Source: Bacillota bacterium (GTDB lineage: Bacteria; Bacillota; DTU065). Taken from it: a DNA stretch of 55,550 bases. The position numbers were made by a program, and so were the translations under genes. Of the stretch, positions 1 through 55,550 are shown piece by piece. The notes under the pieces were generated by a model that saw only the letters and a program-made list of their open reading frames with translations, was not told where the DNA came from and did not search any database. Numbering within the stretch: the stretch's first letter is position 1; the number at the start of each line of letters is the position of its first letter. Where the stretch lies: NCBI GenBank assembly GCA_018435125.1, contig JAHDNZ010000037.1, positions 1 to 55,550 on the forward strand, given 5' to 3'.

Positions 1-120
1 AGAAAGAGCTACTGGCGAATAGCCCATAGCCCTATCTTGTACAAAGCTTTATCCAACGAGCGTTTTAAGCGAATCGGATACCTCAGCTTCAGTGAATGTT
101 ATTCTGCAAGCAATGTGTAA
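1..120 (+). CDS. Group II intron reverse transcriptase/maturase, C-terminal end (partial)
   Basis: Frame 1 is open from the first base to the TAA at 118-120 and gives 39 residues. They contain the RKSYWRIAHSPILYKALSN signature, close to the C-terminal end of intron-encoded reverse transcriptases (typically RKGYWRTANSPILNKALSN). This is the maturase end that binds intron RNA and helps splicing and retrohoming. No H-N-H endonuclease motif follows, so the protein probably belongs to the endonuclease-lacking type. The gene begins before the window, so its integrity cannot be judged. Confidence 0.8.
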   Translation, partial: RKSYWRIAHSPILYKALSNERFKRIGYLSFSECYSASNV

Positions 121-204
121 ACTTTGGAAGCGCCGTATACCCAACGGTACGTACGGTGCTGTGGGAGGTCGGCTACTCAAATAATGGGTAGCCTCCTACC
201 CGAT
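1..204 (+). mobile_element. 3' end of a group II intron (domains V and VI)
   Basis: The last part of a group II intron, cut by the window edge. After the maturase stop codon, 129-160 folds as a domain V hairpin that starts with the catalytic AGC triad and closes with GCT. 161-204 folds as domain VI: a GGCTAC/GTAGCC inner stem, a GGGAGG/CCTACCC outer stem and an unpaired A at 198. That is seven nucleotides from the predicted 3' splice site (AT at 203-204), the usual place of the branch-point adenosine. The maturase appears to end without an endonuclease domain, which suggests a class IIC-like intron. The 5' part and the target gene lie outside the window. Confidence 0.8.
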
Positions 205-224
205 TTTTTAAATTTAAGGGGTAG

Positions 225-377
225 TTGGTATATGCCGGACTTGCGGCCGTAGATGCCTATATCGGTGCTACAGAACCTTCCAATGGCTGTGGGTTATGTC
301 TAAGAGCCTGTCCATTAAGAGTCATAAAGGTATGTAACTCCCTGAGTAGAACTGAAGTAATAAGTAAGTCCAGTTGA
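225..377 (+). pseudogene. Remnant of a 4Fe-4S ferredoxin-domain protein (C-terminal end)
   Basis: An open stretch of 50 codons, from 20 bases after the intron end to the TGA at 375-377. It contains GCGLCLRACP, the core of a C-x2-C-x2-C-x3-CP cluster motif. The first cysteine of the motif is replaced by serine (TCC where TGC is expected). There is no ATG, and a TAG lies directly upstream in frame, so only the tail of a gene is left. It ends about 9 bases before the first recognisable codons of the broken UPF0280 gene, a spacing typical of one operon. In sulfide-dependent homocysteine synthesis clusters, a DUF39 protein and an NIL/ferredoxin protein occur with UPF0280. Placing this remnant in that set is an inference. 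Confidence 0.5.
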
Positions 378-385
378 TTTAATAT

Positions 386-1094
386 TTGGAAGAAAAAATA
401 TTTCAAAATAGATTTTACCGCCAAAAGATGCAAGCAGAGGATCTATGACAGTTTAATGTGACTGAAGGGGAATCAGATTTACAGATATTGGCTAAATCCG
501 ATCTAACCAAAGAAGCCAGAAGATAACTATTAAAATACCAAACAAGAGATAAATGATTTCCTCAAGACAGACAAGGAATTTTTAGTTAACCTAACCCCAA
601 TCAAACCACATGAAAACGCACCTATGATTATCCGGTATATGTGTCTGGTAGCAAAAAAAGCAGGAGCTCTTGCTTTATTTGTGGGCCAAGCCCTTACCAG
701 TTTATGTGAGGAAGTTATTATTGAAAATAGCGGCGATATTTACATAAAAAATAAAAACGGCAGGAGTGTTCTAATCTATACAGGTGAATCGTCGCTTTCT
801 AATAAAATTGCTCTTTTAATTCCGGGGAAAAATCGTTCTGTTGGGATAGCTACCTCTAGTGGTATGGTAGGTAACTCCCTAAGCTTTGGCCAAGCCGATG
901 CCGCAGTAATAATTTCTTACGATGTGGTTTTAGCAGATGCCATGGCAACAGCTGTCTGCAATGTGGTTAAAGATGGCAGGAATATAGAAAAAGGCCTCGA
1001 ATTCGCCCAAACCATAACCGGTGTTTTAGAAGCAGTTATTATTATCAAAGATAAAATAGGAGCCTTTGGAGATATTAATCTAGTTCATTTCTAA
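386..1094 (+). pseudogene. UPF0280 (COG2122, ApbE-like) protein, broken in its N-terminal part
   Basis: The intact stretch from ATG 624 to 1094 encodes 156 residues with the UPF0280 core (EEVIIENSGDIYIKN, SSGMVGNSLSFGQADAAV, ADAMATAVCNVV). Members of this family are normally about 230-250 residues long. The missing N-terminus is present upstream but damaged. From TTG 386, frame 2 reads RFYRQKMQAEDL, a TGA at 446, FNVTEGESDLQILAKSD, a TAA at 524, then LLKYQ. A +1 shift near 541 leads into QEINDFLKTDKEFLVNLTPI and then into Met-624 in the same frame. So 624 is an internal methionine. COG2122 proteins act with DUF39 proteins in sulfide-dependent homocysteine formation in Methanosarcina and Desulfovibrio, which fits the metF-metH genes downstream. 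A truncated functional product cannot be excluded but is unlikely. Confidence 0.8.
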
Positions 1095-1110
1095 AAGGAG
1101 AAATTTTCTG

Positions 1111-1998
1111 ATGGAGATTACAAAGATGTTCGGTAAAAGACCGGTGATGTCCTTAGAGATATTTCCGCCAAAGGGGAATATGTCCTTAAAAAGTGTACTG
1201 GCTATAATTGAAGCCGTAATTGATCTTTGTCCTGATTTTATCAGTGTAACTTACGGAGCAGGCGGCAGCAGCAGGGAACTAACTGTTGAAATAGCCGATA
1301 TCATCAAAAACAGGTATGGAATTGAAACACTAGCTCATTTATCTTGTATAGGTAGTACCAGAGACGAAATCGAGGCTTTATTAGCTGAACTGCGTTCTAA
1401 GAATATAAAAAATATTCTGGCCTTAAGAGGCGATCCACCTCAAGATTTCGATAGGATGATTCAAGTTAAAGCAGATTATGAATATGCCAAAGATTTAATC
1501 ACCCATATTAAATCTTTAGAGGGTTTTTACCTGGCAGCCGCATGTTACCCGGAAGGTCATATAGACTGTGTAAGTCTAGAAGAGGATCTGCAATTCCTAA
1601 AAGAAAAAGTTAATTGTGGTGTAGATTTTCTAATTACCCAGATGTTTTTTGATAATAACTTATTTTATAACTTCCAAGAAAAATTAGCGGCTCTAGGAAT
1701 CGACTGCCCGGTATCAGCCGGAATTATGCCGGTTGTAAACAAAAAGCAGATTGAACGAATTACAGAGCTTTGTGGTACTACCCTGCCACCGGAATTAAAA
1801 AGGCTTCTTTCGGTTTATGAAAACAAACCTGAAGCATTAAAAGAAGCAGGTATAATCTATGCCTCTGAGCAGATAGTTGATCTATTAGCTAGCGGTGTAG
1901 ACGGAATTCACCTTTATACTATGAATAGCCCTAAAGTTGCTGCCAAAGTTTATACCAACATTAAAAATATTAGAGGAAGTTTTACTCATGAAGATTAA
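1111..1998 (+). CDS. metF: Methylenetetrahydrofolate reductase
   Basis: Flavoprotein of 295 residues, the usual MetF length, that reduces 5,10-methylene-THF to 5-methyl-THF in the cytoplasm. It shows the family landmarks: EIFPPK at residues 16-21, SVTYGAGGS, the ALRGDPP loop near 105 and TQMFFDN near 176, all parts of the FAD-binding TIM barrel. The ATG is preceded by AAAGGAG. The gene overlaps the activation protein by 11 bases and is followed by metH, so the three form a unit that makes methyl-THF and moves its methyl group to homocysteine. In anaerobes with a Wood-Ljungdahl pathway a MetF paralogue also serves that pathway. The neighbours here point to methionine synthesis. Confidence 0.93.
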   Translation: MEITKMFGKRPVMSLEIFPPKGNMSLKSVLAIIEAVIDLCPDFISVTYGAGGSSRELTVEIADIIKNRYGIETLAHLSCIGSTRDEIEALLAELRSKNIKNILALRGDPPQDFDRMIQVKADYEYAKDLITHIKSLEGFYLAAACYPEGHIDCVSLEEDLQFLKEKVNCGVDFLITQMFFDNNLFYNFQEKLAALGIDCPVSAGIMPVVNKKQIERITELCGTTLPPELKRLLSVYENKPEALKEAGIIYASEQIVDLLASGVDGIHLYTMNSPKVAAKVYTNIKNIRGSFTHED

Positions 1999-2650
1999 TC
2001 AAAACGAAGTTTTGGGATATTTAGGTTATCGGGGATTAAAAATAGAAGCGGATATTAGAAATTTAATCGAAGCCTGTAGTAGTGAAATCTTAAACCTTGC
2101 CCGCCCAAAAAATGTTTATGAAATTTACAGGTTAGAAAGCGAAGCTGATCAGATCAGACTACAGGAAAGCTTCTTGTCTTTTAAAAGTCACGATCTTCAA
2201 AATCACCTCGGGGACTCTTCTTACTGTGCAGTAATGGCGGTTACCCTCGGCAGTGAAGTTGATAAAAAAATCGACTATTTGGCACAGTCAGATCTCCTAA
2301 AAGCAATGGTAATGGATGCCACGGCCTCAACAGCCATTGAAGCATATGGTAATGAGGTTTGCGATCTTATTAGGGTTTTGGCTTCTAAAAATGGGTTTTT
2401 TCTTACTAAAAGGTATAGCCCGGGCTACGGTGATTTTCCTTTGGAATCACAACAGCAGCTGCTTAATCTCTTAAACGCTTACAGTAAAATAGGCCTTACG
2501 GTTACAAAAAGCTCACTATTGATCCCCAGAAAATCAATCACAGCTATAGTGGGTCTAACAAAAACTCCGCCAGTTAATGCTCCGGTTAATAAAAGATGCT
2601 CTGACTGTAAGATGGTTAATTGTTGGTTAAGAAGGGAGCCAAAAGAGTGA
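1988..2650 (+). CDS. Methionine synthase activation-domain protein (stand-alone)
   Basis: 220-residue protein matching the SAM-binding reactivation domain of cobalamin-dependent methionine synthase, here as a separate gene. The motif RYSPGYGDFPL near residues 142-152 corresponds to the RxSPGYxD signature that binds S-adenosylmethionine. The C-terminus carries a cysteine cluster (CSDCKMVNC near 204-212) that may bind metal. It is expected to reductively remethylate cob(II)alamin in MetH. The start at ATG 1988 has AGAGGAAG just upstream. An in-frame ATG at 1937 lies deep inside metF and is less likely. The stop overlaps the GTG of metH. Its size and C-terminal cysteines also resemble the MetV-like/activation proteins found in anaerobes. 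Confidence 0.85.
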   Translation: MKINQNEVLGYLGYRGLKIEADIRNLIEACSSEILNLARPKNVYEIYRLESEADQIRLQESFLSFKSHDLQNHLGDSSYCAVMAVTLGSEVDKKIDYLAQSDLLKAMVMDATASTAIEAYGNEVCDLIRVLASKNGFFLTKRYSPGYGDFPLESQQQLLNLLNAYSKIGLTVTKSSLLIPRKSITAIVGLTKTPPVNAPVNKRCSDCKMVNCWLRREPKE

Positions 2651-5016
2651 AAAGGAAAATCGATTATGAGAACATTCTGCTTTTTGATGGAGCAATGGGC
2701 ACTTTACTGCAAAGTTATGGCCTTAAAACCGGGCAACCACCGGAAAGTTATAATATTTTAGGCCAAGAACTAATCGCCCAAATCCATGGCGAGTATCTTC
2801 AAGCCGGAGCAGATATCATTACTACCAATACCTTTGGTGCGAATTCCCTTAAACTCAGTCAATATGGTTTGAGTGTTAATGAAATTGTAACTTCGGGAGT
2901 AAACATAGCCCGTCAAGCTGCCAAAGATAAATTGGTGGCTTTAGATATCGGTCCTCTCGGCCAGTTCATAGAGCCCTATGGGACGCTATCTTTTGATGAG
3001 GCCTATCTTTTATTTAAAGAGCAGGTAATCTTTGGCGCAAAAGCCGGGGCGGATTTAATTTTAATTGAGACCATGACCGATCTCTATGAACTTAAAGTGG
3101 CCGTTCTGGCAGCTACCGAAAACAGTAATCTCCCGGTATTTGCCACCATGACTTTTCAAGCCGACGGAAAAACCCTAATGGGGACAGAGCCTCTTACTAT
3201 GGTTAATACCATTTCGGGGTTAGGGGTTAAAGCCCTAGGTATCAATTGCTCTTTAGGCCCCATAGAAACGCTACCTCTGCTGGAAGAGATAGTTAAATAT
3301 GCAAAAGTGCCTGTAATTGCAAGACCTAATGCGGGACTGCCTAAAGAGAACCAGGGAGAGACTGTCTTTGAAATCGGACCAGAGGAATTTGCGAGTTTTG
3401 CCAAGCAAATGGTCCAAAAAGGTGTGTCGATTATCGGAGGGTGTTGCGGAACTAATCCTAAGTATATTCAAGCTCTAAAAGAATTAAAAACAGTTAAGCC
3501 GTTAAAACGCCAAATTCAAAAACTAACAGCGGTTAGTTCGGCCACAAAAACTGTTATTATCGGTGAAAAACCGGCAGTTATCGGCGAGAGACTAAATCCT
3601 ACTGGGAAAAGGTACCTTCAAGAAGCCCTAAGTCAGAAAGATTTTTCCGTGCTGTTACAGGAAGCTATCAAGCAAAAGGAAGCCGGGGCTGATCTGCTTG
3701 ATGTAAATGTAGGACTACCTGAAATCGATGAAGCTAAAACTATGGCAGAGGTTATTAAACAGCTACAAGGCATAATTGATCTTCCTCTCTCAATTGATAG
3801 TATGAATAGAGATGTCCTAGAAGCTGCGGTAAGAGTTTACAACGGGAAACCGCTTATTAACTCTGTCAACGGGAAAGACGATGTTATGGCAGAGCTGTTT
3901 CCCCTGGTTAAAAAGTACGGTGCTTGTGCGGTATGTTTAACCCTAGATGAAAAAGGTATCCCTCCTACAGCTGAAAAAAGACTTGAGATAGCCAAGAGGA
4001 TAGTTAACAAAGCCGCTCAATATGGTATAGACAAAGAAGATTTAATAATGGACTGTTTGGTGCTTACAGCTTCAACAGAACAAAGCCAGATTCCGGAAAC
4101 ACTTAGAGCCATAAGCTTAATCAAAAAAGAGCTAGGTGTAAAAACCGTCCTTGGAATCAGTAACGTTTCCTTTGGACTACCAGATAGAACCTTGCTTAAC
4201 AAGACCTTTTTAGCTTTGGCTTTAGGTGCGGGCCTAGATGCAGCTATAATTGATCCCCTAGATGCAGAGATGATAGCAACCTTGGATGCGTGTAATGTTT
4301 TATTAGCCTTTGATATTAATGCAAACCGCTTTCTGACTAAATATAGCAGTATAAAAAAACAAGACCCGCAAGCCCAGATAACTGAGGAGGATCTTAAAAA
4401 AGTTATTGGGTGTGGTTTAAAAGCAGCCGCATCTGGGGTTACCAAAAATTTGCTTAAAAAGTTAACTCCCCTACAGGTAATTGACCAATACATAATACCG
4501 GCCTTAGATGAAGTTGGTCTAAAATATGAAAAAGGGGAGCTTTACCTACCTCATTTGATCCAGGCAGCCGAAACCACCAGAGTAGCTTTTGAGGTTATTA
4601 AAACCCATAATTTAGAAGAGAAAAAAGCAAGCCTTGATCTAAACAAAGGGAAGATTGCCTTGGCAACTGTTGAAGGTGATATTCACGATATCGGGAAGAA
4701 TATGGTCAAACTCTTACTGGAAAACTATGGTTTTAAAGTTATCGATCTAGGCAGGGATGTTTCTCAACAAGTTATCTTAAAAACAGTTAGAGAAGAAAAG
4801 ATCGAGCTTTTGGGTTTAAGTGCATTAATGACCACAACGGTAAAGAATATGGAAAAAACCATTGCCGCTATCAGGAAAGAGGGCTTAGATTGCAAAGTTA
4901 TGGTAGGCGGAGCCGTTCTTAATAAAGAATACGCAAGCCTAATCGGGGCTGATTATTACGGAAGAGATGCCAGAGAAGCAGTCAAGATCGCCAGGGAGTT
5001 TTTTAAAAAAAACTAA
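2647..5016 (+). CDS. metH: Cobalamin-dependent methionine synthase (short form)
   Basis: 789-residue enzyme that transfers the methyl group of methyl-THF to homocysteine through cobalamin. Domains in order: homocysteine S-methyltransferase (DGAMGT near 14; zinc ligands in NCSLGP near 200 and GGCCG near 266), pterin-binding TIM barrel (about 300-560), cobalamin cap (about 575-660), and a Rossmann cobalamin domain with GDIHDIG near 677, whose histidine is the lower axial ligand. The activation domain is absent and is supplied by the preceding gene, as in the Thermotoga-type enzyme. The start chosen is GTG 2647, after GAAGGGAG and overlapping the upstream stop. ATG 2620 would overlap by 31 bases and has a poor site. 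Confidence 0.93.
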   Translation: MKRKIDYENILLFDGAMGTLLQSYGLKTGQPPESYNILGQELIAQIHGEYLQAGADIITTNTFGANSLKLSQYGLSVNEIVTSGVNIARQAAKDKLVALDIGPLGQFIEPYGTLSFDEAYLLFKEQVIFGAKAGADLILIETMTDLYELKVAVLAATENSNLPVFATMTFQADGKTLMGTEPLTMVNTISGLGVKALGINCSLGPIETLPLLEEIVKYAKVPVIARPNAGLPKENQGETVFEIGPEEFASFAKQMVQKGVSIIGGCCGTNPKYIQALKELKTVKPLKRQIQKLTAVSSATKTVIIGEKPAVIGERLNPTGKRYLQEALSQKDFSVLLQEAIKQKEAGADLLDVNVGLPEIDEAKTMAEVIKQLQGIIDLPLSIDSMNRDVLEAAVRVYNGKPLINSVNGKDDVMAELFPLVKKYGACAVCLTLDEKGIPPTAEKRLEIAKRIVNKAAQYGIDKEDLIMDCLVLTASTEQSQIPETLRAISLIKKELGVKTVLGISNVSFGLPDRTLLNKTFLALALGAGLDAAIIDPLDAEMIATLDACNVLLAFDINANRFLTKYSSIKKQDPQAQITEEDLKKVIGCGLKAAASGVTKNLLKKLTPLQVIDQYIIPALDEVGLKYEKGELYLPHLIQAAETTRVAFEVIKTHNLEEKKASLDLNKGKIALATVEGDIHDIGKNMVKLLLENYGFKVIDLGRDVSQQVILKTVREEKIELLGLSALMTTTVKNMEKTIAAIRKEGLDCKVMVGGAVLNKEYASLIGADYYGRDAREAVKIAREFFKKN

Positions 5017-5028
5017 AAAAATGGTAAA

Positions 5029-5063
5029 AAAGAGTACTAAGTCTTTTAGATGGGGTACTCTTC
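5029..5063 (+). terminator. Hairpin after metH, possible terminator
   Basis: AAGAGTAC and GTACTCTT form an 8-bp inverted repeat around a loop of about 17 bases, 14 bases after the metH stop. No T-run follows, so it may be an RNA-stabilising hairpin or a weak terminator. Confidence 0.4.
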
Positions 5064-5260
5064 TTGAGTAGGTTAACGGTTATCTTTATTTATAATATTA
5101 AAAGAGAGAAAGAGTTGGGTTGGTTTTAGTCTCTGGATGGATATTAAATAAAGAGCGTTTACCCACCCGCATGGTATTTTTATAATCTTTGCTTTTTTAC
5201 AAAACCCAAAGGAATGTTTTTATCTTAAATGAAATAAAAAGAGAGGGAGGAGGGTTTTTA

Positions 5261-7006
5261 ATGAGGTTGTTAAAATTATTGAAAAATATGCTACAGTCAC
5301 TATACAATAGTGTAAAACGCTTTCCGGTTACCATATCTTTATCTACTTTAACTACAGTCTTAGTAATTATGGCCATAGAGGCTGCGAAAATAAAAACGGG
5401 TAATCTTAGTGAAGTTTATATTCGCCTAGGTATGGCAACAGCACTGGGAATCCCAATTTCCCTACTGTTTAAATTTGTTTTTGAACGCGTAGAAAAACTA
5501 TCTCTGGGGGCTAAAGTTAGCAGCTATATTCTCGGGGGAGTATTTCTGGTGCTTTATTATCTCTTTTGGTTGCCAGACTTTGAGATGCTTGCAATAACGA
5601 GATATCTTGGGGTTACACTGGCGTTATACCTTCTTGCTTTAGCCGCACCGTATTGTTATCACAGGGCTAATTTTGAAATATATATTACCCGTTTAATTAC
5701 CAGATTTATCATCACCCTAGTTTTTGCCGGAGTACTCCAAATGGGTCTTTATGCTATTTTAACCACACTCAACAGACTTTTGGGTGTAGCGATCTATCCA
5801 AATCTCTATCTTTATATCTGGATTATAATCTTAGGAGTGTTTGCACCGGTACATTTTTTGGGAGGAGTTCCGTCTTCTAATCTAGACCGCCGAGACTTTC
5901 CCGAAGTCTTAAAAGTGTTGCTAGTTTATATCATCATGCCTCTTTTGGCTATCTATACCTCGATTCTTTATATCTATTTTGCCAAAATCATCATCACCCT
6001 GCAATGGCCGGTAGGTCTTGTGGGCCATCTTGTGCTGTGGTATGCGGTGATAAGCACTATTACCATTTTTTTAGTAACACCTTTAGAAAAAGAAAACAAA
6101 TGGGTTAAAACCTTTGTTTTCTGGTTTACAAAAGTGGTGTTACCACTTTTGGTTATGATGTTTTTCTCTTTGGGAAAAAGAATAGAAGCTTATGGGGTTA
6201 CTGAAAACAGGTACTATGTGCTCATTCTCGGTCTTTGGGTCTTAGGGACAATGCTTTATTGGAACTTTTCTCGCAGGAGAAAGAATATCATTTTACCTTT
6301 ATCTTTAGCTATACTTGCCCTTATCTCAGTTTGTGGTCCCTTTAGTGCATATGCCATCTCTATTAGGAGCCAAACCAACAGGTTTTACAACATCGTAACT
6401 AAATACGATATGCTTAGGGATGAGAAGCTTAAAACACCCAAAACAGAAATTTCCGACCCGGATAAAAAGGAGATTAACGAAATAATAAAATACTTCCAAT
6501 CCAATCATACCCTAAAGGATCTTAAGTATCTGCCTGAGGATTTTGGGGTAGCTCAGATGCCTGAGCTTTTTGGCTTTGAGTATCAAAGATATGGAAGAAT
6601 AGGTGGTAGACAACACTTTTTCTATGTTGCCCAAAACCCAACCGGTCCCCTAGGGATTAAAGACTATGATTATCTCTTTGGTTTTTACACTTTTAACAAA
6701 CCCAAAATCCTATCAGATGACGAGATTATAGCTGAATATGACACTGAAAGAAAAGAACTAAAAATAGAATATCAGGGGGAGCTAATCTATCAAATAAACC
6801 TCCGGGACTACCTAAATAAGATTTATGAAAATCACAGAAGCTCTTTAACCTCTCAAACCCTCGAAAATAAAGAAATGGAAATTATTAACGAAAACGATAG
6901 GGCGAAAATAAAAATACTCTTTACCCATATAAACGGTTACACAGATTCTAAAAATGAGATCGAATTTACCTCTGAGGAATTCTACCTCTTGTTCATGCTC
7001 AAATAA
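5261..7006 (+). CDS. DUF4153 family integral membrane protein
   Basis: 581-residue protein. The first two thirds is a series of hydrophobic segments (about ten, residues 15-370), and the last 200 residues are hydrophilic and likely extracytoplasmic. The arrangement and the stretch around GVFAPVHFLGG match DUF4153 proteins, a family of unknown function. The start at ATG 5261 is preceded by GGAGGAGGG at 5246-5254. An upstream ATG at 5189 in the same frame lacks a ribosome binding site. It is a single gene between the metH hairpin and a folded 3' region. No catalytic motif was recognised. Confidence 0.8.
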   Translation: MRLLKLLKNMLQSLYNSVKRFPVTISLSTLTTVLVIMAIEAAKIKTGNLSEVYIRLGMATALGIPISLLFKFVFERVEKLSLGAKVSSYILGGVFLVLYYLFWLPDFEMLAITRYLGVTLALYLLALAAPYCYHRANFEIYITRLITRFIITLVFAGVLQMGLYAILTTLNRLLGVAIYPNLYLYIWIIILGVFAPVHFLGGVPSSNLDRRDFPEVLKVLLVYIIMPLLAIYTSILYIYFAKIIITLQWPVGLVGHLVLWYAVISTITIFLVTPLEKENKWVKTFVFWFTKVVLPLLVMMFFSLGKRIEAYGVTENRYYVLILGLWVLGTMLYWNFSRRRKNIILPLSLAILALISVCGPFSAYAISIRSQTNRFYNIVTKYDMLRDEKLKTPKTEISDPDKKEINEIIKYFQSNHTLKDLKYLPEDFGVAQMPELFGFEYQRYGRIGGRQHFFYVAQNPTGPLGIKDYDYLFGFYTFNKPKILSDDEIIAEYDTERKELKIEYQGELIYQINLRDYLNKIYENHRSSLTSQTLENKEMEIINENDRAKIKILFTHINGYTDSKNEIEFTSEEFYLLFMLK

Positions 7007-7029
7007 AATATTATCCTTGTAAAAGGAAG

Positions 7030-7247
7030 TTGAACTAAAAAAGAACCACAGTGGTGGATCTCCAAATTAGGGTAGTTTTGCAAGGCAAAACCTAACAAGA
7101 GGTACAACCACTGTGGATCAGAATCATCCTCCCACTGAATGTTGGCTAGCAAGGATAAGTGTAAGTGTAAAACCTGGCGAACCCAAACTTGTTTTAAGTA
7201 GTCATAGATTTGAAACAACGGAAATTTTAAAAACCGTTGTTTTTTTT
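7030..7247 (+). ncRNA. Candidate structured RNA or long folded 3' UTR with terminator
   Basis: The + strand is strongly self-complementary. CCACAGTGGT at 7046-7055 pairs perfectly with ACCACTGTGG at 7107-7116. Nested inside it, TTAG plus GTTTTGC (7067-7081) pairs with GCAAAAC plus CTAA (7085-7095) around an AAG loop. A classic terminator (7213-7247) closes the stretch 200 bases after the DUF4153 stop. This suggests a small RNA or a structured 3' UTR. No match to a known RNA family was recognised. The minus strand has a 78-codon open frame across the same bases (7218 to 6982). It lacks a ribosome binding site and would begin inside the terminator, so the RNA reading is preferred. A transposase-like remnant on the minus strand is not excluded. 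Confidence 0.45.
7213..7247 (+). terminator. Rho-independent terminator
   Basis: AAACAACGG and CCGTTGTTT form a 9-bp stem around a 12-base A/T loop and run directly into a stretch of eight Ts. It is oriented to stop + strand transcripts from the DUF4153 gene or from the folded RNA candidate. Confidence 0.8.
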
Positions 7248-7692
7248 ATATCAAAATAGTATTGGTTTGAAACCAGGATTGCCTCTAAAGCTTACTCATA
7301 CAGTGATTGCCAAAGGTACTTCTGTTAAACAAGAGGTGATAAAGCTTCGGTACAAGTAAGTATGTGAAAACGAATAATTAGAAAGATTGGGTACGAAGTA
7401 ATTCCTACCTTTTTATTTCATGTTCCAGATGGTTAAATAGAGAAGAAAGAAATTCTCTAAGATATGGAGAGAAACAGGTCAATTGTTTTATCATAAATAT
7501 TTTCATGGTGTAGGAGGTAGTACTTGATGGAAAGCGAACATGAGCGATAGATAGTCGTTTTCGCTGAAGGTACACAAATGTTATAATTTTTGATGTATAT
7601 TTCGACGACATCCAGACACCTGTAGTTATATGAACGGATGTTTCGAAGTACTGTTCTGGTATTTTGGTATTCGATTAGGGGAGGAAATTTGA
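7248..7692. other. Gene-free stretch upstream of the ABC exporter cluster
   Basis: 445 bases with no convincing gene. A 35-40 codon open stretch on + ends at the TAA 7357-7359 (tail VKQEVIKLRYK) and may be a gene remnant. Short minus-strand frames at 7405-7771 have no ribosome binding sites and partly overlap the ABC gene. The promoter of the ABC cluster should lie here, but no clear -35/-10 pair was found. The strong GGGGAGGAAA at 7678-7687 serves the ABC gene. Confidence 0.4.
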
Positions 7693-9954
7693 ATGGAAAC
7701 ACACATACCGGAGTATATGCTCTCCGCTTTTGCTGCAGAAGGTATTGATACCTCCAAATTAATTTACGCAACTCATACCGATTCAGCTGATAAAGATTGG
7801 TATTCTGATGTCTATATTGCTGTCAGTAGTGATAACATGTACATTCTCTACGGAGAGGAAAAGGTGGTCAAAACTACCGGTGCCCGCAGGATAGTTGCGG
7901 TTTACGATGCTAAGGAACTTGAGATTCATCCTCTCCCAGAGCTAGGTGAACTGACATGCGAACGTCTGTTGTCCACAGCACGTCTTTGCAGTGGGAAAGA
8001 TGACAAAACAAGTATATTGCTAGTTTTCTCAATCGGATATTTATCCGATATAGAGCGACTTATAAAAGTAATCCAAAATATTCGTGAAGGTAAAAAGCCT
8101 CTTGGTGATATTCTCATTGATGAGGAACTCTTCTGCCCGAAATGCGGTACAAGATACCCGGAACCCGAACGTAAGCTATGCCCGAAATGTATGGATAAAG
8201 TCTCAATTACCCGGAGACTGATTGGCTTTTTTGTCCATTATCGAAGCAAGGTGGCTGTTATATTCCTTGCTATGCTTGCAGGATCAGTGTTCTCTATGAT
8301 ATCACCCCTAATTGGCACCAAGTTTTTTTTCGATGAAGTACTTATAGAGGGCGGTAGCTACTACGGTGCTATTTTGCAGGCTGTATGTCTGATCTTTATC
8401 GTCAGAGCCATCGGTGTGGCCCTGAATATCTTTTATTCTTATGTTCTGGCTAAAACTGTTCCCTGGATTGTTCAGGATTTGAAGCTTAAAATCTTTGAAG
8501 CCATGCAGCGGTTATCTGTAGGGTTTTATACATCCAAACGCACCGGAAGCTTAATGAATCGGATCAATCAGGATGCCAACAACATCTATTGGTTTTTTGT
8601 TGACGGACTGCCATATGTAATTGTCAATGTTTTTACCTTTACAGGTGTAATAATCCTGATGTGTATGCTTAATATCAAACTTGCTTTAATATGTCTTCTG
8701 GTACTACCGATAACAATCATCTTTTTTAGGATTCTATGGAGTGTTTTCCGTCACTTCCACCATAAGAATTGGGTATACAATTCCCAACTCAATTCCATGC
8801 TCAGTGACTCCGTGAACGGCCAGCGTGTTATCAAGGCTTTTGCCAGAGAGGATGCTGAAGCAAAGCGTTTTGCCGAGGTAGGTGCCAAGCAGGCTGTTGT
8901 GGATATACATGCCATGAACACAAGCTCTACGGCTTTTCCGCTTATCTATCTGTTTATGTTTTTAGGTCAGGTAATCATAACCGGCATAGGCGGAAATATG
9001 GTTCTCGAAGGTGAAATCACGCTGGGTACTCTGCTCACCTTTATTGCCTATCTCTCAATGCTATATGGGCCCCTTGAATTTATGTCTTGGGTTTCAAACT
9101 GGTGGGCACGCTGTGTAGATTCAGCTCAGAGGGTTTTTGAAATTATTGATGCCAAACCTGATATTGCAGAACCTGATGAGCCTGTTATACTTGATCGAAT
9201 CAGGGGTAACATTGAGCTAAAGGGTGTGAAGTTTGAATATGATCCAGCAACGCCGGTCTTGAAGGGGCTAGATTTGTCTGTTATGGCTGGGCAAATGCTA
9301 GGTATTGTCGGTAAGACTGGTGCAGGTAAATCCACGATGGCAAACTTAATTGCGCGGCTTTATGATGTGGATGAAGGTTCTATCACTATTGATGGCGTCA
9401 ATGTAAAGCAATTGTCTTTGACTCAGCTGCGGCAAAGCATAGGAATTGTATCACAGGATATTTACCTTTTTATCGGTACAATCGCTGATAATATTCGCTA
9501 TGCAAGGCCAAAGGCAAGTATAGAGGATGTTATAAAAGCAGCCAAGGCAGCTTCAGCCCATGAATTCATAATGGCTCTTCCGGATGCCTACGAGACTAAA
9601 GTAGGAGCGGGAGGACAGGATCTATCAGGCGGAGAGAAACAGCGTTTGTCTATAGCACGTACGATTTTGCAGGATCCTGATATTTTAATATTGGATGAAG
9701 CCACTGCAGCTATGGATACTGAGACTGAAGCAAGTATCCAAAAAGCTCTTTATGATCTACAAAGAGACCGAACAACCATAGCCATCGCTCATAGACTTTC
9801 CACACTGCGTGATGCAGACAGTCTGGCTGTTATCAGCGATGGCAAGGTAGTAGAAAGCGGCACCCATAAAGAACTGATGCAAAAAAAAGGTGAATATCAC
9901 AAGCTTTATACAATTCAACTGGAGGGTCTTAAGGTTATAAACATGGATGCCTGA
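7693..9954 (+). CDS. ABC exporter with N-terminal extension and zinc ribbon
   Basis: 753 residues, longer than the usual 580-600 for a half-size exporter. Residues 1-145 form an extra domain: alternating beta-like segments ending in an amphipathic helix, possibly PH-like. A zinc ribbon follows (CPKCG...CPKC, near 148-166), then six membrane segments (about 175-460). The ATPase domain has Walker A GKTGAGKST near 540, the signature LSGGEKQR near 643, Walker B ILILDEAT near 665 and the H-loop AHRLS near 697. The ATPase residues are intact. The protein should pair with the second exporter two genes downstream, with the DUF1854 protein between them. Such ABC-DUF1854-ABC sets are known, in some bacteria next to cyanophycin genes, none of which is visible here. 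The substrate is unknown. The base composition looks less A/T-rich than the flanks. Confidence 0.85.
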   Translation: METHIPEYMLSAFAAEGIDTSKLIYATHTDSADKDWYSDVYIAVSSDNMYILYGEEKVVKTTGARRIVAVYDAKELEIHPLPELGELTCERLLSTARLCSGKDDKTSILLVFSIGYLSDIERLIKVIQNIREGKKPLGDILIDEELFCPKCGTRYPEPERKLCPKCMDKVSITRRLIGFFVHYRSKVAVIFLAMLAGSVFSMISPLIGTKFFFDEVLIEGGSYYGAILQAVCLIFIVRAIGVALNIFYSYVLAKTVPWIVQDLKLKIFEAMQRLSVGFYTSKRTGSLMNRINQDANNIYWFFVDGLPYVIVNVFTFTGVIILMCMLNIKLALICLLVLPITIIFFRILWSVFRHFHHKNWVYNSQLNSMLSDSVNGQRVIKAFAREDAEAKRFAEVGAKQAVVDIHAMNTSSTAFPLIYLFMFLGQVIITGIGGNMVLEGEITLGTLLTFIAYLSMLYGPLEFMSWVSNWWARCVDSAQRVFEIIDAKPDIAEPDEPVILDRIRGNIELKGVKFEYDPATPVLKGLDLSVMAGQMLGIVGKTGAGKSTMANLIARLYDVDEGSITIDGVNVKQLSLTQLRQSIGIVSQDIYLFIGTIADNIRYARPKASIEDVIKAAKAASAHEFIMALPDAYETKVGAGGQDLSGGEKQRLSIARTILQDPDILILDEATAAMDTETEASIQKALYDLQRDRTTIAIAHRLSTLRDADSLAVISDGKVVESGTHKELMQKKGEYHKLYTIQLEGLKVINMDA

Positions 9955-10001
9955 TATATTAGATTATTTAAACTATACAGGATAATTTAGGGGGAATTTC
10001 C

Positions 10002-10547
10002 ATGGAAAAAGCCATACAGAAAGAAGCGCCTTCATTGGCTTATGCAATAGATATTGGTATGATTGATCTTAAAAATGCTGAATTTTATATGACAACGGGT
10101 GGATTTACAGGATTAAAGTACTCAGGTCAAGATTATAACCGGATAACACTAAGACGGGCCTTCCCTATTGGGAATCCTATGGAGTATATTTCGGTGGCAG
10201 ATAAGGATAACAAAGAAATAGGGATGATCCGTTCTCTTTCCGATCTCAGTGAGAAGCAGTATAGTATCGTATTAACTGAACTTGAAAAACGCTATTACAG
10301 TCCCACTGTATATGAAGTAAAATCGGTGAAAGACAAACTAGGTTATGTATACATGGAGCTTCTAATTGGCCGTGATGATTCCAAATATAAGAAGAACTGT
10401 GCTTTGAAAGACGTTAGTAAAAACATCAGAATGCTGGACGATGATAGGCTTATAATAACTGATGTTGACGGAAACCGTTATATCATTCAATCCTTGAGCG
10501 GACTTGACAAAAAGAGTTTCAAGAGGCTCGAACCATACCTTTTTTAG
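10002..10547 (+). CDS. DUF1854 family protein
   Basis: 181-residue soluble protein without signal peptide or membrane segment, preceded by AGGGGGAATTTCC before ATG 10002. Its position between two ABC exporters and its sequence style (an N-terminal region ending in an RRAFPIGNPMEYISV stretch, then YYSPTVYEVKSVKDKLGY) fit DUF1854. Database names link this family to cyanophycin-associated ABC transporters in proteobacteria. Its function is not established. A role as a cytoplasmic partner or regulator of the exporter pair is inferred from the tight spacing (47 bases upstream, 27 downstream). All three genes run in one direction and end at the terminator near 12.8 kb. Confidence 0.7.
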   Translation: MEKAIQKEAPSLAYAIDIGMIDLKNAEFYMTTGGFTGLKYSGQDYNRITLRRAFPIGNPMEYISVADKDNKEIGMIRSLSDLSEKQYSIVLTELEKRYYSPTVYEVKSVKDKLGYVYMELLIGRDDSKYKKNCALKDVSKNIRMLDDDRLIITDVDGNRYIIQSLSGLDKKSFKRLEPYLF

Positions 10548-10574
10548 GTAGACTATTCAGAAGGAAGTGACTCC

Positions 10575-12713
10575 ATGTCGCACAAACATGAATTCCACTA
10601 TGATCTTGACCTGGCCATGCAGCCAGCAAAAGGCACAGTTAGCTTTGACCAAACCGGGCAGATCATCTCTTTTATTGGCGATAAAATACTTTTGACACTG
10701 TGTGCAGGTGATATTACCGAGATGTCGGTAATAGGAGGGGTGGGTTGCGGCCTTCTTTTTGCAAAAATGAATGATGAGAGTGAAATTCTTCTCTGTCGCT
10801 TTACATTCTCGGCTATGAAGGCAGCAGGCGAATTCTGCAAAGTGATCAATTTTTATATCCAAACAAAGCAATATGTCACCCCTGAAGAAAAAGAACAACC
10901 CGTGTGCGAAAAATGTGGTCGTCCCCTTATTGAGGGAATGTCGGTCTGTTTGTTCTGCTATAACAAGATAAGTGTTTTAAAACGAGCTTTGGATTTACTC
11001 AGACCCTTTGCTGGCAAGATATTGCCTGCAGAGTTGTTTTTAGCTACATCGTCAATAATATACCTTCTCGTACCGCTTTTTAGCCGGCTTCTTATAGATG
11101 AATATCTGCGCCCAATGAAAGGTACTTCCACGCAGGTTTTCCTGCTAGCAGGGGCGATGTTTCTGGCAAGAGCTCTTGGCGAGTTGATTTATATCTTCAG
11201 TTCAAGAGTATTCAATGAGGCCAGTATTCAGTATGCCAACCATTTGAGAAATCTGGCTTACGAGAAGATTCAAAAGCTGTCTATGAGTTCGCTATCCAAA
11301 CGTACACCAGGGGATTTAATCCGGCGTGTGATGGAGGATACCGGCAATGTACGGAACTTTATTTCCGATGGCGGCCGCTGGGCTGTCGAACAGATGATTA
11401 TATTTGTGGTTGTCTTGATTATCCTGCTTTTTACCAACTTTGAGCTTACTCTCCTGGTATTTATTCCCGTACCGGTGGTATCCATCGCCTTGTCCCGTTT
11501 CTGGAGATTCATTCATATCCGTTATGAAAGGCAATGGAGAAAAAACTCCAAATGTCAGTCCATTCTCCATGATATAATCAAGGGAATCCGCACTGTCAAG
11601 GCCTTCGGAAAAGAAGATATGGAAATTCAGAAGTTCTCAAAAGCCACCCGTGAGCTGGCTCAAGTATCATCGGACAATGAAGCTATTTGGGCTCGTCTTT
11701 TCCCATTGATGCTATTTTTTACGGGGATTGGCGAATTCTTGGTACTGTATTATGGCGGGCAAAAAATTTTGAATAACACCTTAAGCCTTGGCGTTCTTGT
11801 CCAGTTTTCCATGTACATTACCTATATTTACGCACCACTTCGCTGGCTGGTCTCTTTTCCCCGCTGGCTGGCAGATGCCATGACTAGCATGGTCAAGATA
11901 TTTGAAATATTGGATGAAGAACCTGATATCATTTCCCTACCGAATCCCAAAAACGTGCCATTATCAGGCAAGGTGTCTTTCGAGGGTGTATCCTTTGGCT
12001 ATAAGTCCTATGAACCTGTGCTTAAGGGTATTGATTTGGATATCCAACCAGGTGAGATGATTGGTATAGTTGGGCGTTCGGGAGCAGGAAAATCAACGAT
12101 AATCAACTTAATCATGCGTCTATATGATCCAACTCAGGGCACAATAAGCATCAATGGAGTAGATCTCAAGGAAATGTCTCCTGAGTATCTCCATGAAAAT
12201 ATAGGTATAGTATTTCAGGACACCTTCCTTTTTGCCGGATCGTTATATGAAAATATTGCCTATGGAAAACCAGAGGCTACAGCTACTGAGGTTATTGCGG
12301 CGGCAAAAGCTGCTAATGCCCATGATTTCATTATGCAAACCGCTGATGGTTATAACACCATAATCGGGGAGAACGGCCACTCCATATCAGGTGGCGAAAG
12401 GCAACGGCTGGCTATAGCCAGAGCCATTATTAAAAATCCTTCCATATTGATACTAGACGAGGCAACCAGCTCGCTGGATGTTGAGACCGAATCCATTATA
12501 CAAGATAGCCTAAACCGGATTGTCCAAGGCCGCACCACCATAGCCATTGCTCACCGATTATCGACTCTCAGAAGCGCTGATCGCCTTATTGTTCTGGATC
12601 AAGGTAAAATAGCCGAAGTAGGTACTCATACAGAACTTTTGAAGGAAAAGGGGATATATTACAGGCTGGTTATGGCTCAGCGCAAAACGAGCAAGATTGC
12701 CGAAGTAAGTTAA
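10575..12713 (+). CDS. Second ABC exporter with N-terminal extension and zinc ribbon
   Basis: 712 residues built like the exporter at 7693. An N-terminal domain of about 105 residues is followed by a zinc ribbon (CEKCGRPL...CLFC, near 110-128), a six-helix membrane domain (about 135-420) and an ATPase domain. The ATPase has Walker A GRSGAGKST near 501, the signature SGGERQR near 606, Walker B ILILDEATSSLD near 625 and the AHRLS switch. All catalytic residues are present. AGAAGGAAGTG lies before ATG 10575. The two exporters probably form a heterodimer, and the shared extra domains suggest they bind a common partner. The bidirectional terminator at 12780-12818 closes the operon. Confidence 0.85.
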   Translation: MSHKHEFHYDLDLAMQPAKGTVSFDQTGQIISFIGDKILLTLCAGDITEMSVIGGVGCGLLFAKMNDESEILLCRFTFSAMKAAGEFCKVINFYIQTKQYVTPEEKEQPVCEKCGRPLIEGMSVCLFCYNKISVLKRALDLLRPFAGKILPAELFLATSSIIYLLVPLFSRLLIDEYLRPMKGTSTQVFLLAGAMFLARALGELIYIFSSRVFNEASIQYANHLRNLAYEKIQKLSMSSLSKRTPGDLIRRVMEDTGNVRNFISDGGRWAVEQMIIFVVVLIILLFTNFELTLLVFIPVPVVSIALSRFWRFIHIRYERQWRKNSKCQSILHDIIKGIRTVKAFGKEDMEIQKFSKATRELAQVSSDNEAIWARLFPLMLFFTGIGEFLVLYYGGQKILNNTLSLGVLVQFSMYITYIYAPLRWLVSFPRWLADAMTSMVKIFEILDEEPDIISLPNPKNVPLSGKVSFEGVSFGYKSYEPVLKGIDLDIQPGEMIGIVGRSGAGKSTIINLIMRLYDPTQGTISINGVDLKEMSPEYLHENIGIVFQDTFLFAGSLYENIAYGKPEATATEVIAAAKAANAHDFIMQTADGYNTIIGENGHSISGGERQRLAIARAIIKNPSILILDEATSSLDVETESIIQDSLNRIVQGRTTIAIAHRLSTLRSADRLIVLDQGKIAEVGTHTELLKEKGIYYRLVMAQRKTSKIAEVS

Positions 12714-12779
12714 ATATCTAAGACTGCTATTAAGTAAAGTGAATATATAAAAACAGAATCAAATGGTTTTTATTATCGC

Positions 12780-12818
12780 AAAAAGGCCTGAACGGTTCAT
12801 TAACCGCTCAGGCTTTTT
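12780..12818. terminator. Bidirectional terminator between convergent genes
   Basis: GCCTGA and TCAGGC plus CGGTT and AACCG form a long stem around a short loop, with an A-run on the left and a T-run on the right. It can stop the ABC operon on + and the M50 peptidase gene on -. Confidence 0.85.
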
Positions 12819-12859
12819 CTAGGACTGCAAGGTGTAATTTTTTTACCGATTTAAGAGGG

Positions 12860-13975
12860 CTAACTTTTATCTATCTCAGACAGTAATTTAGTTAACAACG
12901 CTTTTTCCATTACGGCTTGACCTTTTAAGGGAAAGTTATTAAAAGAAGCCAGACCTTCAAGGCAATATTGCCTGGCTTTTTTAGGGTTGTTATTGATATA
13001 GAATTCATAAGCCGCTAAAACTCGGCGGCCGTTAATATCTTGATCGGCAACAAGATGAGTATTAATCCTGGTGTAATATTTTTCCGCCTGCTCTTTATTA
13101 TTATTAATGGCCGAGTAATAATATATTAACTCATAGTTCATAGGCACAGCATTGAAGCTGAGACTATTTTCCAAGTTGTTTTCAAAAACGAATATATATC
13201 GGGCTAGGGATTGAAAATCATCGCTATCTAGAGCTTTAAAAAAATGGATATTAAGTAGATTTAGGGTTATGGAAGAATCAATGGTAGTTAATCTCTTTTC
13301 ATCAAGAGGTTCAATCATAAGTTCAGAGGGACGTTTCCCGCTTGCCAGAGCTGCTGAAAGATTGGTTTCTTGAACTAAATCCGCTGCTAAAGGTGAGGCG
13401 GCAAGAATCCCAAAAATTATTTTACCATCATTAGGGTGGTTGCTACTAGAGACAGGCCAGAGATTCAAAAGTACTATGAATGTTGTGCATAACGTTGCTG
13501 TGATACTAATAGAAAAAACAAGTACGGAAGGATGACTAAAGATGATGCCCAAAAGGGGGATTAGAGTCAGAATATTAAAGATGCTCCCCCCTGCGTAAAA
13601 CCAGAGTTGCCGTTTTAGAGGAATACCTTCTTGGGGAGGAAGCATACCACAGGCACCGCCATAGCCTTTATTTCTCTTGACAAAAACCTTAAGTTTGCCA
13701 TTTTTGGTTTCAATGGAGACCGGACCAAGGCGTAAAAAGATAAACCGGTAACCGAGAATTTTCCCGACCACAAAGTGGCCTAATTCATGTATAATTATTT
13801 GTACAAAAAAGGTTAGATAGACTACAAGCAGGGAAATAAGCAAGTGATCGTAATTAATTTCCAAAACGCTTGAGACGATACCAAATAATACGCCTAGGAT
13901 TAGGAATAATACTACAAATAATATTTGGCTAGGTTTCTTCTGGCTAGCAGTATTGGTGTCATGCTTTTTTTTCAA
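12860..13975 (-). CDS. M50 family (site-2-protease-like) membrane metallopeptidase
   Basis: 371 residues. A short basic N-terminus precedes hydrophobic segments. The zinc motif HELGH at residues 63-67 lies inside a membrane segment, and NHPNDGK near 178 matches the second conserved (N/D)PxDG region of M50 proteases. Several further membrane segments follow to about residue 195, then a hydrophilic C-terminal half of unknown role, rich in Y/N and helix-like. The start codon is TTG (bases 13973-13975 read CAA on +), preceded by CGGAGGT on the minus strand. No ATG is available in frame. The substrate is unknown, and no anti-sigma factor gene is adjacent. Confidence 0.8.
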   Translation of the reverse strand: MKKKHDTNTASQKKPSQILFVVLFLILGVLFGIVSSVLEINYDHLLISLLVVYLTFFVQIIIHELGHFVVGKILGYRFIFLRLGPVSIETKNGKLKVFVKRNKGYGGACGMLPPQEGIPLKRQLWFYAGGSIFNILTLIPLLGIIFSHPSVLVFSISITATLCTTFIVLLNLWPVSSSNHPNDGKIIFGILAASPLAADLVQETNLSAALASGKRPSELMIEPLDEKRLTTIDSSITLNLLNIHFFKALDSDDFQSLARYIFVFENNLENSLSFNAVPMNYELIYYYSAINNNKEQAEKYYTRINTHLVADQDINGRRVLAAYEFYINNNPKKARQYCLEGLASFNNFPLKGQAVMEKALLTKLLSEIDKS

Positions 13976-14288
13976 TCTAAATACCTCCGATTATTTTATA
14001 AAGGCTACAGATATTTTTTAAACCATATCAGTGAATTATTCCCCTAACTAGCTATAGCTTCCTTGATGGTATTAAGTTAAATTAGATAGAAAAGAAAAGA
14101 GGGGAAAAACCTTAAAAGCATAACTATTGTAGCTAATGGGTATTTATAGGTATTAGGTAGAAAGCTTGGGTAACTTAATTTGTCTTTAATAAGCGAGCTT
14201 ACAAACAAGGGAGTTTTAAAAGGGAAATACCTGTAGCTTTAGCTAAACGCTAACATCTTACCATCCGTTAAAATGAAAGGAGAATAAG
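13976..14288. other. Divergent intergenic region
   Basis: About 310 bases between the divergent M50 peptidase and ABC-2 exporter genes. It should contain both promoters. No clear operator, riboswitch or small gene was recognised. Confidence 0.4.
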
Positions 14289-15215
14289 ATGGAAAAAATA
14301 ATTGAGGTTAGTAATTTGCATAAAAGTTATGGCCCTGTTAAAGCAGTAAACGGGATTGATTTTACGGTAAAAAAAGGCGAACTATTTGCCTTTTTGGGTC
14401 CCAATGGCGCTGGCAAGTCTACTACGATAGAAACTATTTGCACCTTATTAAAGCCAGGCAGCGGCAAGGTAGTAGTAGCAGGTTATGAATTAGGTAAAGA
14501 TGATTACAAGATTCGCGAAAATATAGGTGTTGTGTTTCAATATAGCGTTTTAGACGATCTGTTAACAGTCGAAGAGAATCTATCTCTAAGAGCTGCTTTT
14601 TATGGCCTATATGGTAGAGAAAGGAAAAAAGCTCTTGAATTGGCAGCTAAGGCCGCAGGGATAGAGAGCTTTCTAAAAAGACCTTATGGGAAACTCTCAG
14701 GTGGTCAAAAGAGAAGAACAGATATTGCCAGAGCTTTAGTTAACACACCTAAGGTAATATTTTTAGATGAACCGACCACAGGACTTGATCCCAAAACCCG
14801 AAAAAATGTCTGGCAAACAATCTTTTCACTCCAAAAACAGACTCAGCTGACGGTATTTTTAACGACTCATTATATGGAAGAAGCAGTAAATGCCGACAAT
14901 ATAGCCATAATTGACAAAGGAAGGATTGTGGCAACAGGAGCACCAGCTCTGTTGAAGGAGAAATTCAGCAGTGATAAACTTTTGCTAACACCCAAAAACA
15001 GCAACGAGCTAGGGAGTGTTTTAGATGGTTATAATCTTAAATATCACAAAGCGGGAGGACAGTTTATTCTCAGTCTCCAAAATACCCTCCAAGCATTGCC
15101 GATTCTAGATTCAGTTCGTGCTAATATAATTGGTTTTCAAGTAATAACCGGCAACATGGACGATGTTTTTGTCAATATAACCGGAAAAAACATGCGAGAG
15201 GATGTGGCTAAATGA
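14289..15215 (+). CDS. ABC-2 type exporter, ATP-binding protein
   Basis: 308-residue ATPase of the NatA/daunorubicin-resistance type. It has Walker A GPNGAGKST near 36-44, a Q-loop near 85, the signature LSGGQKRR near 138, Walker B VIFLDEPTTGLDP near 154-166 and a switch histidine in TTHYMEEA. The 80-residue C-terminal extension is typical of drug or antibiotic-type exporters. GAAAGGAG precedes ATG 14289. The last four bases overlap the permease gene (ATGA), so the two are translationally coupled and form one exporter. The substrate cannot be told from sequence. Confidence 0.9.
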   Translation: MEKIIEVSNLHKSYGPVKAVNGIDFTVKKGELFAFLGPNGAGKSTTIETICTLLKPGSGKVVVAGYELGKDDYKIRENIGVVFQYSVLDDLLTVEENLSLRAAFYGLYGRERKKALELAAKAAGIESFLKRPYGKLSGGQKRRTDIARALVNTPKVIFLDEPTTGLDPKTRKNVWQTIFSLQKQTQLTVFLTTHYMEEAVNADNIAIIDKGRIVATGAPALLKEKFSSDKLLLTPKNSNELGSVLDGYNLKYHKAGGQFILSLQNTLQALPILDSVRANIIGFQVITGNMDDVFVNITGKNMREDVAK

Positions 15216-16081
15216 CACTAACCCTAGAGTTTGCCAAACGCAATCTATACCTGTTTTTTCGTGATCGGGCCGCAGTCTTTTTTTCGCTGTTGGCTTTGTT
15301 TATTATCATAGGTTTATATGCTTTATTTTTAGGGAAGGTAGTAGCCGAAGGTGTTAGAGATATTGCCGGAGAGCAGGCTCGTTTTTTGATGGATAGCTGG
15401 ATTATGGCAGGAACTCTTGCTGTTACGGCTACCACCACAACATTAGGCACTTTTGGAATTATGGTTAACGATAAAGAAAGAAAGATAGCGAGAGATTTTC
15501 AGGCTGCCCCGGTTAAGCGCAGCCAGATCCTTGGAGGGTATTTTATAAGTACGTGGACTGTTGGCATGCTTATGAGCCTAGTTGCTTTTTTGCTCGCTGA
15601 GCTCTATATTGTAGGTTATGGAGGACAATGGCTTGGACTGACACTTACCCTAAAACTTATCGGTGTTATGATCATAAGTGTATTTTCTTCAACCACCATG
15701 ATGCTGTTTTTGGTATCTTTTTTTACCTCCATCAATGCTTATGCAGCTGCCAGTACAGTCATTGGATCATTAATAGGATTTTTAACCGGTATTTATGTAC
15801 CTGTAGGTAACTTACCAAAAGCGGTGCAAACAGTAATCAAGGTCTTCCCACCAAGTCATGCCAGCTCACTTTATCGGCAGCTAATGATGCAAAGACCATT
15901 TAACCTACTTAATCTACCCACAGAGATTAGCGAGGAAATCAAGCTTATTTTTGGGGTAAACTTTTTATTTGGTGAAAAGATAATATCACCGGGCACAAGT
16001 GTCTTAATTCTAGTGGGTTCGGGAATCCTTTTTTTTGCCTTAGCAGTTTATAAGTTAAGTCGCAACAAATTAAATTTTTAA
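15212..16081 (+). CDS. ABC-2 type exporter, permease protein
   Basis: 289-residue membrane protein with about six hydrophobic segments and the ABC-2 permease arrangement: an N-terminal helix, a large loop containing DKERKIARDF, a central helical core and a C-terminal helix ending in KLSRNKLNF. It overlaps the ATPase gene by ATGA. The pair forms a complete half-transporter system that presumably works as a dimer in the cytoplasmic membrane. No other partner gene is present. Confidence 0.88.
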   Translation: MTLTLEFAKRNLYLFFRDRAAVFFSLLALFIIIGLYALFLGKVVAEGVRDIAGEQARFLMDSWIMAGTLAVTATTTTLGTFGIMVNDKERKIARDFQAAPVKRSQILGGYFISTWTVGMLMSLVAFLLAELYIVGYGGQWLGLTLTLKLIGVMIISVFSSTTMMLFLVSFFTSINAYAAASTVIGSLIGFLTGIYVPVGNLPKAVQTVIKVFPPSHASSLYRQLMMQRPFNLLNLPTEISEEIKLIFGVNFLFGEKIISPGTSVLILVGSGILFFALAVYKLSRNKLNF

Positions 16082-16120
16082 ATTAATCTAAGAGATGTTT
16101 TATTTAGGAAGGATGGATCT

Positions 16121-16669
16121 ATGAAAAAATACTATCTCTATGTAGTACTTACAAGAACTAATACCGCTATTTCTAAACTAATTCAATTGGTGCGTAAAGA
16201 CACCTACACCCATGCTGTACTTGCACTGGATAAGAATTTGGAAACAATGTATAGTTTTGGCAGAAAAAGAACCTATAATCCCTTTTTAGGCAGGTTTAGA
16301 AGAGAAAGGCTGAATGAGGGTGTTTACAAATATCACCGCGTATTACCTGGTCTTATTATTGAACTTGAAGTTACCAAAAAGCAATATGAGTCCGTTTTAG
16401 AGCTATTAAACGAATTTATTAAAAACAGTAACAGTTATAAGTATAACTACAAGGGCTTAATTAATAGCATCCTAAAACGAGAGGTATGTTATAGAAACAG
16501 ATTCCTGTGTTCAGAGTTTGTCTATTACCTTTTATATGAAAGTGGAATAGCTGATTTTAATATATCCAGAAATCTAGTTAGCCCCCAAAGCTTACTTAAA
16601 CTAGATGGTAAGGTTATCTTTGAAGGCAACCTCAAAGAACTATTAAACAGGCCCCAAAAAGCTAAATAA
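16121..16669 (+). CDS. Permuted papain-like (NlpC/P60-type, YiiX-like) protein
   Basis: 182-residue soluble protein with the circularly permuted NlpC/P60 layout. A histidine in YTHAVL (residue 31) comes first, and a cysteine in FLCSEFVYYLL (near 129) comes later, the reverse of the classical order. Related YiiX/YebB-like proteins are thought to be hydrolases or amidases acting on lipids or peptides. There is no signal peptide, so it is probably cytoplasmic. AGGAAGGA lies before ATG 16121. Its terminator at the stop codon has been split by the insertion element described below. The family assignment is by motif, and the substrate is unknown. Confidence 0.65.
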   Translation: MKKYYLYVVLTRTNTAISKLIQLVRKDTYTHAVLALDKNLETMYSFGRKRTYNPFLGRFRRERLNEGVYKYHRVLPGLIIELEVTKKQYESVLELLNEFIKNSNSYKYNYKGLINSILKREVCYRNRFLCSEFVYYLLYESGIADFNISRNLVSPQSLLKLDGKVIFEGNLKELLNRPQKAK

Positions 16670-16674
16670 AGATA

Positions 16675-16684
16675 GCTTTTTGGG
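16675..16684. repeat. Left target-site duplication
   Basis: GCTTTTTGGG directly left of the element. The same ten bases occur at 17434-17443 directly right of it. 10-12 bp duplications are typical of the IS4/IS231 group. Confidence 0.9.
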
Positions 16685-17433
16685 CAATGTCATTAAGTTA
16701 AGAACCGAAAAAATTAGAACTCAAAAGACAGAGTATGAGAAATCGTACTCTGTCATCTTTTGATGTTTTTGAAAAATAGGACTTGACAAATAGGGCGAAA
16801 TCTGTGGCGCAGCCCCTTAAATGAAGGCATTTTAAGGAGGTTGTGTCATGGTAAATTATTCACTATTTGTTAAGGAAAAGTTGAAATCTATTATCGCCAA
16901 TATGGCATCCCGAAAGGATGAATTCGTTAAAGACCCAGGCAAGGATTTTACACGTCGTCGAAAACTCTCGTTCGAAGAGACGATTAACTTTATGCTTTCC
17001 ATGGGGGTGGTAGCCTTAATTACGAGCTAATGGAGCATTTCAGTTATGATCCAAAAGTAGCTACTTCTTCTGTATTTATTCAGCAAAGAGACAAACTGCA
17101 TATTCGATTGGTAGACACTTCTTCAAAACCCTTGTTAATGCACATCCACCCGATATTGAAGCTCTTATACAAAAGTATATTTTACCGATAAGACAGGGTC
17201 GCACACACCCTGGAAAAATTAGATTCGGAACTTTTGGAAGCTTCAACTATAGAATAGCTTAGAATCCGAGATAAAACAAAAGTTTTTTTGACAGATAATT
17301 TATCTGTCTATTTGTCATGCCCCAAAATAGTAACTTCCAAGCTTCTAAAGAAAAAAAAGAGTCGTCAAAGACGTATTTATATTACGTTGACAACTCTTTA
17401 TAAATATCTCGTTACACTAACTTAATGACATTG
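16685..17433 (+). mobile_element. Internally deleted IS4/IS231-type element (749 bp)
   Basis: The ends are perfect 16-bp inverted repeats: CAATGTCATTAAGTTA at 16685-16700 and its complement at 17418-17433. GCTTTTTGGG flanks both sides. Inside are hairpins next to each end: CAAAAG/GACAGAGTA with complement at about 16722-16763, and AAAGAGT...ACTCTTT at about 17358-17402. A transposase gene that has lost its centre lies between them. Subterminal hairpins of this kind keep outside transcripts from entering the element. A full element of this group is roughly 1.4-1.7 kb. The copy cannot make its own transposase but keeps intact ends, so it might move if a complete relative provides the enzyme. 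Confidence 0.88.
16848..17262 (+). pseudogene. IS4-family transposase, frameshifted and with the middle deleted
   Basis: ATG 16848 follows AAGGAGGTTGTGTC. The first 54 codons read as an IS4-type N-terminus (LSFEETINFMLSMG). One G is missing in the run at about 17002-17006, which shifts the frame and stops it at 17030. In the shifted frame the normal sequence continues (GGSLNYELMEHFSYD, VFIQQRDKL) to about 17105. The catalytic DDE centre is then missing. The C-terminal end reappears near 17140 in the third frame (EALIQKYILPIRQGR... FGSFNYRIA) and stops at TAG 17260-17262. The protein is certainly inactive. Confidence 0.88.
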
Positions 17434-17443
17434 GCTTTTTGGG
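17434..17443. repeat. Right target-site duplication
   Basis: GCTTTTTGGG, identical to 16675-16684. It completes the evidence for transposition of the element into the terminator. Confidence 0.9.
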
Positions 17444-17452
17444 GCCTTATTT

Positions 17453-18097
17453 TTAACGGCAATATTTGAAGATAAAGATAAAGTGACTTAAACTACCAAG
17501 AATCACAAAAATATGGAAGATCTCGTGAAAACCTAGCCAGTCCTTTATAAAGTTGGGTTTTTTACGAGCATATACTAAAGCACCTAGACTATAAAGTATA
17601 CCACCTGAGATTAACCACCGAATAGCTTCTAATGAGGAAGCCTCCAAAAGTGGAGAAAAGGCGAAAATAACCAGCCATCCCATGACAATATAAATTAAAG
17701 TATAGACAAAACGAGGTACCTTAATAAGTAAAGTTTGCAAAAAAATACCCAGAATTGCCAAAGCCCAGATCAAAGCAAGCAACACATAACCGGTTTTGCC
17801 TTTTAAAAGGGTGAGACAAATTGGGGTGTAAGTACCGGCTATTAGAACATAGATCATGCTGTGATCGAGTCTTCTGAGCCTTGCAATTTTTTCCTTCGGA
17901 CCATTACTAATATGGTAAATAGCACTGGTAGTATATAGAAGAATAAGACTAATGCCAAAGACACTAAAGGATATTATTTGCCAAATATTACCTTCAGGAA
18001 TTACCTTAACAAGCATTACAACAAAACCTACAATAGCTAATATTGCACCGATTAAATGACTTAAACCACTGCCGGGATCTCTAAAATTACTAACCAT
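17453..18097 (-). CDS. Hemolysin III family (PAQR-like) membrane protein
   Basis: 214 residues with seven hydrophobic segments. It carries the family's metal-site motifs: GAILAIVG after the first histidine (GLSHLIGA), SAIYHIS, DHSMIYVLIAGTYTP, and HEIFHIFVILGSLSHF near the C-terminus. This matches the COG1272/YqfA-YplQ group. The biochemical role in bacteria is unsettled and proposals involve membrane lipids. The start at 18097 has GAGGGGGG 4-6 bases upstream. An in-frame ATG eight codons earlier (18121) has no such site. A strong promoter with palindromic operator-like sequences lies about 180 bases upstream. Confidence 0.88.
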   Translation of the reverse strand: MVSNFRDPGSGLSHLIGAILAIVGFVVMLVKVIPEGNIWQIISFSVFGISLILLYTTSAIYHISNGPKEKIARLRRLDHSMIYVLIAGTYTPICLTLLKGKTGYVLLALIWALAILGIFLQTLLIKVPRFVYTLIYIVMGWLVIFAFSPLLEASSLEAIRWLISGGILYSLGALVYARKKPNFIKDWLGFHEIFHIFVILGSLSHFIFIFKYCR

Positions 18098-18253
18098 GGT
18101 ACCCCCCTCTTTTTTATACAAGTAAACAAGACAAACAACCTAAACTCTTAGGTAGTTGTCTGAAAAATGTAACGTATACGTAGATAAATCGTGCATCGTA
18201 ATTATGGACTTTCTAGAACATAGGCTTAAATAATGTATATTAAAATTAAAGCG

Positions 18254-18273
18254 TAACGAATACGTATGCGTTA
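18254..18273. promoter_or_regulatory. 20-bp palindrome, candidate operator
   Basis: TAACGAATACGTATGCGTTA is a palindrome apart from one base pair and starts about 5 bases after the predicted transcription start. Related sequences are at 18170-18184 (with the perfect ACGTATACGT at 18172-18181), 18294-18300 and 18355-18360, all sharing TATACG. Repeated copies around one promoter suggest a repressor of unknown identity. Confidence 0.55.
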
Positions 18274-18284
18274 ATCTTAATATA

Positions 18285-18312
18285 ATAATAACCTATACGT
18301 GACGCTTGTCAA
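18285..18312 (-). promoter_or_regulatory. Promoter of the hemolysin III family gene
   Basis: On the minus strand TTGACA (18307-18312) is followed after 16 bases by TATTAT (18285-18290), a near-consensus housekeeping promoter. The spacer contains CACGTATAGG, related to the palindromes next to it, which suggests repression by a protein bound over the promoter. Transcription would start near 18278. Confidence 0.6.
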
Positions 18313-18857
18313 CCCCACAAGCAAAATAATTTATTATTTCCCCTCATTTAAATGTATACGCAGGTTTTTTGGCTTTTTATTGTCAGATGATACAAAAGTA
18401 ATATTTAGGCTAATAAGTCAACTTTTAAAACTCTTGGAAACTCTATTTGAAAACTTGATTCTATCATTTTAGAGTTTTCATAGCTTAGAATCCAAAAGCG
18501 TAGCTAAGCTTCTGGATAACTGTTAAAATTTAATTTCGCCTAAAAAGAAGGAATATTTTTCTTAAAGGCATATATAAGATATAATTGAGTGAAAAATTAT
18601 TGCCGGTAAAACACTAAAACGAAAATATCAGCTAAATTAGTGTAGTTAACTGGGAAAAGTTGAGTAGTGATCATATTGGTTTAAAAACTGTTATACATAA
18701 AAAGGATGGGAATAGATTAAGCAGACTAAATTATGAAAAATATTTAAGCTAAGAAATTATCCTTAACGAAAAAATTTACTGGAAGCCTTTGCTTCTAGTT
18801 ACGTAATCTTTCTAGGGTAGTAGAAAGTTAATATTTCTTAAGGAGGGTTGCTTAAAT
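18313..18857. other. Gene-free region upstream of the hydrogenase operon
   Basis: 545 bases without a supported gene. A TATAAT at 18580-18585 is a possible -10 element for the hydrogenase operon, but its -35 partner is weak. An imperfect hairpin (ATCCA/TGGAT, AAGC/GCTT) lies at about 18490-18517, and ACTGGAAGC/GCTTCTAGT lies at about 18779-18800. The 13-base string AGCTTAGAATCCA at 18482 resembles bases near the end of the transposase remnant, possibly by chance. The strong AAGGAGG at 18840 belongs to the first gene of the operon. Confidence 0.4.
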
Positions 18858-19220
18858 ATGAAGTTTTTCGACAATTTTAAAAAGGTTAAGGAGTGTTCGT
18901 GTTCTTCTATTAGTACCGATTCTAAAGAAGAAAATGCTCAGATCTGTATTCTTATCCGTATGGGAACCTGCAGTATAGCAGCAGGAGCCCGAGAGACCCT
19001 TAGAGCCATTGAGGATGAGATCAAAACGCGCAATCTCAGTAATGTGGTAGTTTTACAAACAGGCTGTATTGGTATGTGTGAGTTAGAACCGATAATTGAA
19101 GTCTCTAGACAAGACGAGCCAAAAGTTATTTATGGCCATGTAACACCGGAAAGGGCACGTCAAATTATTGCCAGTCACGTAGTTAATGGCAAGGTCGTGG
19201 GTAATCTTGTCATCTCTTAG
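18858..19220 (+). CDS. [2Fe-2S] thioredoxin-like ferredoxin protein of the hydrogenase operon
   Basis: 120 residues. A cysteine-rich N-terminal tail (KECSCSS) is followed by a thioredoxin-like [2Fe-2S] domain with GTCSIAAGA near 45 and TGCIGMCELEP near 74-84. This is the same fold as the N-terminal part of HydB/NuoF-like proteins. AAGGAGG precedes ATG 18858. Small proteins like this often head bifurcating hydrogenase or NADH-dehydrogenase-like operons and are thought to carry electrons, but no specific role is proven. It is followed by hydC, hydB and hydA in the same direction. Confidence 0.8.
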   Translation: MKFFDNFKKVKECSCSSISTDSKEENAQICILIRMGTCSIAAGARETLRAIEDEIKTRNLSNVVVLQTGCIGMCELEPIIEVSRQDEPKVIYGHVTPERARQIIASHVVNGKVVGNLVIS

Positions 19221-19330
19221 CAGTAGATGAACATTTACCTAACGGCCAGTTATTTTGGGAGAGATTGTTAAAAAAATCACATAAGCATACCTAGTAAAAT
19301 AAACTCTAGGTAGGAAAGGAGATTAACTAG

Positions 19331-19822
19331 ATGGCAGAAATACCTGATATGGCCTTGCAAGCTGAAGCTGATTATTTAATCCAGGTAGAGGAAATTGCAG
19401 CTAAATATCGTGGTAAGCCAGAAGATATTGTTCTAGCACTTCATGCAGTACAGGATTTAAAAAACTATCTTCCTCGTGAAGCATTAAGTGTAGTAGCACG
19501 TGTTCTAGAGGTATCCGAGAGTCGCGTGTATGGAGTAGCTAAATTCTATTCAATGTTCTCAACAACACCTAGGGGACGTCATATCATCAGAATCTGCGAG
19601 TCGACTCCTTGCCATGTTATGGGCAAAACGGAAATAATCGACTCGCTTTGTAATATCCTTGGCGTCGAGATAGGTGGTACGACAAAAGATGGACGTTTTA
19701 CGGTTGAAGTAAGTTCTTGCCTTGGTGTGTGCGGGGTTGCACCAGCCATGATGATCGATGATGAGGTCTATGGAAATTTAGTTCCAGAAGATCTCAACAA
19801 GATCTTTGAACGTTATAAATAG
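19331..19822 (+). CDS. hydC: NuoE/HydC-like [2Fe-2S] subunit of the NADH-linked hydrogenase
   Basis: 163 residues, the usual length of a NuoE-type subunit. The cluster cysteines are in CESTPCHVMG near 93-102 and SSCLGVCGVAPAMMI near 133-147. The N-terminal helical part (EIAAKYRGKPEDIVLALHAVQ) and FYSMFSTTPRG are also typical. It carries electrons between the flavin subunit and the hydrogenase. GGAAAGGAG lies before ATG 19331. It is the second gene of the four-gene operon, 20 bases before hydB. The name follows the HydABC bifurcating enzymes of Thermotoga and acetogens. Confidence 0.9.
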   Translation: MAEIPDMALQAEADYLIQVEEIAAKYRGKPEDIVLALHAVQDLKNYLPREALSVVARVLEVSESRVYGVAKFYSMFSTTPRGRHIIRICESTPCHVMGKTEIIDSLCNILGVEIGGTTKDGRFTVEVSSCLGVCGVAPAMMIDDEVYGNLVPEDLNKIFERYK

Positions 19823-19842
19823 GCCTCAAGGAGGGGATTACT

Positions 19843-21504
19843 ATGGGGTTTTATTATCGTTCACACGTTCTGGTATGTGGTGGCTCCCCTTGTGTGGCCC
19901 ATGGGTGCTACGCCATACTTAAAGAGATAGAACAGCTAGTTAAAAAAGCTGGGCTTGATCGCGAGATACGTGTTGTCGAAACAGGTTGTTTGGGTCCATG
20001 TGATGAGGGACCTATTGTTGTGGTTTATCCGGAAGGAATAGTATATAGCCAAGTTACCATAGAAAAAGTTCGTGAAATTGTAAGCGAACATCTAATTAAA
20101 GGCTTTCCTGTAAAAAGATTCCAATATACAGGAGAGATGCCCTCGGTCTCGGCTGATTACAGTAAACGTCCGGATTATTTTCATATTCAAAAACGTGTTG
20201 TGCTTGAAAATGTTGGTTTAATTAATCCCGATAGTATTGAAGAATATATCAAACACAATGGCTATGAAGCTGCCGATACAGTTTTTAATAGTTACTCTCC
20301 AGAAGATGTTATTGAAATTGTTAAAGACTCAGGTCTTAGGGGACGTGGAGGCGCAGCATTCCCAACCGGTAAAAAACTAGCCATGACAGCCAAAGCGCTA
20401 TCAGATCAAAAGTATATTATCTGTAATGCCGATGAAGGTGAACCGGGTACTTTTAAGGACAGACTGATTTTAGAAGGCGATCCGCATAAGATCATTGAGG
20501 GCATGATTATTTTAGGTTATGCAGTTGGTGCTACCCGTGGTTATGTTTATATCCGTGGTGAATACTATCTATCTATTGAACGGATGGAAAAGGCCATAAG
20601 CCAAGCACGTTCTTTAGGGCTTCTCGGCAAAAAACTGTTCGGAACGGATTTCGAATTTGATATTGAAGTTAAAAAAGGTGCCGGCTCCTATGTCTGTGGT
20701 GAAGAAACGGCACTTATTGCCTCAATGGAGGGCAAGCGGGGAGAGGCACGCCAAAAACCACCTTATCCTAGCATTTCGGGTTTATGGGGTAAACCTACCG
20801 TAGTGGTGAATGTCGAAACAATAGCCAATATACCAGCTATTATTAGATATGGTGCAGCTTGGTATAGAAGTATAGGAACGACTAGTTCACCGGGCACTAA
20901 AGTCTTTACCCTAACCGGCAATATTAACAACAAGGGTTTGATTGAAGTTCCTATGGGAATTACTTTAAGGGAAGTCATCTATGGGGTTGGTGGGGGAATT
21001 CCCAATGGTAGATTATTTAAACTGGCCCAAACAGGAGGAACAGCTGGTGGTTGTCTGACTGATGCTCATCTTGATCTACCAATGGATTATGAAAGCCTGC
21101 AATCGGTTGGTTCTGCTTTAGGATCAGGAGCACTTCTTATTATCGATGATAGTCACTGCATAGTAGATATTGCCTGTTCAATGTTGAACTTTTTTGCCCA
21201 TGAGTCCTGCGGACAGTGTACTCCCTGCCGCGAAGGCACTACCAGGGTACTACAGATTTTTAATAAACTACGTCAGTTTAAGGCCACTAAAGCCGATCTG
21301 GATTTAGCACTGGAATTGGCTCAAGTAATGCAAAGTTCATCATTATGTGCTCTAGGTCAATCGGTGGCGGTTCCTCTTTTTACCATAATGGAGCATTTTA
21401 GCGACGAAATTCAGATGCATTTGCATGGAGCTTGTCTAGTTGGGCAATGCCAAAACGGTGTTAATACCCAGGTAGCTAGCACCAGAAGTGACATTGTTAA
21501 TTGA
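19843..21504 (+). CDS. hydB: NuoF/HydB-like flavin and NADH-binding subunit of the hydrogenase
   Basis: 553 residues. An N-terminal [2Fe-2S] thioredoxin-like domain (CGGSPCVAHG near 12, TGCLGPCDEGP near 47) is followed by the NADH/FMN domain (GRGGAAFPTGKK near 168, NADEGEPGTFKDR, GAGSYVCGEETALI near 283). An SLBB region and a C-terminal [4Fe-4S] site (ESCGQCTPCREGT near 457) complete it. It should exchange electrons with NAD(H). It ends soon after GACLVGQC and lacks the extra two-cluster ferredoxin domain that many HydB proteins carry. Because that domain is discussed in electron-bifurcation models, the exact reaction here is less certain. AAGGAGGGGA precedes the ATG. Confidence 0.9.
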   Translation: MGFYYRSHVLVCGGSPCVAHGCYAILKEIEQLVKKAGLDREIRVVETGCLGPCDEGPIVVVYPEGIVYSQVTIEKVREIVSEHLIKGFPVKRFQYTGEMPSVSADYSKRPDYFHIQKRVVLENVGLINPDSIEEYIKHNGYEAADTVFNSYSPEDVIEIVKDSGLRGRGGAAFPTGKKLAMTAKALSDQKYIICNADEGEPGTFKDRLILEGDPHKIIEGMIILGYAVGATRGYVYIRGEYYLSIERMEKAISQARSLGLLGKKLFGTDFEFDIEVKKGAGSYVCGEETALIASMEGKRGEARQKPPYPSISGLWGKPTVVVNVETIANIPAIIRYGAAWYRSIGTTSSPGTKVFTLTGNINNKGLIEVPMGITLREVIYGVGGGIPNGRLFKLAQTGGTAGGCLTDAHLDLPMDYESLQSVGSALGSGALLIIDDSHCIVDIACSMLNFFAHESCGQCTPCREGTTRVLQIFNKLRQFKATKADLDLALELAQVMQSSSLCALGQSVAVPLFTIMEHFSDEIQMHLHGACLVGQCQNGVNTQVASTRSDIVN

Positions 21505-21518
21505 AAGGAGGTTGAAAA

Positions 21519-23243
21519 ATGTCGGATATTACTTTAACTATAGATGATCAACAAGTACAGGTTGCGCCTGGTACCACTATTCTTGAAGCAGCTCGCAGTG
21601 TTGGGATAAATATTCCTACCTTATGCTGGCACGAGGATTTAGGTTCTCCTGCTGTGTGTAGAGTCTGTGTGGTGGAGATTGTAGGTATGCGGACCCTGCA
21701 ACCGGCCTGCTCGTATCCGGTAGCTTCCAATATGGTGGTATCTACCAATTCGCCCCTTGTTAGGAAAGCACGTAAAATGGCTGTTGAGCTGCTTTTAGCC
21801 CATCACCCTGACGATTGTCTGGCGTGTGCTCGCAACCTTCAATGTGAACTGCAGCAACTAGCTTCCGATCTGGGGATAAGAAAAATCCGGTTTGAACGAA
21901 TTGTGCGTAACTTACCTTTAGACGAATCTTCACCTGCTATTGTACGCGATCCTAATAAGTGTATTAACTGCAGGCGTTGTATAGAGGTCTGCGAGAAGGT
22001 CCAAGGAGTAGAGGCACTTTCCATGATAAACCGCTCGTTTGATACGGTTGTTATGCCTGCTTTTGAATTGGGTCTTGCGGATGTGGTCTGTGCCTTATGT
22101 GGTCAATGTATTTTGGCTTGTCCTACCGGAGCTATTACCGAAAGAGATGATACCTCTTTGGTTTGGAAAGCTCTCTCTGATCCTACAAAACATGTTGTGG
22201 TTCAGACGGCTCCTGCCATCAGAGTCTCTCTCGGTGAGGAGCTAGGTCTAAAACCAGGTTCTATTGTTACCGGAAAGATGGTTGCGGCTTTAAGAAGAAT
22301 GGGTTTTGATAGGGTCTTTGATACCGATTTTACGGCTGATCTTACCATTATGGAAGAGGGCCACGAGCTGTTGCAAAGATTAATGGGTGGTAAAACACTT
22401 CCTCTAATTACCTCATGCAGCCCGGGATGGATAAAATATATCGAGCATTTTTATCCCGAACTTCTAGAACATGTCTCTTCATGCAAATCACCCCAACAGA
22501 TGTTTGGAGCTTTGGCCAAAACCTACTATGCTCAAAAAGCCAATCTGGATCCAGCCGATGTTTTTGTAGTCTCCGTTATGCCTTGTACGGCTAAAAAATT
22601 TGAAGCCCAAAGGCCTGAGATGCATTCCAGTGGATTTAGAGATGTGGATGTGGTGCTTACTACACGCGAATTAGGCCGTATGCTTAAAGAGACCGGCATC
22701 AACTTTGAGAGTCTGCCCGCAGAGGATTTCGATTCTCCGCTGGGCATATCTACAGGTGCCGGGGCAATATTCGGCGCTACAGGCGGTGTAATGGAGGCAG
22801 CCTTGCGTACCGTTTATGAAGTGGTCACGGGGAAGGAGCTAGCTTTAGAGGATCTTGAGTTTGATGAGGTTAGAGGGCTTGAAGGAGTTAAAGAGGCTAC
22901 GGTAAATTTAAGTGGAACTGAAGTTAAGGTGGCGGTTGCCCATGGCCTTAGCAATGCTAAAAAAATAATGGATCAGATTAAATCAGGCAAGGCACCTTGG
23001 CACTTTGTGGAGATAATGTGTTGCCCGGGTGGATGTGTGGGCGGTGGAGGACAGCCAATTGGTACGGTAATGACTACTCGTGCCGAAAGAGGCAGCGCCC
23101 TTTATACTGCTGATCGAGATATGAAGCTGCGTTTATCTCATGAAAACCCCGCTGTAATCGCCCTTTATGAGGAATTTCTCCAAAAACCTCTATCGGAACG
23201 TTCGCATGAGCTTTTGCATACTCACTACACCCCGAGAAAGTAA
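21519..23243 (+). CDS. hydA: [FeFe]-hydrogenase catalytic subunit
   Basis: 574 residues. In order: a [2Fe-2S] domain (CWHEDLGSPAVCRVC near 34), a His-ligated [4Fe-4S] site (HHPDDCLAC near 91), two [4Fe-4S] motifs (CINCRRCIEVC near 148, CALCGQCILACP near 192), and the H-cluster domain with TSCSPGW near 300, MPCTAKKFE near 356 and MCCPGGCVGGGGQP near 505. All H-cluster cysteines are present, so it should be active in hydrogen production or uptake, probably with NADH and ferredoxin through HydB and HydC. GAAAGGAGG precedes ATG 21519. Maturation genes (hydE, F, G) are not in this window. A bidirectional terminator follows. Confidence 0.95.
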   Translation: MSDITLTIDDQQVQVAPGTTILEAARSVGINIPTLCWHEDLGSPAVCRVCVVEIVGMRTLQPACSYPVASNMVVSTNSPLVRKARKMAVELLLAHHPDDCLACARNLQCELQQLASDLGIRKIRFERIVRNLPLDESSPAIVRDPNKCINCRRCIEVCEKVQGVEALSMINRSFDTVVMPAFELGLADVVCALCGQCILACPTGAITERDDTSLVWKALSDPTKHVVVQTAPAIRVSLGEELGLKPGSIVTGKMVAALRRMGFDRVFDTDFTADLTIMEEGHELLQRLMGGKTLPLITSCSPGWIKYIEHFYPELLEHVSSCKSPQQMFGALAKTYYAQKANLDPADVFVVSVMPCTAKKFEAQRPEMHSSGFRDVDVVLTTRELGRMLKETGINFESLPAEDFDSPLGISTGAGAIFGATGGVMEAALRTVYEVVTGKELALEDLEFDEVRGLEGVKEATVNLSGTEVKVAVAHGLSNAKKIMDQIKSGKAPWHFVEIMCCPGGCVGGGGQPIGTVMTTRAERGSALYTADRDMKLRLSHENPAVIALYEEFLQKPLSERSHELLHTHYTPRK

Positions 23244-23271
23244 AAAAGCACTAGCTTTAAGTAAATTAATA

Positions 23272-23309
23272 AAAAATGCAGGTTGCTTAAATGTAACCTG
23301 CATTTTTTA
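23272..23309. terminator. Bidirectional terminator after the hydrogenase operon
   Basis: TGCAGGTT (23277-23284) and AACCTGCA (23295-23302) with an A-run before and a T-run after. It can end hydA on + and the following minus-strand gene. Confidence 0.88.
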
Positions 23310-23323
23310 TTTTAGTTAGCTTG

Positions 23324-23974
23324 TTAATTACAGATAGGCTCTTCCCACCAGCCATAAGCAATTCTGCCGCTGCTTGCTACCTCCGGTGTTTCCGGATTGG
23401 ATAAGAAAATGAGAAACGAACCTCCCGGCGGGAAGATAAATTTGCCTTGTTCATCGTCTACTAAGGTGGATTCAGGTTGCCCTCGGCGTACAAAAGCCTT
23501 TATACCGCCCAGAGGCTCCCCAGAGACATTGACAGCATATTCCAATTTTACTTTGGGAATAGGTGGGGGATAGAAAGCGAGGTTAGAAGGGGTAACCAAA
23601 GGGGATTCCAAAGGTGTTCCCGGAGGGTTGGTATTAAACCAGATTTGAGCGCGAAACGTAGTTTGTGATACATCACTAACAGTCCAGACCGTTACATGTA
23701 AATTAACACCGGAATTAATCGGATTATATAATCTTGCCCAAGCATTTTTTCCCTGGCCAAAAGCCAAATTATCAGCATAACCGACATAATACTTGCCTTC
23801 CAGAGATTTGGCTAAGTTTATAGGTATTGAAACAATGTATTGGAGAGCCGGTTTATATATGGCAGGCTTGGGCTGACCAAATACCGGACAACACTGATAA
23901 GCTTTAGGATTAATTAAACTAAAAACAGGTTCGCTACCGCATTTTGAGCAACAGGAACTGGTATCTAGATCCAT
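23324..23974 (-). CDS. Uncharacterised protein, DUF6143-like
   Basis: 216 residues without membrane segments. A short cysteine-rich N-terminus (CCSKCG near 8-13, CC near 28) may bind metal. The rest is rich in beta-type sequence with NAWARLYNPINSGVNLHV near 85, a segment I associate with DUF6143 proteins of spore-forming Firmicutes. There is no signal peptide. The start ATG at 23974 has GGAGTG on the minus strand. It lies downstream of the EamA gene but is separated from it by that gene's terminator, so it is probably transcribed alone. Its function is unknown. Confidence 0.6.
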   Translation of the reverse strand: MDLDTSSCCSKCGSEPVFSLINPKAYQCCPVFGQPKPAIYKPALQYIVSIPINLAKSLEGKYYVGYADNLAFGQGKNAWARLYNPINSGVNLHVTVWTVSDVSQTTFRAQIWFNTNPPGTPLESPLVTPSNLAFYPPPIPKVKLEYAVNVSGEPLGGIKAFVRRGQPESTLVDDEQGKFIFPPGGSFLIFLSNPETPEVASSGRIAYGWWEEPICN

Positions 23975-24103
23975 AACATCACTCCATTTTATTCAACTCT
24001 GTTATTAGATTATTCTCTGTAAGCCAGAGGGTGTGGCCAGATTTAAATAGAGATAAAGGGCTTGGTTTTTGAGTAAGAGCAAAGAAAACTGTAAGCTTTT
24101 TGA

Positions 24104-24134
24104 TCAAAAAAACCGCTGCATTTAGGTGCAGCGA
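24104..24134 (-). terminator. Terminator of the EamA transporter gene
   Basis: On the minus strand CGCTGCA and TGCAGCG form a 7-bp stem around a 6-base loop, followed by seven Ts. It lies 30-60 bases past the EamA stop codon. Confidence 0.8.
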
Positions 24135-24167
24135 TTTAATTATGACTATAAAAAGTAGGGTAAGCTC

Positions 24168-25115
24168 TTAGGTATTTCTTTGGAAGTGGTTTACAGCAAA
24201 AATGCCAAAAGCAACTAAAGCTAAGGCTAGTATTACTGATAAACTTAAATGTTCATTAGGTAAAAAAGCGGCGGAAAGAATTGCTCCCGAAACCGGAATG
24301 ACAAACCTGATTAGGGTTACTTCACCGGCTTTATTGTATTTTAGTAGAGTATACCAAATGGAAAAAGCTGTGGCTGACAAGAAAGCTGAATAGATTAACA
24401 ATATCCAAAACAAGGGAGTAAAAGTTAGATGAGTTTCATATACTCCCTGGAGTGCTCCGGGGAGGCCGGAAATAAGAAGAAGCAAAGAACCAAACATTAG
24501 TTGATAGGCATTCACTAAAACCGGATGTAGATTGCCTGTCAACTGCTTAGCTTGGAAGGTCCCAAGAGCACTGGTTAATCCAGCTAAGACTAGAAAACCC
24601 TCTCCACGCCAAGAAAGATCCCAGTTAAAACCATGGGTATAAGGTTGCCAGTTGATTATTATTATTCCGGCAAAGCCAGTGATTAGGCCAAGAACTTTAC
24701 CCAAATTAAGACGATCATTTTTATACAAAAAATGTGCCATTAAAACTACAAAGAAGTTACCGATGGAATTTAACACAGCACCTTTTATACCAGCAGTGTA
24801 AGCTAAACCGTTATAAAAGAAAAAGTATTGCAAACCGGTTTGAGTCAGTCCTAAAAAAAACAAAGGACGAATCCAGTGCTTTTCTAGGGTTAGTGGTTGC
24901 TTGAAAACTAATTTTAAAAGTACAAACAAGAGAAGGGCAGCTAGGAAGAATCGCCCTCCGGCAAGTAATAAACGACTCGAAACATCATCTGGTCTAAGCT
25001 CTAGCTGGGCATAGGTTACCTTTAAAACAGGGAAGGCGCTTCCCCAAAGAATACAGGCAATAACGGCCATTAACACTACAAAATATTTTTTAGTCCAAAT
25101 AGTTTTTTGTACCAT
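24168..25115 (-). CDS. EamA/DMT family transporter
   Basis: 315 residues with ten hydrophobic segments in two repeats, the normal layout of drug/metabolite exporters of the EamA family. ILWGSAFPVLKV near the N-terminus and the GGRFFLAALLL segment fit. The ATG at 25115 has AGGAGC seven bases before it on the minus strand. A TTG six codons upstream is less likely. The AraC-type regulator gene lies upstream in the same direction, and a shared motif occurs before both genes, so it may control this transporter. The substrate is unknown (amino acids or other metabolites are common in the family). Confidence 0.88.
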   Translation of the reverse strand: MVQKTIWTKKYFVVLMAVIACILWGSAFPVLKVTYAQLELRPDDVSSRLLLAGGRFFLAALLLFVLLKLVFKQPLTLEKHWIRPLFFLGLTQTGLQYFFFYNGLAYTAGIKGAVLNSIGNFFVVLMAHFLYKNDRLNLGKVLGLITGFAGIIIINWQPYTHGFNWDLSWRGEGFLVLAGLTSALGTFQAKQLTGNLHPVLVNAYQLMFGSLLLLISGLPGALQGVYETHLTFTPLFWILLIYSAFLSATAFSIWYTLLKYNKAGEVTLIRFVIPVSGAILSAAFLPNEHLSLSVILALALVAFGIFAVNHFQRNT

Positions 25116-25229
25116 TTTTAAGCTCCTATTCAATCTCTAACCAGGAGGTTTTATTTTTAGTCTCTTCCCAGGAATTAGCATTATTAATCTTGACCACAGA
25201 AATATAATGGCTTTGTTAATAAATTGGTG

Positions 25230-25243
25230 GGGTTGTCCAGAAA
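25230..25243. promoter_or_regulatory. Shared motif GGGTTGTCCA before the EamA gene
   Basis: GGGTTGTCCAGAAA lies 115 bases upstream of the EamA start codon. A near copy lies 98 bases upstream of the AraC gene (26227-26240). A similar position before both genes suggests a binding site of the AraC-type regulator. Confidence 0.4.
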
Positions 25244-25289
25244 ATTGGAAAAACAGCAAGCTTAAGTTGCCATATTACCGGTTAAATAA

Positions 25290-26129
25290 TTATTTCATAA
25301 GATTGCGCTGTTTAGAAGGTGAAATACCAAAATGATTCTTAAAAGCCAGCGATAGGTGGGAAGCACTTGAAAAACCAACCTTGGCTGCAATTACTTCTAA
25401 GGTTAGATCTTCATATTTTAACAGCTGTTTGACCATCTTTAGGCGATATAGGGTTCGAGCCTGGTAGGGAGATATACCGGCCTCTTCTTTATAGCGATGA
25501 GCAAGGGTTGAGGTGCTGATATGAAGTTTGGTGGCAATATCCTTAAGAGTCAGCTGTTTTTCTAAGTTGCTTTGGAGTTCTAAGTTAACCTGTTCCACAA
25601 AGGGACTTTCGGATAGTGCTGTAAAGGGGACTATAATCCTACCGGCTTTTGTATCCTTGGCAAGATAAAGATAATCTATAAGTGCCATTAATAAACCACA
25701 AAGCGCAAAGTTAGCTTTACTATCTGAATAATTAACAAGAGCCACCATTTTTTCCAAGAGACCAGCGATCAATCCGGCCGGATCTAAAAAAGCCAAAAAA
25801 GGTTTACCGGCCATTACTTCCTCAAGTTTAGGTATTTTTGCAGGGCCAAAGACAACAAAACGACCGCTTGTAATCTGTGAAAAAGCAGGCTTTTCAACAT
25901 ATACAGTGCCAGGGGCATAAAGATGGACACTGTCTTTTTGTCTTAGAATATTTTGCCCATTAACTTCAACATAGGCATCGCCTTTAAGCATGAGATCCAG
26001 GGCCCAAAGCTGATGGCGGATAGGTCCCTGATTATATTCAAAAGACATTTTAATTTCACAGACATCGTGAGGCAGAGTTATGGTAGGCAATGCGAGATTA
26101 GTCACTTGACCACCTTTTATATATGGCAT
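25290..26129 (-). CDS. AraC family transcriptional regulator with cupin sensor domain
   Basis: 279 residues. Residues 1-150 form a cupin-like ligand-binding part. The last 100 carry two helix-turn-helix units of the AraC type (KDIATKLHISTSTLAHRYKEEAG near 195, VIAAKVGFSSASHLSLAFKNHFG near 245). Such proteins usually sense sugars or other small molecules and activate neighbouring genes. AAGGAG stands nine bases before the ATG on the minus strand. The likely targets are the EamA transporter downstream, the divergent GH28-like gene and its own promoter. The ligand cannot be told from sequence. Confidence 0.88.
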   Translation of the reverse strand: MPYIKGGQVTNLALPTITLPHDVCEIKMSFEYNQGPIRHQLWALDLMLKGDAYVEVNGQNILRQKDSVHLYAPGTVYVEKPAFSQITSGRFVVFGPAKIPKLEEVMAGKPFLAFLDPAGLIAGLLEKMVALVNYSDSKANFALCGLLMALIDYLYLAKDTKAGRIIVPFTALSESPFVEQVNLELQSNLEKQLTLKDIATKLHISTSTLAHRYKEEAGISPYQARTLYRLKMVKQLLKYEDLTLEVIAAKVGFSSASHLSLAFKNHFGISPSKQRNLMK

Positions 26130-26586
26130 CTCAATAAACTCCTTACAGGGTTTTTATTCTAAGGGTTGGTAATGGAGCCATCAACGCAAGAAAACCATGC
26201 AGTTATTAATTCATATAAGGCTATTAGGGTTGTCCAAAATTTAGTGCTTAATTATATTTTAACATTTAAAAAGTCCAAAGGGTTTCTTTGGGACATCTAA
26301 TTCGCCAAACTCAGTCGTTTAACAATATTTTAACCGTTTGATGATGAGATTGTTTAGTAACTTTACTCCTTTATTGCTACGCATTTTCTAACTGTTCAGT
26401 GGCTTTCTGGTTATCTTTAGCTGACAGATTCTTTGCAGGATTCGATAACTTTTCAACACGGTTTTTACTGTACGAGAGCAAGAAGAACATCTACAATAAA
26501 AGAGGTTTCCGATTTTCTTAATATCAGAAACAAGATTAAACCCCTAACAGCCAGAATGCTTTTTAAAAATAAAAAGGATGAAAACT
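26130..26586. other. Divergent regulatory region between the AraC gene and the GH28-like gene
   Basis: 457 bases with no gene. It contains GGGTTGTCCAAAAT (26227-26240), nearly the same as a site before the EamA gene. CCAAAGGGTTTCTTTGG at about 26274-26290 is a further short inverted repeat. Promoters for both flanking genes should lie here. Confidence 0.45.
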
Positions 26587-27951
26587 ATGAAAAATGAATT
26601 AACCGTTTCAATACCGCTTAACGAAAGAAATGATCTTATTAAAACGAGAACTTATATTCAAACTGCAATTGATAGATGTCATAACCTTGGGGGGGGTAGT
26701 GTTTTTATTCCCTCCGGCAAGTACCTGACAAGTTCAATTGAGATTAAAAGCCAGGTAACATTGTGTCTCGCTTCAGATTGCTTTTTAATATCTCCTGTTG
26801 AGGCAGATCAATTTAACCCCCTCCACCTGAAGCAAAATGATCTTTCAATAAACACACCGGAGCTTGGTTATGCCATGATCTATGCCCAAGATAGCTGTGA
26901 TATAGGAATAGAAGGTGGTGTAATTATAGGTTGTGGTGAGGCTTTTTGGACACCGATGCAAGAAATTGGCGAATTGTGGTGTTCAACTCCACCTAGGTAC
27001 TATGCCAAGCCCTTTCGTCCCATGACTTTGCTACTAAAAAACTGCCAAAATATCAGCATAAAGTCATTAGTTATACAGGATTCACCGGCTTATTCAGCCT
27101 GGCTACTTTCTTGCCAAAATGTGCATTTTCAAGCTTGTCGGGTTGAAAATAATTTCTATGGTCCCAATACGGATGGTTACCACTTTAGTTCCTGTTTTAA
27201 TGTCTTAGTCGAAGACTGTTATTTTCAAACCGGTGATGATTCCTTGGCAGTAGACGGGAATGATTCCGGGTTTTCTAAAGGTACTGTTATTCGCAATTGT
27301 ACCTTTAATTCAGCAGTAAATGTGTTAAGAATATATACGGGTTTGGACAGTTTTATAAAAGACGATGGCAGTTTTTATAAAGTTAGAGATGTAAAAATAT
27401 CCCATTGTAAAGTGTTAAACGCAGCCGGTGTAGTCAATGTGACTGCTCAATACGGACAGATCGAAGATATTGTCTGTGAAAATTTAGATGTTACCTTAGA
27501 GCAGGAAGGGACTCCGTTTTTTCTGATGACAGATCGTGGCTCAATCAGCAAGGTTACGATCAAAGATTGTAGGGTAAGAGCCAACGGAGTGGCTACCTTT
27601 ATTGGCACCAAAGAAGATTGGATTAGTGATGTGATCCTAAAACAGCTAAATTATCTAATTAAGCCTAAAAAAAAGCTCTATGAGCTCGATATCCCAGACC
27701 CTATCCCCAACTATGGCCAGCACCATTTTGCACCCTGTAACCTTTATCTGCGCTATGTAAGTAATATAGAAATTAGTGATGTGATTATTAACTGGGAATA
27801 CAACCCGGTCTTTAGCCAATCATTTAGTGCTGTTAAACTAAGATTCGGAAAGGATATTCTCATAAAGAACTTAAAAGCTACAGCTTACAACTCAAAGGGC
27901 AACTTACCTACAATTGAGGTTAGTAATAGTAAAGCAGTTAATGTAATCTAG
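26587..27951 (+). CDS. GH28-like (polygalacturonase-related) beta-helix protein
   Basis: 454 residues with no signal peptide, predicted as a right-handed beta-helix. It has two hallmarks of glycoside hydrolase family 28: NTDGYHF near 195 and TGDDSLAV near 217, which carry the catalytic aspartates. The usual GHG motif is replaced by a NVLRIYTG stretch, and no RIK motif is seen, so activity on pectin is uncertain. The start at ATG 26587 has AAAGGA seven to nine bases upstream. The ATG at 26578 would sit directly on that site. Being cytoplasmic, it may act on imported oligosaccharides such as rhamnogalacturonan fragments. It is divergent from the AraC gene. Confidence 0.75.
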   Translation: MKNELTVSIPLNERNDLIKTRTYIQTAIDRCHNLGGGSVFIPSGKYLTSSIEIKSQVTLCLASDCFLISPVEADQFNPLHLKQNDLSINTPELGYAMIYAQDSCDIGIEGGVIIGCGEAFWTPMQEIGELWCSTPPRYYAKPFRPMTLLLKNCQNISIKSLVIQDSPAYSAWLLSCQNVHFQACRVENNFYGPNTDGYHFSSCFNVLVEDCYFQTGDDSLAVDGNDSGFSKGTVIRNCTFNSAVNVLRIYTGLDSFIKDDGSFYKVRDVKISHCKVLNAAGVVNVTAQYGQIEDIVCENLDVTLEQEGTPFFLMTDRGSISKVTIKDCRVRANGVATFIGTKEDWISDVILKQLNYLIKPKKKLYELDIPDPIPNYGQHHFAPCNLYLRYVSNIEISDVIINWEYNPVFSQSFSAVKLRFGKDILIKNLKATAYNSKGNLPTIEVSNSKAVNVI

Positions 27952-27978
27952 TTAAAATTTGTCGAGTATTATATTTAT

Positions 27979-28013
27979 TAAAAAAGCTGGAAACCTTTTG
28001 TTTCCAGCTTTTT
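27979..28013. terminator. Bidirectional terminator between convergent genes
   Basis: AAAAAGCTGGAAA and TTTCCAGCTTTTT form a 13-bp stem around a 7-base loop, with A- and T-runs within the stem. It ends the GH28-like gene and the sugar-binding-protein gene. Confidence 0.88.
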
Positions 28014-28057
28014 AATATTAAGCCAAGGCTAAGATGGGCCGGCAAGCAGCGAGGAAT

Positions 28058-29359
28058 TTACTTTTTCTGTTCATCCAACAGTTTTTTAATGTAGCGATCA
28101 TATTCAACTAATTTTCTTTTAATCTCCACGTTATGCTCAGCGGCAGCTTCACGAATGGCTTTTTCCGGGTCAACTCCCTGAAGAATAACTTTTTGGGCAG
28201 CCATCTGTAGATAACGGCGACGGTGTTTAGGAGCTACCAGCCCATATCTAAAACCGGTACCGGTACTTAAAGCTACGGAAAATGTCTCTAAGGCCTCTTT
28301 GGGAAGAGGGATTTTATTAACAGAACCATTGTTTGAAGGTAAAAATAGGGCTCCCTTGATTTGAGTCATAATTTTATTGGCAATAGCCAGTTGAGTTTTT
28401 TCAGCTGTTATCCATTTGATAAATTCCCAGCTTTGATTTTTCTTCTTAGAGGAAGTAAAGATACCAAGCGCACAACCTCCGGCTCCGCTGATGCGATTTA
28501 CTTGTCCGCCTACTTTAGTACCAAGGACTTGAGTCATACTCCATTTGCCGGCAATTTGGGGAGCACTATAGGTAAGGTTTTGGTAAAATTCCGGATACTG
28601 AATTACCATGGCTAAATCTCCGTTAACAAAAGCCTGAAAAACAGGGATCTCCTTGGGAATTTTATATTTGGTATAAAGATCGGTATATTCTTTAAATGCC
28701 GCAATACATTCCGGTGTGTCATAACCGGATTTGGTCAAGTCAACATTATAGTCATCGGCACCTCTTTGCCACATAAACATATAAACATCGGCATAGAGAG
28801 TTTCAGTTAAAAACCATTGCAAAGAAAAGTTGGTGTTATTGGCCTGGAGTTTTGGCAATACCTGTTTTAGTTCGTCCCAACTGCTAAGAGATTGAATACC
28901 TAAGTTTCTTAAAATATCATCTCTTTGATACAAAGTTGATACTGAAGCAGTATAAGGGATACCAAAAGTTAAACCTTTGTATTGTAAAGAAAGGTAAAAA
29001 CCAGGATAGGTTCTGGCATAGACTTCCTTAAAATTAGGCATCTTGGTAAGATCGATCATAGCTCCTCTTACACCTAAATCTGGCAAGAACAAGGATCCAG
29101 AACCACATACATCAGGAGCGTCACCGGAGGCTGCTGCCATTAAAAAGCGATTTTCAAAATCGCCCCAGGAAAGGTTATTGTATTCAACCGCAATTCCGGT
29201 TTGGGCAGTAAACTCACTTTCGGTTAAAGCTTTGATAATGGCCATCTCTTCGTTGGGATGTCCTGTTAACCAGACTGAAATTTTATCAGCTGCGTTAATA
29301 ACTACAGTAAAGACAAAAAGTAGCAGTATTAAAACCAAGGTACATTTAAAAAACCGCAT
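28058..29359 (-). CDS. Extracellular sugar-binding protein (ABC solute-binding, family 1)
   Basis: 433 residues with the family-1 solute-binding signature (DAPDVCGSGS, GIPYTASVSTLYQRDDIL, GGCALGIF, WEFIKWITAE). The start at 29359 has AAGGAG and begins a clear signal peptide (MRFFKCTLVLILLLF...NAADK). It ends in an AXA-type cleavage site with no lipobox cysteine. In one-membrane Firmicutes such proteins are normally lipoproteins, so release into a periplasm is suggested. No permease or ATPase gene is adjacent; it is an orphan. It resembles the protein at 38782 in layout. The substrate is unknown, probably an oligosaccharide. Confidence 0.88.
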   Translation of the reverse strand: MRFFKCTLVLILLLFVFTVVINAADKISVWLTGHPNEEMAIIKALTESEFTAQTGIAVEYNNLSWGDFENRFLMAAASGDAPDVCGSGSLFLPDLGVRGAMIDLTKMPNFKEVYARTYPGFYLSLQYKGLTFGIPYTASVSTLYQRDDILRNLGIQSLSSWDELKQVLPKLQANNTNFSLQWFLTETLYADVYMFMWQRGADDYNVDLTKSGYDTPECIAAFKEYTDLYTKYKIPKEIPVFQAFVNGDLAMVIQYPEFYQNLTYSAPQIAGKWSMTQVLGTKVGGQVNRISGAGGCALGIFTSSKKKNQSWEFIKWITAEKTQLAIANKIMTQIKGALFLPSNNGSVNKIPLPKEALETFSVALSTGTGFRYGLVAPKHRRRYLQMAAQKVILQGVDPEKAIREAAAEHNVEIKRKLVEYDRYIKKLLDEQKK

Positions 29360-29737
29360 GTTATCACTCCTTAAATCTTCAAATAAAAAATTAAATCTCA
29401 TCTAATTCGTCTTGCTTTTTAGAGAAATTAGCAGTCAATCTAAAGGTTATTGTTTCATTAACTCCTTATTAATTCTTGCCTTTTCAGATAGGATTATGTA
29501 CTTAGGAAAAAAGATAAAATAGAAAGAGAAAAAAAGTGTGAATAGATTCTCCTAATAAAAGAGTAACGGAAAAATAAGGCTGTGAGAAGTCTTAACACTG
29601 CTTAAAGCATATAAAAAACTGCAAAAATAGCTTGGGATCATAAGCGGAGTTTAAACCAGACGAAGTTTTAAGACTTACAGTAGCGGGTAAGATAACTTAT
29701 ATTAAAAAAAGGTTAAGAGCGTCTTTTAGATGAGCAA
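29360..29737. other. Gene-free stretch
   Basis: 378 A/T-rich bases between two minus-strand genes. It should hold the promoter of the sugar-binding-protein gene. No repeat, hairpin or small gene stood out. Confidence 0.4.
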
Positions 29738-30355
29738 CTAAAGCAGGTTAGTAGGCATACTATAATCATTAAACGAGTGGAGGAAGAACTTTTTTTCTAC
29801 CTCATTATACCTGATAATACTGACAGAGCAGCATTCAAGTGGAGCCCCTAATTGGAAACGTTTAATCTGTGGTATTCCTAGAATTCCACAGATAATAACC
29901 CTGATAGTACCTCCATGAGACACAATCGCAACAGATGAGGCTTTGCTTTTAGCAATAGCATTCAGTGCAACGCTACAACGTTTCCAAACATCCTGTCCAC
30001 ATTCTCCACCAGGGTATCTTATATCATCTTTATGGAGCTTCCATTCAGCAAAGCGCTCCGGGAAACTATCCCATGATGACAAATGAATTTCACCCATGTT
30101 GATCTCTCTGAATGCATTATCAATATTGACGTCACATTTTATACAACTATTTATTATATTAGCCGTCTCAACCGCTCTGATAAGGTCGCTGCAGTAAATG
30201 GATTCAATACCTTTTCCTGCAAGCTTCTGTGCAAGCTGCTTTGCTTGTTTTTTGCCATGGTCTGTTAACGCTGGGTCAGGGCAACATTTTTCCGGATTAT
30301 AGTTATCAAGAGAGCTATGGTAGGACTCTCCGTGTCGAATAAGTAATATATCCAT
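29738..30355 (-). CDS. Histidine phosphatase family protein (phosphoglycerate-mutase-like)
   Basis: 205 residues with the family motifs LIRHGES (catalytic histidine near residue 8), LTDHGKKQAKQLA, CSDLIRAVETA, a catalytic glutamate in FREINMGE, and VSHGGTIRV near 145 (second histidine). The known roles of this broad family include phosphoglycerate mutase, alpha-ribazole phosphatase and other phosphate-ester hydrolases; the exact substrate cannot be told. AGGAGTGAAC stands before the ATG on the minus strand. Its nearest neighbour upstream is a frameshifted membrane protein gene. Confidence 0.85.
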   Translation of the reverse strand: MDILLIRHGESYHSSLDNYNPEKCCPDPALTDHGKKQAKQLAQKLAGKGIESIYCSDLIRAVETANIINSCIKCDVNIDNAFREINMGEIHLSSWDSFPERFAEWKLHKDDIRYPGGECGQDVWKRCSVALNAIAKSKASSVAIVSHGGTIRVIICGILGIPQIKRFQLGAPLECCSVSIIRYNEVEKKFFLHSFNDYSMPTNLL

Positions 30356-30514
30356 GCTTAGTTCACTCCTTTAAATATAAAGCTATGCATATTGTGTCAA
30401 TCAAATACACAATGTTTTTTTAAAAGCCATACCACATGTTTCAACAATCAGTTTGCTCATACTCTTTTCTGCAACTTCCAAATATGTTTTAAACTCATAG
30501 ATAAATCTAAATAC

Positions 30515-30988
30515 TCAAGTTTTTGCTAAAAAAGAAGTGATTTTAGGGCGCGCAAAGAGCCACGAAAAAGCCATCATCTGCAAAGTGATTTCCGGCACAC
30601 CAATTAAGGGATTATAACTAAAGGTGGTATATAAAAAACCTTCAATAGAACCTGGGCCGGTAATAACAGCCCCAATGCTTGTAAGGACATAAAGCAGCCA
30701 AAATAACTTCACCAACCATACTTGGAAGTATAGATAAACGATCTAATGGGGTAGATGGAAAGTGCAAGTAAAGCACCTCTAAAAATTTGCACTAGGGGTG
30801 CAAGTCTAACAGAAAGTGCATCAGCCGGTTTCATGACCGTACTTAGAACAGGATCGCTTACAAAAATATCGAAGTAGTTACTTAGGAGCATAAACACTAT
30901 TCCAAAAAACAAATAGGTGAGCGTGTGTATTATTGCAAAGCGAAGGGTAAAGCGCAGGAGTGGATTTTTTTAACACTTCGTTGGCCAT
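30515..30988 (-). pseudogene. Small integral membrane protein, two frameshifts
   Basis: On the minus strand ATG 30988 follows AAAGG and reads MANEVLKK. A one-base loss in the run of As near 30967-30973 shifts the frame. The protein continues as NPLLRFTLRFAIIHTLTYLFFGIVFMLL. A second shift near 30712 (KYGW to LVKLFWLL) is needed to continue to the stop at 30515. Joined, the parts give about 157 residues with four hydrophobic segments, a coherent membrane protein of unknown family. Both lesions are one-base changes and one is in a homopolymer, so a sequencing error is possible. A natural pseudogene fits the other decayed genes in this window. Confidence 0.65.
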
Positions 30989-31145
30989 TAAGACACAACC
31001 TTTCTAAAAAACTTTTTTTTTCAAGCTAAACAAATATTCTTATTGCACCTATTCGACTAAAATAGATAAAATCCTTGAAATTTTGGGTTTTTAAATGCTA
31101 GTTAGATGGGGGTGATTTACAGCGAAAATGATTTAAAAAACAGGG

Positions 31146-31691
31146 GTGATTGTACTGCCATTTAATAGGCGAGAAAAAAACCGGATTCAAGTTGTAAAAG
31201 GCGATCTTACCAAGATGAAAGTAGAGGCCATTGTTAATGCTGCCAACCCTAGCCTTCTTGGCGGCAGCGGGGTTGATGGAGCTATACATAGAGCTGCCGG
31301 GGAAGAATTGCTCAGAGAATGTCAAACTCTTGGTGGTTGTAAAACAGGACAGGCTAAAATAACCAAAGGTTATCTTTTGCCAGCCAAATATGTCATTCAT
31401 ACCGTCGGGCCTATTTGGCAGGGCGGCCAAAACAATGAAGCTGAGTTACTTGAAGTCTGCTATGCTAATTCGATTAAGCTCGCAGCTGAAAATAATATCA
31501 AAACGCTCGCCTTTCCTGCTATTAGCACGGGTGCTTATGGTTATCCTCTTAAAGAGGCAACTGCAATCGCTTTTAAAACCATAACAAATAGGTTGTTTTT
31601 TTATCCTGATGATATTTTACAAAAAGTTTATTTGGTCTGCTTTGATAGATTGACTTATCAATGTTATCTAGACTTCTGGAAATACTATTAA
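31146..31691 (+). CDS. Macro domain protein (MacroD-type ADP-ribose hydrolase)
   Basis: 181 residues, a complete macro domain. GDLTKMKVEAIVNAANPSLLGG near 20-40 holds the ADP-ribose-binding Asn-Ala-Ala-Asn core. GSGVDGAIHRAAG follows with the catalytic-loop features of MacroD enzymes, then AKYVIHTVGP and FPAISTGAYGYP with the second ligand loop. These enzymes hydrolyse O-acetyl-ADP-ribose or remove ADP-ribose from proteins. The only start that keeps the frame is GTG 31146, with a stop just upstream. The ribosome binding site AGGGG is close, so the start is less certain than the function. Confidence 0.88.
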   Translation: MIVLPFNRREKNRIQVVKGDLTKMKVEAIVNAANPSLLGGSGVDGAIHRAAGEELLRECQTLGGCKTGQAKITKGYLLPAKYVIHTVGPIWQGGQNNEAELLEVCYANSIKLAAENNIKTLAFPAISTGAYGYPLKEATAIAFKTITNRLFFYPDDILQKVYLVCFDRLTYQCYLDFWKYY

Positions 31692-31735
31692 CTTTTTCAA
31701 AGCCAATTGAGTGTTTACTGAGGGAGGTCTTATTA

Positions 31736-32860
31736 ATGAAATTAACCCTAAAAACCGTACTATTAATTTTCTTGGCTGCAGTTGTTTTAGCCCCGATTAG
31801 CTTTTCTGAAACTACATTCAACAAAGAACTTGATGAAATTGTGGGTGGTAAAATGCAAGAATTCCCAAAAGATAACTTATTTAATTTAAATCAGCTTGAG
31901 ACTGTAGGTGGCAAAAACAAGCCTATACCTTTTGAATATAGCTTATTTTTCAACTACGCTACAGCAGGACCGGTTATTCCGGCTTTAAGTCAAAATTATA
32001 TACCTCAGGGACTTACCTATCTGCCGGAAAAGAATTGGCTTATAGGCACCATCTATGCGAATCAAAAAAATACACCCACGGTTTTATTTGTAATAGATAA
32101 TAGTTCAGGAAAACTCATTAAGGCTTTTAACTTATATCTAGATAGTGAAACAATCTATACCGGACATGCCGGTGGAGTAACTGTAAGTGCAAGACACCTC
32201 TGGATTGCTTCTGATGCTAAAGTCTATCGGTTTGACTTGGATGAGGTTGTTGGTCAAGCTTATAACTCCAAATTAATTGCCAAATCTATTCACGATGTAG
32301 AGACTAGGGCGTCGTTTATCAGTTACCACGAAGGCTATCTTTGGGTGGGTGAGTTTACTTTGGAAAAAAGCCATGCCGATTACTTAAAATATCCTCATAA
32401 AGAATCTCACCATATAAAAAGCAGTTCCGGCAATGAATATTTAGCTTGGACAGTAGGTTATCGTCTGGAAGATGATAATTTCCCAGCAGATGGCCATCCG
32501 GAGGGTATTTTAGCCCATATAAACAAAATACAGGGGTTGGCTTTTTCAGAGGATGCGATCTATTTAAGTCAGTCATATGGTCGTGCTAATAACAGTTATC
32601 TTTATGGTTTTAATAACATTCTTAAAGATAAAGAAGATTTAGCGGTTAATCTTAACGGCAAAAAGGTACCCCTTTGGTTTTTGGAGTTAAATAAAAAGCC
32701 AAAGAAAGTCACCCTGCCACCTCTGGCAGAGGGAATTGTTTTAGCCGAAGATAAGCTTTATATAATGTTCGAATCTGGTGCGGATAAATATCGAACTGCC
32801 ACTAATAAATACCCCCTGGATAGGATTTATCTTCTTTCAACTGCAATTATGGCTAAATAA
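31736..32860 (+). CDS. Secreted propeller-like protein of unknown function
   Basis: 374 residues. The start at ATG 31736 follows GGGAGGT, and an upstream ATG at 31661 lies inside the macro-domain gene. Residues 1-27 form a signal peptide (MKLTLKTVLLIFLAAVVL...SFS). The mature part has repeated beta-type segments (YIPQGLTYLPEKNWLIGTIY, PTVLFVIDNSSGKLIKAF, HAGGVTVSARHLWIAS, IQGLAFSEDAIYLSQSYGR) that look like blades of a beta-propeller. Close homologues appear as uncharacterised exported proteins in Firmicutes. No catalytic motif was found. The next gene is a c-di-GMP-binding glycosyltransferase, so a link to an exopolysaccharide is possible but not shown. Confidence 0.65.
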   Translation: MKLTLKTVLLIFLAAVVLAPISFSETTFNKELDEIVGGKMQEFPKDNLFNLNQLETVGGKNKPIPFEYSLFFNYATAGPVIPALSQNYIPQGLTYLPEKNWLIGTIYANQKNTPTVLFVIDNSSGKLIKAFNLYLDSETIYTGHAGGVTVSARHLWIASDAKVYRFDLDEVVGQAYNSKLIAKSIHDVETRASFISYHEGYLWVGEFTLEKSHADYLKYPHKESHHIKSSSGNEYLAWTVGYRLEDDNFPADGHPEGILAHINKIQGLAFSEDAIYLSQSYGRANNSYLYGFNNILKDKEDLAVNLNGKKVPLWFLELNKKPKKVTLPPLAEGIVLAEDKLYIMFESGADKYRTATNKYPLDRIYLLSTAIMAK

Positions 32861-32936
32861 TATCTTTGAGTATCTTAGGTAATTGAGGTTAAAGCAACTT
32901 TTATTTAGCTACTGTACAAAAGGAGATGATACTCAT

Positions 32937-34910
32937 ATGAACTATATTTATGTAGGCATTATATCTATTTGTATACTAATTGTAAGTAGCCTGTTAGCTA
33001 AAAGATCAAAAAAAGGACGAAAAGTATTTATAATACTCTCGTCCGTCTATAGCATTGTCTATTTATTCTGGCGGGCATTTTTTACGCTTCCTACGGATTC
33101 AATGATAAATTTTATCTTCGCCTTTTTGTTATTTATGGCCGAAGCTATTGGGCATATTCAGTCTTTAATATTTAAGGTATTGTTTTGGGAAGATTACAAA
33201 GAACCACAGGCATCTTTGGATTCGTTTTTAGAGCTTCCAACGGTCGATATTTTGATCGCTACTTACAATGAACCGGAGGAATTGCTTAAACTGACAGCTA
33301 TAGGTTGTATAAATATTGATTATCCGAAGGAAAAAGTAAATATTTTTCTCTGTGATGATGGGAGACGCCAAAAGGTTAAAGAACTGGCAGACCAATTAGG
33401 TATAGGTTATATTACCAGAACTGATAACAAGCATGCCAAAGCTGGGAATATAAATAACGCCTTAACTAAAACAAAAGGGGAAGTTATTCTGCTTTTAGAT
33501 GCAGATATGGTTCCCCATCCTAGAATCTTAAAAAGAATTCTACCTCAATTTACAGATCCCGAAGTTGGCTTTGTTCAAACCCCGCAAGTTTTTTATAACG
33601 CCGATCCTTTCCAATATAATCTGTATATGGAAAACTACATCCCCAATGAGCAGGATCTCTTTATGCGCAAAATTCAAGCTGGCAAAGCCAGATATAACGC
33701 TGTTATGCATGTGGGTACAAATGCCGTATTTAGAAGGACTGCTCTTTTTGAAATTGGTGGAATTCCCTATGGAAGTATTACTGAAGATATGTTAACAGGG
33801 ATGCTTTTGCAAAACAAAGGTTATAAATCGGTTTTTATTAAAGAAACTTTAGCCTTGGGTTTATCTCCCGATAAGTTTAGTGATTTGGTAAAACAAAGAG
33901 ATCGTTGGGCCCGCGGTAGTATTCAAATTGCCAAAAAGTGGCGGATCTGGAATCTACCGGGCTTAAGTTTTATGCAAAAACTTTTATATACTGACAGCAT
34001 CGTCTATTGGCTTTATGGTTTAAGAAAAATGTTTTTTATTATTATCCCCTTGCTGGTTACCTTTTTTGGGGTAAGTGTTTTAAATGCAGAGCCTTTAAAA
34101 CTAATGGCATTTTTCTTGCTGGGTAATTTAGCTTCTATAATGCAGTTTAGAAGTCTTTTTAAAAGTGATCGCTCTATGGCCTGGGCCCATATCTATGATA
34201 CGGTTTTAGCACCTTTTGCTTCCTGGGCAGTTATTAAAGAACTATTCCTTCCGGATACTAGGTTTATTGTAACACCAAAAACCAGAGAAGAAGATAAGGG
34301 AGGACTTAATCTTAAATTAGCTCACCCACATATTATTGTTCTTCTTTTAAATCTAATAGCAACAGCCTTTATTCTAAGCCATATATTTAGAACTGATGAA
34401 ATAACGTTGGATTTATATACCATAAACCTCTTTTGGATTATCTATAACAGCTTAGGCTTAATTGTGGCCATACTGGTTACAATTGAACGACCACGAATTA
34501 GAAGCAAAGAACGTTTTACTACCGATTTAAATGCTGAAATATGCTGTGAAACAGAAATTGGATGTTGCATGGAGGGAAAAATTCTTGATATTTCCGAAGG
34601 CGGACTTAGAGTTGGTTTTACAAAACCTGTTTCTCCTCAAATCGGTGATATAATTAAAGTTAAATCAGAGGATTTAGGTAATTTAGCCACCAAGGTTACC
34701 TGGAAACAAAGTAATGAAATAGGTTTGCAATTTATTAATCCTGAGACTGTAATTGCCCAAATAATAACTATAATGTTTCAGGATGAAGCAAAGTATCGCG
34801 GGACAATAGACAGTAAATACGATAATTTTTATGAGATATTATTCTACGAGTTAAAAAGACCATTGCCTAAACAATTACCGCATATCAATCATTATAAGAA
34901 GCCAAATTAG
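32937..34910 (+). CDS. Cellulose-synthase-like GT2 glycosyltransferase with PilZ domain
   Basis: 657 residues. Two N-terminal membrane helices precede a family-2 glycosyltransferase domain with IATYNEPEE near 115, the UDP-binding DDGR near 138, DADM near 187, TEDM near 283 and the QRDRWARGS motif near 320. Four to six further helices follow. A C-terminal PilZ domain has RIRSKER (RxxxR, near 523) and DISEGGLRVG (near 550), the c-di-GMP-binding residues. This is a BcsA-type synthase that makes a beta-glucan or similar polymer and exports it, switched on by c-di-GMP. No BcsB, C or Z genes flank it, so the product and partners are open. ATG 32937 follows AAGGAG at 11 bases. Confidence 0.88.
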   Translation: MNYIYVGIISICILIVSSLLAKRSKKGRKVFIILSSVYSIVYLFWRAFFTLPTDSMINFIFAFLLFMAEAIGHIQSLIFKVLFWEDYKEPQASLDSFLELPTVDILIATYNEPEELLKLTAIGCINIDYPKEKVNIFLCDDGRRQKVKELADQLGIGYITRTDNKHAKAGNINNALTKTKGEVILLLDADMVPHPRILKRILPQFTDPEVGFVQTPQVFYNADPFQYNLYMENYIPNEQDLFMRKIQAGKARYNAVMHVGTNAVFRRTALFEIGGIPYGSITEDMLTGMLLQNKGYKSVFIKETLALGLSPDKFSDLVKQRDRWARGSIQIAKKWRIWNLPGLSFMQKLLYTDSIVYWLYGLRKMFFIIIPLLVTFFGVSVLNAEPLKLMAFFLLGNLASIMQFRSLFKSDRSMAWAHIYDTVLAPFASWAVIKELFLPDTRFIVTPKTREEDKGGLNLKLAHPHIIVLLLNLIATAFILSHIFRTDEITLDLYTINLFWIIYNSLGLIVAILVTIERPRIRSKERFTTDLNAEICCETEIGCCMEGKILDISEGGLRVGFTKPVSPQIGDIIKVKSEDLGNLATKVTWKQSNEIGLQFINPETVIAQIITIMFQDEAKYRGTIDSKYDNFYEILFYELKRPLPKQLPHINHYKKPN

Positions 34911-35133
34911 ATCTCAAAAACCACTATTACAAATGAAATTATAAATGACACCATAGCTTATAGAAAGAAATCGCATGTAAAAACTAAATTGAGATTAAAT
35001 ATAAATTTCTCAAATAGAATCAGCCAGGAAATCGATTTGGGATTACCGAAATAAGATAAAAAGAAAAGTCCAGTAGAACAAAAGACAGTTGTTATTTTCA
35101 AAAGTTAACTATTAAACGGGGGCTTGAGATTAA
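34911..35133. other. Spacer between the GT2 and metallophosphoesterase genes
   Basis: 223 bases without a gene, terminator or clear promoter. AACGGGGGCTTG before ATG 35134 is the ribosome binding site of the next gene. Confidence 0.4.
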
Positions 35134-38100
35134 ATGAGTTTGTCGGATAAATGGCCAATAATAGTGCCGGTTATTTTATTCCCAATTCTAATTGTCATGA
35201 GTTGTGCCCACGCTTCAGCTAGTTCGTTTATAGCTGATGGTTATACCTGTAGTTTAGAAGAGTGTACCTACATTGCAGGTACTACCGAAATTTATGTAAG
35301 CGGTGGGGAAGGAGATAGCTTTACACTTAAAGTAGATGGTAAGACACTTCATCCTAATGAAGATTGTAAACCTGAAATCCGTTTCTTATATCAAGGCGGC
35401 GATGGTGTTGAAGGGCGGGATATTAAAACCGATGCTACCTCCAATGCTGCCAATAAAATTAGTATAAATAATAAACTCCTAGGTCGCTTTCCAAGCGACG
35501 GTTCCATAGGTGTTGGTATCAGAACCAGTAGAGTTAAAAGCGGCGAAAACGCTGTTACGGTTATTATCGGCGGCTTTTTTGGTGATGGTCCCTATGATGA
35601 AAAAAAACCCCACGGTCAGGGTTCTGGCAATCAAGGCAAAACCAAAGATGACTTTCTACTTAGTAATGTTCACTTTGTGCTGCCAAATGGACAGAAGGTT
35701 ATTCCGGATGGGTTTGTCTCTTATAAAGCTAAAGCTGTGGGCTCGACGGAGAAGGTAATCCAGCGATATAAGCCATATCCATTCAAAGAAGATGAGAAGT
35801 TCTGGGTCGGTGATGGCTGGGGAAGTTATGATACCTGGGCTGGCAATACCACCGATAAAACCATTATTAATTCGGTAGATAAAGGCCGCTATGATATTCC
35901 CTATAAAGTAGATTTTCTCTTAAATTATGAAAAACCAGATTCTGAAGCGATCTTCGAATTAGACACCAAAACCTATAAAGATGGTCCGCATATGTTTGAA
36001 GTGTTTGTAGGCGAGAACTGTGTCTTTAGAAAAGAGTTAATTATAGATAATTCCTGGCCGGTTGTTACCACCAATATTAAAATGCAGCAAAATATTGAAA
36101 ATGGTTTTATCTTAGAAGCAACCTTTGGTGATGAAGTTTCCGGTCTTAAAACCCATCTTGCCCGTTTAGAAGGTCAAGAGATTGGTAATACTCCCAATCT
36201 AAAAACTAAGCTGGCTAATTTAAAACCTGGCGTGCATAGTTTGATTTTTGAAGCCAGTGACATAGCTGGCAATACCATCTATCAAAGTTTTTATTTTAAT
36301 GTTGTGGAAAATGCAATACCCGATTACCGAATTTCAACCACTGAAGATGGGAGTTTTTCCTTGTTGGCTGATAGCCAAAAAAGGTACCAAGTGGTTTTTT
36401 ATGAAGCTAATCCGCTTGAGTACACCTCTTACTATGGTACCTTTGATGGGTTAAAAACTCAATCAAAACGGACTTTTGATATTCTAGGGACAGTATTAGG
36501 AGTAACTACCAAAGCGGTTTCAGCTTTGCCGTATCATGCCTTCGAGGTTGATGTACATGGTGTCAAAACGCCAAATATTAAGCTGTCCTATCAAGGTGAA
36601 ACCCTAGAAGGCGAGCGCCTAGCCTTAAAAGCGTTCAATCAAAAAACCTTAACCTGGGATACCTTAGCTACAGGTATGGGCAAAGTTAATCTTTTAGCCG
36701 AGGTAGATCTTGACAGTTACGCCAAAGAGGGCAGGCTCCGAGTTATGGCCGTTACTGATTATATCACCAACGGGAGCGATACTCTCTTGTGGATTACAGA
36801 TCCCCAACATTACACCAAGTTTTCCGATTTAAATAAGTTCTATGATCAGATGCATCAATATGCAGCCGATGAGTATTTAAAAGGGAATATTGGGTATCTA
36901 ATCAATACCGGGGATTTGGTAGATGATGCACCTAGCAGTCTACTAGCCCCAAATCAGTGGGAGATAGCAGATAAGGCCATTAATTATGCCGAAAATATGG
37001 GTGTACCAAGCGGTGTTGTAACCGGAAACCATGATACCGGTAACTTCCCTTCGATGGATTATAGTCTCTTCTTTCAATACTTCGGTGCCGATCGCTACCG
37101 TACCAAACCTTATTATGGAGGCAGTTTAAATAACAATGCTTGCCATTATGATCTGGTGACTATCGGCAATCATGATCTTGTAGTTTTGTATTTAGGTTAT
37201 GGTGTGGAAGGAACACCTGAGACTATTGCCTGGGCCAATCAGATACTGAAGCGCTACAGCCATCGCAACGCCATTATCTGTACCCATCAGTATCTTTCAG
37301 CTACTACCGGTGGCTATGATACCAACTCGCGGGCTAAAGAGATCTATAACGAAATTGTTCTGCCCAATGAAAACGTGAAACTGGTTTTATGTGGTCACAA
37401 TCATGGCAGTATTAAACTGGAAAAGAAAATTGCTAACCGTGTCGTTTATGAAATACTTTCTGACTATCAGTTTATTCAACTGATGCCGTATTCTTATTAT
37501 AACGGTAATAGGCACTACCAGGGGAGTGTCCCGGATTGCAATGGAGAAGGCTATCTCCGCTCCATGACATTTTTCGGCAATCTGGTTAAGACTAAGACCT
37601 TTTCTCCTGTGACAGGAGGTAAAAACCCCTTTGGCATGCGTGATGAGTTTGATATTACTCTAGACTTCCAACCCCCCAAACGTCAGCTAACCACCTATGC
37701 TTTTGCGGCTGTGGAAGTAGGAAGAGAGATAGAAACGGCGACTATTGAGGGAGGTAAGGACTATCAAAGCCGGTATACTGGTAGTGCTAAGGCTTTGGTG
37801 GCAGCTATTTCTACCTCTAGCAGTACTGTTTTTACAGCCCCCCTGCAATTTAATCTGGCTAAGCCCCAAAATCCGAAAATTCTGTTAACTCCAGCCGATC
37901 TCTATAATCTTGAGGTATTAGTAACTGAAGCTAAAGCTTTAGATAGTTTAGACTACCTTAAGGATTCATGGGCCAATTTAGAGAGCAGTCTAAGGGCAGC
38001 CGAGATAATTTTGATTTCGTCTAACCCGAGCGAGGACAGAATTGCCAAGGCGTATCACGATCTCTTTGTAGCTAAGACCGCTTTACAACCCAAGGGGGAA

Positions 38101-38613
38101 ACAATACTCGATCCTGATGATTTGCAGGTTTTATATGAATACCATCTGGATCTGGATAACTGGGTTAACTCCAATGGTCCGGTAAACCTTAACGCTAACG
38201 GTTCTTATCTTTTGGCTACCAAAACAGAAAGTGGGCTAATAATTGAAAAGACCTCTAATGCTCCAAACGGTTGGCCACAGATGAAATACAATAGTAGCCC
38301 TGTTACAATTACTCCGGCAGATGGTAAAATCTATCTCTACCTAGATATCGATGCTTCTAGCCCCTGGGTTTTGTATCCGATTGTAAAACAGAATAGAAGA
38401 ACAGCCAATTTCCGTCTCAATTATGTTATTGAGGGTCTGGGCAATATAGAATCTGATGGTGGTCCAGGTGTATTTAAGGGCGTCTTTGATATTACCGAAG
38501 CCTTTAAGAAATATCGTTTTGATCTGACTCAGCCTCTAGAGATAACGATGATGATAAATGCTGTTCCGGGACCGGTTGCCATAAAACGTCTAGCCATTAT
38601 GACTAAAAAATAA
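35134..38613 (+). CDS. Large secreted metallophosphoesterase with FIVAR and C-terminal beta domains
   Basis: 1159 residues. The N-terminus is a signal peptide (hydrophobic 9-26, then SCAHASASS; the cysteine could form an imperfect lipobox). Beta-rich Ig-like domains extend to about residue 540. A calcineurin-like phosphoesterase follows with TDPQH near 553, NTGDLVDD near 592, GNHDTG near 631, a second GNHDL near 682, THQY near 716 and the metal-binding GHNHGS near 754, so the metal-site residues are complete. A FIVAR-type helical domain (about 920-985) and a beta-sandwich C-terminus follow. It should act outside the cytoplasmic membrane on phosphate esters or nucleotides. The FIVAR part suggests attachment to the cell envelope or to polysaccharide. 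Its substrate is unknown. Confidence 0.85.
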   Translation: MSLSDKWPIIVPVILFPILIVMSCAHASASSFIADGYTCSLEECTYIAGTTEIYVSGGEGDSFTLKVDGKTLHPNEDCKPEIRFLYQGGDGVEGRDIKTDATSNAANKISINNKLLGRFPSDGSIGVGIRTSRVKSGENAVTVIIGGFFGDGPYDEKKPHGQGSGNQGKTKDDFLLSNVHFVLPNGQKVIPDGFVSYKAKAVGSTEKVIQRYKPYPFKEDEKFWVGDGWGSYDTWAGNTTDKTIINSVDKGRYDIPYKVDFLLNYEKPDSEAIFELDTKTYKDGPHMFEVFVGENCVFRKELIIDNSWPVVTTNIKMQQNIENGFILEATFGDEVSGLKTHLARLEGQEIGNTPNLKTKLANLKPGVHSLIFEASDIAGNTIYQSFYFNVVENAIPDYRISTTEDGSFSLLADSQKRYQVVFYEANPLEYTSYYGTFDGLKTQSKRTFDILGTVLGVTTKAVSALPYHAFEVDVHGVKTPNIKLSYQGETLEGERLALKAFNQKTLTWDTLATGMGKVNLLAEVDLDSYAKEGRLRVMAVTDYITNGSDTLLWITDPQHYTKFSDLNKFYDQMHQYAADEYLKGNIGYLINTGDLVDDAPSSLLAPNQWEIADKAINYAENMGVPSGVVTGNHDTGNFPSMDYSLFFQYFGADRYRTKPYYGGSLNNNACHYDLVTIGNHDLVVLYLGYGVEGTPETIAWANQILKRYSHRNAIICTHQYLSATTGGYDTNSRAKEIYNEIVLPNENVKLVLCGHNHGSIKLEKKIANRVVYEILSDYQFIQLMPYSYYNGNRHYQGSVPDCNGEGYLRSMTFFGNLVKTKTFSPVTGGKNPFGMRDEFDITLDFQPPKRQLTTYAFAAVEVGREIETATIEGGKDYQSRYTGSAKALVAAISTSSSTVFTAPLQFNLAKPQNPKILLTPADLYNLEVLVTEAKALDSLDYLKDSWANLESSLRAAEIILISSNPSEDRIAKAYHDLFVAKTALQPKGETILDPDDLQVLYEYHLDLDNWVNSNGPVNLNANGSYLLATKTESGLIIEKTSNAPNGWPQMKYNSSPVTITPADGKIYLYLDIDASSPWVLYPIVKQNRRTANFRLNYVIEGLGNIESDGGPGVFKGVFDITEAFKKYRFDLTQPLEITMMINAVPGPVAIKRLAIMTKK

Positions 38614-38637
38614 AACCAAAACAAACTTAATAACTGC

Positions 38638-38680
38638 ACAAAAAAGGAAGCCGGTGGTAAAAACCCAAGGCTTCCTTAAA
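38638..38680 (-). terminator. Terminator of the sugar-binding-protein gene
   Basis: AAGGAAGCC (38644-38652) and GGCTTCCTT (38669-38677) form a 9-bp stem. On the minus strand it runs into a T-stretch, so it mainly serves the gene that ends at 38782. It may also help to end the metallophosphoesterase transcript. Confidence 0.75.
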
Positions 38681-38781
38681 TATTGACTATAGATTTCTAT
38701 TTAGCGTAGGCTTAAAGGCAAAGCCTAAGAAGATGGCGCCGTCAAATTAGGGAAAAAGGGATGCAACTGACATCTATCTCC

Positions 38782-40068
38782 TTATAGGTTGGCAATATAT
38801 TTACTAAATTCTTTTAATTTTCTTTGAATCTCTTGTGTGGAATCCTTTGCAGCTTGTATAAGTGCATCTTCAGGGCGGGCATTTTGAAAAAGAACACTAG
38901 AAAAAGCAAAGTCAATATAACGATCTGCAACATAGCCTCCTACAACTGCTCTTTGCATCTTACAGGCAGCTAAAGCTTTCCGAGCCACATCCAGTTGTTC
39001 TACAGGAAAGATAGATTTATCAATAGAATCTCTGGTTGAAAAAAAGAGATGCCATTTCGCTGGGGTTTCTAAGGCGAGCTTAGAGAATTTACCTATAAAC
39101 TGTGGAGAAACCACCCACTCTAAAAACTTCCAAGCCGCTTGTTTCTTTTTAGAACTAGAGGTAATAGCCCAAGTAAGCATCTTGCCGGTATTCGTGTGAT
39201 CAATTGAGCCATCTTTTTTCTTGTGACCTGGCATCTGAGCGATATCCCAGTTACCTTCGATCTGAGGTGCGACATAGAACCTTGAATAATACCAGTTTTG
39301 ATAGATTTGAATAGGAGTAGAGCCATCGGTAAAGGTCTGGTACCCGGGATCTTCTAAAGGAAATTTATAATCTTTAAATAAAGAGATGAATTCTTTAAAC
39401 GCTTCAATGATCAGAGGATGGTCTAAATTGGAAGCAGTACCATCTGTTGTATAGATATCGGTACCTCTTTGAAAAACAAACGGCAGGAATCTTGTTGTTG
39501 TACGTGCAGCCTCGTCACCCTGGTAGTCATAATAGATATCCATATTTCTAGCTTTTAATTTACCGGACAGATTTTTTAATTCATCCCAAGTTTTGGGAAA
39601 CTCGGCACCAATTTCTTTGAGTATATCGGTGCGATAGTATGACCAAGTCCAATTAACCTCACCAGGTAGCGCAAAAACAGAATTCTTATAGGTTAGTTGC
39701 CTCATAAGTCCCGGGTGCATTTGCTCTAGGACCTTATTAAAATTAGGCATATTATTGATTTTTTGTAAAGCTCCACGCACACCTAGTTCAACAATTTGGT
39801 TGGAAAAAAGTTCAACAACGTCAGGAGCATCATTACCTATAACCGCAAGCAGTAACTTAGTGGTTATATCGGCCACAGGTGCACTCTGAAATTCCACTTG
39901 AATTCCAGTTTTGGGTTCAAAGTCTTCTTTTACCATTTGCCTAAGGATTTGTCCTAAAGCTCCGTCATACCAAACCCAAACAGTAATCTTTTCAGCAAAA
40001 ACCCCAGTAGCTAACATTAGGACGAGTAAAATACAAAACGCTTCGGAAAAATGATTTTTACACCACAC
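38782..40068 (-). CDS. Extracellular sugar-binding protein (ABC solute-binding, family 1), second copy
   Basis: 428 residues with features of family-1 sugar-binding proteins (GDEAARTTTRFLPFVFQRG, WAITSSSKKKQAAWKFLEWV) and the same order of blocks as the protein at 28058. The signal peptide (hydrophobic residues 10-24, ...GVFAEK) has an AXA-like site and no lipobox cysteine. The start is GTG 40068, preceded by GGAGGAG. An ATG overlapping it is out of frame and stops early. No permease or ATPase genes are adjacent. The two orphan binding proteins may feed a shared transporter elsewhere. The substrate is unknown. Confidence 0.87.
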   Translation of the reverse strand: MWCKNHFSEAFCILLVLMLATGVFAEKITVWVWYDGALGQILRQMVKEDFEPKTGIQVEFQSAPVADITTKLLLAVIGNDAPDVVELFSNQIVELGVRGALQKINNMPNFNKVLEQMHPGLMRQLTYKNSVFALPGEVNWTWSYYRTDILKEIGAEFPKTWDELKNLSGKLKARNMDIYYDYQGDEAARTTTRFLPFVFQRGTDIYTTDGTASNLDHPLIIEAFKEFISLFKDYKFPLEDPGYQTFTDGSTPIQIYQNWYYSRFYVAPQIEGNWDIAQMPGHKKKDGSIDHTNTGKMLTWAITSSSKKKQAAWKFLEWVVSPQFIGKFSKLALETPAKWHLFFSTRDSIDKSIFPVEQLDVARKALAACKMQRAVVGGYVADRYIDFAFSSVLFQNARPEDALIQAAKDSTQEIQRKLKEFSKYIANL

Positions 40069-40216
40069 ATGATCTCCTCCTTTTAAGGTTATAATACCTA
40101 TTCCTTAATTAATAGGCTATTCCTGTTAGTCTTCCATTGAAAAAAACGATGGGAAATTTATTTGTAAATAAAGTAGGTAATCAAGCTTTGAAAAATCCAA
40201 CGGAAAAGAGGTGGTT

Positions 40217-41260
40217 TTAGCTAACATCTGCTTTAGATACCGGAAATGTTTTTTTAGGGGTGAGTCTTAAAAGAACCAGTTCACTTAACCACTTCAAAAA
40301 AACAGTACTAACAGTAACTAAAACAGCTATTACCAAGAGGTTTACAATTTTTAGAGAGGTCAAGTTAAGCAGAGAAAACGGTCCTAAAATAAAAATTTGG
40401 TGGGTTAAGTAAATCTCATAGGAATAAAAAGCTAGAGTCCTTATAGCTGTGGCTGTTTTGGGGAGAGTTTCCCAGTTAATCTTGGAAAAAAGTAAGTACA
40501 TAGTAACAAACAAAAAGCTTCCTAAAAAGAATTTTGACCAGGGAACATATCTTACAGGGAGTTTATTTACGGGCGAGAGGTGTTCAAAGTAGATTCTAAT
40601 AAGAGTGGTTACTGCAGTAGTAAGCCCTAGCCCGATAACAAGTTTTCTGGGAATTTGGCCTTGATAGCGACAGGAAATAAAGAAAGCCAAGACAAAGGTG
40701 GCTATCCCAGCTGCATATGAAAAGGGTATCCAAGTGGCTGTTTCCAGCCGATGTAATATATAAAAGAAGGCTCCCAGGCCAAGATAAAAAACACTTGCGC
40801 TTAACCTGCAAGAGATATTTCTAAGATAACTTAAAAAAATTGCCGTAACATAACAGTAAATGATAAGAGATAAAAACCAGAGGTGTTCTATCCCAGTCAC
40901 GTTTATATTAAAACCGATAGTTCCAAATAGATACTTAGGAATTTGTTTTAACCCGATATTAAGACTGCCAGTGTAGTAGTAAAAGATGGGCAACACTAGA
41001 AGCAGAAAAAGCCAATAGGGGATGAGAATCCGCGTTAGCCTTTTTTTGAGAAATACAAGCTTGTTGGTATAGTCAGAGTGGGCTAGCAAAAAACCGGACA
41101 TAAACAAAAAAATGTGGACACCCACATTAATCCACCAGGCTAAAAAGTGGTTATAACCTTGCATGACATGACAAGAGATTATCATTAAGGTTGCAATAGC
41201 TCTGATTGTAGAAATAGCCAAGCTTTGGGAAGCATTTAATTGAAATAGCTTATCGCTCAT
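40217..41260 (-). CDS. Acyltransferase 3 family membrane protein
   Basis: 347 residues with about ten hydrophobic segments. The first block, ISCHVMQGYNHF (catalytic-type histidine near 30) followed by NVGVHIFLFMSGFLL, and FLKKRLTRILIPYWLF near 70 are hallmarks of the acyltransferase-3 (OafA/NodX-like) family. These enzymes O-acylate cell-surface sugars or exported polysaccharides, which fits the nearby GT2 gene though they are not in one operon. AAGGAGTGAG stands before the ATG on the minus strand. The acyl acceptor is unknown. Confidence 0.85.
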   Translation of the reverse strand: MSDKLFQLNASQSLAISTIRAIATLMIISCHVMQGYNHFLAWWINVGVHIFLFMSGFLLAHSDYTNKLVFLKKRLTRILIPYWLFLLLVLPIFYYYTGSLNIGLKQIPKYLFGTIGFNINVTGIEHLWFLSLIIYCYVTAIFLSYLRNISCRLSASVFYLGLGAFFYILHRLETATWIPFSYAAGIATFVLAFFISCRYQGQIPRKLVIGLGLTTAVTTLIRIYFEHLSPVNKLPVRYVPWSKFFLGSFLFVTMYLLFSKINWETLPKTATAIRTLAFYSYEIYLTHQIFILGPFSLLNLTSLKIVNLLVIAVLVTVSTVFLKWLSELVLLRLTPKKTFPVSKADVS

Positions 41261-41706
41261 TTGCGTCTCACTCCTTAGATTAGGATCATTCGGCTAGGGC
41301 TTTTAAGCTCCTTTTTATTTAGTTAAATACTTAGGATAGTCTATTATAAACAGAGAGCGAACCTTCCACTCGGAGAAATATAACGGAATAAGGCTTGAAG
41401 GCTTACTGACAAAGTAGAGTAAGAAGCTATATTTACATGTATCTAAGCTTAACAAATAAACAGTTCTTATTTTTGGCTAAAGGATTGATTCTCCAGGAAA
41501 GAAAGGGTATGCTAAAGCTAATCTTTATTCTGCGATTATTCATTCATGCTTCATAGAGAACGAAAGGAGTTGTTGTTTTATGACTATTGTTGAGGTGGCT
41601 TTCGTCTAAAACAGAATATTGGGCAAAGCAATATTTTTCAAGGTGTATAGGCGCCTTTTATTGTTGTGCATTTTCGAGTAACCTTTCGTTAATACTGTAG
41701 ATTTCT
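41261..41706. other. Gene-free stretch at the edge of the acquired island
   Basis: 446 bases. GAAAGGAG at 41569-41576 is followed by ATG 41581 and nine codons (MTIVEVAFV) to a TAA, a possible gene remnant or small leader. A short hairpin AAGGTG/CGCCTT with TTTTATT lies near 41640-41665. No other feature was seen. Confidence 0.35.
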
Positions 41707-41763
41707 ATGGGCATACGAACAGGTTTGCCATGTTTGTTTTATAAACACTTGCATTACCTGTAA
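41707..41763 (+). CDS. Possible leader peptide (18 residues)
   Basis: ATG 41707 opens an 18-codon frame (MGIRTGLPCLFYKHLHYL) that ends three bases before a terminator-like hairpin and 80 bases before the methyltransferase gene. This arrangement resembles ribosome-dependent attenuation of antibiotic-resistance genes. No good ribosome binding site precedes it, so it may be chance. The peptide matches no leader I recognise. Confidence 0.35.
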   Translation: MGIRTGLPCLFYKHLHYL

Positions 41764-41766
41764 AGA

Positions 41767-41810
41767 ACCGTAGTTTGCAGCTATCGATGGCTGCTTGCTG
41801 CGGTATTTTT
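41767..41810 (+). terminator. Terminator or attenuator before the methyltransferase gene
   Basis: ACCGTAGT pairs with GCTGCGGT (two wobbles), and GCAGC pairs with GCTGC around an 8-base loop, followed by ATTTTT. It lies between the leader-like frame and the gene at 41844, so it would reduce transcription of that gene unless opened. Confidence 0.6.
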
Positions 41811-41843
41811 ATGACCAAAATGATTTGAAAGCGAGGATAAATT

Positions 41844-42665
41844 GTGTATAACACGTTAAACGAATTATTGCGAAAACCGAAGCTTTACGAAAAGACCCAA
41901 GAAAAATTATGGAACGATCCGCATATCTCTAAGGGTATGCTCGCAGCGCACCTGAATCCCAATATTGATGCCGCAAGTCGTAAACCTGAGTCCATAGAAC
42001 GCTCGGTGGAGTGGATATGTTCCTTGCTACCGCTCGGCACGAGGCTTCTTGATATCGGCTGCGGTCCGGGATTATATACTAAGCGCTTATCTGAACGCGG
42101 ACTGTGTGTTACGGGCTTGGATTTTTCAGAACGTTCCATCGCCTATGCAAAGGAACACGACGCTAAAAGTCAATATGTAATGCAAGATTATCTCGAAATG
42201 GAGTTTGAAAATTTGTACGACATGGTCACGTTGATTTGGTGTGACTATGGTGCTTTGATACCCGAAGATCGCTATAATCTGCTTGACCGTGTGTATAGGG
42301 CTTTGAAACCAGACGGGATATTTTTACTTGATGTGTTCACACCGCAATGGAACCTCGGTTGCAAGGAAAACACATCATGGGAAGTCTGTGCCCGCGGCGG
42401 TTTTTGGAGTCCAAACCCGCATATCTGTCTGAACGCGCAGTATTACTATAGCAAAAGCATTGGCATGAGGCGAACTGTTATCGTTGAGGATGAGAACATC
42501 AGGAGTTTTAATATCTGGGAAACATGCTTTACGAAACAATCTTTATCAGAGGAAATTCAACTGCATAACTTTATACCTGTTGATTATTATTCTGATGTTG
42601 AAGGTAAGCTATACGAAGAAAATTCACCGATCTTGTGTGCGGTGATGAAAAAGCAGGAGGGCTAA
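41844..42665 (+). CDS. Class I SAM-dependent methyltransferase
   Basis: 273 residues. The SAM-binding motif LLDIGCGPGLYTKRL near 70-84, an acidic loop VTGLDFSERSI near 92 and LKPDGIFLLDVF near 155 define a class I methyltransferase. The N- and C-terminal parts are larger than in minimal members and may bind the substrate. The start is GTG 41844 after GCGAGGATAA. The local composition and codon use (more GC, CGC and CTG codons) differ from the A/T-rich neighbours, and the attenuator upstream resembles that of resistance genes. An antibiotic- or small-molecule-modifying role is inferred, not shown. Confidence 0.82.
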   Translation: MYNTLNELLRKPKLYEKTQEKLWNDPHISKGMLAAHLNPNIDAASRKPESIERSVEWICSLLPLGTRLLDIGCGPGLYTKRLSERGLCVTGLDFSERSIAYAKEHDAKSQYVMQDYLEMEFENLYDMVTLIWCDYGALIPEDRYNLLDRVYRALKPDGIFLLDVFTPQWNLGCKENTSWEVCARGGFWSPNPHICLNAQYYYSKSIGMRRTVIVEDENIRSFNIWETCFTKQSLSEEIQLHNFIPVDYYSDVEGKLYEENSPILCAVMKKQEG

Positions 42666-42926
42666 AATGGTTGTTGCAACCATGGCTATGAAGCTCGCTC
42701 ACTAACGGGGGATGATGCCATTTTCGGTGCGATTTGGTGACGCTTACTGCTGGATGGTGGTAATAGCGCCATACATTGACCGATACAACCACGCATAGCC
42801 GGCAACAGTTCGGATAAAGGGATGAAAAAAGCAGGAAGCAGAAGTATTCGCTACCTCTAAAGGACGGCCGAGAATCGGCCATTCTAAGATTAAAGCCCGA
42901 AAGAATTAATCCTACGAATTAACAGT

Positions 42927-43251
42927 GTGAGCAGAAAATATGAAAATAGAGGTTTTACCTGCGCCAACTGCGGCAAAACCGTAATGGCATTGACAAACGG
43001 CAGTTATCGTAATTACTGCTCGACTTGCTTGCATCCGCTGTATGTGGATCACCTTCCCGGTGATCGCTTGAACCATTGCTGGGGTTAATGAAACCATAAG
43101 TATATGCTGGAACAGCAAAAAGGGATATCAAATTGTGTATTGCTGTGAGTTATGTAGATCAGAAAAAGTAAATCGCATTGCAGCCAATTGCAACATGCCA
43201 AATAATATGGATATTATTTTACGACTTATGAAAGAGGAGGAACCATATTGA
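42927..43251 (+). pseudogene. RNHCP domain protein, frameshifted
   Basis: From GTG 42927 frame 0 reads MSRKYENRGFTCANCG, then RNYCSTCL and VDHLPGDR, matching the zinc-binding RNHCP domain, and stops at TAA 43086. The domain continues in the two other frames: GLMKP at 43082-43096, then ISICWNSKKGYQIVYCCELC and NNMDIILRLMKEEEPY to the TGA at 43249-43251. Two one-base shifts around 43080-43100 therefore break the gene. Its end overlaps the start codon of the GNAT-kinase fusion (TTGA), so the two genes were once coupled. The function of RNHCP proteins is unknown. Sequencing error is possible but would need two separate events. Confidence 0.75.
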
Positions 43252-44915
43252 ATATAACAATACGAGTGGAACAACCGAAAGACTATCGCGCCGTGGAGGA
43301 GCTGATCCGCGAAGCCTTTTGGGGTAGCATGAATCACCCCACTTGTGACGGTGAGCATCTTCTTGTCCACAAGCTGCGGAATCTTCCCTCCTTTGTGCCG
43401 GAGCTGGATTTTGTTGCAAAGGTGGACGGACAGCTTGTTGGGCATATCATATACAGCACAGCAAAGGTTATCACGCTATATAGTCGCGAGATCGAAGTGT
43501 TGAATTTCGGCCCGATTAGCGTTTTACCGGAATATAAGTGTATGGGCATTGGTTCGGCGCTGATGCGCTACAGTATTTTGGAAGCGAAGAAACTTGGATA
43601 TAGAGCGATTATTTTCTACGGGCATCCGGATTACTATCCCCGCTTTGGCTTCAATCGGGCAAGTGCATTTGGGATTACCTCTGAAAACGGGAAAAGCTTT
43701 GATGCGCTGATGGCAATGCCTCTCTATGATGGTGCGCTTGATGGTGTTTCTGGGAGGTATGTCTATGATGCGGTATACGATACTGACCCGAAAGAAGTTG
43801 AAGAATTTGATAAAACCTTTCCGCCAAAAGAACCTGCAATATTGCCGCCAATCAAGCTGCTCACTGTTAAGCTACCCAAGAATGCAAAACGGGCTTTTGA
43901 TACTCATAAATTCGAATATATATCCCAGCTCCAGGGCTACAGCGGTGTTGAAATGTTGCGATGGGAAGGTATTGAAGAACAGAATATGGCTCAAATCAAT
44001 CACATTCTGCAAGAACTCGGTCAACCCGAAAAACTGCTTCCGTCTTCCTATATTTTGCAGCTTGCCCAAATGGGTGTACGTATACCAGCTGTACAGAAAA
44101 TCCGTGAAAAGGCGGGCATTTCTGTGTATCGGGTAGAATCGGAAGCTGAACATTATGTGCTTAAAGTATTTGAAAATCCGAAGGACAGGCGGGAGATTGA
44201 GAATTATAAAATGCTTACTTCACTCTGTATACCCACATTGCCGATGTTAAGACATACCGCGTACGCACTTCTTTTGCCCGATGTGGAAAGCAGCCCTGAA
44301 TATCGTCTGGGCTGTGAAGCGGATTTATCCGATGTTCAGGTGGCCTCAGCCGTTGCCAAATGGTATAAAGGACTGCATGACAAGGGGAGGTCGTATATAC
44401 GCCAGAATAACCCTGATCTTTATGATGAAACCGATATGATTACGATGTCCAATCTGGATATGATCGCAAACAAAACCAATACGGCTGAAAATGCATTGTG
44501 GCCGATAATCCGCGAACGCTTTGATGAAATCCGCTGCAGAATTGCCAGCCTTCCTCGCACACTGACCTATAATGATTTTTACTGGACAAATCTTGTGGTC
44601 GCAAGTGATCAATCCTCTGCTATGATGCTAGACTTCAATCTGCTTGGAACAGGTTATGCATATGGAGACATACGCAATGTATCAAGTGTGCTTAGCGCAG
44701 AAGCGGCCGATGCTTTCCTACGTGAATATGGGGAGGATTTTAGCTGCAAAGAGGAAAAAGTGGCTGATGCGTTTTTGTCGCCCCTTGTCACCCTCATCAA
44801 CGCCTGTGAATGGAAGAACTTTCCCAGATGGGCTGAACCGTCGTTGGAAGAGCTGAAAGACGGAACAATTTTTGATAGGCTCACTCAGTGGCTGGACGGA
44901 TTTTGTAAATTATAA
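43248..44915 (+). CDS. GNAT acetyltransferase fused to an aminoglycoside-phosphotransferase-like kinase
   Basis: 555 residues. Residues 1-165 form a YhbS-like GNAT domain (LNFGPISVLPEYKCMGIGSALM near 84-105 is the acetyl-CoA loop; YGHPDYYPRFGF near 124). After a linker of about 100 residues, 285-550 form an APH-type kinase: YVLKVF with the ATP lysine near 304, LTYNDFYWTN near 442 as the catalytic loop with Asp and Asn, and MMLDFN near 461 as the metal-binding Asp. The catalytic-loop histidine common in APH enzymes is tyrosine. TTG 43248 follows GAGGAGG. The acetyltransferase-plus-kinase design recalls AAC(6')-APH(2''), but the domains belong to other subfamilies, so antibiotic modification is only a hypothesis. 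Confidence 0.82.
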   Translation: MNITIRVEQPKDYRAVEELIREAFWGSMNHPTCDGEHLLVHKLRNLPSFVPELDFVAKVDGQLVGHIIYSTAKVITLYSREIEVLNFGPISVLPEYKCMGIGSALMRYSILEAKKLGYRAIIFYGHPDYYPRFGFNRASAFGITSENGKSFDALMAMPLYDGALDGVSGRYVYDAVYDTDPKEVEEFDKTFPPKEPAILPPIKLLTVKLPKNAKRAFDTHKFEYISQLQGYSGVEMLRWEGIEEQNMAQINHILQELGQPEKLLPSSYILQLAQMGVRIPAVQKIREKAGISVYRVESEAEHYVLKVFENPKDRREIENYKMLTSLCIPTLPMLRHTAYALLLPDVESSPEYRLGCEADLSDVQVASAVAKWYKGLHDKGRSYIRQNNPDLYDETDMITMSNLDMIANKTNTAENALWPIIRERFDEIRCRIASLPRTLTYNDFYWTNLVVASDQSSAMMLDFNLLGTGYAYGDIRNVSSVLSAEAADAFLREYGEDFSCKEEKVADAFLSPLVTLINACEWKNFPRWAEPSLEELKDGTIFDRLTQWLDGFCKL

Positions 44916-44932
44916 ATATAAGGAGCAAAATA

Positions 44933-45330
44933 ATATATATTAAAGAGTTTACAACATCTCACATCGAATAGGTTATGAGCATTACTCTGCAAAACTATAA
45001 TGAGGAACAGCAGTGTGTTCCGAGCTTTCTGATGATTGATTCTGTTCTGAACTTAACGTTCTTTAACGAAAATGGTCTTGGTGTCTTTGCATTTGACGGC
45101 AGGAACATGGTTGGCTTTATGTGCAGTGTACCGCAACCAATCGACGAATCGACATCCAAGCCGTCTATCCCTCACAGAATATTAAAGCTATAAATATACT
45201 CACTGAACTGGGCAATCCACCGGAAGTTCTTTATCTTCCCGATGATCCGCACAGTCCGGCTAGTATAGAAAGTTTTGAGATGATGTTTGAGGCTATGCAA
45301 GGATTCTTAATAAAAAACTTCTTGGACTAG
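44933..45330 (+). pseudogene. GNAT acetyltransferase, broken
   Basis: A good ribosome binding site (AAGGAGC at 44920-44926) precedes ATA 44933, probably a mutated ATG. The frame reads YIKEFTTSHIE, then a TAG at 44969 where a glutamine is usual, then VMSITLQNYNEEQQCVP and ENGLGVFAFDGRNMVGFMC, the start of a GNAT enzyme. The frame stops at 45191-45193. Another frame continues to 45330 (AINILTELGNPPEVLYLPDD) and may be the tail of the same or another gene. Lost start codon, nonsense codon and frameshift or deletion together make it a pseudogene. It follows the fusion gene by 17 bases. Confidence 0.65.
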
Positions 45331-45776
45331 AGAAAACTATACCCAGCCTTATTGCCCAAAACTTTAATAGTGAAAGTCAAAAGATAGATAAAATATAAAC
45401 GCCCCTTTAGTAGTCTTTTAAAAAATTACTAAAGGGGTAATATATTTCCTGTAAAAAGTCGGCAATTGTAAGTACTTACTACAATAAAAAACGTAGAGTT
45501 TACGGATTTATACTAAACATAAATAGCAGTGGCTCATTTTTAATCGCTAAAGATAAGCTATCTAAAATAGATAATAGAGGGAAAGGAAGTTATTTAAGGA
45601 AATAACAAATTAAACTAATTAAACCAATCGATATTTTACGACCACGACTTAGGGTTTATAAAGCTAAAAAAAATGGTTGTGGATTAATATTATATGGCCA
45701 TTATCCTTTAATCTGTTAGAAAGATAAACGATGACTTCTCTAGGTAATTATCTTTACTAAATTAGAGGAGGTTAAT
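45331..45776. other. Gene-free region with two inverted repeats
   Basis: 446 bases between the broken GNAT gene and the HemN-like gene. A terminator-like hairpin is annotated separately at 45402-45437. GTAAGTACTTAC at 45468-45479 is a perfect 12-bp palindrome flanked by ATT and ACAAT and may be an operator. No gene was found. Confidence 0.4.
45402..45437. terminator. Hairpin at the end of the island, possible terminator
   Basis: CCCCTTTAGTA (45402-45412) and TACTAAAGGGG (45427-45437) form a perfect 11-bp stem around a 14-base loop. No clean T-run follows, so termination is likely but not certain. Confidence 0.5.
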
Positions 45777-47030
45777 ATGTTATTAACATCGTTAATGAGA
45801 ATCTGGCTGACAAGATCCTTAATGCCGTTTCAATTTAGAGATTACTATACTAATAAACTATACTTTGAAAAAGAACAGGAGTTAGGTCTATATATTCACC
45901 TACCGTTTTGCCGCAAGCTTTGTTCTTTTTGCCCCTATTGTAAAGAGATTCATAAAGAGGATATAGCCAAAGACTATAAAAAAGCCCTGCTTAAAGAGAT
46001 CGAACTAGTTGGTTTACAATTACATTCACCAAAGGAAGTGACTAGTCTCTACTTTGGGGGAGGAACACCGGCTTTAATGATTGAGGATATAAAAGAGCTG
46101 ATTCAAACTCTGAAAAAATACTTTCATATTACCCAGGGAATCGGGGTTGAACTGCACCCTGAAGATATCTCTAAGGATAACTTAATAAAGTTAAAAACAG
46201 CCGGAGTTTCTATGATTAGCGTTGGGATACAGTCCTTTAACAAGCAGTGTTTGTCGGTTTTAGGTAGGAAACCCATAGACTTTGAAAATATATTTAGCTT
46301 AATTAAGGAAGCTGATTTTGAGGTGGTGGATGTGGATTTGATATTTGCTATCCCCAATCAGACCGAAGAGCTTTTACTTGCCGATATTGAGACTGCTTTT
46401 TCCTATGGAGCTACGCAAATATCTACCTATCCGTTTATAGATTTCACTTTTGCCAACAACCAATATAAACCGCTTGCGGAAAAAGAGAAGAAAAAAATGT
46501 TAAAAGGCATCTCGACTTACTGCCAAAAAACAGGCCGCCGAAGGACTTCGATCTGGACATTTGCCAAGCCCAACACAAAAAAATACTCCTCAATCACCAG
46601 AGATAACTTTTTAGGCTTTGGTGTTTCAGCCACGACTTTGCTTAAAGAACAATTTAAGATCAACACTTTTTCCATAGCCGCCTATTGCCAGCGTTTGAGC
46701 GAGGGTCAACTTCCTACTTCCTTGACCTTAAATTTTACCCTGCGTCAACGGGCAGTCTACTATTTATTTTGGCAGGCCTACACTATGCAAATAAACCTGG
46801 AAGAATTCGAACAATATTTTGGTCTTCATCTTAATAAGTTATTTGGCTTTGAATTCTGGTTAGCTAGAAAACTGGGGCTGGTTAAAAAACAACCTACCTC
46901 CTACCAGCTTACTGAAAAGGGCGCCTATTACTTTCACCTTATTGAGCAAGCCTATACAACTGCTTATATCGATAAAATGTGGCATATCTCCAGAAAGACT
47001 CCTTTTCCGAAAGAAATAATTTTAAGGTAA
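45777..47030 (+). CDS. HemN/HemW-like radical SAM protein
   Basis: 417 residues. The radical SAM cluster cysteines are C45, C49 and C52 (CRKLCSFCPYC), followed by YFGGGTPALM near 85 and GVELHPEDIS near 125, as in coproporphyrinogen dehydrogenase and HemW-type proteins. These use a 4Fe-4S cluster and S-adenosylmethionine. The extra cysteine C55 also fits the HemN-type CPYC pattern. Without other heme genes nearby, a role as a heme chaperone or another radical enzyme is as likely as porphyrin oxidation. AGAGGAGG stands before ATG 45777. Confidence 0.85.
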   Translation: MLLTSLMRIWLTRSLMPFQFRDYYTNKLYFEKEQELGLYIHLPFCRKLCSFCPYCKEIHKEDIAKDYKKALLKEIELVGLQLHSPKEVTSLYFGGGTPALMIEDIKELIQTLKKYFHITQGIGVELHPEDISKDNLIKLKTAGVSMISVGIQSFNKQCLSVLGRKPIDFENIFSLIKEADFEVVDVDLIFAIPNQTEELLLADIETAFSYGATQISTYPFIDFTFANNQYKPLAEKEKKKMLKGISTYCQKTGRRRTSIWTFAKPNTKKYSSITRDNFLGFGVSATTLLKEQFKINTFSIAAYCQRLSEGQLPTSLTLNFTLRQRAVYYLFWQAYTMQINLEEFEQYFGLHLNKLFGFEFWLARKLGLVKKQPTSYQLTEKGAYYFHLIEQAYTTAYIDKMWHISRKTPFPKEIILR

Positions 47031-47074
47031 TCATTAAGATCCATGCCTTTTTTACCAATACTTTTGCAAGCAAG

Positions 47075-47098
47075 TGACCGAAAGGTCATATTGTTTTT
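47075..47098 (+). terminator. Probable terminator of the HemN-like gene
   Basis: TGACC and GGTCA form a 5-bp stem closed by a GAAA loop, followed by TATTGTTTTT. The stem is short, so efficiency may be modest. On either side, TAATCATTAAGATCCAT (47029) and TAATCATTAAGAGCCAT (47099) form a direct repeat of about 17 bases. Confidence 0.5.
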
Positions 47099-47230
47099 AA
47101 TCATTAAGAGCCATTTTAGTTTTCTATGGTTTATTCTAAGAACTAACTAATATCTTTCAACTCTGCCTTTTGCTGCCAGCCAAAGTAGTTGAGCTCAAAT
47201 ACTATTAGTTTAAGATGGAGAGTAAACTCG

Positions 47231-49159
47231 ATGGAAAGTTCGTTAAAAGAGGCAAGATCATGTTTTTCTCAGTTGCCACTTGGTGCAATTAAGCCTTTAG
47301 GCTGGTTAAAAAATCAACTTGATCTACAGGCAGCTGGCTTAAGCGGGTTTTTAAGTGAGGTTTTTCCCGATGTAGGACCGACAAGTTGGTGGCTGGGAGG
47401 AGCAGGAGAGAGTTGGGAGAGAGGCCCTTATTATATTGATGGACTCCTTCCTCTGGCTGTGTTAACGGAAAACCCCAGACTCTTTGATTATGCTAAAGGA
47501 TTTTTGCAGTGGAGTTTAGAGAGCCAGGATAAGAGTGGCTTTTTCGGCCCCCCCAAAAACCCGGACTGGTGGCCTCGTATGGTAATGCTAAAGGTTCTAA
47601 CCCTTTATAGTGATATAGATCAAAGTGGCAAGGTAGAGGAGTTTCTGATAAATTATTTTAAATATCAGTTAAATAATATCGAATCGAGGCCACTCTATCG
47701 CTGGGCCAGGGCCAGAGGCTTTGAAAATCTTGTTTCCCTTTTCTGGTTGTATGATAAAACTCATACCCCATGGCTGTTAGAACTGGGAGATAAGATTAGA
47801 GAACAGACTTTAGACTGGAGTGGATTCTTTCTTGAGCTGCCTTATAAAAAGAACACCAGAAACTATCTGGACTTTACCAAAGTTGACTGGGACTTTATGG
47901 ACAAGGACGACCCTGAGGCCAGAACATTTTTAACCACCTTTTTATATACCCATGTTGTAAATGTTGCCATGGCTCTAAAGGCCCCCTGGTATTTTTATAG
48001 GCTTACCAAATCACCACAAGATTTAAATGCAACTTTAAATGGCTTGGAAGTTATTATGAAGTATCACGGTACTGCTAATTACCTTTTTACAGGGGATGAG
48101 CACCTGGCAGGGTTAAATCCTAGTCAAGGCACCGAGCTTTGTGCGGTAGTGGAATTAATGTACTCCCTCGAGCAGCTTCTTTGCCAAACAGGGATCTCCA
48201 AATTTGGTGATTATTTGGAGAAGATAGCCTATAACGCGCTGCCTGCTGCCATTGCGCCTGATTTTTGGTCACATCAGTATGATCAGCAAACCAACCAAAT
48301 CTCGGCTACTATCGGTAAAAGAGATTGGACTAACAACGGGCCTGATGCCAATATATTTGGTCTTGAACCAAATTACGGTTGCTGCACGGCAAATTTTCAT
48401 CAAGGCTGGCCTAAGTTTGTAGCCAATATCTGGCTTAAAGCTGAGGACGGAATAGTGCTTTCTTTGTATGCACCATCAACAGTTAGTTTTAAAGCACCTT
48501 CGGGTGAAAATGTGAATATTGCTCTTGATACCGATTATCCTTTCAACGATAAGCTAAAGCTCAAGTTTAGTCTAAATCAACCCGTATGGTTTAAGCTTTA
48601 TTTTCGCAGACTCTCCGGAGCCTCTTGGGTGCTGAAGTTAAACGGAGAGAAGGTTACTGCAGTTGTGCACGAAAATGGTTTTTTGAGTCTTGTCCGCACT
48701 TGGAGACCGAAAGATGAACTTGAAATAGAATGGATGATAAAACCTAGTCTAAAATGCTGGGCCAATGATTCTTTGAGTGTGGAAAGAGGCTCTTTAGTCT
48801 TTGCTTTACCACTGGGTGAAAAATGGGTTAAAGTACGAGGTATTTCCCCTAGTGCCGACTATGAACTCTATCCAAAAAGTAGCTGGCAATGGGGGATTTT
48901 AGAGGATACTGATTTTGAGGTAGAGTATGGGGAGCTTACCTTGCAACCTTTTAACAGCGACTGTCCTCCCGTAATATTAAAAGCAAGTGGAGCTAAGGTG
49001 ACAAATTGGCAAGAGGAAAATCTTTCTGCTGGGAAGATTCCCAAACCTCAGCCGTTAAAAGAAGATTCTAAAGAGTTAAAGCTTATCCCCTACGGAGCTG
49101 CAAAGCTTCGCATCACTCAGTTTCCAATAATTCTTTCTAAAGACACAAAACATTCTTAA
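47231..49159 (+). CDS. GH127 family protein, beta-L-arabinofuranosidase-like
   Basis: 642 residues, the length expected for DUF1680/GH127. The (alpha/alpha)6-barrel part contains GTELCAVVELMYSLEQLL near 300, where Glu and Cys correspond to zinc ligands. NYGCCTANFHQGWPKFV near 380 supplies the Cys-Cys pair that holds the zinc and acts as the nucleophile in GH127. A beta-sandwich C-terminus follows. There is no signal peptide, so it would act on imported arabino-oligosaccharides in the cytoplasm. The start at ATG 47231 follows GGAGAG. A TTG start 14 codons upstream is weaker. The substrate is inferred from the family, which also includes other activities in related families. Confidence 0.8.
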   Translation: MESSLKEARSCFSQLPLGAIKPLGWLKNQLDLQAAGLSGFLSEVFPDVGPTSWWLGGAGESWERGPYYIDGLLPLAVLTENPRLFDYAKGFLQWSLESQDKSGFFGPPKNPDWWPRMVMLKVLTLYSDIDQSGKVEEFLINYFKYQLNNIESRPLYRWARARGFENLVSLFWLYDKTHTPWLLELGDKIREQTLDWSGFFLELPYKKNTRNYLDFTKVDWDFMDKDDPEARTFLTTFLYTHVVNVAMALKAPWYFYRLTKSPQDLNATLNGLEVIMKYHGTANYLFTGDEHLAGLNPSQGTELCAVVELMYSLEQLLCQTGISKFGDYLEKIAYNALPAAIAPDFWSHQYDQQTNQISATIGKRDWTNNGPDANIFGLEPNYGCCTANFHQGWPKFVANIWLKAEDGIVLSLYAPSTVSFKAPSGENVNIALDTDYPFNDKLKLKFSLNQPVWFKLYFRRLSGASWVLKLNGEKVTAVVHENGFLSLVRTWRPKDELEIEWMIKPSLKCWANDSLSVERGSLVFALPLGEKWVKVRGISPSADYELYPKSSWQWGILEDTDFEVEYGELTLQPFNSDCPPVILKASGAKVTNWQEENLSAGKIPKPQPLKEDSKELKLIPYGAAKLRITQFPIILSKDTKHS

Positions 49160-49224
49160 CAGAGGAACACTTTAAACCATAAATTATAATGGATTGCTAT
49201 TTTCGTTCCAACTGTTTTAGAATT

Positions 49225-50057
49225 AGATTAAAGCCAGGAAGTCGAGAAGAAGAAAGATATTCTAATTGATTTAATTAAAGCAGCCAAGGGGATAGATGAT
49301 AGCGAAAACTTGAAGGTGAAGTAAATGGTCTAAAAGGTGATATAAATGCGATAGAAATAATCACATCTAAAGATTGGAATGAAATATGCCAATTAAAGGG
49401 AGCAAAGAGGAGGAGTTTGAGCCTTTTCTGGACGACATATACGAATATTCAGATTTTAGTTCTTATTTTGACTTATATATCCAAAAACGGTTCAGCGGTG
49501 ATAAAGAAGCTTGCTCTGATTTTGAGTTACTGGAATTTATAGAGGAACTTGACGATGAAAGTTATGGAGAGTTGCTACGTGAAGCTTTTAAAAACTAAAA
49601 TGTCTCTGAAATTATTGAAAAGCTTTATCTTTCAGATCGACATCTTGCTAAAGAAGCAGCTGCAACGCTTTCAAATTTTATTGCTCTAGGTAATAAGATG
49701 GCTTATGAAGGGCTATTGAAATACTATAATGAATTACCATCAGCGGTTGAGCTTGATGATGTCCATTTAAGAATTGAGATAGTAAAAGCTCTTTCTTATA
49801 AAAAATCCGAGCCAAGTACGATAGATGCTTATGTGAACGAACTTATATGAACACCGTCAAACAACACTACAAGAAAATTATACTCTGAGATATTAGATCT
49901 ACTTGCGATATGCCTTATAGAACTTATTGATGAACCATTAACAAATCTGCTTGAAAAACGGCAATATGCTTATTAGATGGGAAAAAGAATCTTGAATATT
50001 CAAGAAGAAGATGAAAGTCGGATATTTTTTAGCATTTTAAAAACTAAAAACAGCTGA
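49225..50057 (+). pseudogene. Decayed gene for a helical-repeat protein, unknown family
   Basis: From ATG 49386 one frame reads helical, acidic sequence (DIYEYSDFSSYFDLYIQKRF) to a TAA at 49596. The same frame then continues without shift as coherent sequence (EIIEKLYLSDRHLAKEAAATLSN, then LRIEIVKALSYK) to a TGA at 49848. It goes on (RKLYSEILDLLAICLIEL) to a TAG at 49974 and reaches a final TGA at 50055. Upstream fragments in other frames (ILIDLIKAAKGIDDSENL, AIEIITSKDWNEICQL) look like its N-terminus. The repeated helix pairs suggest a HEAT-like or immunity-type protein, without a named match. Three different in-frame stops plus frameshifts exclude an active full-length product. Confidence 0.7.
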
Positions 50058-50257
50058 GGCGTAAAAGAATGAAAGGTATAGGCCAAAAACCTAGATTAAT
50101 ACGCAAACAACAAAGTCAATAATAGAGTAGTAGAAGCCCTAATAGATAAAAAAACTACTTAGGAATTACCAAGCGGTGATTGCGTTTATAATATTGCGGG
50201 AGTTGGTCATTATTAATTACTATTCGACTTGCCTATTTTGAGGAGTAGAGGTGCTAG

Positions 50258-51196
50258 GTGTTGAGGTGGAATGATAAAAGGTACCATACCTTGGATTATG
50301 AAATGAAAAAGACCTTTGGGCAAAAGATTATTAAACTCTCTCTTGACGGAGGATTTACATGTCCCAACAGGGATGGTCAGATAAGTGATAAGGGATGCAT
50401 TTTTTGCAGTGAAATGGGTACGGGAGAGTTTGCTGGGAATAGAAACTGTGATATTACCCAGCAAATTGCTCAGCAAAAGCAATTGTTATCTACTAAGTGG
50501 CCTACAGGTAAGTATATAGCTTATTTCCAAAATTTTACCAATACTTACGCCCCGGTAGACAAGTTAAAAGAATTATATTTAGAAGCTCTTTCAGCAACCG
50601 ATATCGTGGGTCTTGCCCTAGCTACTCGGCCAGATTGTCTGCCACCTGAAGTGATAGATCTGCTAGGTAAGATAGCTGAAAATAACTATTTATGGGTTGA
50701 ACTTGGTCTCCAGACTAGGCATGAGAGATCGGCTAATTTTATTCGCAGAGGATACAATCTGGAGTGTTTTATCGACGCAACAGATAGATTAAAAGAGAAA
50801 AACATCAAAGTGGTAGTACACCTCATTTTAGGGCTTCCCGGAGAAAGCATTGATGAGATGTTAGAAACTGTCAGGTTTGTAGGCAACTTAGGAGTGTGGG
50901 GTGTAAAGTTGCATTTGCTACATATCCTTAAAGATACCGACCTTTATAAGTATTATCGCCTTAACCCTTTCCCACTTTTAAGTAGGGATCAATATATAAA
51001 CCTTGTCTGTAATACGCTCGAGATTCTCCCATCTTCGGTAGTAGTACATCGCGTTACAGGTGATGGTGCTAAGCATCTATTGGAAGCACCGAAGTGGAGC
51101 TTGGATAAGCTGAGAGTATTATCCGGAATAGACAAGGAACTAGCTCGTAGAGATTCTTACCAAGGGAGTAGATATCAAAAGACATCTATCAAGTAA
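50258..51196 (+). CDS. Radical SAM protein of the YtqA/TIGR01212 family
   Basis: 312 residues. The cluster motif has the family form CPNRDGQISDKGCIFC (near 34-49), unlike the usual CxxxCxxC spacing, and RWNDKRYHTLDYEMKKTFG at the N-terminus is typical of this family. ARKPDCL-like, GLQT and GLPGES motifs follow in order. Members are found beside varied genes and their reaction is unknown. The gene starts with GTG 50258 or the adjacent TTG 50261. AGGAGTAGAGG stands upstream. It is separated from the decayed gene by 200 bases and appears to be transcribed alone. Confidence 0.85.
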   Translation: MLRWNDKRYHTLDYEMKKTFGQKIIKLSLDGGFTCPNRDGQISDKGCIFCSEMGTGEFAGNRNCDITQQIAQQKQLLSTKWPTGKYIAYFQNFTNTYAPVDKLKELYLEALSATDIVGLALATRPDCLPPEVIDLLGKIAENNYLWVELGLQTRHERSANFIRRGYNLECFIDATDRLKEKNIKVVVHLILGLPGESIDEMLETVRFVGNLGVWGVKLHLLHILKDTDLYKYYRLNPFPLLSRDQYINLVCNTLEILPSSVVVHRVTGDGAKHLLEAPKWSLDKLRVLSGIDKELARRDSYQGSRYQKTSIK

Positions 51197-51742
51197 TAAC
51201 TTAACTAGAATCAGCCCCCGAGAAATTCGTTCATAACGTTCTAGCCTATTTATCTTTTTTACTCTTAGGTATTTTCTTGCCAATTTGAAAATTATTTAGG
51301 CTTTACTCTTCAGGGAAAACATATTTCGGCAAAGTCATAGTATGGTTTTAATCGAACAGCGATTTTTTAAGCTAAAGGCTGAAACTAGCTTGGGAAAGAC
51401 ATATAACCATTACCATGAATCAAAACAGGTATCTACAACAGTTTTATGGGAAATACACATAAAGTATTCTCGCAATGTATTCTTGAAGGTCTTTACTCCA
51501 AACCCCTTCCTAATACATAAGGTGAATTATGAGTATGTATTAGGAAGAAACCCTCTTATATTTAAAGCAGTCTTGAGAAAAGATGAGTTTTGTGATGAAT
51601 AACATCCAAGCAGATATTTTCCCTGTATGGTACAAAAGCGAACTGGTCTTTTACTTAAATTGAAAGAGCAAACAAAACTTAGTTGCGATCACCTATATAT
51701 TGGTTGGTTAGAGTTAATTCAGGTCTTAAAGAAGGTGTAAAT
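51197..51742. other. Gene-free region with a strong 13-bp hairpin
   Basis: 546 bases. CTTCCTAATACAT (51506-51518) and ATGTATTAGGAAG (51535-51547) form a perfect 13-bp stem around a 16-base loop without a T-run. An 86-codon open frame (51342-51602) crosses it but has no ribosome binding site or recognisable sequence, so it was not called. The promoter of the GNAT gene probably lies here. Confidence 0.45.
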
Positions 51743-52639
51743 ATGGGAAATTTAGGAAAGCAAATTTTACAAAGAAGATACAAACTTTTGGGAGATTTTC
51801 TCTTGGTACACACATTTCTTACTGATATATATAATATGGAAACCTTAAACAGCTACCTGTTACCTCAGTTTTTTGAATATGCACAGACCCACCCTGCTTT
51901 TAATCACAAACTAACACATCGGTTTGGGCTTTGGGAAGAAGAAAATCACCTAGTGGGAATTGTTTGCTATGAAATGGATCTCGGTGAGTGTTTTCTTATA
52001 ACAGAACCAAGCCATATGTTTCTTTTGCCTGAAATGCTCTCTTATGCACAAAAGGAATTATCTGTAGTTAAAGAAAGCAAACGGATACTAACAGTTTGGA
52101 TCACCGATAAAGAAGCAGACAAAAAAGAGCTACTAGCCAAGAATGGTTATCAGAAGGTCTATTCTTCTCCTGTGAAAGTCTTTTGCTACGATAAACCATT
52201 CTTGAAAAATAAACTTCCAGCTGGTTTTTCTCTTATTAGTTTAGAAGACGAGAATGATTGTAAAAAAATCAATGATTGCCTTTGGAAAGGTTTTAATCAC
52301 GGAGATGAGCCTGATGACGATATTGACTGTCGTCTTCTTATGCAAAGTGGTCCGAACTTTAGAAAAGACCTAACAACTATTATCAAGGCTCCCAATGGAG
52401 ACTATGCTTGTTTTGCCGGTATGTGGTTTGATCAGAAAAATCACTACGCTTACCTTGAACCACTAGCAACAGTTCCCCAGTATCGCAGAATGGGACTTGC
52501 TACAATTGCCCTTAATGAAGGAATGAAAAAGACCAAAGAACTAGGAGCTCGTTATTGTTTTGGAGGGGAACCAGAGTTTTACACAGCAATCGGATTTGAT
52601 ACAATATGTAACCGCGAACTGTGGAAGAAAATATGGTAA
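51743..52639 (+). CDS. GNAT family acetyltransferase
   Basis: 298 residues. The C-terminal third holds a standard GNAT core (YLEPLATVPQYRRMGLATIAL near 250, the acetyl-CoA-binding loop, then GGEPEFYTAIGFD). The N-terminal 150 residues form a second, weaker GNAT-like half (LWEEENHLVGIVCYEMD), an arrangement seen in two-domain acetyltransferases. The start at ATG 51743 follows AAGAAGGTG. An in-frame ATG at 51683 has no site. The acceptor is unknown; single-gene location and typical composition suggest a resident gene, unlike those at 41.8-45.3 kb. Confidence 0.82.
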   Translation: MGNLGKQILQRRYKLLGDFLLVHTFLTDIYNMETLNSYLLPQFFEYAQTHPAFNHKLTHRFGLWEEENHLVGIVCYEMDLGECFLITEPSHMFLLPEMLSYAQKELSVVKESKRILTVWITDKEADKKELLAKNGYQKVYSSPVKVFCYDKPFLKNKLPAGFSLISLEDENDCKKINDCLWKGFNHGDEPDDDIDCRLLMQSGPNFRKDLTTIIKAPNGDYACFAGMWFDQKNHYAYLEPLATVPQYRRMGLATIALNEGMKKTKELGARYCFGGEPEFYTAIGFDTICNRELWKKIW

Positions 52640-53069
52640 GGAATGTTTATCTTCTTAGCTGCAATCGGGTCTATAAAAATAACCATCTGGGACATGGTAA
52701 ATATTTTTGTTTGATATTTGACTGCTTGTTCTGCAATGCCAAAAACTTTTTCGTTAAAACTGACATTCTTTAACCACATTTGTATAATCGTTTGCCCATC
52801 AAAATAGAACCGTTTTTTATTGAAACTGCAATTTCTCATATGTACTCTCTAAGTAAATTAAATTTCGAGATAGATTTATATTGCTATTAAGAGATAATGT
52901 TAAGATATTGTTATTACAAACATAAAATGAGCTAATTTTCATTACCTGGGAGATGATGTATATAAAGTTGAATGCTAAAAAAAATAGTTTGCTAAAAGTT
53001 TTTTAGCTAAATTAATGAAACTAAATTTAACTAAGTGTAAAACCATTACCGATTAGAGGAGGAACACTT
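52640..53069. other. Gene-free region upstream of the GH42-like gene
   Basis: 430 A/T-rich bases. A minus-strand frame of 86 codons (52839 to 52579) overlaps the end of the GNAT gene and has only a weak GAGAG site; it has no known motif and was not accepted. AGAGGAGG at 53055-53062 is the ribosome binding site of the next gene. No clear operator was found. Confidence 0.4.
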
Positions 53070-55283
53070 ATGAACAATTCTCATTCTACTCCCTGGGAAG
53101 AACGTTTTGGATGGTTTTGGTATGATGATGATGCCATCTATAATTGGGAAGAAAAGGATTTTCTAAATGCCGCTAAAAACTTCCATGACTCAGGTTATAC
53201 AACTGCCATCCTCTTTGGGACTCACTTTAGATTCTCTTATTGGGCTTATTGGAAGGAGATAGAGGATACTATTGCTAAAATTACAAAAGCTTTTCATGCC
53301 TTTGGCATCAAAGTCATTGAACACCATAGTACTCATTTAACCTACAGGATAGAAGATGATACCGCTCGGGAATCTTTTTTAAAACATTCGTTAGGTAAGG
53401 GTTTTAAAAACTTCCGGGAAACATCTCAGGCTAATCCCATTTTAGGCGGTTCCCATATGGATGATTTAGGCCAAATTGACGGGAGCACTGGAAAAATTTG
53501 TCTTAGTTCCTATATACACACTGATGGAAAGGATGTTCACTGGATTTTCAAACATTACAATGGTAATGCTCACTGCTTTAATCACCCGTCTTTTTATAAA
53601 GCTTATACTGAACACTTAGAGCGAATTATCAAAAAAGCTCACATCGATGGTATTATGAATGACGATGTTCAATGGTTTGGTGGAGGGAACGCCTGTACTT
53701 GCAAGTACTGCCGTGAATTGTTTTATAAAGAAACGGGCTATCATCTTCCAAAGCCCGAAAATTGGTCATTTTTTTATGAAAATTATGATGATCCTGTGTA
53801 TATTGCTTGGAAACGATTTAAGAAGAAAAGCAGTGGCGATTTTCATAGAAAATTAGATGCTTTTTATAAGAAACTGGATTTTCATCCTTTAAGACCAGCC
53901 TATTGCGCCGAAGTTTTGCCCTTTGACACTACCTGCTATGGCTTTGAGAGTGCCAGTGAGTTATGGGATTATATCTTCCAGGAATGCTGCGGAATTATCA
54001 AATATTCGTATCTTTGTTTTGCCATTGAAGCTGTGCATCGCTTTGCTTTGGCCAAGCGCAAAGGTGTTCCGTCTATGGCACTTTTCTATCCCGCAACCGA
54101 GGATAGTACCTACGCTGCTTGGGCACTTGCACGTTCATGGGGTCAACTTTATACGGGAACTATGAGTTCTAATATCCTTTCCGATAAACCATATCGAACC
54201 TTTGAAAAACAACATTCTACCTTATACAAGAATCCTCAAAAAATCAGCGATCTGGCCTTTTACTTTTCTGAAATGACCAGGGATTACACTTCTCCTAACG
54301 CACCGCAAAAATATATGAAACCATTCATGTCCTATATGGAAGCAGCCTATGTTTCTGGGTTATTAAGTGATATGGTATTTTGTCATGATAACATTGAAGA
54401 GTTGTGTAAGCATTCGGTCATAGTTGTAGTCTCTATAATAATGGTTGGCGATGACGAGCTTGAAAAGCTAGCTCAATATGTAAGAAGCGGTGGCAAGTTG
54501 ATAATAATAGGTGAGTTTGGCACCAAAAAACTCGATATTCAAAGACGTACCACCGACGAAGCAGTTTCTGTCCTTGGAGTTAAAGCTCGAACAGAAAAAG
54601 CAACCTATAATGGAGAGGCACAAATAAACTATAAGGGTGAGTCCTATAAATTTGCACAGGTAACTTCTGATACATCAATCATTCCAAACAGTTCAAAACC
54701 TATACTAGTAGGAGAAAACGGAGAGATATTAGGAGTATCCGAGAAGATAGAACAGGGAGAAATTATCTGGTTACCATGTGACATCGGAGACAATGATTTT
54801 CAACCCGCTATCTGGCAGAATCCTAAAGCACCTGAAACAGATGCTTGGGCTTCGGTGCTTCCTAGCTTAAGAGAAAACGGTGGGAAATTGTTATCGCTCC
54901 TTGTAGAGCACAAGCAGCTGTCTGTTGGTACAGACAAGGACGTTATCGGGACACTTTATAAAGCAGAGAACGATTATGTAGTTCATCTGGTTAACACTAA
55001 AGATATGCTGCCACAAGAGGACTCTAAGGTATTTAGGACCGATAGAATTCCTCAATATATGGATGGGGCTAAAAAGCTTGGAGCATTTTTGGTTGATGTT
55101 TATCTACCAGAAGTTAAGGAAGTTAAGGAAGTAAAATTATATTCGCCCGAATTTACAGGGGAGAGAAAACCTCTCTTTACACAAGACGGTGAGAAATTAT
55201 CCATTAATATTCCAGAAGACTTGTTTTCCGGCTATTTACTAGTTCACCTAGTAACTAAAGACGATGATAACAAAATAAAATAA
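53070..55283 (+). CDS. GH42-like glycoside hydrolase with trimerisation-type domain
   Basis: 737 residues without a signal peptide. Residues 1-400 form a TIM-barrel with ERFGWFWYDDDA at the start, IMNDDVQWFGGGNACTCKYC near 196-215 (acid/base region plus cysteines of a possible zinc site) and a later FAIEAVHR segment near 318. Residues about 410-640 match the beta-galactosidase trimerisation fold (VSGLLSDMVFCHDNIEEL, LAQYVRSGGKLIIIGEFGT), and a small beta domain ends the protein. This layout resembles GH42 and related families acting on galactosides or arabinosides. The exact specificity is unknown. AGAGGAGG precedes ATG 53070. It fits the polysaccharide-degrading theme of the window. Confidence 0.72.
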   Translation: MNNSHSTPWEERFGWFWYDDDAIYNWEEKDFLNAAKNFHDSGYTTAILFGTHFRFSYWAYWKEIEDTIAKITKAFHAFGIKVIEHHSTHLTYRIEDDTARESFLKHSLGKGFKNFRETSQANPILGGSHMDDLGQIDGSTGKICLSSYIHTDGKDVHWIFKHYNGNAHCFNHPSFYKAYTEHLERIIKKAHIDGIMNDDVQWFGGGNACTCKYCRELFYKETGYHLPKPENWSFFYENYDDPVYIAWKRFKKKSSGDFHRKLDAFYKKLDFHPLRPAYCAEVLPFDTTCYGFESASELWDYIFQECCGIIKYSYLCFAIEAVHRFALAKRKGVPSMALFYPATEDSTYAAWALARSWGQLYTGTMSSNILSDKPYRTFEKQHSTLYKNPQKISDLAFYFSEMTRDYTSPNAPQKYMKPFMSYMEAAYVSGLLSDMVFCHDNIEELCKHSVIVVVSIIMVGDDELEKLAQYVRSGGKLIIIGEFGTKKLDIQRRTTDEAVSVLGVKARTEKATYNGEAQINYKGESYKFAQVTSDTSIIPNSSKPILVGENGEILGVSEKIEQGEIIWLPCDIGDNDFQPAIWQNPKAPETDAWASVLPSLRENGGKLLSLLVEHKQLSVGTDKDVIGTLYKAENDYVVHLVNTKDMLPQEDSKVFRTDRIPQYMDGAKKLGAFLVDVYLPEVKEVKEVKLYSPEFTGERKPLFTQDGEKLSINIPEDLFSGYLLVHLVTKDDDNKIK

Positions 55284-55550
55284 AAAGTTCTATACAGTTT
55301 CTTTTGAAAGAGGGTAATATGTCTTTAGGGATAAGTAACCTTCTTTCTTTTATATTTGTAATCCATTAGTTCTTTTGCTTTTGTGTTAGCGATTCTATCT
55401 TTTAACATATTCGAGAATTTCAAGTATAAGTTAGCCACCAATGTGCCCAAATTTCTAAGAATTATTCTCTAAGCATTGAGGAGTAGTGAATGAACTTAGC
55501 ATAGTAGTTTCCAACTGGCTGGGCCCAGCCAGTTTTAACTATGACAAGGC
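55284..55550. other. Window end: gene-free with one perfect palindrome
   Basis: 267 bases without a gene. AACTGGCTGGG and CCCAGCCAGTT (55513-55534) form a perfect 22-bp palindrome followed by TT, a terminator-like hairpin. It may end a gene that lies past the window on the other strand. Confidence 0.4.

What the first reader, a model, noticed from the sequence alone, without database searches (positions are those of the whole stretch)
16650..17452. Deleted IS231-type element inserted precisely into a transcription terminator
The element (16685-17433) has perfect 16-bp ends and a 10-bp duplication GCTTTTTGGG. Removing it and one duplication copy rebuilds a perfect 16-bp terminator stem followed by TATTTTT between two convergent genes. 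The target is thus the 3' arm of a hairpin. The copy keeps intact ends but lacks the transposase centre, so it is a natural non-autonomous, MITE-like form. Both flanking genes lose part of their shared terminator, although the element brings its own subterminal hairpins.
Basis: seen in the sequence. Interest (0 to 1): 0.62.

Follow-up and report, generated by a model that had tools for sequence, protein, structure and literature searches.

The report
Jumping DNA that lands in terminators
The 749-base insert is a decayed copy of a jumping gene whose relatives across many Firmicutes land, within a base or two, at the centre of the hairpins that stop transcription, whatever their sequence; this suggests that the jumping enzyme recognises a DNA shape rather than a DNA sequence.

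Summary
The element (16685-17433) has perfect 16-bp ends and a 10-bp duplication, GCTTTTTGGG. Removing it rebuilds a 16-bp terminator stem between convergent genes. 'IS231-type' is wrong: ends, transposase and relatives place it in the IS1675 group of the IS4 family. It is an internally deleted single copy, not an amplified MITE. The genome holds one full-length copy with a broken transposase gene, also inside a terminator, and one 539-bp remnant.

The larger result is clade-wide. I collected 79 distinct insertion sites of relatives (Clostridia, Paenibacillus, Lactococcus, Enterococcus) that kept their duplications. A hairpin centred within 2.5 bp of the duplication rebuilds in 66%, against 1.7% for nearby non-coding positions (p about 2e-61). 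Most are A-tract/stem/T-tract terminators. The half-sites are complementary but share almost no sequence. The elements usually carry their own terminators just inside their ends. One predicted empty site exists, 100% identical, in a public plasmid.

The known precedent is ISRm22 (IS4 family), at the axis of REP palindromes. Use of sequence-diverse terminators by a whole IS clade was not found in the papers searched. The window copy itself is atypical: 11 bp off the hairpin axis. Recognition of the folded structure is inferred, not shown.

The parts
16685..17433 (+). Internally deleted IS4-family (IS1675-group) insertion sequence, 749 bp
   Evidence: Perfect 16-bp ends, 10-bp duplication, 96-98% identity to the 1647-bp copy at C88:51415-53061
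16685..16700 (+). Left terminal inverted repeat CAATGTCATTAAGTTA
   Evidence: the same end is found in IS1675 and in relatives
17418..17433 (-). Right terminal inverted repeat CAATGTCATTAAGTTA (read on the - strand)
16675..16684 (.). Left copy of the 10-bp target duplication GCTTTTTGGG
   Evidence: 10 bp is the commonest duplication in the clade, 63 of 81 sites
17434..17443 (.). Right copy of the target duplication GCTTTTTGGG
16649..16664 (+). 5-prime arm of the interrupted terminator (AGGCCCCAAAAAGCTA); overlaps the last codons of the upstream gene
16673..16684 (+). Part of the 3-prime arm left of the element; still forms a 12-bp stem with 16653-16664
   Evidence: I4; -18.8 kcal/mol
17434..17454 (+). 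Displaced 3-prime arm (GCTTTTTGGGGCCT) and T-rich tail (TATTTTT) of the interrupted terminator
   Evidence: (I1)
16848..17030 (+). Remnant of the transposase N-terminus, frameshifted relative to the C88 copy
   Evidence: Matches residues 1-55 of the query, then another frame; alignment
17077..17259 (+). Remnant of the transposase C-terminus (residues 379-439); the internal deletion junction is near 17102
16727..16754 (+). Left subterminal hairpin followed by a T-rich stretch: candidate replacement terminator for the left gene
   Evidence: -24.4 kcal/mol, z -5.3
17356..17399 (-). Right subterminal hairpin followed by U8 on the - strand: candidate replacement terminator for the right (HlyIII) gene
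   Evidence: -19.0 kcal/mol, z -3.4
16121..16669 (+). Left neighbour, 182 aa, unassigned; homologues in family members at 57-71%
17453..18121 (-). Right neighbour, HlyIII-family membrane protein
   Evidence: PF03006, 1.3e-49

Best explanation
The feature is a decayed IS4-family insertion sequence of the IS1675 group. Shown from sequence: this clade inserts preferentially into intrinsic-terminator hairpins, usually with the 10-bp staggered duplication centred within 1-2 bp of the hairpin axis (3 stem pairs + 4-nt loop + 3 stem pairs). The half-sites need to be complementary but need not have a particular sequence, and flanking A- and T-tracts add to the preference. Inferred: the transposase, a DDE enzyme, captures the folded target (an extruded cruciform or a single-strand hairpin at a supercoiled, transcribed intergenic dyad) rather than a base sequence. 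Inferred: this is a low-cost niche, because genes are spared and the subterminal terminators that most of these elements carry take over termination for the neighbours. In the window copy the transposase centre was deleted; with no intact transposase gene found in the genome it is probably a fossil.
For: Observation. Family: NF033592 IS4 transposase 167.7 bits over a cutoff of 115, PF01609; D, D, E and Y(2)R(3)E(6)K are invariant in the alignment. The second own-genome copy lies at the centre of AAAAAAAGGCCGGATTAAATCCGGCCTTTTTTTT. 79 distinct sites with duplications: 73% have a strong hairpin against 3.4% of control positions, and in 52 of 58 the axis lies within 2.5 bp of the duplication centre, 44 at 0. 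Against non-coding positions 30-220 bp away: 65.8% against 1.7%, p 2e-61; 63.5% after collapsing similar targets. Pairing at +/-3 to +/-12 is 48-73% against 27-41% when half-sites are permuted among sites, while single-column information there stays at or below 0.41 bit. Matched for A/T arms, 77% of sites against 11% of controls have the hairpin; with poor arms, 64% (of 11 sites) against 0.3%. Inward-facing subterminal terminators: left 70%, right 61%, shuffled 10-13%. The reconstructed empty site of an E. faecalis copy is present uninterrupted, 205/205 identical, in LR962126.1.
Against: The window copy is off-axis by 11 bp, and about a third of sites lack a centred hairpin above threshold. 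Elements of the deepest branch of the clade (L191, L195, L197, L198) give no above-threshold centred hairpin, although L195 has one just below it. The Lactococcus/Enterococcus branch also shares a core sequence (GGGTATACCC-like), so sequence plays a part there. No experiment shows that the transposase binds hairpins, and A/T arms are enriched as well. The third own-genome copy has neither a duplication nor a rebuilt terminator. No empty-site relative was found for the window locus itself, because synteny is lost in the family members checked.
Confidence: 0.8

Rival explanations
1. The transposase reads B-form sequence or bendability: a GC-rich core flanked by an A-tract on the left and a T-tract on the right, as recalled for IS231A. 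Terminators are hit because they happen to have that layout.
For: A at -13/-14 and T at +13/+14 carry 0.6-0.8 bit, more than any core column; 89% of sites have an A- or T-run of 4 or more on at least one side; some sites have arms but no clear hairpin.
Against: Controls with equally good arms have a centred hairpin in 11%, against 77% of sites; sites with poor arms still have the hairpin in 64% (n=11) against 0.3% of controls. Six hairpin targets have no tract at all.
Confidence: 0.25
2. Survivorship: the element inserts widely, but only copies in gaps between genes persist, and terminators are common there.
For: Terminators are intergenic; 24 of 64 classifiable sites lie between convergent genes and 7 between divergent ones.
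Against: Nearby non-coding positions have a centred hairpin in 1.7% against 65.8%. Survival cannot explain an axis position exact to 1-2 bp.
Confidence: 0.05
3. The window case alone is a chance hit of a non-specific IS.
For: It is off-axis, unlike most relatives.
Against: The duplication and the rebuilt 16-bp stem are exact, and a second copy in the same genome sits at a terminator axis.
Confidence: 0.1
4. The 749-bp form is a working MITE or mobile insertion cassette moved in trans.
For: Intact ends and a perfect duplication.
Against: Single copy; no intact transposase gene found in the genome; the other deleted copy has a different deletion.
Confidence: 0.1

Closest known systems
IS1675 (Lactococcus; IS4 family)
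   Same: Identical 18-bp ends CAATGTCATTAAGTTAAG, 10-bp duplication, about 1.6 kb, transposase 43-44% identical; its copies lie at palindrome axes
   Different: Intact and mobile-looking; its targets share a GGGTATACCC-like core and are not always T-tailed terminators
ISRm22 (Sinorhizobium; IS4 family), inserted in REP elements (PMC1525189)
   Same: IS4 family; insertion at the palindromy axis of an extragenic palindrome
   Different: 6-bp duplication; the target is one conserved repeat family, not sequence-diverse terminators
IS231 subgroup and mobile insertion cassettes (PMC2266710)
   Same: IS4 family, duplications of 10-12 bp, transposase-less derivatives known
   Different: Ends begin CAT, not CAAT; reported mostly from the Bacillus cereus group
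Group IIC introns (recalled: insert after intrinsic terminators)
   Same: A mobile element that uses terminator stem-loops of varied sequence as target
   Different: Retroelement that inserts after the stem, not at the axis; RNA-based recognition
E. coli IS4
   Same: The subgroup's name-giving element, with -AAT ends and a duplication of more than 10 bp
   Different: Transposase 19% identical; the one K-12 site examined shows no hairpin

Membership tests
IS4 family | Y(2)R(3)E(6)K motif and D(60-110)D(100-150)E triad | tested here: met
   D123, D200, Y322, R325, E329 and K336 (IS1675 numbering) are invariant in A2, which includes the C88 copy; the window copy has lost the region
IS4 family | Curated transposase profile | tested here: met
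   NF033592 167.7 bits against a cutoff of 115 for the read-through C88 protein
IS4 family | Target duplication of about one helix turn | tested here: met
   10 bp here; 9-11 bp in 80 of 81 sites
IS4 subgroup IS4 | Ends -AATR--------WTW----, 1400-1650 bp, 10-13 bp duplication | tested here: met
   CAATGTCATTAAGTTA fits; the C88 copy is 1647 bp (PMC2266710 Table 1). No tree with all subgroups was made
IS4 subgroup IS231 | Ends CAT-------AA--TAA--- | tested here: not met
   Third base is A, not T (PMC2266710 Table 1)
IS1675 group | Clade with IS1675 and the same ends | tested here: met
   Same ends; the C88 protein nests among the relatives, apart from E. coli IS4 and ISPa1635
MITE / mobile insertion cassette | Several copies of the same transposase-less form, moved in trans | tested here: not met
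   One copy of this form in the genome

The most novel reading that the evidence does not exclude
A DDE transposase clade selects targets by DNA secondary structure: it integrates symmetrically at the axis of extruded terminator hairpins or cruciforms regardless of sequence, while carrying terminators at both ends that restore what it breaks.
Probability: 0.45. Interest if true: 0.8.

Novelty: new variant of a known kind. Interest (0 to 1): 0.62.

Why it matters
It turns one deleted IS into evidence for a clade-wide target rule: insertion at the axis of sequence-diverse terminators. If the transposase reads a folded structure, its insertions would mark where hairpins or cruciforms form in living cells, and an IS would be shown to use a safe site at the ends of genes. 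The claim can be tested with IS1675 in a laboratory Lactococcus strain.

Tried and rejected
A first scan of genome contigs with the broken own-genome protein found nothing; an alignment with IS1675 and other relatives succeeded. Near-matches to the ends at C29, C22 and C71 are single ends without a partner, and the surrounding sequence does not look like the element: chance. Empty-site search for the window locus in family members: not syntenic. The reconstructed empty site of another E. faecalis locus (L042) was not found whole in plasmids. The IS231 and MITE labels were considered and rejected. Paper searches for IS insertion into terminators gave no prior report for this group; subscription papers and ISfinder itself could not be searched.

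Full report
Observation. The element at 16685-17433 has perfect 16-bp inverted ends and a 10-bp duplication GCTTTTTGGG. Removing it and one duplication copy rebuilds a perfect 16-bp stem with an 8-nt loop followed by TATTTTT, -28.2 kcal/mol, z -6.0. It lies between a 182-codon gene on the + strand and a HlyIII-family gene on the - strand.

What it is. The own genome (2.55 Mb, 91 contigs) has two more copies. C88:51415-53061 is full length (1647 bp), but its transposase gene carries a stop codon and frameshifts. C74:62546-63084 is a 539-bp remnant with a different deletion and no duplication. No intact transposase gene of this kind was found in the genome. The read-through C88 protein is IS4 family, and the catalytic and YREK residues are invariant in its alignment with relatives. 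The ends fit subgroup IS4 and not IS231 (PMC2266710). The nearest named element is IS1675 of Lactococcus, which has identical ends and a 10-bp duplication. The 749-bp form occurs once, so calling it a MITE is not justified.

Clade-wide targeting. Relatives were gathered from genome contigs, viral contigs, plasmids and whole genomes. Pairs of ends with a duplication give 81 sites; dropping one with a 7-bp repeat and one inside a tandem IS1675 array leaves 79. Typical empty sites are AAAAAGCCGAGAAAATCTCGGCTTTTTT (L047) and AAAAAATCACTAAAGCAATTGCTTTAGTGATTTTTT (L058). A strong hairpin is present in 73% against 3.4% of control positions, and in 52 of 58 its axis lies within 2.5 bp of the duplication centre, 44 at zero. 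Non-coding positions 30-220 bp away score 1.7% against 65.8% (Fisher p 2e-61), and 63.5% remains after similar targets are collapsed to 63. In a plasmid collection the predicted empty site of one E. faecalis copy exists uninterrupted and identical over 205 bases, so the reconstruction is sound there.

Sequence or structure. With the axis fixed at the duplication centre, positions 3-12 on either side are complementary in 48-73% of sites, against 27-41% when right halves are dealt out anew among sites, while each column holds at most 0.41 bit in that range. Positions 1-2, the loop, do not exceed chance, as expected of hairpins rather than protein operators. A- and T-tracts at about 13-15 bp carry the only strong sequence signal. 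They do not explain the dyad: controls with equally good arms have a centred hairpin in 11% against 77% of sites, and sites with poor arms still have it in 64% (n=11) against 0.3%. Survival in gaps between genes cannot produce base-exact centring. I therefore infer recognition of a folded target, with terminators favoured among hairpins; binding itself is not shown.

Consequence for the neighbours. Most of 80 distinct elements carry a terminator-like hairpin just inside an end, facing inward: left 70%, right 61%, both 39%, shuffled 10-13% per end. Outward-facing ones are also frequent (54%, 74%), so many are bidirectional. In the window copy these are 16727-16754 (+) and 17356-17399 (-), -24.4 and -19.0 kcal/mol. 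Both neighbours therefore probably keep a terminator; this is untested. Sites lie between convergent genes in 24, tandem in 33 and divergent in 7 of 64 classifiable cases (rough ORF-based calls).

Limits. The window copy itself is 11 bp off-axis, a minority pattern. The deepest branch shows no above-threshold centred hairpin in four sites. The Lactococcus/Enterococcus branch adds a core sequence. E. coli IS4 and Pseudomonas ISPa1635 showed no evident hairpin at one site each (read by eye), so the breadth of the trait outside the clade is unknown. About 35 paired ends lack duplications; some join what look like halves of different terminators, as recombination between copies would produce.

Comparison. 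ISRm22, also IS4 family, inserts at the axis of REP palindromes (PMC1525189), so axis insertion is known for a conserved repeat. Paper searches found no report of an IS clade using sequence-diverse intrinsic terminators; subscription literature was not searchable. Verdict: new variant of a known kind.

Noticed in passing
window 128-204: Group II intron 3-prime domain (RF00029, 44 bits) at the very start of the contig; the intron is cut off by the contig end.
   Followed up: no
L235 (NZ_PP589667.1 40667-44270) and L241: Tandem IS1675 copies separated by one GGGTATACCC target copy in Lactococcus plasmids.
   Followed up: no
L194, L205, L207, L208: One Lachnospiraceae element family targets repeated near-perfect palindromes (GGGGACGTAGTA..TACTACGTCCCC and GGGGACGGGGTT..AACCCCGTCCCC) that look like interspersed repeats rather than terminators.
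   Followed up: partly
L072, L075 and other copies without duplication: Left and right flanks look like halves of two different terminators, suggesting recombination between IS copies.
   Followed up: partly
G000:C74:62546-63084 (L011): Third own-genome copy, 539 bp, no duplication; its right flank (GAGCGGTATTTTT) could be half of a terminator.
   Followed up: partly
G000:C88:51415-53061 (L010 516-2162): The only full-length copy in the genome has a stop codon and frameshifts in the transposase gene, so the family looks extinct in this draft genome.
   Followed up: yes
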